Source: Centroberyx gerrardi (lineage: Eukaryota; Chordata; Actinopteri; Beryciformes; Berycidae). Taken from it: a stretch of 64,000 nucleotides of DNA. Location of the stretch: assembly GCF_048128805.1 (NCBI RefSeq), contig NC_136000.1:12172854-12236853 (forward strand), given 5' to 3'. Shown one piece after another: positions 1 to 64,000 of this stretch. The notes under the pieces are model-generated. The model saw nothing but the letters and a program-made list of their open reading frames with translations. It made no database searches and was not told where the DNA came from. Position numbers and translations under genes: made by a program. How positions within the stretch are numbered: the stretch's first letter is position 1; the number at the start of each line of letters is the position of its first letter.

Positions 1-3000
1 ACCTGGTCATCTACACCAGGTCTGTCAAATTTATCAGCTTCAGTCATTCTAAGGACAACCAGAACTTCTATGAGAACACGTCCATGGGAGAAAAGAAGGC
101 ACACAAGCTGGCCAAAGCCTCAGGTAAAGTGGACAATGGCTTTTATGGAGTTGAAATAGTGGTGCATAGCGTTTGTCTTCAATTGTAGGGAAGAGTATGG
201 ATTTAAAATGATCAAGAATGTGCATAATTAAATGTAAATACACAGAAAATATCATTTTGATGATTCAGATGATTTATAATCACATAGAGCCCAAAGGGAA
301 AGTGTCTGCAGATCCTTTTATGACTGGAAATGCAATGAGCTCCCGGGCCATAAAGCTCCATAATAGAGAAAGCATATTGAACATGACATATGCTACATAG
401 GGGAGTGCTATTTAAGGCAAAAAGAACATAACAGCAAAAGCTCAGAAATGTGTCTTGTACTCTCAATGTTGGGGCAGTGGAAAGAGCCCACGGAGGTTTG
501 AATCAAATGATAATCAGTTAAACTGTCATCACGCTGCTGTGTGGCAGTATATTGGAGAAACAGAGTGATGCAGAGAAATGAGCTCTGTTCCTGCTGCGGG
601 GAAACAACACTTTCCAGACACACAGCTATATTATGAGCTAGTTTGCTTGGGTGACAGGGACCAAGAACAATCTCAGCTACGCTCTAGCTATAAGAACCAT
701 ATATACACTTTCATCCCCAACCTCTGTAGGGAAATGACACTCTCCAGACACAGCTATGGTATGATCACATGGAGACTGAAACACTGTGCTGATCCTTACA
801 GCCTATCTAGGATGAAGATAATTATGCAGCGACCAAAACCTGATCAGGACATAGTTTCACACACTGAACACTGCTTCAACTATTCTCTCTAGAAAAGTCT
901 CCCTTGTGGCTTCACAGAATACATTTCCATTAATATGCATTTGACATGAGGTTGAAATGACAATTTGATTTGCATATGTTTGAACTCTCATCCAAAAAAA
1001 AAAAAAAAACAAGAACCAAGAATTATATCTGTGATGTCATGAACCTGGACCTGTTCCTCTGACATTGGAAATGGGAAACTGACATTGCTATAACTGTTAC
1101 TGTTAACCCTGGATGCTGTCACTGCATCAGTGAAGGTGGTCTCCAAATCACTGTCAGTGGTGCAGCTACAGGGTCCCTCTCTTGATGACGCCATGAAGAG
1201 CCTCTTGGCTCTCTTGCTTTTAGCTTTTAGCTTTAGGACGTCCCAGGATGTTCCCAAGTCAGAAATTCAGACTGAAATGTCCAGGATCATAAGGATAACA
1301 TTTGTGAATTCTGCATCAGTGATTTTCTCATTAAATAGTGTGTGTTAGAGGAGACATTTGATCACTCATTGCTGTGTGTCCTCTGTCCCAGGCCCAGAGT
1401 TTGTTCAACATAACCAGAGGTTCCTCAGCAGGATTTACCCAGCAGGCTCCAGGACGTCCTCCTCCAACTACAACCCGCAGGAGTTCTGGAACGTTGGCTC
1501 ACAGCTAGGTGGGTAGGAGGGAGCATGTGCCTACATGCATGTAGGCACATACACATCTTAGCAAGCAATGTTGTTTTTCACATTTTAGTTTGAACTTTTC
1601 CAAATGCTTTGTTGTTAACTGTGTTTCTTTTTTGGATGAGATGAAAACCCTGATCATTTTAACTGCTTAAGGACATGGAGATAAATCTCCTTTGTGTCAG
1701 CGTTTTTGACAGGAATCCAAAAGTTGTCAACACATACTGAACAACCACACTCCATTGTAAGCCTTTGAAATGGAAGGAAATACATTCAAGAAACTTGGAT
1801 TGTGAAACTTCAAAGGGAACAGCAAGGCTGAGTGTCCTGTCGATTAGCACTGAAAAGAACATTTCATTCCACTCCGCAGTCTGAACCACCTCATCTGTGT
1901 TTTCCTGGGAGCAAGTCCTCTCCTGTCCCTTATCACACCCTTTCTAAATCGATTTGCACCCTCCTGGATGGATTTTTTTTTTTTGTATAAACTAAAGCCT
2001 TGTCTGGGTCAGAGCTTAGCTTTTTATATTCAGTAATAATTTCCTTGGAGTCAAGCCTGAGTAGTAGGCTTTACTCTATATCACATGCTGGTGTGTGTCT
2101 GTTTTTGTGCGTGTGTGAGTGTGCAAGTATGCAAGTGTGTCTGTGTGTCTGATTACCACATAATACAGTCATAACCAGTTTGCAAGGACCCAGAGAAATC
2201 CCAGCTACGCTTCAAAGAACCATATATACACTTGATTTCCTCAAGCCCTCAGCCATTCAAGATTGCCCACGGACTTAAAGTCACAACCTGACAAATCTAA
2301 TCTGTCTGGTCCCATCTCGGCCAGTGTTCCTGTCAGTCCACCTGTCTTTACACAGCCTCCTCCTACCTCTCCATCTCTTCAGTCAGTCAGGCACTGATTT
2401 TAACGCGGACTGATTTCCCCGCTGATCAGTGAGCAGACTGTCTCTCCGTGCTTCAGTGGCAGCTGTGCCGATGGAGATCGGCACTGCTCACAGCTCCAGG
2501 AGACCGCAGTACAAAGAAGCCTGGATGGATCAATTAGAGTACAGTTAGATGAGCAGAACATTCACCGGGGCCCCTGTGACACACACAGAGGAAGAGTATA
2601 TGAAAGAATGCAGAAAGATGCAGAGCAATGTGTTGGTACAGGAAGTTGGAGTCACAATAGTAGCAGGTGTTTCTTTGCAAAAACCAGGACTGATCTGTGG
2701 TATTCCAGACTCACCGGCGATGCCAAATCCAGCCTGGGAGAGCACATAATTCAAATCTATCGGCAGGATCACATCTGCTGCTTTCTTTATCCTCCAATCT
2801 ATTCATAGTGCAAACGCGTATACACTGAAGACTATGCAGTACACACACCAAGCCATAGCTTTGCACCATAGCAAAGGCCATTGAAGATGCTTTCATTGCA
2901 CAGTGTGTGATTTGGAATGCTTCCCTCGTGAATTAGAATGCCTCCCTGATGCAATGTACGCTATTGTTGCAGAAACATTTTGAGTCATTGTATAGTGTAG

Positions 3001-3666
3001 CTCCCTCCTGCAAAATGAACAGGAGCATGAAAAATGGAAGGTATCAGTGGAATGCAGCAAAATCAATTCATGGCGCTTGTTTTTATTTTAAAAGGCTTCA
3101 GGCATTTTCAATTTTGTTTCTATCAAATCCTTGCCTCTGCTCTGTGGCACCTCTTTTTCATTGTTGCAAGATTGTATTGTGATGTTTTGCAGTGGCACTC
3201 AACTTCCAGTCTGTGGGCTTGCCTATGGACCTTAACAACGGGTGTTTCCAGGACAATGGTGGCTGTGGGTACATCCTGAAGCCAGCGGTGCTCAGGTCCA
3301 GTCAGAGGAGCTTTGATCCCAACTGCTGCCAGCACAGCCTCAGGCCCACACACCTGCTGCTCAAGGTACTGCGCTGGATTGCTGAACTCTCAATAATCCA
3401 CTCTGGGTGGATTTATGGATTAAGGTGTCATGTTACAGGACGTGTGTGTGTGTGTGTATCTGTGTGCGAGTGTGTGCTTTATGGCTTTGTGTGCACGTAT
3501 GTTTGTGACCATGCCTCCCAATCTAGGGCACTGTGTAGTTGAGCTCATCTTACTCTTTGCCTCCAGATAAGTGCTTTCCTGCTGGATTCTGTGAACCAAC
3601 AATGATGTAAAACTCCCTGAGAGTGTTTCCGTTTAATTCGATTATCTCCCACAGAAAGTGAGGGGG

Positions 3667-3710
<44 letters not shown>

Positions 3711-6700
3711 GGAGAGAAAAAGAGATAGAGGGGGGTTGATGCAATGCAATTAGACCTGGGGTCTAATGGATATACCTCCTCTCTTCCATATTTCAGAAAA
3801 ATCTGTGCTTTGGGGGCAAGTAATATCAGCACTTGTATAGCATCCCAGAGACATGACAAATGGCAAGGCTGCAGAGAGCATGGTCACATCAGGAGTCCAC
3901 TTTTTAGAACTGTAATACAACCCTCTATGATCTCTTTAGTAGAGCCATAAGTAATACTGTCACACACTAACTCTTATCAGCCCAATTAGAGAGATACAGC
4001 AATTTGTTCTTTGTGTGTGTAACATGCCAATGAGACTCAGAGATATCTGGGGCTTTGTACAGCAAAGACAATGTGTGGAATTGCCTGGGAACGCATGGGA
4101 CTGATAGAGACTTAATGGAGGGATGCTTGGGCAAGTCTTATTTATTGTAGTGGTATCACTCTTATGAATAGATATGAACCATAGTGTAAACCCTCTTTAT
4201 CAACAGTTAGTTGAGGATAATACTACCTGCATTACCAGATCTTATGCATCTGAGTGTATTTATATTTTTCTACCTGATCCAGGACTATTTCCTCAGCTGA
4301 CCTGGCTCATTATGCCGACTATAAATGTAACTATTTACACCTTTGATAAGCGTTATCTGTGCATTCACATCATGCCATCTGGGGCTTTAAATACTGCCCC
4401 AATTATCTGGGTTACTGTCATCATTCACAGCCATTTCCAAAAGGGAAGGAGAGAGAAAACTACACATAACTCTGGATAGGCCGTGCTGCGTAAAACGCTA
4501 CTCTAGAGAGATACACCTCCATTAGCTTGCTTTATATGGCGACAAAATGTATCAGTGGCAAAAAAGGATAAATGACTCCCTTACCCGTGGTAGAAAAAAA
4601 AATCTGGATCAGATAACATTTCATGAGAATGTATAGACTCTCAACAGTTAAATAAATTCACAAGTGAGATTGTCTACCAGTGGAATATGCACACACAATA
4701 TATCTTCCCAGCACTGCGCATGAAATATAAATGTGGTGCGTTCCATTTTGGGATGCCCAGGGAAAAAGCCCTACCTCTATTTATTCACGTCATCATCCAG
4801 TATTATTTGGGCTTTTTGATCACTTCAGGGAAAAGCCTGCAATCTTGACTCGACTCTCAACTCTGTTGGAATCATGAATAGCATTGAGCATTCGAACTTA
4901 GGTAGGCTCTGGTGTTCAATCATTAAATAGTAAATTATTCATCTGCTTCGGAAAACAATACTTCCCCTCGAGGCTTCATGAACCTATTTTGCATAAAACT
5001 GTCAACTAAGTGATGGTCTGTTTTTCTATAACAAATTCTCATGAATTGACAACTTGCAAACCACGCACTCATTCATTCACTATCTGTGCACTCAAAAGCA
5101 TGAAGGAACAGCACATCAGCATCGCAACTTTTAACGTGCATATTGTAGGCCATTCTGTTGCATTTTGGGCCGGACACTGTAAAGCTCCATCGGTGCCAAG
5201 CAGGGCATGTCCAGATAAGTGCATGCAGGTTTGTCTTTGATCAGGGCTGGGGAAGGGGAGGCTCAGTGTGAGGGGACTGCAGATAAGGCTGCCTCTCTCC
5301 AGACTAGTGTAATTACAGCCCTCCCTCTCTTCTCCTCTCCTCTCCTCTCCTCTCCTCTCCTCTCCTCTCCACACACCAATTTTGTGTGTGTGTGTGTGTT
5401 TTTTTTTGATGTGTGTCTAAAGGTGATCAGTGGATCCAACCTTCCTGTCCCAAGGAGTGGCAAAGCTCTGGACCCCTTTGTCAGAGTGGAGATCCAGGGG
5501 GTTGTATCTGACTCCCGCAGAAGAAACACAGACACTGTCAAAAACAACTGTAAGTATTGTACTACAAACTCACCTGTACACTCTGAGACTGTAAACTGAG
5601 TGCAAGGACACAGGAATACACTGTATAGCAGGAACCACAACACAAAAATGTTTCAAAATGAAGCTACTCACGAGGACAAGATCACAGACGACAAATCAGA
5701 GGAAATTATATTAAACAAAACATATTGATGAGAGGGTGCTGCGTCTAACAATAGTTCAAACCAAGATGCATCAATACTCACATGAACTATACTCGGACTA
5801 GTGTATGAATCACTGACAGTCAGCCTTTTCTGTGATGCAGGAACAGTCTCCACTCCAGAGGATGAAAGCCTTGTATTTTCAAAAAGTCCACTTTCCAGAA
5901 ATTAAGAATAACAGCCTTATTTTCAGTTTGCTTTCATTTTTGAGACTTTATCATGGCCCTTGGGCCATGATACTTGCTCTACCTACAGAGGACCATGTAA
6001 ACCTTCATTTCAAGTAAAAACATGAAAATCACCAAAACTGGATTCCAAAGAGTTTTTTTTTTTTTTCTGTGACAGCAGTATTTTGCGGTTTCTGTAAGGT
6101 TTTTTCCCTCCTTTTGAATCCAATTCCCGGATGGCTGCTGTTGGGGTTCTGAGGTGAAATGTGCTGATGAGCCTCTTGAAAACGTAGAAGTGGATTGCCT
6201 TTGAAGAGGAATCTGCCATGCACCACTGCTATGACTGGAAACATAGAGTACTGGAGTAGAGAGTCACTGCACTGCACACGGGATTTAGTGCTACAGTGTA
6301 ATTATGCATCACTAAGATCCTCATACCTACACAGATTTAGTGTGTGTCCAAATGTGTCACCTTTACCATATCACCAAATGTGCAAGAACAGCTTTACACA
6401 CATCCAATTACAATGCATCTCAGTCATGATGACAAAGCCCTTGATTTTGTTTATGGTTGTTTAGAAGGATAATGCCTGAAAATGCCTCATTCAATCTTAA
6501 TTTGCTATGAACCGCCCTTAGCCGTCATCAGACTTTCACCCAAGTGTGAAAGCTGTCCCTCTGCAGCGTAATTGCTTTTGCTGAGGTCTTTTCATGGAGG
6601 TTTCGACAGACTTATCCTATTTCAGCTGGTGTTCACCCCTGATCATATGTCGCCTTCCATTTGGAGTTGGCGTTTTCAAAGCTATAGCAAACATGGAAAT

Positions 6701-8055
6701 GAACTTGTGAACAAAACATGTGTCAGATGATTTAGAGTGGATTCAGATACGAGGTTGGCGGGACAAGGCTGTATTGCTGCTCAGTGAGATGAGACAAAGA
6801 GGGAGGGAGACAGAGAGACAGAGAGAGAAATCTGGGAGGGTGCAGACTGCTTATGCATGGGCATAAATCATAAAATCATTTCACACTAGGAAACAGATAA
6901 GGTCACTGGTGAATACAAATGAATGTAGATGTAGCAGAAAACTTGGATGGAGCAGAGGAACTTGAGCACATTGTTTTGAATCAGAAAGGGAGTTAGGAGT
7001 GAAGTACAGAGGACTCATTACTATTAATTAACTACATACACTCTCCTTTGTCATTGCAAAACAGCACCCAAACTATTTGTACTATTTCTAAATATTTCTA
7101 ACACTAAACCATTAATGAATAGGAAAAGGCAGGTAAAGAAAATGAATGAATGTATCATGGCAGGCTAATAATAGACCCTCACCTCTGAAGTGTTTCTGGT
7201 GATGGTAACTGTACTCCTGTGTCCTCTGCTGTGAAGGCCACTTGACTTCAGAGCACCTTGGAGAGCTGAGGCTGTGGTACTTTAAGTGTCTGACGGACTA
7301 ATCAGTGACATCTTTAAAATCATCTTTAACATCTTTAAAATCACTTCTCAAAGCATATTTTTACAGATAGGCTTTAATATAACTTTTGTCTACTGATGCT
7401 TTAGGTTTTAAACATATGTAACCTTGTTTTGAATCCATACCTGGCATTTATATTACTCATCTTATTGCTGTTTTTTTAATGTGTTATTTATCATTTGTAA
7501 CCCTGTTCTGAAAAGAGAGTTTATTGTTATTAATATTATTATTTTTACAGCTCTGAGTCCTCGCTGGGATGCTGACATGAATTTCAGCATCAGTGTCCCT
7601 GAGCTCTGCCTCATCCGCTTCTCTGTTCGAGACCAGACCGGCCTTCTCAGCAGTGAGTTTGTGGGCCAGTACACCCTGCCCTTCACCAGCATGAAGAAAG
7701 GTGAGACACAGAGGCGGGGAGAGTGAGAAGGGGGTCGGGTGTGAGACGGAGAGCTAAATTACATCAGGCGACATTGCGTGACCATTACTGTATTTCCCCA
7801 TATTCACTGTGTCAGCATTACCTATGATTGGTCTCTGCTTGGTGCGGGTGAGTTTATGTGCAAATGCCTCTGTGCACGTTTGTGTGATGCTCATATCACA
7901 GCTACTGCACACGTTTTAGTGTGTGTGTACCTGCAGTTTTACGAGAACCCCCCTCCCCTCTCCACCCCCCAGGTTACCGCTGGGTGCCCCTCCTGTCCCG
8001 AGACGGATCCAGCCTGGACCCAGCCTCCCTCTTCATCTTTGTGTGGTATTCCTAA
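1..8055 (+). CDS. plcz1: Phospholipase C zeta, 3' part (partial, runs off the left edge)
   Basis: PI-specific phospholipase C cleaves PIP2 to IP3 and diacylglycerol; the zeta form is the sperm egg-activation factor of mammals. Six exons join in phase: 1-123, 1392-1508, 3193-3365, 5423-5549, 7551-7700 and 7973-8055 (about 256 residues, stop TAA at 8053). The first two and a half exons encode the rest of the catalytic Y box: [14 protein letters not shown], then SRIYPAGSR with the Arg and Tyr that contact substrate phosphate in PLC-delta1, then NPQEFWNVG and [11 protein letters not shown]. The remainder is the C2 domain ([20 protein letters not shown]). The C-terminus [13 protein letters not shown] is the zeta-type ending; delta isoforms end differently. 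pik3c2g next door, as in mammals, supports zeta. The EF hands, X box and X-Y linker lie upstream of the window. A delta-type PLC is the alternative, judged less likely. Confidence 0.88.
3669..3708. repeat. (AG)n microsatellite
   Basis: A run of 40 bases of AG in the plcz1 intron between exons 3193-3365 and 5423-5549. Confidence 0.9.
3709..5330. other. plcz1 intron without further features
   Basis: No exon, RNA gene or clear mobile element was seen in this part of the intron. Confidence 0.6.
5331..5370. repeat. (TCTCC)8 pentanucleotide repeat
   Basis: Eight TCTCC units about 50 bases before the acceptor of the plcz1 exon at 5423, extending its pyrimidine tract. Confidence 0.9.
5550..7550. 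other. plcz1 intron
   Basis: Intron between the two halves of the C2 domain. It has a poly(T) run near 6053-6066 and no recognisable exon or element. Confidence 0.6.
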
Positions 8056-8125
8056 AACAGCTCTTCACGTCAGACTCACACACACCTCACTGCAGAAAGA
8101 CGGCCATGGCTGGCGCAGCAGCAAA

Positions 8126-8148
8126 AATAAAATACAAAAAAAAATAAA
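8126..8148 (+). promoter_or_regulatory. plcz1 poly(A) signals
   Basis: Two AATAAA hexamers (8126-8131 and 8143-8148) lie 71-93 bases after the plcz1 stop codon, giving a very short 3' UTR. Cleavage would be expected around 8145-8175. Confidence 0.6.
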
Positions 8149-8179
8149 AAGCCCCCTTTCCTCAGATATAAATACCAGT

Positions 8180-8185
8180 TTTATT
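8180..8185 (-). promoter_or_regulatory. Possible pik3c2g poly(A) signal
   Basis: TTTATT on the plus strand reads AATAAA on the minus strand. It is the best hexamer I see downstream of the pik3c2g stop and would give a ~1.4 kb 3' UTR whose end meets the plcz1 3' end. The site is inferred from the hexamer only. Confidence 0.35.
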
Positions 8186-8189
8186 GTCA

Positions 8190-9567
8190 GAAAATAGATG
8201 TGCCATATTTCTCCTGCCTGCACTGTGTGCTGCAGAGGAAAAGACCGGAAGGTTTCAGCAGGTCTGAAAGACGACTCTCTGCTTGCAGTTAAAATCAACT
8301 AGAGTAGTGGAGAAAGCCCTGGAGTAAGATAGTACATTCTTTTTACAGAATTAATCATTGATGCTAATACAATTATTAGGGGTGGATGCGATTCTCATGA
8401 GATGACTGCACATAGTATTGCGTTTGGATTAATCATTAATGATAAAACAATAGACTTGGCTCTCATATGAGGGATGAAAATGATAAGCGATGTACATTAA
8501 TACTCCATGATACTATGAAAGACTAGCAGCCAGCTTGGATTCCTAAGCCAACCTCCCTGTGAGAGAGCCAGCAGGGGATAATATAAATAGCGTTCACAGA
8601 GGTATACATTATTGAACCAAATCCAGTGCAGGGCAGTCTATTTCCACCCTCGTTCATCACTAAATCCTATGAATGAGTCAGACCGGAGTACGGGTCAGCA
8701 GCCCTGTCAGGAGGAGGATGGCATTAAGATTACATGAAGACCTGCCTCAGCCCAGTGTGTGTGTGTGTGTGTGTGTGTGAGCGTGTGCCTTTGCGTGTTC
8801 GTGCATGTATTTGAGAATGATATTGATGGATAAGACAAGGGATGAAGTGAGGGGGAGTGTTAACCCAGCTCCTCAGGCGAGAGAAGCAGAGTTGTCATCC
8901 AGCTCACACACTCTCCTTGCCCCCCCCACGCCCCACACCTCCCCCCCGTCCAAATCCACTGGTCAAGGACATCCAGTTGACACAGCCCAAGGGACAAAAA
9001 CACTCCGTCTAGGCAGGTAACAAGCAGGCTGCTTAAGATAGCATAGCATCACCTCCTTCTTAATCTATCACATCTAAAATCTCGACCACACACACGCAAG
9101 GACTGTTGTGGCTCCCAGTGAAGCAAACTAATGTGGATAACACAAAATTTTACATAGTTACAGTACAAAGAAAGTGCAAATATGATCCATCACCAAGGCT
9201 ACATTCCTATACTAGGCTTAATTAACAAATGTTCTCCATTTGATATACATGTAGGAATGAACAGATAAAGTACATTATGAGCAGAATGACAACCACAGTC
9301 ACAGTAAACGGTCTCTCATTCTCTGAGTCTTGCTTTGACTCAGCTTTGTAACATCATCCAAATACCCCATCCATTGCTAGTGTATTTAGCTATGGAGTGA
9401 GGATAAGTTTCCTCTGATAAATGGCACTGAGTTCACGGTTCCCTTTCTCAAGTGAAGCTGTCTCCCTCAGTATACAGTCAGACAAATCTCTATATGGAGG
9501 TTTTTTTTGTTTTCCATTATGGCTGCACCCCCTAGTGGCAGCAGGCTCACAGTGCTTCTCCCTGCCG
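8190..9567. other. Region between convergent genes (probable pik3c2g 3' UTR)
   Basis: No coding exon is visible here. The stretch holds a (GT)n tract at 8755-8778 and C-runs near 8920-8948. It most likely represents the long 3' UTR of pik3c2g rather than free intergenic DNA. Confidence 0.4.
8755..8778. repeat. (GT)n microsatellite
   Basis: A run of alternating GT of about 24 bases. Confidence 0.9.
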
Positions 9568-24295
<14,728 letters not shown>

Positions 24296-24948
24296 TACAT
24301 GTTAGAAATGAAAGGTGTGCAAGTCCTCCAGTCTGCCACTGTTTCACACTCACAGCACTGGCATGGTATAGTCCTGATCCTGAACTATGTGGTATAGTGA
24401 GAAGACATTTTGTAGAGTGATTACAGAAGCATTAGTTATGTTACGGTGTGAGTTGTATTGCAGTCAGGACAAGTTTGCTGTTTTATGACTTGAGGATAGC
24501 TGAAGCTGAGGATTTACGTTGGTCTAATAATTAACAGACTTTCAAATGGTAACAGGATATTTGCCAGTGTGCGCCACTTTGACTACAACCATACAATGGC
24601 ACCCTTGTGTAAAGTGAAGCATTAAAGATATGTACAAAACCACCTCTAAAAACTCCTACATTAAGCCTTTTACACTTGTATTTACATGTGCTTACACTGA
24701 CAAACTGAAACTGAAATTAACTGAAATTAAATTCCTGCTCAGTCAAAACTCTGATCCATATGCACATATGAGATTGGTAAGCTATTAATAAATAAAATAA
24801 CAAAAGCATTATCTATTATTTAGGATCTCACACCGATATAACTTCTATATGTACAGCTTTCATTTTAGAATAACTCTAAATCCCACTAGGTCTGAAAGTG
24901 AAAATGAATCTTCTCACTAACTATTCTGTTTACTTGTTGGGAACTTAC

Positions 24949-25020
24949 CATCAAAGCTGTGGCAGCAGATGTCCCGTCTTGTAGCGACAGAGTGAGAATA
25001 CTGTAGCCATGCTCAGCGGG
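24949..25020 (-). other. Probable 5' untranslated exon of pik3c2g
   Basis: On the minus strand an exon-like stretch ends in a good donor (TTTGATG followed by GTAAGTTC, boundary at 24949). It carries a short uORF beginning ATGGCTACAGTATTC that stops just before the donor. It sits about 650 bases upstream of the coding exon. The 5' end is not defined. Confidence 0.5.
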
Positions 25021-25072
25021 TTAGACTAGTATCATGGTGGCTTTGGACAAGTTCCCATCCCTCTTTCTTCCC

Positions 25073-25130
25073 CCCTCCCTCCCTCCCTCCCTCCCTCCCT
25101 CCCTCCCTCCCTCTCTCCCTCCCCTCCCCT
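25073..25130. repeat. (CCCT)n tract upstream of pik3c2g
   Basis: A pyrimidine-rich tetranucleotide tract of about 58 bases lies just outside the probable first exon of pik3c2g, in the short head-to-head interval with the small membrane protein gene. It could shape the promoter, but nothing more can be read from sequence. Confidence 0.85.
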
Positions 25131-25860
25131 CTTTCCCTGTGGCTTTCAACAACATCCCCTCTACTGGAGGAAATATATACAGGAGAGAATAATACATGTG
25201 CATGCTCAGGTTGTAGAGATTAGAGTAGTAAATTGTAATGTCATAAAGATTTTTTTTTTTAAATCATGATACATGTACATGATACAAGTTAAAACATTTT
25301 TTTAGATGTTGGCCTTTATAAAGGCAGTCACCATAATATACCATCATGCACAAAGTACTCATGTTGGCACACCTCTAGGATTTCAATATTTATTGTGATT
25401 AAATATGTTTGCCCTTAAATTAAATGTCACAATAATTGTTTTCCTCTCTTTAAAGTAAGCACAACTATCCTGTTCAACCAAGCTGACTGACAGACTGCAT
25501 CACACCCCCTCCTTGCTCAGGAATGTCATTGAGCAGGTTGAGGTATTTTAGTGCTGGGTTTCTGTCAGCGTGTCTCATGTATAGAGTCAGATACACTCAC
25601 CCAATTTTACACGCCAGCTCCATACATCTGATTCACATTCAGGTAAGGTTCATCACTCATGACTTTTTAACACCCGCTGGCTTCGAATGTTTGGGACATT
25701 TTATCAGGCATTCTCTGTAGTATCTGCAACTTTCCAGTTAGATCGTTTGAACTTGCAGAACACTTCAAGAGCTGGATTCCCTCAAGATTAAAATTGACTT
25801 GGTAAACTGTGTGCTCTGCTGGGCTCTCTCTATAATACTAATAACCATGTGTCTTCCCAG
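25131..25860. other. Head-to-head interval with 5' UTR exon of the small membrane protein gene
   Basis: Between the pik3c2g first exon and the next gene there is a probable noncoding exon ending at 25642 (TTCAG followed by GTAAGG) and a 218-base intron with acceptor CTTCCCAG at 25860. No other feature is evident. Shared promoter elements would lie here. Confidence 0.5.
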
Positions 25861-25964
25861 GGTTCAGAATATCCACCATGCCCTTGAAGTGGAAATGAAG
25901 ACAACAGCGCTCCACTAAATGTGTCACAAAGGTGTCAACTGAGGTGTGGAGTCGAGGGGAGTAT

Positions 25965-26675
25965 ATGGAGAAGGGGATGGAGCAGAGAACAACGCATTTC
26001 AACACTACAACTCCCCACTTTTCACCCCTAAACCCCACAGCCGGACTTCCTCTGTACTACGTCCTCATCCCCTTTGTACTATGCACACTCATTGGATGTG
26101 TGGTAGCAATGGTAAGAATTCCTCTCATTTATACCTTTTTCCTTTTGCATATTTCATTTTACATTTTAGAGTGATCTGCATCTTTGTTTCTTAAGTATTT
26201 GTTGGTGCATTTCCCCCCAGGTTGTTTATATCAGGAGGAAAACAAGGTAGGTTCTCTCCCAAGGAATGTTTAATGTATACAATATTGACCTGGCTGTATT
26301 TTAAGCACAAAACGTTCAGTTTCTTCTGTGTTGCAGTTTGGTTTCTTATGTATATTGTGCTTCAGACTAGATGAGTTGCGCCACAGGCTGATTCCTCTGT
26401 ACAACTACGACGCCAAAGAGCAGGAGGACGACTGGGGGGATGCAGGCAGGGAGGAGGAGGAGGAGCTGAATGTAAGTAGCTGCTATGATTTGACATAAAA
26501 GTTACATTTTTATAGATGATGATATAATACTATCCTATATACAATATGTCCATTTTCTCTCATGTACTTTTGGTAGTAATGCAGATGTCCACAAATTGTA
26601 TGTCTTTATTTTTCCTAACAGGAGCCTTTGTACAAGGAAGGAAAGCTCTCCTTTAGCTCTGCCTATGGAACATGA
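25965..26675 (+). CDS. Small single-pass membrane protein, C3orf18/SMIM29-like
   Basis: Four exons join in phase: 25965-26111, 26221-26246, 26366-26471 and 26622-26675 (110 residues, stop TGA at 26673). A short hydrophilic N-terminus is followed by one transmembrane segment (GLPLYYVLIPFVLCTLIGCV), then basic VVYIRRKTR, then the family signature LDELRHRLIPLYNYDAKEQE and an acidic tail ending LSFSSAYGT. The RLRH-LP-Y-YD pattern directly after the membrane segment is shared with human C3orf18 and SMIM29, whose functions are unknown. An in-frame TGA at 25896 closes the frame upstream. The ATG at 25977 has better start context than 25965, so the protein may be four residues shorter. Three short uORFs precede it. 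Confidence 0.75.
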
Positions 26676-27085
26676 ACAGAAAGTCAAGGAAGAAAGAGGG
26701 GGAAGATTTTGGAGACACTGCCCTGTCATTTCATCATAGGACGCCAGGACACAGTCATCATTGCTTATATTATCATTGGCCAATGAGGGGAAAGATCTCT
26801 GCCGGTGTATTCTGTACAGCAAATGCAATGATGCTACAGACTGGCCTCTTTATGAGGATTACTAACAACAACTGGGTTTCACTTAATGTATATTAAACTG
26901 GTACCAGCGTGTATCAAATATTTCAATATGTCTTCTTTATCTGCCTTCGTGTGTGTTTTCCGTTCCATGCAGTGCAGCAGACAGGAGGTGGCACTGCAAT
27001 CCTGTTTTTGCCTCAGATGAGAGATTTTTTTTGAAAGTGTACAAATGTGTTGCAGGATAAAGCAAGACTTTATTTTTGGGGGGGC

Positions 27086-27091
27086 AATAAA
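27086..27091 (+). promoter_or_regulatory. Poly(A) signal of the small membrane protein gene
   Basis: AATAAA lies about 410 bases after the stop codon, following a G-rich run; it is the first good hexamer downstream. Confidence 0.6.
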
Positions 27092-27261
27092 CTCAAAAAT
27101 TTGAAAACCTATTAGAGTATTGTGTATTCTATCTAAAAGTATTCATTAATTAAGCTGAAAGAGCTTCAAAGACACACCTGTTTCTGCTTGGTAATCAATG
27201 GCTTTGCTGGTTTACTGGAAGGTTCCTCAGGTTGAAACAGCTCCAAACATTCACATACGGG

Positions 27262-27931
27262 ATGATGGGATCACAAAGAAAGCCAAGGTGAACTACACTT
27301 ACACAAACCTGTATATTAAAAGCCAAAGACACCTTCATTGCAACTGAAGAATATACGATTATGATACGAGAGCATGATTCCAAACTTTAATATTCCTATT
27401 TAACTATGATTTAACTGTGTGTGCATTTACATTAGTCTGAACATCCATCCATGGGGTCCAAGCTGGTTCCTGACCTCCACCCTGCTGGCCACAGCTCTGG
27501 TCCTCCCGGGCCTGAGCCTGGACAGCCTGCTGTGTAACTACTGTCCCCTGCAGCACAAAGGCAGGCCCTGCCCCAACATCACCAGCCAGTGTCTGCCTGA
27601 CGAGCGCTGTTCCAGCTCCAGGGGCCGCTACGGCCCCGTCCACGTCCTGTCCGCCCAGGGCTGCGTGGCCGCTCAGCTCTGCGGCTCCCATGAGGTCGTC
27701 TCTTACCGGGGAGTCGGGTACAACGTCACCCACACCTGCTGCTGCAAAGACCAGTGTAACCGCCCGCCCAAGCCTGACACCTACCTGAAGAAGCTGCTGG
27801 GAATGACCAAAGACAAGCCGGATTACACCAACTTTGGAAACTTCACTAATGTCATCACTGAGGAGCCTTGGGATTCATGTGTGAACTACACATCATCAAG
27901 GCCCTCCACACTACCTGCCACTGCATCATAG
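27262..27931 (+). CDS. Ly6/uPAR three-finger protein, SPACA4/Bouncer-like
   Basis: Secreted or surface three-finger protein. I place a short first exon at 27262-27287 (two ATGs, 8 codons plus 2 nt), a 148-base GT-AG intron, and the main exon 27436-27931 (173 residues). The frame has no ATG in the main exon, so an upstream exon is required; this one fits the phase but is inferred. A hydrophobic signal (WFLTSTLLATALVLPG) leads into DSLLCNYCPLQ. The domain keeps the Ly6 cysteine pattern ending TCCCKDQCNR. VSYRGVGYNVTHTCC followed by CNR closely resembles the end of SPACA4, the mammalian relative of the fish egg protein Bouncer, which permits sperm entry. Four N-glycosylation sequons are visible (NIT, NVT, NFT, NYT). 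Oddly, a ~55-residue hydrophilic tail replaces the expected GPI signal. Whether this is the Bouncer orthologue or a paralogue cannot be settled here. Confidence 0.72.
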
Positions 27932-28058
27932 GAGAGTTATAGTTACAATAGTGAGGACTGGGGAGAGGCCTGTTAGCCATAGGCACTTACCTGAGTCTCC
28001 TAAAAATGACACAATGTATATATGATGATTAAACTATTTATTGATGTTAGGTTAATGA

Positions 28059-28064
28059 AATAAA
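28059..28064 (+). promoter_or_regulatory. Poly(A) signal of the first Ly6 gene
   Basis: AATAAA lies about 130 bases after the TAG stop. Confidence 0.6.
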
Positions 28065-28752
28065 ATATCATGGTCAGTGTGTTTTGTGATTGTATTTTTG
28101 CTCCAGAGAGGAAAAGGTGGACTTGCCAGCCACCCTCCTGGTATATTTAGAACAGTAAATGCTGACATTCCCTGTGTGGTAACTGATGAATGCAGTAAAA
28201 TAAAGGCATCATGATGAATCTCCCATTCGGACTGGTTGGTCTGTGCAGGTTTTACGAGCAGGTGTGTTGAGAAGGTGTGGCCTGTGCGGGATGAGCTACG
28301 AGTCAAACAGCAGAGAGATTTATCAGTGTTTATCAGGAGAAGTGACTGGGGTCGAACATCTTTAGAATGTGCAGGTGAGTCTTGTCGATACTGTTTATAA
28401 TGCCGCACACTGAAATCATATTTTTGTCATCTCATCTCCAGTCAAACGCAGTGAGCATTTTGAAACTGACAATCAGTAGAAATTCTTCACACCTGTGCGT
28501 TAGTAGTAACACTAAGAAAGCTCAATCACTTCTCAGGGCTTTAACTCACTGAGTTTCTTTGGTATCAGTAATGACACTTGGTAAAACTCTGCTAAAAATT
28601 GAGTGAAGTGTGGTTTGCTGAATGAAGTTAAACATGAAAAAGAGAAGGATAATAGGTTATAAAAGATCAATTTCTTGATTTTAAGGGCAAAATATCAGGT
28701 TAAACCCTCACTCAGTTAAATGCCAGATGCCTCTCTCTCCACTAGGCCTAAC

Positions 28753-29145
28753 ATGTCTCAGCTCCTGTATGCTGCTGCCGTGTGGCTCGTCCTCCTCCTC
28801 CCCTCGCTGCGCTGTGACAACCTGCTCTGCTACTACAGCCCCATCCTGGAGAAGGAGAAGGAGAAGGAGAGCACCTTCCGGCTCATCCTGACGGAGTGCC
28901 CTCCTGATGCGCTGTGTTTCAAGGCGGACGGTCGCTATGGCAACCACAGCGCCCTGTCGGCCCGGGGCTGCATGGCGGAGAGGGAATGCGGCCAGGCGCA
29001 CAGCCTCCCCCTCAAAGGAACCGTCTACACCATGAGCTACGCCTGCTGTGACTGGCCTTACTGTAACTCCTGCCCCTGCGTCACAGCCAAACCCCTCCCC
29101 CTCATACTCACACTGACTCTGGCTGTGATACTGGGCAGCTTGTGA
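28753..29145 (+). CDS. Ly6/uPAR protein with GPI-type tail, tandem paralogue
   Basis: 130 residues, coding in one exon. A strong acceptor (CTCTCTCCACTAG, exon from 28746) lies just before the ATG at 28753, so a noncoding 5' exon is likely; that makes the upstream in-frame ATG at 28720 intronic. The signal peptide is LLYAAAVWLVLLLPSLRC, mature start about DNLLCYYSP. GRYGNHSALSARGC matches GRYGPVHVLSAQGC of the gene 800 bases upstream, so the two are tandem duplicates. The C-terminus (PLPLILTLTLAVILGSL) is a typical GPI-attachment signal, so the product should sit on the outer cell surface. The second canonical cysteine is Ser (CYYS) and its partner is missing too. A Lys/Glu-rich insert fills finger 1. 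The function is probably cell-surface recognition; a role at fertilisation is inferred from the neighbour only. Confidence 0.8.
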   Translation: MSQLLYAAAVWLVLLLPSLRCDNLLCYYSPILEKEKEKESTFRLILTECPPDALCFKADGRYGNHSALSARGCMAERECGQAHSLPLKGTVYTMSYACCDWPYCNSCPCVTAKPLPLILTLTLAVILGSL

Positions 29146-29480
29146 CTAAAGACTCCTAGTACATTATCATGAGCATCATTAGAAAGGGGTTCATTTCAGA
29201 GGGGAACATGCTTATGTGAAGGAATTGAGTGGGCCAACACACAGTGAGCGGTGCTGAGAGACCTAAATCTCTATATAGGCTCAGCATGGAGTTATGCTGA
29301 TGTCTGCAGAAGTATGTAGTCGATGCCTGCTGTACTAACTCACTGAATGACATGCCCAGTCTAAAGACACTGAGGTGTGCACCAAAGTGACGGCTGGATT
29401 TCTTCCGTTTCAACATACTGTATAGTGTACAATATCTAAGCAACTAAGCCTGTTTTTAAAGATTTTTTAAATGATGATTA

Positions 29481-29486
29481 AATAAA
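29481..29486 (+). promoter_or_regulatory. Poly(A) signal of the second Ly6 gene
   Basis: AATAAA lies about 340 bases after the stop, some 170 bases from the presumed end of the convergent reln transcript. Confidence 0.6.
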
Positions 29487-29555
29487 TATTTTAATGTGAA
29501 ATCAAATTCCATCCTCTTCTCTGGGTATTCTCATGTCTGCTTGTCTCTCTCTCAC

Positions 29556-29558
<3 letters not shown>

Positions 29559-29586
<28 letters not shown>
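29559..29586. repeat. (CA)n microsatellite between convergent genes
   Basis: A run of about 28 bases separating the Ly6 and reln 3' ends. Confidence 0.9.
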
Positions 29587-29651
29587 TCAGACGAGTCACA
29601 CTGAAAGAGAGCAGCTCGAGCAGTGTGTACAGTATGAGGTTTGGACAGTTC

Positions 29652-31094
29652 TTTATTTCCCTTTTATAAGGCTGCTGGGTCTCCCCATAGTGGATATACA
29701 TATATATACAGGAGATTGCTATACTGGAGTTACACTGAGGGGAGAGGGTCCATATTACACAGACTTCAAAAAACAACACTGATAGAGCCTCACCTCCAGG
29801 TATCAGAAATCAGCAGAGAGAGAGAGAGAGAGAGAGGAGGAGGAGGAGGAGGGGGGGGGTGGGGAGGGGGAAACAGCACAAGAGAATAGGGAAGAGGAAA
29901 GAGAGAGAGAAAGAGAGGGGAGAGGGGAGATGATGCAGTCCGAGAGCCTGACTCGACTGCCTAATAACTTAACACTAGAAAATAACATACAGATTTCACG
30001 CACAGTGCATCTTAAATAGGTTACGTGGAGAACCATTTACCATAAATATCTGTATTTTCGGGAACCAACATATATAAAAAATGATAATAAAAAAACAAAA
30101 ATCATTGTTCAGTCTTTAATTTTTTTTTCTTTTTTTCCTCTTTTCCCCGTCGTGCAAATCGTTCTTTCTTTCCTTCTTGCCGTGGAGGCGGGGCTTGTTC
30201 CACCCTGCCCACATCCGTTCCAGATAAACGAGGAAAAGGAAACAGAACCCAGCCCCACCCCCCACCCCAGCCCCCACCCCCAAAAAAAGCATATGAATTA
30301 GTAGAAAACGAACGAACGAATGAACGGAACACCACAGTCAACTCATCACGAAAAGAACCCACAGACACACAGAACAGCAAGAACACAGTACTCTTTTTTT
30401 TTTTTTAGCATCTTCATCACCGTCATTCCTCTTAATGGTCAGTATCTTCGTCGTGGTCTTCCTCCTGGCGTACTGGTGGCGGCAGTGGAGTGGTCCTCCC
30501 CGACGGCTCAGTGGAACTGGGAGGCAAACCCCTCCGATCGGCTGGTCAGCTCAGCAGTGATATATTATCTCTCAACTTCACAGTGTGGTAGGAAAAGGAG
30601 GAGGAGGAGGAAGAGGAGGAGGGAGGTGACGTGACGTGGGAGGGTGGGGGTGGTGGGGGGGGGGGGGGGGGGGCGGTGTAAGCCAGAGGAAGGGATATCG
30701 CAACTGAGAACAGGAATCAGAAGAACCACAGCAACAATTAGAAAACAACTAGAAACCCCGAAAGTCCATGGAAAAAAACCAAAAAAAACCCCAAAGTAAA
30801 CAAAATGGCCGCATCGTCACTCCTTCCTTCCGAGTCTCCTTCCCGCCAACTCGTGTGGTTGGGAAGGCCTTGATTGGCTGCAGCGTAAACTGATTGGATG
30901 GCCCGTGTGTCTGGCAGAGGGTGGGGGGGGCGGGTCGGGTCGGGGGGGGGGGGGGTAAGGGAGGTCTAAGGCTGACTGGAATCCACCGGTGGATGGGACT
31001 CGACAGGGCGATATGTTGTCAGGAGAAAAGGAGATGTGCGTGGCGGGTCGATGTGTGATTGGAAGGTCAGAGGGCAAATCCCTTCTTAGTGGGT
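29652..31094 (-). other. reln: reln 3' untranslated region
   Basis: From the stop at 31095 down to a minus-strand AATAAA (plus-strand TTTATT at 29652-29657). It contains purine/pyrimidine tracts at 29816-29920, a 19-base homopolymer at 30655-30673 and another near 30942-30955 (G on plus, C in the transcript). No exon was found. The length of about 1.4 kb is an inference from the hexamer. Confidence 0.55.
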
Positions 31095-34000
31095 TCAGGC
31101 ACGCTGCCGCAGTGCCCGCCTCTTGCGGCTGTAGTAGTGGCGCAGGCCGGTCTGTCTGGCAAAGTTCATCATGTAGTTTTGTTTACGGGTGCTGTGGGGA
31201 TACAAAGATAGTGAGAGAGGGAGGGAAAGAAAGGGGTGTGACCATTAGTGATCAAGTAAAGGGCGCAAAAAAATTCCAGACGTCTCCATGCACGCACTCT
31301 CACCCATGCACGTACACACACACACGCACAGTTGCTCAAATGCAGCTCCCGTACTCTCTCGCATTCGGAGTTTCATGCAGGCATTTTCAGTCACGTTTCA
31401 GCCGTAACCTCAAACACTCAACAGCTGTATGAGTCTCATGGCTCAGAGAATGGGTGGCGCTACTCTACACAAGTGGAGTTCTTTACAGTACTGTACATAT
31501 GAGAGGCGGCTAACGGGTGAACATGGCGGTAGAACTACAGCTACATGTATCCAATGGCAGTACGAGACCAAATGTCACAGGACAAAGACACGGGACACAG
31601 AGTTTACAGACATACTACCACAGACGCTAGGGAGCTGGAGGTTGAATAACTCTGACCCTGCTCTATCAGAGTGTTTGAGGTCAGAGTTAAGAGTAACAGC
31701 CATCACATGGGAGAAAGGAAAAGAAGATAACAAAACAAAGGCATAAAAATGCGGGGTTGTGAGCAGAGAAGGAGTGATATTGAACTAAGAGACACAGAGA
31801 GAAGCTGCGGAAGATCGCTTTTGCTTAGCCTGTTCATTGCCTCTTCCATCCAGCAGGGCGGTGCCAGTGAGCCAGGAGTGCAGCCAGGGCAGGCAGGGGC
31901 CTCTGCGAAGCGGGGGGGTGGGGGTGGGGGGGGGGGGGGGGGTTCAGGGGTGGGGGGGGTGGGAGTGGGAGGGGGTAGGGGGTGGGAAGTGTGTGGTTGG
32001 TGATGGGTGGGGGTGTGAAGGCGGAAGTGTGAAGGCAGATGGGAGGGGCGCGACTGTTGAAGTGGAATGCGTGTGTGTGTGTGTGTGTGTTTTTCTGTCA
32101 GAGCGCAGGGGGCAGAGTGGAGGGAGCTCCTGGCTCATCGTCATGTTGTTGTCCGCAGACAGACAGCCATGAGTGGAGGAGGGATGGAGAGCTGGCGCAA
32201 CAGTCGATCCGTGAAGCCATGCAAGGAACTGGATGGAGGAGGTTAGTCAGATGAAACTCTCTCTCTGGCCAAATGTGTCAGCAGCAGGAATCAATGGCGC
32301 TAGATGCCTTGCATTGCAACTGATATTGGTGTGTGTGTGTGAATGAAAAAAAATGATGTTAAATGCTTGAATGAGATAAACGCTGGACCCATAAACAGTA
32401 GTCCTTTTCAAATAGAACCCTTGAGCTGTGTGTGTCAGCTTGTGTGCTGAATTAGTAGCTGGGTCAAAAACACTAGAGCGGTGTCTAGTAGAGGCAGCAG
32501 CAAGAACACAACAAACAGATATAGTGATGGATTACATCACACATATACACACAAACACAATACCATTGACATTTGTACAGTATGTGTAAGTTATTGCATT
32601 AAAAATAGAATATACCAAAACGTTATGTACTGAAAAATACAATTATTAACTACACATCAAAGCCATATTACAATCATTTATCCTCATCTGGTGACATTGT
32701 GTTGAATTAAGTTAACAAACCTACTTTTAGGAATGGACTGTTATTATTTCATGATTGGAAAAATAAAGTAGAATATTTGCCCCAAACTTTCATGATTTCA
32801 CCGTTTATTCTTTCCATCCACAACAGGTCATGAATATTTTTTTTTATATAATATATAATATATTTTTTATTTTGTTTTTCTACTTTGAGAGCTGTCTCTA
32901 AAGATGTGTTTCTGTGTGGATTGCTGTGTGCTGCTTCATTCTGTTAGCAGAGCCTCCACCTGGACACTGTGGGTGGCTGGCCTGCTTATTGGCCTGCCTG
33001 GGGCTAAAGTTAAGGTGAAGGCATGGAGATGATGGTGGTGATGATGAGGAGGGGAGGGAGGGGAGGGGAGGGGGTGCTGGGTGACAGTGAAAGTGAGGGA
33101 GGGGGTGTGCGGTGTGACAGGGAGAAGAAGGGTTGGGAGGAGGGGGGGGTCGGGGGGGGGGGGTCGGGGGGGTGGGCTGCATTCAGGAAGAGGCGGAGAA
33201 CTTACCTGACACTACAGCCATGCCAGAGGGAGCAGAATACAGAAGAGAGCAGAGGTTAGAGCGCGAGAGGGGAGGGGCAGGAGGAGGGGGCAGCTGTCTC
33301 GCAGAAAGGTCTGGGGGGGCAGGAACCCCGGCCTGGGGAGGCGGGGGGCCCAAAGCAGGGAGGAGGGAGGAGAGAGGAGAGGCAGAAAGATAGTCAAGAA
33401 GGTCAAGGAAGAAGCAAGTGAGAGACGGAGAGAGAGAATGAGGAAGAGAAAGAACATGAAAGAGGAGGAATGTAGAGCAGAGGAGAAGTCGGAAGCGGTG
33501 GAGAGCGAGCGAGAGACAGCGAAGGAATGTGACAAAGATGGAGGGACAGCGAGAGACAATCGCAGGTAGAGGTGAAGATAGAGAGAGCAAGATATACAGC
33601 AGTAGTCCATCCGTTGTATGCCAGAGAGGGAGGCAAAAAAAGAGAAAGAGGGAGAGGGGGATTTTGGAGCAAGGAAGGAAAGGAGAGAAGCAAGGAAGGA
33701 AGGAAAGGAGGAGGAGGAGGAGGATGAAGTAAGTGGTTGTCAATGGTAGGACACAATGCAGCACAAGCAGAGGAGTGAATATGACCACACGATCAAACAA
33801 GTCAGTGATATAAGCAGCAGGGAGGAAAGGCGTGTGAGGCAAAAGAAAAGATTGAACAGGAGTAGGAGTGAGAGGAGGAGTGTGTGAAGGAGTGGAGGAG
33901 TGGTGAACAGAGAGAAAGAAATAAACAAAAGAGCAAAGTGTGAGGATCACGGTCACTCTTTTCAGCAGACACTGTTGAAAACCGTGCGAGTGAGAGAGAG

Positions 34001-34331
34001 GGAGTGGGGCAGGTCACGGCCACACTAGACCAGGGACAGCTCAGGTTAGGCGTGTGTGTGTGTGTGTGTGTGGGTATGACTTAAGTCACTTTCAGGGACA
34101 CACACCAGACTTAAGACCAGTTGATTGGGGACGGCTTGTGCAATTGGGGACAAAAGCCGTGTCCCCAATTGGTAAAAAGCTGATTTTTGGGTCAGTGGTT
34201 AAGGTTAGGTTAAGGTTAAGGTTAGGGTAAGGGTTAGGTTTAGGCAAGTAGTGGTTATGGTTAGGGTTAGGGTAAGTCTCCAGGAAATGAATGTAAGTCT
34301 ATGTAAATACCCCAAAAGTGACTTAAGTAAG

Positions 34332-34374
<43 letters not shown>

Positions 34375-37300
34375 AACTTGACACATCACTCTATATCGAT
34401 TGTACAAGTGTTAGAGTGCATTACATGACTGTATGTAGCATTTGAAATGCATTGGGTACAAGCCTGAATGAACAATTAGCACCCACATAATGAGGGAACA
34501 TTGCTCTGCTACCCACAGCAACATGCAGAAAATGCATTCAAAACGCTTTATGATATTGCCATGTAAAGAATATGTAAGAATATGTAAGTGTAGACTTTTT
34601 TACATGATATCTTCGGTGCCCTGCAGAAACTTTGCATCTCCAATTTTGGCATTTTTTTTTTTAACTAAAAGTTGGAATTGTCTTCAACTTGAAGAAAATG
34701 TTGCATGATCCTTGGTCCCATGCTAAAACACTAATAAAAATGCACAAAAAATAAATACATATGGGCATCAATGGGATAATCAACTAGATTTTTTTTCTAT
34801 TCTCGAAAAGTTGTGTTTTTGGGAGATACGTTTCTACAAGACACTGAAAACGTGGCAGTTTGACAACAAAGTTGATCTGCCGTACACAGAGCAGCCATCC
34901 ATAGATAGAACCCTTTACAGCAAAGCACGCTGCAGTCTTTGTTTCTGCTCTACTTGCCTGACACCAAAAGCTGTAATTAGCATATGAAAACGACTCTTGC
35001 ACGGGTATTAACCTGACTGCTGAGAGCTTTGTTCCAGGCATGTAGGTGTGCATAATACCCATGTTGTGTATCTGTGCGTTTGTGTGGAGGAGAGGGGACC
35101 ATTTCTGAGGCAGAGGCAAAGGCAAGGGCAGACTGGGTCTCTGTTGGGGGGGCCAGGGGCCGACTGGGGATTGGGTACTCACAGAACTACTTCCACGTGG
35201 TCCAACGCCCACTGGTCATGTCCTGCGCCGTCGTGGCGTGGCTGCCACCATCGCAGCATCACCCCTTTAACCCTCGCCTCTCTGGAGACACCATGGGAGA
35301 CATTGTAGGGTCAAAGAGGTCAATAAACGAGTTTGCAACGGTTTCACACCATTCCAATTGTCTTTACTGTATTGGCCTAAAATTTTATAACCAGGGTAAA
35401 ATACTTAATAACATAGTGTTGCACTAAGTGTGTGTGTGTGCCTGTGTCTGTCTGCCTGTACGCCTCTCTATATGTCACTCACAGTGGGATGTTGTAGGAG
35501 ACTCTCTGGGCCTTGATGAAGTCTTTGGGCTGGTGCTGGGCGATGACATGCCAGCTGACCCCGTTGTTGACGCTGTACTGCAGCAGCACGGCCCGGTCCA
35601 CCGTGTTGGCCTGGTCCAGAGCTATGTTACAGCTGTCTGTCTGCGACACGCTGCCGATCTGCAGCACAAACATGATCTTGCTGTGGGGGGACAGATAGAG
35701 AGGGAGGGAAGAGGGAGAAAGTTAGAGAAATCAAAGACGATGATATTAGACTACATCTACGTTTAGCTCTCTATCTGTTGTAGCTGTGGGTTAAGAAGCA
35801 ACGACAGAGGTGTAGGCTATGTGTACATAATTAGTTTATATGTTTTGGTAGTACCTGTACCTGGCTCTGGTGAGGTCCAGGGGTTTGGTAACAGCCTGCC
35901 TCATCTTACAGCCGTTAAAGTAGAGTGAGTCTCCGTGGGCGTGGGGTGACAGCTGCCCACACCCACTGCCCACTCCGCCACCCTGGATCAGCTGCCAGCT
36001 CTCCTGAGACACGCTGCCCGACTCAAAGTTGTCCTTAATGGAGCTGGGCAGGTCACTGCTGGACAGGGAGCAGTCGTCACCTGTTGAGGTGTGAGGAGAG
36101 AGAAGAGTAAGAAAGGAGGCAGAGGGAAGGTGATGAACTGCTGACTGTGGGGTTGACATCATTTGTAAAGTAAAAGCATACATAAGATAAGAACTTTTTG
36201 GCCAACTTTGAGTGTCCAAGACGTTTCTTCAGAATTGTTGTTTTAATCACATAGGAACATTTATTTTTTACCATGTCTCTCCATTCTCCACAAAATTACC
36301 CTTTGTAGTGTATCACTTCACTTCACCATAATAACTTGAATAACTCCACCTAACACATCTCAGCTGAACAGGTTAAATGATAAAGAATGGTGTTTGTTTC
36401 TATGAGTTTGAATATAATATGTTGTTTGTGGCCCACCATGGTGCCCCTCGTCACAGATGCAGACCACTCCACTGGTACAGTAGCCATGGCCGCTGCAGAG
36501 TCCTGGGCAGGCCTCTCCTATGTAGACATGGTCCACGCCCCAGCCGTGACGCTCCCCTGTCCCCTCCTTTTGGATCCAGCGGAACTGGGTGGCCCTGGAA
36601 ATATAAATAACAAATCACAAGATGTTTACAGAACTGACAGCTTGCAATCGAGAGACCAGCAGCACACTATTCTGCCATTAAATACATGTAAATATAAAAA
36701 GGGCCAAAGGGTGACCAACGCTAAGTCATGATATTTTCCACTGCTAACCAGGGACAAAAGTAAAATCTGCGTGCTCCTACCCTGAGGAGACGTGGTCTGG
36801 CAGCTGGACGGTGACCCTGGTCCATGTGGAGCTGTTGACTGGGCTGTAGATGGTGGACTCATGGAACTGGAAGGGAGAGCAGCCCACGTTGTTGACTGAG
36901 GAGGGGAGGCACTCCGACTGAACCAGCTGCCACGAGTCAGACCTGGGGGAGGAGAGCGGGAGCTGAAAGCTGTTCATGTACAATGTGTTTCCCATGCATG
37001 AAAGACGCATCAAATAATCTTTAAAGGAAAAAAATCAACCCTCGGATACTCTTACACTCTTAGAACTTATCCCAGAAGCTATTTTGTGATGAACTGTTGT
37101 ATGACTTTCGACAACCCCTAGAGAAAAGGCGTGAAGCGTTAGGATGTTTTTATCTTTTTAGGAACATCTTTCATATAGGACCCCCATTTCTCTCACCTCG
37201 CATCCTTCCTGTACTGCAGCAGGACAGAATGGTGGTCTTCACAGGTGTCTGCCTCACACCCAACAACAATCTGCACCGCAGAGAAAGATATAAAGGACTG

Positions 37301-39665
37301 AAGCCACCATGTACAAGATTAAAGACAGCAGTTATTACAGCTAAGAGACTCTCGGGCAGTACCTTGAACTGTAGAATGTATCCAGGCTGCACTATGAGTT
37401 CACGAGTGGCCAGGATGTTGTGTGTCCCGTCCTGGTTCTTGTTGGGCCAGTACAGGTGGAAGGATGGGTTCCCACAGAAGCCAGCCGTACGCACGGCGTT
37501 AGGGTAGAAACTCCAGCTTTCCTCATGAGAAACACCCTCTGGAAAAAGACAAGAGAGAGGGAGGAAGGAGATTCAATACAATTTCCAAAATCTAAGATAT
37601 TAATTATTAACCAGTACCAAAACAAGGCAAATACTCATCTTGACTTGTGAGTTTTCACCGTCTTATCATATGAACAGATACAAACTTTTCCCTGTCTCTG
37701 AGAACAAAGAATCTCACCATCGTCGAAGGTGTCGAGCAGCGTGGACGGGTTGATGTCCGACCCCCCCACCAAGATGTTGTCTATGGCCCACTGGGCTCTC
37801 TCCAGGCTGGGGGAGGCCAGGCCAGAGGAGATGGTGAACGGCTGCCACCAGCGCAGGCGAGTAGCGTTGGTCAGAGCGCCCTCTGGGAGGACGATGTAGT
37901 CTCTCCTCACTGACACATACTTCAGATAGTCCATCTCATGCAGGAGGGTCCATGACACACCTGAGAAACGGAAATCGACAGGGTGAGAGAGAGAAAGGAG
38001 AAAAAAAGAATCGGTCGAGAAATGAAGAGGAAAAGGAATTGTGTTCAAAGATTGCAGATGACTGCTAAAATCCACTAGGAAAAGTACACTGTGCAGAGCG
38101 TATTATATTATTACTGCACCTCCGTCAGTAGAGTAGTCCAGCAGCACTCCCTCTTTACGACAGGTTGGACGGTGACACATGGTCATGTTATCTTCACTTC
38201 CTATCCTGGCCCAGTACTCCACAAACCTAACCACAACGACAATCAGTTTATAATTATTACAAGACAACATGGAAAGAGTAGAAATAAGTGCTGAATTTCA
38301 TTGCCATTGACAGAAGTTGAGTACTGACTTGGCTCCGCGGAGGTCCAGGTCAGCAGTGACAGCCTGTCTGGCATCAGCCCCACCGAAATACAGGGCCGTC
38401 CCCTCCACCAGCACACCACAGTCTGTACAGGGCCGCCCGCCCTCCAGCACCTGCCACTGGGGGCCGGCTGACCCTTCCCAGTCAAAACGCTCCTTCAGAG
38501 ACGCCTGGGGGGGGGAAGAGACACAGAGGCTAGAATCAAGGACCAGCTCACACAGATGGATTCTATTCTATCCTATTCTATTTGAATCTGTTCTTGACAC
38601 TAGCAAAGAAAATGTGTGAGGCTGTGAGTAGGCTCCACTTCCACTTTACCTTCAGAGCAGTGCTGGCGTAGCAGTTGGGTCCAGTGAATCCCGGGTCGCA
38701 GAGACAGCGCTGGTCCAGACAGTCCCCATGTCCCCCACAGTGGCCGTCACACGCCGGCCCGATGTAGAAGTTCTCCACACCCCACTGAATGTCTGAGTGC
38801 TGCTGGTAAAATCTGAACCGCACCGCCCTGAGGAACAGAAACACAGACATAGACAGTGTGGCTGAATCTTTTTATTGATATACAGTGTAAGTGTGCGTTA
38901 AGTGCATATCATTTTTTTTTTTCATTTCTCATGGCATAAATTATGAAGCACTACTCTTAAATTTAAAGTAAGTGAAGGCAGACATGGGAGAACTTATGGG
39001 AGTGGGTCATGGGAGTTGTTTGCTTCTTGTTGGTGTTGTTGATGTTTTATTGTCACTGTGTTGTATGTTTGTGCACTATGGACCAGATGAATTTCCTAAA
39101 TGGATAAATAAAGTTAAACTTGAACTCACGTGTCAGCCAGGCTGTCCGGCAGGGGGTAGACAGCCCTCTTCCAGCCTGCAGCAGGGAAGAAGACTGAGGG
39201 CTGGGAGACCTGACCCCCACAGCGGGGGTCTGCAGGCAGGCACTGGGGCACCAGGTACTTCCAGGTCACCCCAAAGTCCACCGAGTACTGGACATGAACC
39301 TGCCGGTCTGCATGGCGCTCTGGCACACTGCAGCCTACCGCAGTCTAAATGAACACACAGATATTGATTAACATTATTTCACTTTCATACAGAATAGGCT
39401 CTTCCCACTCAAATGCATGCAAAGGTGCAATATGATATAATGAACAAATGTTTACATCGCCATTGCATCATTGTAGGCTCATTAGTCACCTTGAACTGCA
39501 TGACCCAACCCTTGTCAGGGACAATATCATGTGTGACTGCGTACACCTCCCTCCCATCCACGTTGCCACACACCATCACCCCATCAGGAGAGTTGCAGAA
39601 ACGCTGCACCGTGCAGTCCTCTGAGAACAACCAGTGATCGCTCACTGAGCAAAAGGGAAAGAGAG

Positions 39666-39717
<52 letters not shown>

Positions 39718-41015
39718 CAGACAAGCAAAAAGTAGAAGCTTATGAGCCTAGGAAGATCTTTAATATTTGACTTATTTGACTCAGTTTATATTAATAGTTA
39801 TAAAGAATAACAAAAACAGCATGGAATAAAATTACATTAGATTGTTGATTGGGACAACTGAATTAGACCCCAGATCCAACTCTGCTATACCTATGGGGGT
39901 TTCCTCCTGCTCGCTGAGTTGACCTGTCCTGCCTGTGGGTGTCCCATCAGCAGGAGCTCTCTCATGGTTGGGCAGTGCCACCCCTCCAAAGGTATCAGAG
40001 ATCTGAGCCCGTGGGTCTGAGCCGGCGATCAGGACGTTATCCAGTGCCCAATCACTGTGGTCCGCCCCCTCATGCTGTGGCTGCCACCAGCGCACACGCA
40101 CTCCCTCCTGGCGGGCAGCAGGTGGCAGCAGCACATTGACAAACCTAAACACACAGACAGGAATGAACACATGTATTAATACAGAAAGGGCAAACATATC
40201 TAATATATTTGTTGCACATACAAACAGCTATACACCTCCATTTTTGGTGTAAAGTACATGCTCAACAATACATATATGTAAACTGAAATGAATGTGTGGT
40301 TGGTGAAAAGACCCACCCAGGCTTGGTGTACAGATCGTAGAAGATCTCGGTCAGTAGGTGCCAGTTGATCCCTCCATTCAAGCTGTACTCCAGAAGCACA
40401 CCCTGGTTACGGTTGCTAGGTGGGATCATGCAGCCATACATGAAGTAGAACTGGATGAACTCAGCATTGGTCAGGTTGAGGTCCACTGTCACCAGCTGAC
40501 GGCTGCAACTCTGCACACACACACACACACACACACAGCAATGTAGCTGAAATTCGGTCTTGTTCAATTCGATAGATTGTTACTGGAAAAATTTGATAAA
40601 TCACACATTACTTGTTACTTTTCTTAAAAGTAATGAATTACTTTACTTATTACTCCCCGAGAGAAGTAATTAAAGTAGTTACACTACTCATTACATTACT
40701 TTTGCGTTACACCCTAAATAAATATTGTCGACCTAAGCCCACATTACCAACAGACACAAAATATTTCTTTTAAGATTTTTAAAGATAGAGTTTAAAGCAT
40801 TACATTCTGACTTTCCGAGTCATATTTACCACTTTGTTGGCTCATTCATGAGCTTTCTACTTATAATTTTGATATTTCTGACATGACTTGAAGGCAGGAT
40901 AATAATTATTTCAATTGGAACAGTAATGCCTTATAGTAATGTATTACTTTGTAACTTGTTACTCCCCAATATAATGCAGAGGATATAATGCATTCCATAT
41001 AATAAGATATTGTGA

Positions 41016-41076
<61 letters not shown>

Positions 41077-44000
41077 AAACAGATGTATAGTTACCCCGCT
41101 GAAGTGCAGTGCAGCTCCGGAGGCCACGGCTCCACACACAGTGCTGAGTTTCCCCCCGGTCAGCAGGTGCCAGTGGCTGAGGGACGGGGCTCGGCTGAAG
41201 CTGTCCTTCAGCTGGGAGGGCAGGGGAACCACAGGCTCATCACAGTACTCCCCACCCCACTCTGGGTCACACCTGGGGAGGAAGGTGGAGTCAGAAACAT
41301 TTTGATGTAAAGAAAATGAGCCACGCTTTTACACCTTATTAGCCATTCCTATCCACATTAATGACAGTTGAGATTCAAATGGATAGCTTAAGACATTGAC
41401 AATAATAATTTTGTGCATGCATAGGTAAGAGAAAATGTATGTGCTCTTTTTGTCTCAGAGCATAGAAGATCAAAAAGAATTTGCACACTATAAAGGTAAA
41501 TAACCAAAGAGAGGCCACAATTTATTTACATGGTGACAAGGTGAAAAAAGGGTGCAAACAGAAAGTGCACAAACAGAAAACGGTCAAAGGACCATCATCA
41601 GTTCTTCAGTAGTGTTTGGAGTGTGTATGCATGCAAGAGCAAGTCGTTACTTACACACAGGAGCTCTGTTGGCAGCGTCCGTGTCCAGAGCACATATCTG
41701 GGCAGCCATCTCCAATATAGAGGTTGTCCAGAGCCCAAGTCTGCTGCTTGTCAAAAGGAGCTTGTTGGTACCAACGGAACCTAGTGGCTGGAGACCTGAC
41801 AGACATAAAATCACAGATAAATTATGTAGGATAGAATTTAACTGCAAACTGGGGTGCTCTATTTACTTTTGGACTTGTATTTTTCTTTTTGAATAGTTAA
41901 AGAACCAAAAAAAGGGAAATCTGATCTAATCTGAATGGAACATGTAAAATAAATCAATCATGATATCTTTTTGAGAGTGCAGATTTCCCTTTTTTGGTTC
42001 TTGAATTAAGCCTATTTGAAATCGGTGCACCAAAGAAGCCTTATTTTATGTCCATTTTCTTAACCAGCATAATGGACTTTCATTTTTTGAATAGTTAACC
42101 ACAGTATACTGAAAATGTAGGATACGTTACAAGCTACTTCAGTATGTCCATGTGTCTGAGTAGAGTACAGGGCAATGCTAACCTGGCATAGGATGGGATG
42201 GGCATGGTGACGCGGCCCCACTTGTTGTATGTGTCTGAGACCAGCAGCCTCTGCAGGGTGTAGGAGGAGCAGTCGGGGCTGGTAGGCAGACAGTCTCTGA
42301 CCACAGGTTGCCAGGTCAGACCCAGATCCAGAGAATACTCCAACTCTATGGCTGTGGAGAAAGGAGAAAGACAGAAACAAGGAGATTATCAACATAAGGT
42401 ATACTAATTCAACTGCTAACACATAGAAATAGCTGGATAGTCTAAAAACTAAATATAAAATTGGAGGCCTTCTTTAATGCCTACAATTGCTTTCATGCTT
42501 CTTTCATCTCAGATGGCCGTTTCAGTAAGAAACAACTGTAAATGTGCATACAGTGTGAACATTTTAGACCTCACAGAACTAATTACCCTTATTATACTTC
42601 TATGTAATGCACATTAAGCACCTCCTAATGTTCCATCACATGTCACCTCTCCTTGCAGACTACAATATCTTTAGTATTGACCACCAGTCAACCTTATTCA
42701 TGCTTCTTGATGCTTACAGTAGCAGGAGTTGGTGACGGAGCAGGAGGCGGAGAAGTCAAACTGGATGAAAGCGTCTTGGCCCAGGCTGATGTCAGTGGTG
42801 ACAGCGTAGCGAGTGTTGGACTTCTCTATGAAGGCGAAAGCAGCCCCATCCGAGCCACACACAGGCATACGGGTTCCTCCGGGGTGGAGGAGCCAGGAGC
42901 GTCCATCGATGGAGGAGAAGTCGTCTTCCAGAGGCCCCCAGCCGCTGGCACTGCCGCCCACCACCACCTGGAGAGAGAGGAAGAGACATGTTGGCTCATG
43001 TTTAATAGAAAGAGGAGGAGACAGTGGAATTAATCACAATACGTGGGCCTACATTGCTGAGATAACTGCTGAGATTTGTCAGATAGATGAAAGGATGAAA
43101 CAATGGATGGATGGATGATAGATCTTTTAATTACTTAATTACTAAATCAATGTATGGATGAAAACAATGGATAGACAGATGGATGGGTGAATGGATGGAT
43201 AGATGGATGGTTTGATGAATGGAAACCAATGGGTGGTGCCTCTCCTCCCTTACTGTACCTGGTCAATGACCCAGGGGCTGTAGAAGTGTCCGTTCTCAGA
43301 GGGCTGCCACCAGCGGAGGCGAGTGGAGGAGGTGCGGGCACGCAGCGGGATCTCCAGGGCCACCAGGCGAGCCTGGTTGCTGCTGTTGCTGAAGAGGAAG
43401 TCTTGGAGGAGGCCCCAGGTCAGACCTCCATCCACAGAGAACTGGAGCAACACAGGCTGGGAGCGAGGGTCTGGAGCGGCCTTACCACAACCCAGACGCA
43501 GGAAGAACTGTACAAACCTGGAGAATGCAGCCATGAAGGCATGAACTTATTAATGACAAGTGTAAAATCAATAAAGCAGGTTTATTTGTGTGAAATATAC
43601 AGGGAGCTTGGTAGTGTGTATTTTTTGTATGTTTAATTGTGTGAGTGTGTGTATGGCTATACCTGGCATTGGACAGGTCCATGTCGTTGGTGACCAGCAT
43701 GCGCAGGCCGTCCTCACTGAAGAACAGGTGGTTCCCACTGGACATGATACCACACTTCCTGGATGGTTTACCTCCGCTGAGCATTCTGAACCGCTCAGCA
43801 TCCACGGCTCCCCCTAGAGACAGAAAGACACGTGTGCATGCACACACACACACACATTATACAGTATGTATGCATGCAAATTCATATGCACCATATGCAT
43901 TATACATACATGATATATACAAAACAAAGTGGAATAACTGTAGTACGATTAGGACTAGTACGATAATAATAATCTTTATTTATTGAGCACTTATCAAAGT

Positions 44001-44702
44001 GCAAAAATATATACAAAAACATGAATGAAGAATAAAATAAAGGACAAGACTGACAAATTAATTTTAAGGCCATAATAATGGATAAATGAATGAATTAAGT
44101 CTGACACACCAACAGCATTAAGTTTTTGTCCATGCATCACATTTCACTTCAGACAAAAACAATCAAATGAGCTGATTCCAGACTAAAAGAGCAATGATCA
44201 CGTGATCAGTTTCAGTGTTGAGCATTCATCAATGCTCAGCATTCTGATGACTGATCAATAAACAGCACGTAGATGCAGCCCTCTAATCCATCTACTCTCC
44301 CTCGTACACATAAATGTGTAATAAACAACCTACTTCCTGTGCGTTTGTGTGGGCATCTGCGTGTTCTTGTACCTTCAAAGTCCTCCTTGAGGAAGTCGGG
44401 GTTGGGGGTGTCGGGTACGGAGCAGTCGGGTCCAGAGTAGCCGGGGTCACACACGCAGTGGGTGCCGCCCACACAGGCCCCGTGGCCGTTACACATGTCC
44501 TGACACTGAGGGCCGATGTAGATGTTGTCCAGGGCCCAGGTGGGAGGAGCAGAACCGGTCGAGTAGAAACCCTGGTACCAACGGAACCTCACTGACCTGG
44601 AGGGAGGGAGAGAGAGAGAGAGAGAGAGAAAGAAAGAAAGGAAGAAAGAAAGAAAGAAAGAAAGGAAGAAAGAAAGAAGATGAATAGAGAGAGAGAGAGA
44701 AA

Positions 44703-44738
<36 letters not shown>

Positions 44739-47700
44739 AGATGAATAGAGAGAGAGAGAGAGAGAGAGAGAGAAACGACAACAGATATGATCTTATAGGC
44801 ATACTAAGAGAAGAGCTTCTGAAAAGTCCACCGCAAACAGAACCAAAAGTAGAAGATAGCTCAGTACAGAACACATTTATTTTGTGGCTTCACGCTTAAA
44901 TAGGAGTCATTTTTAACACATCTGTGTCTTCTTTGGTACAACATGTGTTAATGGAAATACATTTTAACACAACATGTGTTGTTATTAACATATCTTGTGT
45001 TGACAAGTAAGACAAGTGTGTGTTGTCCCAAAGAAGACACACTGATGTGTTAAAAATGACGCATCCTTTTAAAGTGTTGTTTTCCTTTATGCGTCTACTG
45101 TAGAGGATGTGTCCAGTTCTTACCCACAGAGGCGCAGCTTCCCAAAGTGGATGACCTCCCTCCTCCAGCCCTGGGTGGTGCCAGGGTAGTAGACGCTGGC
45201 AGGGTGGAGCTCTGTGGAGCACAGCGATGAGGGCTGGGGCCCTCCGGCACACAGGGGCACCAGAAGGTGCCAGGTGGCACCGAAGTCCCGCGAGAACTCA
45301 AGACGCACCGGGTTGGCAGAGGAGCTGTCGGCTGTGCAGCCCACGTTAATCTGGAGAAACGTACATATACATGGCATCAGTGAAGGTGATGAGTCATGAT
45401 TTATCTCTTACATAAGTGGAAATTATGCTTGTTCCTTGTGACTTCTAAAAAAGTCATCAAGGCTGTGTTTGTGTACCTCAAATTGGATGATAGTGTTCTC
45501 ATTTACGTCAATGTCCCTGGTGGTAATGGAGTGTTCTCCAAGCTCGCTGGAGACAAACACCATGGCTGACTCATCCTCCTCCCTGCACATACACACAAAC
45601 GCACACACACCCAAAAGGGACTGTCAAGGGTAAGCTCATCTATTTGCATTTTCAGCCCCATCATGCATCATTTAAGACAGAATAAGTCATTCAAAATGAA
45701 CTGCGTTTGTTGTTTTACTTACAGGCCAGTCTTCTGGTAGGGACAGTAGAGGCCAGTGTTGCCCCCGGGGTAGAAGAGCCAGTTGGACTCGTTGGGGCCT
45801 TCCTCAAAGCTGTCTGTTACCACCGGTGGGTTGTGTAAGGAGCTGCCATCAATGATGAGATCATCTATTACCCAAACCTCCTCCTTCTTACCTAGAGGGC
45901 ACAAGGAAAGAGAGAGAGAGAATCACACATTTACACTGGGAACATGGCCTGAGGATGGCTACAATAGGCTGTGACTTTGTGGAAATGTGTGATGTGATCA
46001 CATTAGTGTTAACAGAGAGAGAAAGAGACAGGGGTAGGGTGGGGCACACAAGAGAGAGGGGTTATATTATGTGAGTTTCTGTGTAATTTTTGGTGTGCTT
46101 CCATAGTATGTGTCCACTCACCGCTGTTGTATGGCTGCCAGAGTCTGAAGCGGGTGGCGTTGGTCTGGGCGCTGGCTGGCAGCGGCAGGTGGAGGAACAG
46201 AGTGTCGGTGGAGGTGGGGAAGTAAAACTCATCCAACAGCAGCCAGCTGATTCCTCCATTCACAGAGTACTGCAGCAGCACTGAGTGGGACCGCTCTGGG
46301 ACACCTAGAAAAGTCCATAAAATTAACTATTACAACAGAATTTGAGACTTACACCATTTTGATTTATGCCATACAAACGGCTATACCAAAGCTAATCTAT
46401 ATTCTTAAATTTGTTGTACCTTTAGTGATGAATTTGAAGGAGAATTGGATGTAGAGAGTGCTGGTACAGTCCAGATCCTGTGACACCAACATACGCATAC
46501 CATCCTACAAACAAATAACAACAATTACATATTTGATTACATATGATTCTCTTTTTGTTTGTGTTGTCTATGTTCTGGTAGGTCTCTGCATGACTTTTAG
46601 GACCCCCACCCCTTTGAAGATGAGGGCAGTGCCGGACTTAAGCGGCTCTCCGCTCAGTGTTCCCCTCTCCGCTCCGTACACCTCAGGCCAGGTCTCCTGC
46701 TGCAGGTTCTCATTAAAGTCGTCTCTCAGTACAGATGGCAGAGGGGCCAGGGGCACGCAGTGGGCCCCTCCGTAACCCTTATCACACCTGGGGGAGAATG
46801 GAAATAAAAGGAAGGGCAGGTAAGACTGACTTTTACGGAAAAAATAAGCAGTAAATAAGTGCCAAAGATTGAAAATTCATCAATTTGGCATAAGAGCCAG
46901 TTTACTTACACACAGCGTCCGTTGTCACACAGGCCATGACCAGAGCACATCCAGGGGCAGCCAGGGGCAAGCAACACGTTATCCAGGGCCCAACCTTCTG
47001 CCCCTGGGGTGAAGTGGGTCTGGATCCAACGGAACCGAGTCCTAGGGGAACTGGAGGATTCAAACAGCAAGTTATAAAGAGAGATAGTAGCCTTAAGCGT
47101 AGACATATTTCAGCAAATAAACAAATATTGTCCACTCACCCCGAGCATAAAATCTAGACACGGACATCCACACACACACACACACATACTTCTTCCACAC
47201 ACACTTACTTAGCAGCACTAGGCAGGTAGACAGTGATCCTCCTCCAGTGTTTATACTGGGTGGAAGTATAGATGGAGCTCTGGGTATAGCCGGCACAACC
47301 GATGGCTGGAGGTACACACTCTGGGGTGATGAGAGACCAGTGACGACCACAGTCTGTGGAGTACTCCAGCCGCACGCCATGGGAGAAGGAGGTGGACTTA
47401 CTGCAGCCCATACTCAGCTCAAACTGCAGGAAGGACGAGCCTGACACCTCGAAGTCCCAGCTCTCTGCATACCTCGGCTTCTCTACAGGCACAGCGACAA
47501 GACAATATTTACATTTTTAGGCATTTACTGTCAGCTGATGCTCTTATCCATACCAACTTACAATGACAAAGCAATGTTTTCCTCAAGGACACTTCGACAA
47601 GACACACAGGCTGTTGATTGACATACATTGTCTGTCGGGGATTGAACCTTGTTACCTGGTTAAAGGATGACCTCTCTAGCTAAAAAAATACAGTTTAACA

Positions 47701-50700
47701 AAACTAAACTAAAACTAACTCTCTAACCACTAGGCTACTCTGCTTAGATATGGATTGGCAAAATATGAGGCATCAACTCAATAAGATGCATTGTATATCA
47801 TTTTATACATGACATAAAATGCTGCAAAATCGGGTAGAATGAATAGTATGTATGGCAAATTAGAAAATCAATATAATCTTCTATATTTACATATTACATT
47901 TCCACGTCAATACCACAAGAAATATACACCCAACAGACAAAGTCAATACAAGTGCAAATGCAAATGCAAATATAGCGGTGAATATAATAGGCACTGTTGA
48001 GTTATGTGTGAAATGGTTGCATGTTTCACTCCATATGGGAACAGCCATCAAGCCTAACAGTCAGTGCTTAATGTGTCCACAGGCACACAGGAGCTCTATG
48101 TTTATAGATGTGTCGCCAAATTGCTCTTGCTGGGCCTGCTTAATGGATGGGCCCAGTTGTAATATAATATTTGCACAAAGTAAATCCGCTCACAGCTTGG
48201 TGCACACATAAATAACAGGCAGGATGTTCAATCAGGTTTGCTCTCATTAATAATGCAGAACCCACAGGCGTCACGTTGTGTGTGTAATACTGTGATGTCG
48301 TGGCACAGTCATTTTATTTATGTGGTTTGTCTGTGTGTATGTGTGTGTATGTGCGTGTGCAGTATATGTGCATATGCATGTGTAAGTATATGTACACACA
48401 TTTTTATTTTGTTATTCTTTATTTATCGAATGTCGACTGAGCACTCCTGCTCTTTTTCACACATTCACACTGGGAGCTGCCCAGTACGACCAGTACAACC
48501 ACAGACCTTCCACTGTTGGCCACTGACCAACTTTACTGGAGCAGTTGGGTGTTAAGTGCCTTGCTCATGGGCTCACAGTGCTTTCCCCACTTCTCTAAGT
48601 GTATGTGTGTATGTGTATATGCGTGTGTGTATGTGTGACTCACTATCAATGGCCTCAGAGTTGAAGGTAAGTGCCGTGTCCAGGGACAAACAGTCCACCG
48701 TCACCTCCCCACCCTGAATGCGGTACCAGTTGTGCCTCAGGGGGGACGTGCCGTCAAACTTGTCATGGAAACCTGTTCTGGAGCTGTCATTCATACCGAT
48801 CAGGACATCGTCCAGGGCCCACTGGGCTGAGTGTTTCCCTACAGAGATGAAAGACGAAAGAGATAGAGAGAAAGAAGTAAGAAAGAGCTAGAACCAAAAG
48901 TCCTCATTTCTATAACATCCAAAAATGTGATATTATTGTGTTTCTAAGTGTTTCTCCATATGGGTGTGCGTCCCACTCATGCACTCACCCTGCTGTGGCT
49001 GCCACCAGCGAAACACAGTGTAAGGGGTTTTGGCTGGAGGTGGCAGCTCGATGGTCACCACTTGTGGCTCCAGGAAGGAACCAAAGTCCAGCTCCCTCAG
49101 GAACTGCCACTGGACACCGTTGTTGGTAGAGAACTGGACAAGGACACCTAGGAACACAGAAACAGAGAGAAGAGTGGGCAACACTGTCAGATGGGAGAGA
49201 ATATTTCACACTTCTTTTCAGGAAGTGAAAAGAAATAGGATAGGCACCATGGCACAGAAACACACACACAATAGAATAGAATAGAATAGAATAGAATAAT
49301 TGTCCTTGAGAAGCCCTAATTATCCCAGACAAGCTGTTTAGGCCAACAGTGTTTTATCTGACAGTGCAGAAACAGATCAGACTGAGCCTTCAGCACTGCT
49401 GCAGGCTACAGCTCCGCAATCTGCTGACTGACGTACGAGACAACACTAGACTTTGATTCTCTGTTTAAAAGCATTGAGGATGAGGTCCAGATCTGTAGCT
49501 AACACACCCTTGGCTGGATCACAAGACCTTACAGGCTGATCAAAGACAGAAAGCATGAGAAGGAACAGATGGAGACGGGGCAGACAGGCCAGTGGAGGTC
49601 TGATCAGATCTGATGTGGAGCTGTTCTCTATAGGCTGCAGTGTCAAGGTAGAGCCACATGGAGGCATCAGAGGGCCTCAGTGAAGAGTGTTGGCATAGTA
49701 CTACAAGTTTGATTGTTACCTTCATTGCGGGAGCGAGGCCTGGTGCAAGTGGGTCCCAAACTCTTGCTGCCAATCCGGATGTAGAATTGGACCAAACTAG
49801 GAGATAGTGATTACATTTAATTTCACGTTGGAGGAACTTGCACAGATGTAATTAATTGCTCTCCAATTAATGCTCTCCTTAATTTAAAGAGTGAATCATG
49901 CTGACCGTGTGTTGGTGGTGTCTAGGGGCATAGTGCGTGCCTCTCTCCTCCCAGGGCTACTGAAGTAAAGCGCCTTGCCCTCGCCGATGGTGCCACAGCC
50001 TCCTCCGACTTGTCCCCCACTTAGGCTCTGCCAAAGTGGGCTCAGCTTCCCCTCAAAGCCCTCTGTCAGCTCTGTGGGACTGGCCACAGACGGCACGCAG
50101 CTATCCTGCTCCACTAGGGGACACAAAAACAAACAGGAAACATAAATCATAAGGCATATAATATAAAAATACCATGACCAAGGTAACATGAAAAAGCTGT
50201 CTTCCCAAATGTTTCAAATTTTCTTTTCTTTCTTTTCTCCTTTTCATTGTACCTGTGTATCCCATGTCACAGAAGCAGACTCCAGAGATGCAATCTCCAT
50301 GTCCCCCACAGTGGTTGGGACAGGGCTCAGAGATGTAGACCCCGTCCAAGGCAAAGGGTGGGGCGTCCCTGTAGATACTGCTCTCCTGGAACCAACGGAA
50401 CCTCGTTTTACTGGGGAAATGAAGGTAAGAGGGAGGGGGAGGAGGACGAGGAAATGAGAGACACAGTAGACATTTAAAATCCACTCAGTGTCAGTGTCAG
50501 TGTCTACAGTTAATCTACTGAATCACTGAATCACATCACTTAGCACGTTCAATTGCATGCATGTTACCATAGCTACCTGGCTGCAACATTGCGGGGTATG
50601 ACCACAGTGACCCTGGTCCACTGTTCGTAGTCTCCAGTGTTGTAGACAGTGGGTTCTCTAAGCTCGCGGCCGCTGCCCTCGCAGCCACCTGCCCCTGGGG

Positions 50701-53443
50701 TGCCTGGGTAACAGCCCTCCCTCACCAGGGCCCAGGTACGGCCGGCGTCATGGGAGTACTGCAGCAGGACCGGGGCCGACGCACTGAACTCTGACTCACA
50801 GCCTATGTTCAGCTGGTACAGGAAGAGGGGGACAACACACAATTAAGGAACAATTTAATTACTTATTATATAGTAGGTTCTATGTGTAGCACTTTGTGTT
50901 TCTCAAAATTAAGACCACATTTCCCATAAAACCCATTGCTTCCTGTCGTAAAGACAATGTTAATTGTCCTCCCTCCCTTTCCCTGATGTTATTCCCCATG
51001 TGTTTGTTTTGAAGAGCAAGAAGAAGGACAAGAGCCGATAACATCCCTTGATAACAGCAAAGTTATATTCCCACAAGGTGAGCTAATGTAAATTTGAAAC
51101 TATGAAGTTAGAATAGTGAAACTGGAATAAAGTTATGTGCAAAGTAGAAACAGTTCCTGTTTTGTGTCATAAAACAATCTCCCTTTGTGCCGTAGATCAG
51201 TACAGCAGATTGAATATAGTGTAGAGGCCGCCAATCTTCTCAGCGATGGTCTCATTTGTTTATGGTAATTATACTAATGTCACAAAATTAATATGGTAAT
51301 GATTTATTGATGTTAAAATGCTACATGTAGAACCTCTAAAATATATTTCACATTTTTATGCCATTATGCATCCTCCTAGTTCCTACAGTCTCCCTGTGTG
51401 TACCTTAAACTGAAGGGTGTAGCCGGGGCGCAGGGCCAGGTCTCTGGTGACTGCCACCCTGTCTCCATCGGAGCGTCCAAACACCATGGCGGAGGGCGTG
51501 GGGGCACAGAAGCTGCTGTTGCTTTCCCTCTCCATGCCTTCATTACCCAGCATCAGCCACACACTCATCTGGTTCAGAGGGTAGTCGAACGCCGGCTTCT
51601 CATAAAAGTTCTGTAGAGATGGAGGACAGGGGAGTTGAGTTTAGCATTTTGTGTAACAAGTACCTGTGTCCGCAGCAGAACATATCTCACATGAGAAATG
51701 AGTCTAAATTTGAAAAGACTCTGCGATCCAAGTGTGTTTGATATTTTCCATTACAACACAAGAAGTATTATCTCGAGATGAAGCAGATGCCACTGCACCA
51801 AGTTAGAGCACAAATCCCTGCGTGTACAGGAAACCTCCTCCAACTGATATCTCACCTGTGGTAGAGTAGGATTGGCCATGGGGATGATGTGCTTCTCCCT
51901 CTCTGACAGAATGATGACATCATCGATGGCCCACTGGTCATAGCCATCTCCAGAGTGGAGAGGCTGCCACCAGCGAAACCTTGTGGAGGGGGTCTTAGAG
52001 GCCAAGGGCAGCTCATAGTGGACAAAGCTGAGGAGGAGGGGCGCAGAGAAGGTTATGGACTTTTAATTTTTGATCTTATTATTGAATATTGAAAAATAAT
52101 GATGACTTTTTCTGCCTTGTTTTCTCTCCTAGGAGGTACTAAGAAGTGTGTTGCTGTCTTTTCACTCCCCTTAGGATGTATTCAGAAATAAAACATTTAA
52201 CAACATTATACAACATACTACTTCATCTCATTTCATCTCATCTCTCATACATGATCGGCACCATATTATCCCAGCATCCAATTCTGATGGATCCAGCTCT
52301 AATATGGATCTTTGTTCTCATATATAGTACAAGGGACAAGGGATTTGATGCATTCAAAAAAATCTAATGGTTTAGAAATGGTTAGAAATGTATATTTACG
52401 CCTACTACTTTAAAACAGATCCTGTTTATTGGTAAAGAAGGCGAGTATCATTCCTCCTCCTCTCCTCGTCCCCAGGTCTCTCACCGAGGCTTGGTGAAGT
52501 CAGTGAAGTACATCTCGGCGATGAGGCCCCAGCTGATGCCTCCGTCGTTGCTGTACTGCAGCAGCACTCCCTCCTCCCTGCTGTCTGCCTGGTTGCACTC
52601 CGCCCAGTCTCCGCCCACACGCAGGTAGAACTGCACAAACTCCGCCCACTCAGTGTCCAGGTCCCAGCTCACCAGCTGCCTGAGCCCAGCCTGTTACACA
52701 CACACACACATACACACACATATTTGTGCATATAATAAAATGTGCATATTTTTGTACAAATAACATTGCCAGGGTACAGTGTATTCAGAGGTCAAAGGTC
52801 AAGGGGACTACATTTCACTCTGTTTTGCTCTTGAATACAAGTTGAGTGGAAAAACTGGAATGCGATTTTGAAATTCGTGCCATGGTTGCCCTACCTTGCT
52901 GAAGTACAGGGAGGACCCGGAGGAGACCACCCCGCAGCCCATGTCAGGCGTCACCACCTCTCCGCCAATCACCTCCTGCCACGTGGCCAGCAGTGCATCC
53001 TGGGACTCGAAGTCAGAGAGCACGCTGGAGGAGAGGGGGGAGGAGGGCTGGCAGTCTGTTCCAGAGAAGCCGTCGTCACACCTTTGAGAGAAGATAGCTC
53101 ATTGTTATCTCACTGCATACAATGATGTGGATGTACAATCAATGGTGACATTTGTTATTTCACAAACATACATCAAAAGCTATTTATGGTCCTCCATGTT
53201 AAATAATTTTAAATCAAATAAAAAAAAAATTGCGACAAAAGACCAGCTTCAGCTCAAGGTTGATACGTGTGTGTGTGTGTGTGTGTGTGTGTGAAGACTG
53301 ACCTGCAGTGTCCATGGTCACACCAGCCATGTCCGTGGCACATGTTAGGACACTGCTGGCCGATGTAGATGTCATCCAAGGCCCATTCATCCTGCTCTCC
53401 ATAGTAGTTCTGGATCCAGCGGAAACGTGTGGCACTGGACCTG

Positions 53444-53478
<35 letters not shown>

Positions 53479-56400
53479 CATATTAATACTGATCTAGCTA
53501 GGGAGTAATCTTGAATCTATTTCAAAATTGGCAATCTAGACATATACTGGCTGAACATATATGAGCATAGATAGGAGGGAAATTTGCAATACCATATCAG
53601 TTGACTACCGCATCGTAACTGATAACTGATGAGAAAATTAATTTAAGGTTTCATTTTAAAAATGCATAACATGATCTCAGAAATCAAATGACTGACAGTG
53701 ATCAATAAGCATGTCAACCACATCATCTCATTATATTCAATAGTCTGCTTCTCTTCAGGTGGAGATAGAGATTTGTGGATTTGGTGTTCTGGCAGTTACA
53801 GATTAACCTTATCACCTGTGTGTGTGTGTGTGTGTGTGTAGGTGTGTGTGTAGATTCTGCAGTTGTGTGAAATGTGTATGAGTCAGAGGGCAATACCATC
53901 ATCTCTGTGGTTCAACAGTAGATTGTGGATTGTGAGGTTGTGTGCAGTGCGTGTGCATGCCCCTACGTGAATGTATTTCATGCCGCTGCATGTATAGTGG
54001 TGATGAATAGGAGCAGAAGGCTAGATAGTCAGGTATATTGGGAGTTATATGGCAGGGAGGTAGCTTGGTTTGCTGCTTCGGTGACCCATATCGACCCAGA
54101 CCTCCTCCTGATCACGCAGAGCTGGCCGGGAATGTTTCATTACCATTTACTGCCATGACCCCGTGACCTCTCATCATACACCGAGTGAGATTAGACCACC
54201 TTTATTTAGGAGCTGGGAAGTGCAATGAAATGGGGGTGGAGGTCACAGTGTGCTCAGTGGTGAAGGTTTATGTGATTATTTGAGTTGGTGTGTGTGTGTG
54301 TGTGTGTGTTTGAGCATTTTGCATCATAGGGTTGCACGGACAAAGTTCTTAGTTAGTGTGCTATGTCACCCGAATAGGATTTGAAGCTGACAACATGATG
54401 TGTAATGTACTTCTCCTTGAACTGTGCTTTTGAACAGGGCTCACCATCCTGTACTGCTCTCTTTCTCTCTCTTCTTTTCTGAAGCAGAGGAGGCTTTGGG
54501 GATAGAGTTTATAGGTGTGTGTGTGTAGATGCGCATAGCTGTGTGTGTGAATGCGAGTCCTCTTGTTTCAGCAGTATGTTATACATTTGACTGTATCTCC
54601 TGTGCACTGTACTTGTTTAAATGCAAAAAAAAATGCAGAATAAAACTGTGATCATAGCATTTATTATTCAAAAGGGCACTTGGGTGAATCTATTCATGTG
54701 CTATACATGTCTGTGTGTTACTTACCATGTCTTCTGAGGCAGAGGCAGAGTGATGCGTCTCCAGTCTTTGAACTCTGATGGGTGGTAGACACTGGGGGCT
54801 GTAAACTCAGAGCAGCTGGGCATGCCAGGCAGACAGGCCTGAGTAAAGGAAACGATGGGTTTCATTCCAAAACACTATACACCCATTTTGCTTGATGTTC
54901 ATTGCTCAAAATTCATAAAACACAAGTGATTACAGTACATCCTCTAAATTGTTGCTATCTTGTAGGTAAATGATTGAAGTTAATTGGGAATATTTGCTTG
55001 TGAGTTTTCCTTTGATGCTTGTAATAATTTTGTCACAGCAGGTGCCCCTTTTCTCAAATGGTGGATTTCATTTTGCAAAAAGACTTTTCAAAAATACCAC
55101 AAGATACTGTACAATAATATCTTCACAGTGTGGCTCCATCAGCCTTATGTGCATAGCATGCTGTGAAAGGCTAATGCAAGATTATGGAATTTCCCTGACC
55201 TTGAACATGGGAAGACAAGCAAGCATTAACAGTACAGGACAGTTGGGGAGTTACACTCTGCACTTACCAGATGACTGCATTTTCATGCACATGAGAGAAT
55301 TAGAGAGAATGCACTGATGGAGGACTCATTATGCCCTATTCAATTCCAAAAGCAATAAAAATCTTGGCAGATACTTTGGTGCCTTATGAATATTTATGAG
55401 CCAATTGTGATCACAGAAATCTTTGTTGAATCATGGCAAGATAATCTGCTTGCTGATTCAAGTATTACCATGTATTTGCTAATACTGGGATGATAAAAAG
55501 TAATTGCGATAATTTCTCATCTGAAACAAAGTGCCACATTTAAAGACTCTCATTATTTACACATTATTACTAAAGCTATAATGGGTAAATCAATATTCAT
55601 GATCATGAATAAATGATACATTTCCTCGTCTCTCTCTCCAGGGTGACTTCTACAACTTTTGCCTAAGTCATAAACAAAGGTATGAGCCGGGCTGTGAAAG
55701 CAAAAAGGGTTGGACTTTTATCGTCACTTAACATGAGGGAGCCAAGGTGAATTCTACGTTCCTTACCTCTTTGACCAGGTGCCAAGTGAGGCCGTGATTG
55801 GTGGAGAACTCCAGGCGGACCTGCGTGTCAATGTGGGGGGAGGGCTCGCGGCCACAGCCCATGACCAATGAGAACTGCAGGCTGTAGGAGGCTCCGATCT
55901 GCATTGACTGGGTCTCGACATAACGGATACTGGAGCCAGGGCTGGGCTCACCAGAAAAACTACAGTACAGCAAGGAGGAAGAGAAGATACTGTAAGTCAG
56001 TGCTGCTGCACACTATATTACACAGACAAAAGAGTGAGAAGGGATTGCAAGCTACTGCTCTAAATGGTAACTAAGTAACTACTGATGAAGCTAAACTATA
56101 CTGAAAAAATGTTCAGAGCCACTGAACAAATTGTACTAATTACAAACCAAAGCATTCAAATGCCATTGTCAAGTGCTACATTAAACAATATGTTTTAGGT
56201 ACGAGTCTCGCACCTGAGAGTCCAGTCATGCTGGCAGTAGGGCTGGACATGGCCAAGATAGAAACCAAGGCTCTGGGTGACGTCCAGCACGTTGCTGAAG
56301 TCCAGACTTATGGTGTTGAAGAGCACAGAGGTCATGCTGATTTCATCCAGGGCCCACACATCGTGACTGCGGCCTGAATGGTACGGCTGCCACCAGCGGA

Positions 56401-57457
56401 ACTGCACCCCAAACTTACGAGCACCGGGGGGCAATTCCACTGACACAATCCTGGTAGGAGGGGAAAAAAAAAGAAAATGAATGACTGAACTTTATTGATA
56501 CCAGAAGGAAAGTTTCATTGACGTAAGCAGCAAATGTACCCTGATCACAACCACACAAATATAAGAATGGTGAGATGGAGTTGGGGATTGCATCCATAAT
56601 GCCAACCAGTCCAGCTGGACTTAGTCACAGAGGCTGTATTTGCACTGTGACTCAGGATCTGACTTAGCTCTAAAGCCCACATAATCACGGTCTGCTGTTT
56701 GTATATATTGTATCCTTTGGACAATGTTACATAGATTCTGACGCAATACAGATGGGCAATGTTACAACAATAATTATGACTACAGTGTCTTTCATCATGC
56801 TTTAGTTTCTTACAGCCCACTATGTTAGCCACAAAGATTCTTTTTTCTCTTTATCAGTACTGACTCCTGCAGAAGACAATATTATCTATCTGCATTGCCT
56901 CAAACGTTGTCCATGTATCATGGCCTTTTTGTACAAACAACATACCAAAGGTTAGATACAGTGGTTAGAGTGTGCACATGCACTCGCAGTCCAGATAGCT
57001 GTGTAGACCTTGGCCCTGACTCATTGCCCCCTGTTGGCCTTTCTAGCGCTGATGAAGTGCTCCGAGGGCTCCAGTCCACTTTGTCTTCATTACACACACA
57101 GATGACACTAACTGACTCAATGGCTCTCCATGGATTACACCTCCAGCATGCCATTAGCAGGGCAAATGTGTGTGTTAATGGAGTTGTAGTGTCTCCACGG
57201 AATCATGAAATCATAAGCATGCAAACACACACACACACACACACAGACACTGGAGGTACCTTGGCTCATGGAAGCCTTGGTAAGCGTAGTGCTGCAGCAG
57301 GGTCCAGGTGATGCCGTTGTCTGAGGAGTAGTGCAGCAGGACGCCCTCTCCTGGCTGGTCTGGGGCAGGACAGGAGCTCAGGGTGCTGCGACTGCCCAGC
57401 CGAAGAGTAAACTGTAGGTACCTGCAGAGAGAAGTAAAGAGATGGAAAGAGAAGGAA

Positions 57458-57515
<58 letters not shown>

Positions 57516-60500
57516 GAGTGGGTTGGTTCAGGAGAGAAGTGGGGGGAGGCGACAGGTCAGACAGCCAGAGGAAAAGAAAAATGGAATGACACAGAGAGAG
57601 AGAAAAGGGCAGGTTGAAAAATGAGAAGAAGGAAGAGTGAGGTGACCAAGAGTGAGTTCAGGGAGGAGAGGTGAGAGAGAGAGAGGGGGGGAAGAGGGTA
57701 GATAAACAGACAGTCAGGCAGAGCGGAGAGGTGGGAGGGAGGTGGCAGGATGATGGATGAGATGATTAAATGAATGAGGACAAAATTAGATGAGAGGAGG
57801 TGGAGGGAGAGAAAGAGTAAGAGAGAGAGTGTATGAGAGTCAGACTTCATACGCATGTATCCATGTTTACATATTCCTCTCACTGCACAAGTTTGTGAGC
57901 TCTTATGAGTTCGCCTGTGTTTTGTCTGACATTATTATTGCCTATACTAATATAATATTTATAATAGTTTCCATCCTCTGTCTCAGGCTGCCAGCCACCT
58001 CCCAGCTCTCTCTGTCCTTGGCTCGGCTGTGCTTTCATTAGCGGTGCAGTTTCCTCTCCCAGGCAGCTGTTCACTCAATCAGCCAGGAAACTGGCATTAA
58101 ATATGGCCGTCAGGTGGCACACAGAGAGCCGCAACAGGCATAATCAATCTAACACGGATGCCATATCTAACTTCATCGTTCTCTCTCTATCTTTCTCTCT
58201 CTCACTCTCAGCCTCTTCTTTCATCTCTCCTCTCATCTGCAGTCCTCCCTGTAATCACAATCCATCTCCCAGCATAGGAACAGAGAGAATGAAGGGAAGA
58301 GGGATTGACGAAGGAGAGTAGAGAGCTGACTGGCTGGAACAGTATCAATCAGAAGGGAAGACACCTACTGAAGACAAGCCACCTTCTCACAGAGTAAGGT
58401 ATCGATGACAAAATCAGCAGAAACTTAAGTCTGCATGTGTGCGTGTGTGTGCTGCATGTATGCGTGTGTACTGCAAAAGGAGACTTTCCCTACAAGGATC
58501 AATAAAGTATCAGATGAACATCTTGTTCTCTATCACAGCTGTCATTACCTGGCCTGGGAGCTGTCTAGCGGGGCAGTGACCAGGTGTCTCCTGCTGTCCC
58601 TGTTGAAGACCAGGGCCTTGCCGCTGGCCAGCACCCCGCAGCCGAAGCTGACCTCGGCCCCCCGAAGCGAGGAGAAGCTGTGGTAGGAGGAGAGGCGTGG
58701 GCTGGAGAAACCCTCCGACAGGAAAGCTGGGAAGGTCTGGGAGGCCAACTCACAGGCTGGACCACTGAAGCCTGGGTCACATCTGGGGGATGGAAGGAAA
58801 GAGAAAGCAAGGAAATAGTGAGAGGAGAGGAGAGGAGAGGAGAGGAGAGGAGAGGAGAGGAGAGGAGAGGAGAGGAGAGGAGAGGAAGGTATAAGACATT
58901 AAAAAGAGCGAGGGATATAAAAAAGGAAAAGAGGAAAAGATAATGAATATGCATTAATAAATCATAACCATAATACAATTTGATTAATGTTGAATGGTGA
59001 TTGGTGCTGCTAGGCATTAGATTGGTAATGAGTAGACTCATTCCCATGTAGTGATATTGGATTTATTCAGTTTAATAACAAGTCAAGTCCTTACTTGCAG
59101 CCGGTGCGGGAACAATGTCCTCTCCCAGAGCAGAAACGAAGGCAGGCTGGACCAATATACACTGAACAGACACACAAGCACAGAGATTATATTACCTTCT
59201 ACTGCAAAAAAAAGTTATCTTTACATCTTTAGTTTCACAAAACTGCTAAAATATTCAAATTCAACAATCTACTTCCTGGGTAGACTGCAAAGATGGATTG
59301 GGACCCAAAGGATTTACTTAAGAAAAAGTAACAATAGCATCATGGAAAAATACTCCAGTAAAAGTGAAAGCTCTGCATCCAAAATTTAACAGCCCACTAT
59401 GTATAAAAGTATAGAAGTATTAGCAGTAAAATGTACTCATAAAAGTACTCATTCTGAAGAATGGTCTCTTTCAGAGTGTTAAATTATTGATGCATAAACC
59501 TGTAAGAAGTATTTTAATGTTGTAGTTGGTCTAAATGGTGCTGGGTGTAACTACTCCATATACTGTTGGCTAGTTTAAACTCTAACAACATATTTTATGA
59601 GCTGATCATATGTTTTGCATGTAAAACCTTATTTTGCAAAGTAACCAGTAACTATAGCCATCACATAAATGTAGTGGAGTAAAAAGTACGATATATCCCT
59701 CTGAAATGTGGTGGAGTATAAAGTCTCAGAAAATGAAAGCACAGTACTTCAGTATATGTATTTTCCACCTCTGCTCATGCATGGGAAACAATGGGCCTGG
59801 GTGTACTGTGTGTGTAGTTCTAACCGTTGTCTATGGCCCACATGTTGCCCGCTCCAGTGCCGCTCTGCCTCCAGCGGAACTGTGTGGTCTCTGTCAGAGC
59901 AGCGTTGGGCAGAGGGATGGAGATCCTGGTCCAGCTGGAGAGACGCAAACACACAGGACAGATACAGTGCATATTTTGTGTCGGTTGCAGATTTGGACAT
60001 AATGAATTCAAACAATGACAGATAGGCAGATCAAGAAACACACACACATGCAGAGAGACATCCACACTCATTCGTACCCGCTGTAGTTGTCAGAGGAGTA
60101 GACGGTGCTGTGAGGCAAGTGGGGTCCAGCACAAAGCTCTGGCAGACATTCAGTATGCAGCAGGGACCAGGAACGGCCATGGTTGGAGGAAAACTCCAGA
60201 CTGACGCTAAAAGAAAGACAGGAACAGAGGATGTCTCATCTCAACATTTTAGCAGCATAATCTGATTTTCAACCTAAACAAACAACACTCTGAATAAGCA
60301 ACACTGTATTGAGACAGATTTTGGTCACAGTTAAGAAATGATGTCTTCAGTCACTTTCCCTCCACTATCAAATGTCTGCTTCAATAACCCTTTTAGTCTA
60401 TATATTAAAGCTGCACAGGCCAATTTCATACATTGGCAGCTGTTTGCATTTCAGTAGTTTGCTGCCATTCTGTGTTAAAGATGTTTAGCCATCTTTGGTG

Positions 60501-61412
60501 AGTCCAGCAAAGTTTTGTATTTCGCCCTTAAGTTTCGATTCACCGACAGAAGATTCCCATCAGTTACCATCCCCAACAGCAAAATAATAATACAAAAAAA
60601 TAATAATAATAATTTGAGCAAATAGGGTGCATCTATAGTGTCTCGATTAGGAGGGGTGGGACACTCTTCTCTGTTGCAGCCCCATTTCATGATTTAGGCT
60701 GATAAGATGGCTGTATGCTTATATAAAAATACTGCATAGTGCAGCTTTGAAATGTGTCATACCTGTTGGCAGGCTGATAGGAGCCACAGCCTAAGTTGAT
60801 GGAGAACTGAGCAACATGTGTGTGGGTGCCAGGCAGCACGGGCAGCAGCTGCATGAAGTCCACGGCCCATACGTGGCGGTTGGCACCCCCATGTGACCGC
60901 TGCTCCAGACAGAACTGGGTGACTGGGGTCTGTAGCTCTGTGGGCAGCGCTACAGACACAACCCTAGGAGTCTGGGAGAGGAGAGATGAAGGGGAGGCAG
61001 ATGCATAGATCAGACCAGAGAAGAAATGCATTGATCAAGTCTGTCTTAAGGTCGCAAAGAAACAGCATTACGATGGTGTCTTGGTTCTGTGATTTGACAC
61101 ATTCTTGGTTGAAACAGGGTGCTGGGACAGAATATAATGCAGGGAGGGACTGCTGAAGTGTTCAAAAGTTCAAATATGCTTTGCACATAATTTTGAGCTA
61201 TTTAATGGTATGCAATGAAGTAACTAGTAAAGATTTCCAGATGCTAAAGGTAATGGAATTTTGCTATAAAAATACAAGAAAATCTGTTTTTGTAATTTTT
61301 TTTGGCATTTATTGATATAATGAAAAAGTATTTTTTTATTTCATTGTGACTTTAATTGAGTACATTTGTATGTTTCACATAGAGAGCGTGAGAGAGAGAG
61401 AAAGAAAGAAAG

Positions 61413-61445
<33 letters not shown>

Positions 61446-62404
61446 CCGTGCATGCACATGTTGTGTGTGTCTCACCCTGTAAGAAGAGTATGGAAGGGTG
61501 TCCAGCACCACGCGTTCCCTCCTCCCTTCAGACCTCCCAAACAGAGTCACATCGTTCTCATGGGACTCTCCTGGATCACAGTCGCCTCCACCTAGACACA
61601 AACACACCTCTCTTATCACTATGTCAGCGCCTTGCCACAAAGTCATAGAAATTACACTACTGTGAAAAATAACCACAGTTTGACCCGGACACCCCTAATT
61701 AAAGCTTGACCTTCCTTACAGAGAAAATCTAATCTTTGATCCAATCACATTTGCTCTAAGTGGAAACAATTTAACTAAATTGTTGGTAAATAACAAGAAG
61801 CAAATATTGGAAGTGGCAGTTGGTATCCACTCCACTCTGTGGTGGTGACAGATGAACAAACTAACCTGCAACAATTCAAGTCAAAAAAGGCTGCTCCTAT
61901 CAGAACAAAATCAACTGACTCCTATTCCAAGTTGTCTGCTATTGTACATCAGAATAGTCTCAGAACCCAGCATCAATGACAAATCTAAAAGTTAGTCAGC
62001 AATATACAGTACAAGGCAGTGCACATGAGCAAAAAATCCTATCAAAATCACCTAAAAAATATGCTAAAATAAGGCCATTCTACATTAATAGAAACTGGGG
62101 TGACATCTCACATCATTCTTTGTACTTGAGCCTTTCTTGGAACTCAAAAATCTGACTGGTAAAGCAACTGATGCTTATTTGGTTCAGGAAATGCAATCCT
62201 TAACTACTATAACGCAATAAAGAATATAATATGACTGATAGTGAATCCATACCCATGGTGAAGTAGAAGCGGAGGTTTCCATAGGACGTGGTGTCCAGGT
62301 AGGGCGTGCACACCTTCCTGCGGCCCTCCTTCTCAAACACCAGCGCTGAGCCCGACTCAATCTCCCCACACTGGGTCCCATAGACGGCCCCCTCTATGTC
62401 CCAG
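31095..62404 (-). CDS. reln: Reelin, all eight repeats and C-terminal region (5' end outside the window)
   Basis: Large secreted glycoprotein that binds ApoER2 and VLDLR and directs neuronal migration and synaptic function. 54 coding exons were joined by hand with every phase consistent: 9103 nt, about 3033 residues of an expected ~3460. Numbered back from 65 as in the human gene, they are exons 12 to 65. Eight reelin repeats follow in order, each with an EGF module, for example [20 protein letters not shown] (repeat 1) and [18 protein letters not shown] (repeat 8). The recurring RFRWWQP and WALDN/WAIDN motifs mark the subrepeats. The last exon encodes the basic tail [11 protein letters not shown] to the stop at 31095. 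Signal peptide, reeler domain and start lie beyond 62404, where I find no further exon. Introns are mostly 90-600 bases, far shorter than in mammals. Exon coordinates are given under the three processing fragments. Confidence 0.97.
33206..33211 (-). other. reln: 6-base reln microexon (TGTCAG), encoding the Val-Ser insertion
   Basis: On the minus strand GGCTGTAG precedes TGTCAG, which is followed by a perfect donor GTAAGT. Spliced between 35183-35281 (…GTT CT) and 31095-31191 (C ACC CGT…), it changes L-T-R-K to L-V-S-T-R-K. Human reelin has the same optional two-residue microexon with the same residues. The upstream 60 bases are pyrimidine-rich. Confidence 0.88.
34052..34072. repeat. (GT)n microsatellite, left flank of inverted-repeat element
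   Basis: About 21 bases of GT, ending a few bases before the element at 34079. Confidence 0.85.
34079..34328. mobile_element. Inverted-repeat element with telomere-like core, between two GT tracts
   Basis: The left end ACTTAAGTCACTTT is exactly inverted at the right end, AAAGTGACTTAAGT. Inside is a CCCCAATTGG/CCAATTGGGG palindrome near 34120-34171 and a degenerate GGTTA/TTAGGG stretch at 34199-34275. It has no coding capacity. It is probably a non-autonomous dispersed element. Confidence 0.65.
34334..34373. repeat. (TG)n microsatellite, right flank of inverted-repeat element
   Basis: About 40 bases of TG starting six bases after the element. Confidence 0.9.
38985..39124 (+). mobile_element. 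Probable retroposon 3' tail in reln intron
   Basis: TTTTATTGTCACTGTGTTG, then GAATTTCCTAAATGGATAAA and TAAAGTTAAACTTGAA: the tail style of fish LINE/SINE elements. It ends five bases from the donor of the reln exon at 39130. Confidence 0.45.
39661..39720. repeat. (GA)n microsatellite
   Basis: A GA-rich tract of about 60 bases in the reln intron just upstream (in transcript order) of the exon at 39490-39644. Confidence 0.85.
40590..40975. mobile_element. Probable hAT-type repeat remnant
   Basis: Repeated GTAATTACTTT/TTACTCCCC motifs on both sides (40590-40715 and 40920-40975) resemble a common teleost non-autonomous DNA element. The borders are unclear. Confidence 0.35.
41017..41077. repeat. 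(GAAA)n microsatellite
   Basis: About 15 GAAA units next to the donor side of the reln exon at 41095-41272. Confidence 0.9.
41900..42002. mobile_element. Short MITE/hairpin with 23-24-base terminal inverted repeats
   Basis: The left end AAGAACCAAAAAAAGGGAAA-TCTG is inverted at 41980-42002 (CAGATTTCCCTTTTTTGGTT-CTT). The whole is about 103 bases and could fold into a near-perfect hairpin in either strand. Confidence 0.75.
43965..44075. mobile_element. Possible retroposon tail
   Basis: TAATAATCTTTATTTATTGA, GCACTTATCAAAGTGC and an A-rich end resemble the 3' end of fish LINEs. Weak evidence. Confidence 0.3.
44606..44776. repeat. Compound (GA)n/(GAAA)n microsatellite
   Basis: Alternating GA and GAAA blocks totalling about 170 bases, starting 10 bases upstream (in transcript order) of the reln exon at 44373-44596. 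It forms that exon's pyrimidine tract on the transcribed strand. Confidence 0.9.
44906..45060. mobile_element. MITE with ~32-base terminal inverted repeats
   Basis: GTCATTTTTAACACATCTGT with GTCTTCTTTGG at the left is inverted at 45028-45060 (CCAAAGAAGACACACTGATG-TGTTAAAAATGAC). Internal copies of AACACAACATGTGTT add further palindromes. It is intronic to reln. Confidence 0.8.
47510..47750. mobile_element. Probable dispersed teleost repeat
   Basis: TGTCAGCTGATGCTCTTATC and GGGGATTGAACCTTGTTACC followed by CTAACCACTAGGCTACTCTG are hallmark strings of a very common fish interspersed repeat. It lies in the 1.16-kb reln intron between exons 48644 and 47482. Confidence 0.5.
48445..48590. mobile_element. 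Probable dispersed teleost repeat fragment
   Basis: CACACTGGGAGCTGCCCAGT and GGTGTTAAGTGCCTTGCTCA resemble another widespread fish repeat. It is in the same intron as the element at 47510. Confidence 0.4.
49271..49299. repeat. (AGAAT)n tandem repeat
   Basis: About six AGAAT units in a reln intron. Confidence 0.85.
53268..53292. repeat. (GT)n microsatellite beside a reln exon
   Basis: Lies 10 bases downstream (in transcript order) of the donor of exon 53303-53440; a matching (CA)n tract at 53443-53475 sits on the other side. Confidence 0.9.
53443..53475. repeat. (CA)n microsatellite beside a reln exon
   Basis: Begins next to the acceptor of exon 53303-53440, so this EGF-coding exon is bracketed by complementary CA and GT tracts. 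Confidence 0.9.
57458..57512. repeat. (GA)n microsatellite
   Basis: About 55 bases of GA upstream (in transcript order) of the reln exon at 57260-57421. Confidence 0.9.
58486..58512 (+). mobile_element. SINE tail fragment
   Basis: GACTTTCCCTACAAGGATCA-ATAAAGTATC matches the tail of the SINE at 14598-14817. It ends about 37 bases from the donor of the reln exon at 58549. Confidence 0.5.
58819..58886. repeat. (GAGAG)n-type pentanucleotide repeat (AGGAG units)
   Basis: About 13 AGGAG units upstream (in transcript order) of the reln exon at 58549-58782. Confidence 0.9.
59310..59770. mobile_element. Probable non-autonomous DNA transposon remnant
   Basis: Strings such as GTAAAATGT-ACTCATAAAAGTACTC, GATCATATGTTTTGCATGTA and TAGTGGAGTAAAAAGTACGA belong to a very common teleost repeat. 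It fills most of the 660-base reln intron between exons 59825 and 59161. Confidence 0.5.
60405..60750. mobile_element. MITE with short inverted ends next to a splice donor
   Basis: TTAAAGCTGCAC at the left and GTGCAGCTTTGA at the right match as inverted repeats (11 of 12). About 345 bases, with no ORF. It lies between reln exons 60763 and 60206. Confidence 0.55.
61385..61444. repeat. Compound (GA)n, (AAAG)n, (GT)n microsatellite
   Basis: Three adjacent simple-repeat blocks about 30 bases from the donor of the reln exon at 61476-61591. Confidence 0.85.
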
Positions 62405-62406
62405 CT

Positions 62407-62411
62407 GGATA

Positions 62412-62480
<69 letters not shown>
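62407..62480. repeat. (CA)n microsatellite
   Basis: About 74 bases of CA next to the acceptor of the first visible reln exon. Confidence 0.95.
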
Positions 62481-62481
<1 letters not shown>

Positions 62482-63094
62482 GAGTGTTGATGCAGTAAAA
62501 AAAAAAACCTCATTAGGCTCTTCAGACAATAACAGAGTTTTATTCCAAAATGCAATTTTTCTTTTCATTTTGAAAAAAAATGCGTCAAACTTTACAATTA
62601 ATTTGGGTTGGTCCTATTTTTTTCATGTGATAATCAGTTTTTGGTCTGAGCATAGTTTATAAGTAAGTACAATTTATGGTTTATAAGTAAGTTTAGTTCA
62701 AGAAATGCATGGTTTAGCATGGTTTAGTTAAGGAGAATTCATCACAGCTTAAATGTTAAATTTATAGGAGTCACACAGGCAATTGCAGCAGGTTTCAAAG
62801 GCAATTTCATCTTCATTGCATAAAACAAAGCATTGCTGAAATTAAGGTGATGTGACCATGAATTATAAAGCAAGTTGAGGTTGCCTCCATGAGTCCTTTC
62901 TATAATACTCTCAGGCCAAAGAACCCTCTGAAGTTAATAGGAAATAAAGTCATTAACAGTTTGTCAAAAGAATAGAAAAGAGTTCTACCTATTGTAAGTT
63001 TTAATTAGCACTTCATCTTATCCAAATATTAATACCAAATCAACGGACATAAAACACACAGACACACACAGACACACAGACACACAGACACACA

Positions 63095-63143
<49 letters not shown>

Positions 63144-63331
63144 ACACACATGCTAACACTTATGCTTGTAGATTGCCTCTTTTACACAGCATCTCCCTCT
63201 GGAGTATCATTGGAGTCAGGAAACAGCTGACATAATTCACACCTTGCAGGTAAACAAACACAATGCCAGGGATAGAGCATAAATGAACTGGAAAAGGACT
63301 TATATATATATATATATATATATACAGGACA

Positions 63332-63376
<45 letters not shown>

Positions 63377-64000
63377 ACACACAGATACACATTTCTGCAC
63401 AGTGGAGAGAGGATCCTCATTAGCACTGACAGCAGTTAACTCAGTGTGTCATCCCCCTCCTGTGTTCCTCTATTTTTCCCTCCCTCTCTCTCTCTCCCTC
63501 TCTCTCTCTCCCCCTCTCCCTTTCCCCCCTCTTCCCCTCTCTCCTCTGTCACACACTGTATAGGCTGGTGTGTCCCTGTCACCGCCAGTGTTGGGTTAAA
63601 TGACACTTAGTGGAGTGTACCTCTACCATAAGCGAAGGCTCTCCTTGCTCAGTTCACACACGTGTCAGCCCATACCGCCTAATGGGCGAGGGCTAGCGTG
63701 CGGTGCAGCATGTGGCGTTGGTGCAGGAAGGTGTTGGGGTGTGGAGCAGCTGTAGAAACACACTCCTGTTTGAGGCCCTTCTCATTAACGGAAAAACGCA
63801 CTGACAGACCCGGTGCATGAGGGCCTGTTAATTACTTCCTGGCGGTAACAGTATATATCACCTCTCTCCTTTTATCTCTCTCTCTGTGTTGCAGTGTTTC
63901 TGACAGTATTTCCTTGCTCTCCGGTGTCCAGTGAGTGTGTGTGTGTGTGTGTGTGTGCATGCGTTTTGACACCTGTCACTTGTCATATGTCAAGTGATGC
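62481..64000. other. reln intron to the right edge
   Basis: No exon with reelin similarity was found. It contains (CA)n at 63058-63140 and 63333-63374, (TA)n at 63302-63324, a CT-rich tract at 63472-63545 and a short GT tract at 63936-63957. The next upstream reln exon must lie beyond 64000. Confidence 0.65.

Follow-up and report, generated by a model that had tools for sequence, protein, structure and literature searches.

A six-nucleotide stretch on the minus strand of the analysed window, 64,000 nt of Centroberyx gerrardi DNA, is very probably the ortholog of the alternative reelin microexon known in human as exon 64. This assignment draws on its splice sites, its reading frame, the placement of Val-Ser as in human and an acceptor region of the eMIC type. 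The microexon is thus the counterpart of a known exon and not a novel one, since a 6-nt exon has been described in human and a neural reln microexon has been tested and deleted in zebrafish. By itself it opens no new mechanism; its interest lies in that a 6-base exon, the two residues it encodes and its regulatory layout are recognisable in raw genome sequence, and in the precise annotation of an exon that, as remarked in an earlier sequence-only reading of this DNA, gene predictors may miss. It also provides a natural comparison for asking what role Val-Ser plays beside the C-terminal region of reelin, two elements that nothing found in our literature search had joined. The coordinates are collected in Table 1.

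Table 1. Position of the microexon, its splice signals and the neighbouring parts of the reelin gene, numbered from the first base of the window.
Feature	Position	Strand	Basis
6-nt microexon TGTCAG; inserts Val-Ser, codon phase equal before and after	33206..33211	-	letters, translation, 7lyu_A
Donor GTAAGT; with the exon end, CAG/GTAAGT	33200..33205	-	letters; one of five [AC]AG/GTRAGT donors on both strands of the window
Acceptor region: TAG, 80-nt AG-free zone, branch-like CTAAC, TGC, TCTC	33212..33295	-	letters, motif scan
Upstream reelin exon, end of reelin repeat 8 (...DHVEVVL); start approximate, from the 7lyu_A alignment	35183..35280	-	translation, alignment
Upstream donor GTGAGT	35177..35182	-	letters; unspliced reading gives EVVL-stop
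Last coding stretch: basic C-terminal region (31 residues) and stop	31095..31191	-	translation, 7lyu_A alignment
Host intron, 3,991 nt, divided by the microexon into 1,971 and 2,014 nt	31192..35182	-	letters

The identity of the host gene as reelin, proposed in the sequence-only reading, is borne out by several comparisons. The spliced 65-residue peptide aligns with the solved reelin chain 7lyu_A at 8.3e-33, ungapped and with Val-Ser included, the two being identical through a 15-residue stretch, and it also matches a 32-residue reelin chain, 8g21_A, at 1.6e-10; our literature search found nothing linking reelin with 7LYU or 8G21. The 2.4 kb with their end at 35183 contain four stretches that match 7lyu_A in the same order (whole-query E 2.9e-106), the last of them being the exon that ends at this position. 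A Pfam scan of whole frames, with X at stops, covered two of the three minus-strand frames of 50-64 kb and detected Reelin_subrepeat-B there; no Pfam family was assigned to any of three single ORFs close to the locus. The locus therefore codes for the final part of repeat 8 of reelin and for the basic C-terminal region, with an intron between 35183 and 31191 whose length agrees with the roughly 4 kb given earlier. The upstream exon closes at the boundary GTAGTTCT/GTGAGT, and the downstream exon opens at the boundary CCCCACAG/CACCCGT. When the 65-residue peptide was searched in prokaryote and viral contigs, 61 and 3 pattern matches respectively were obtained and none was confirmed by tblastn; as these collections comprise prokaryotes and viruses, no relative was expected there.

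On re-reading, the hexamer proved exact in position and letters, with TAG before it and GTAAGT after it, and the first observation of a microexon at this place is confirmed. The donor described as perfect is indeed CAG/GTAAGT. Translation of the joined exons with and without the hexamer gives EVVL-VS-TRKQNY and EVVL-TRKQNY, both in frame, in agreement with the insertion L-V-S-T-R-K-Q that had been read by eye. The six bases thus lie between the repeat-8 exon and the exon of the C-terminal region, and 7lyu_A represents the inclusion form of reelin, with Val-Ser at the equivalent place.

The optional, brain-type 6-base exon of human reelin invoked in the sequence-only reading finds support in the published work, as far as consulted. 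The human RELN microexon is kept in 83.3% of full-length prefrontal cortex transcripts and is absent in HepG2 (PMC3095646), and the same source cites Lambert de Rouvroit 1999 for its conservation across species. The identity of the two residues comes through a human microexon primer (PMC4850686, as seen in part) that ends GTCCTAGTAAG / GTCGTCCTAGTAAG; the end GTCGTCCTAGTAAG reads in frame as V-V-L-V followed by the first two bases of a Ser codon, which implies AGTAAG as the letters of the human exon. Compared with this primer-derived sequence, TGTCAG would differ at two bases, both at third codon positions and both silent (CTA and GTA in human, CTT and GTC here).

A hexamer so short could also be a splice-site-like accident of a pyrimidine-rich intron, never used and found through the prior expectation of the reader. 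To this reading belong the looser patterns, which are not special. When the 3,991-nt intron was shuffled 1,000 times with its dinucleotides preserved, AG-N6-GT was as common as in the intron itself (9 observed, 8.3 expected as the shuffle mean), AG followed by any Val-Ser hexamer and GT arose in 31 shuffles, and YAG-N6-GTRAGT in 25, or in 2 when [AC]AG was placed ahead of the donor; a second YAG-N6-GTRAGT is present elsewhere on the minus strand. Similarly, the five [AC]AG/GTRAGT donors in the 64 kb (3 minus, 2 plus) have YAG within 30 nt before them in each case, at least one per donor and giving 7 possible micro-exons in all, so that the pairing of an AG with a nearby good donor means little by itself. 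Among these seven the longest AG-free zone is that of the reelin site. The full pattern, YAG with a Val-Ser hexamer and GTRAG, is more than chance: it was produced by none of the 1,000 shuffles and occurs once on both strands of the window, at the microexon. A chance origin was rejected on this shuffle result and appears extremely unlikely, all the more as the site stands in the very intron that houses the human reelin microexon, codes for the identical two residues and shows the eMIC layout at its acceptor. Separately, a 9-nt splice-framed candidate, GAGACTCAG, was seen at 27991-27999 on the minus strand, 3' of the reelin stop codon and with a good donor; it is probably due to chance.

The claim of a consensus acceptor was overstated. 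Positions -20 to -5 contain only 69% pyrimidine and are interrupted by GGCATGG, and by pyrimidine content, the sole measure used, the acceptor is weak. The T fraction is 0.31 at -20 to -5 and 0.43 at -50 to -21. Further upstream, the branch-site-like CTAAC has its A at -45, TGC occurs at -23, -40, -68 and -81 and again at -92, -110 and -146, and TCTC is found at -37 and -57. The motif layout that had been read as suiting SRRM4-type control, CTGC motifs and a pyrimidine tract, is present upstream of the exon.

In fly, exons dependent on eMIC lie behind long AG exclusion zones, with UGC close to the acceptor, UCUC-rich tracts of greater length and branch sites of the CUAAY type, and the mammalian targets share the fly code apart from its weak donor and its strong branch site downstream (PMC8797185, consulted in part); SRRM4-dependent microexons have weaker acceptor contexts (PMC10250204, likewise). 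The reelin site carries this cis code, namely a long AG-free zone, CUAAY, a CU-rich tract, UGC near the acceptor and, by pyrimidine content, a weak acceptor context. We scored four features at YAG sites, an AG-free zone of at least 70 nt, two or more TGC in 50 nt, two or more TCTC/CTCT in 60 nt and CTAAY at about -57 to -18, which were present singly at 45, 449, 370 and 103 of the 1,999 minus-strand sites. All four coincide at one of these 1,999, the microexon acceptor, and at one of the 2,328 plus-strand sites (25861), a result that is descriptive because the thresholds were chosen after the site was seen. An AG-free zone of 90 nt and CTAAY at -54 are also found at the ordinary acceptor of 31191, which has no TGC within 50 nt, so the AG-free zone and CTAAY are not diagnostic. 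TGCATG is absent from the 150 nt flanking the microexon on each side, and control by RBFOX was rejected on this ground.

Taken together with human and zebrafish work, from which skipping outside neurons and neuronal inclusion driven by Srrm3/4 are drawn, these elements suggest how the exon may be handled. In most tissues the weak acceptor, with its branch site at -45 and a pyrimidine tract set back from the AG, would be passed over and 35183 joined directly to 31191. In neurons, the exon would be defined by Srrm3/Srrm4 and helpers such as SRSF11 and RNPS1, which would use the strong donor and the UGC/UCUC elements; in neuronal reelin, Val-Ser would then separate repeat 8 from the basic C-terminal region. 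That the Srrm3/4 step operates in Centroberyx gerrardi seems likely to us; that Val-Ser alters how the C-terminal region is spaced or exposed is a guess.

Sharp neural inclusion, strong srrm3/4 regulation and conserved regulation in human were among the criteria by which 21 highly conserved microexons, that of zebrafish reln included, were selected (PMC12626424, consulted in part). We infer that the zebrafish reln exon is the counterpart of the exon described here; its length was not found in the main text of that paper, so far as consulted. Deletion lines were made; three microexons, reln not among them, were left out, and the other 18 showed no gross morphological abnormality. In the abstract, reln is absent from the genes named for neurite or social-behaviour defects.

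Two other readings bear on usage of the exon. It may be real and yet a decayed relic in this lineage, with recognisable sites and negligible inclusion, to which the low pyrimidine content of the acceptor would correspond; we hold this to be very unlikely, given the perfect donor, the solely silent differences from the inferred human exon, the presence of the branch-like site and of UGC/UCUC motifs, and the sharply neural inclusion of the zebrafish exon. Alternatively, a real microexon may have its tissue control independent of Srrm3/4, for instance through repression by PTBP1 alone, a reading that rivals the regulatory step only. In non-neural samples, many neural microexons are under repression by PTBP1 (PMC8797185), which the CU-rich tract would suit as well; the zebrafish exon, however, was picked for strong srrm3/4 regulation, and the two modes are not mutually exclusive, so that independence from Srrm3/4 appears unlikely and Srrm3/4-driven inclusion is retained as the probable mode.

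The same intron touches on a second choice at the 3' end of the gene. When translation is read without splicing through the upstream donor (35177-35190, minus strand), it gives EVVL and a stop at once, owing to the codon phase at this donor, so that intron retention or intronic polyadenylation would yield reelin cut exactly before the C-terminal region; reading through the microexon donor gives EVVL-V-R-stop. Reelin without this region is made by alternative polyadenylation and is a less potent inducer of Dab1 phosphorylation (PMC11808024, in part), and PMC3095646, in the part consulted, refers to Lambert de Rouvroit 1999 for an alternative polyadenylation by which the basic terminus is lost. 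The intron contains AATAAA at 32871 and 32809, some 335 and 400 nt beyond the microexon donor. As proof of an alternative 3' end these hexamers were rejected, about one being expected per 4 kb by chance (a rough estimate). Conceivably the microexon donor shields them by retaining U1 midway along the intron, and neuronal recognition would then both add Val-Ser and prevent loss of the C-terminal region; we regard this as decidedly improbable. If true, one switch would couple two known 3'-end isoform choices of reelin.

Other features of the window were recorded alongside. A repeat-like element at 34074-34333 in the host intron has 24-nt inverted ends, 83% complementary and 212 nt apart, which enclose a perfect hairpin of 12 nt and runs of telomere-like CCCTAA. 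With up to 3 mismatches allowed, a 21-base piece of the element has a single occurrence in the window. The element looks like a small non-autonomous transposon. A scan of one frame per strand for neighbouring genes indicated a phospholipase C at about 1,400-7,740 on the plus strand, closest to PLC-zeta and with Pfam support, and a class-II-like PI3-kinase at about 13,750-15,950 on the minus strand, with PI3K-C2 alpha as best solved match, Pfam PI3_PI4_kinase and a sub-threshold PI3Ka. The human genes PIK3C2G and PLCZ1 are neighbours on chromosome 12, away from RELN, so that the linkage here would differ.

The closest known systems are the reelin microexons of human and zebrafish. Human RELN exon 64 is of equal length and frame and likewise places Val-Ser before the C-terminal region, with two silent base differences if its letters are those implied by the primer. 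The zebrafish exon (VastDB EX0007444; PMC12626424, as consulted) is also one of a fish reelin and belongs to the 21 highly conserved neural microexons. Inclusion has been measured in brain for the human exon, and the zebrafish exon has been tested in RNA and deleted, whereas that of Centroberyx gerrardi is described here from its sequence. In human alternatively spliced micro-exons, T is poorer just upstream of the exon and richer beyond 20 nt (PMC4317164, in the part consulted), and the T distribution at the reelin site is alike. With neural microexons dependent on SRRM3/4 (eMIC), the site shares the AG-free zone, CUAAY, the CU-rich tract, UGC near the acceptor and a strong donor.
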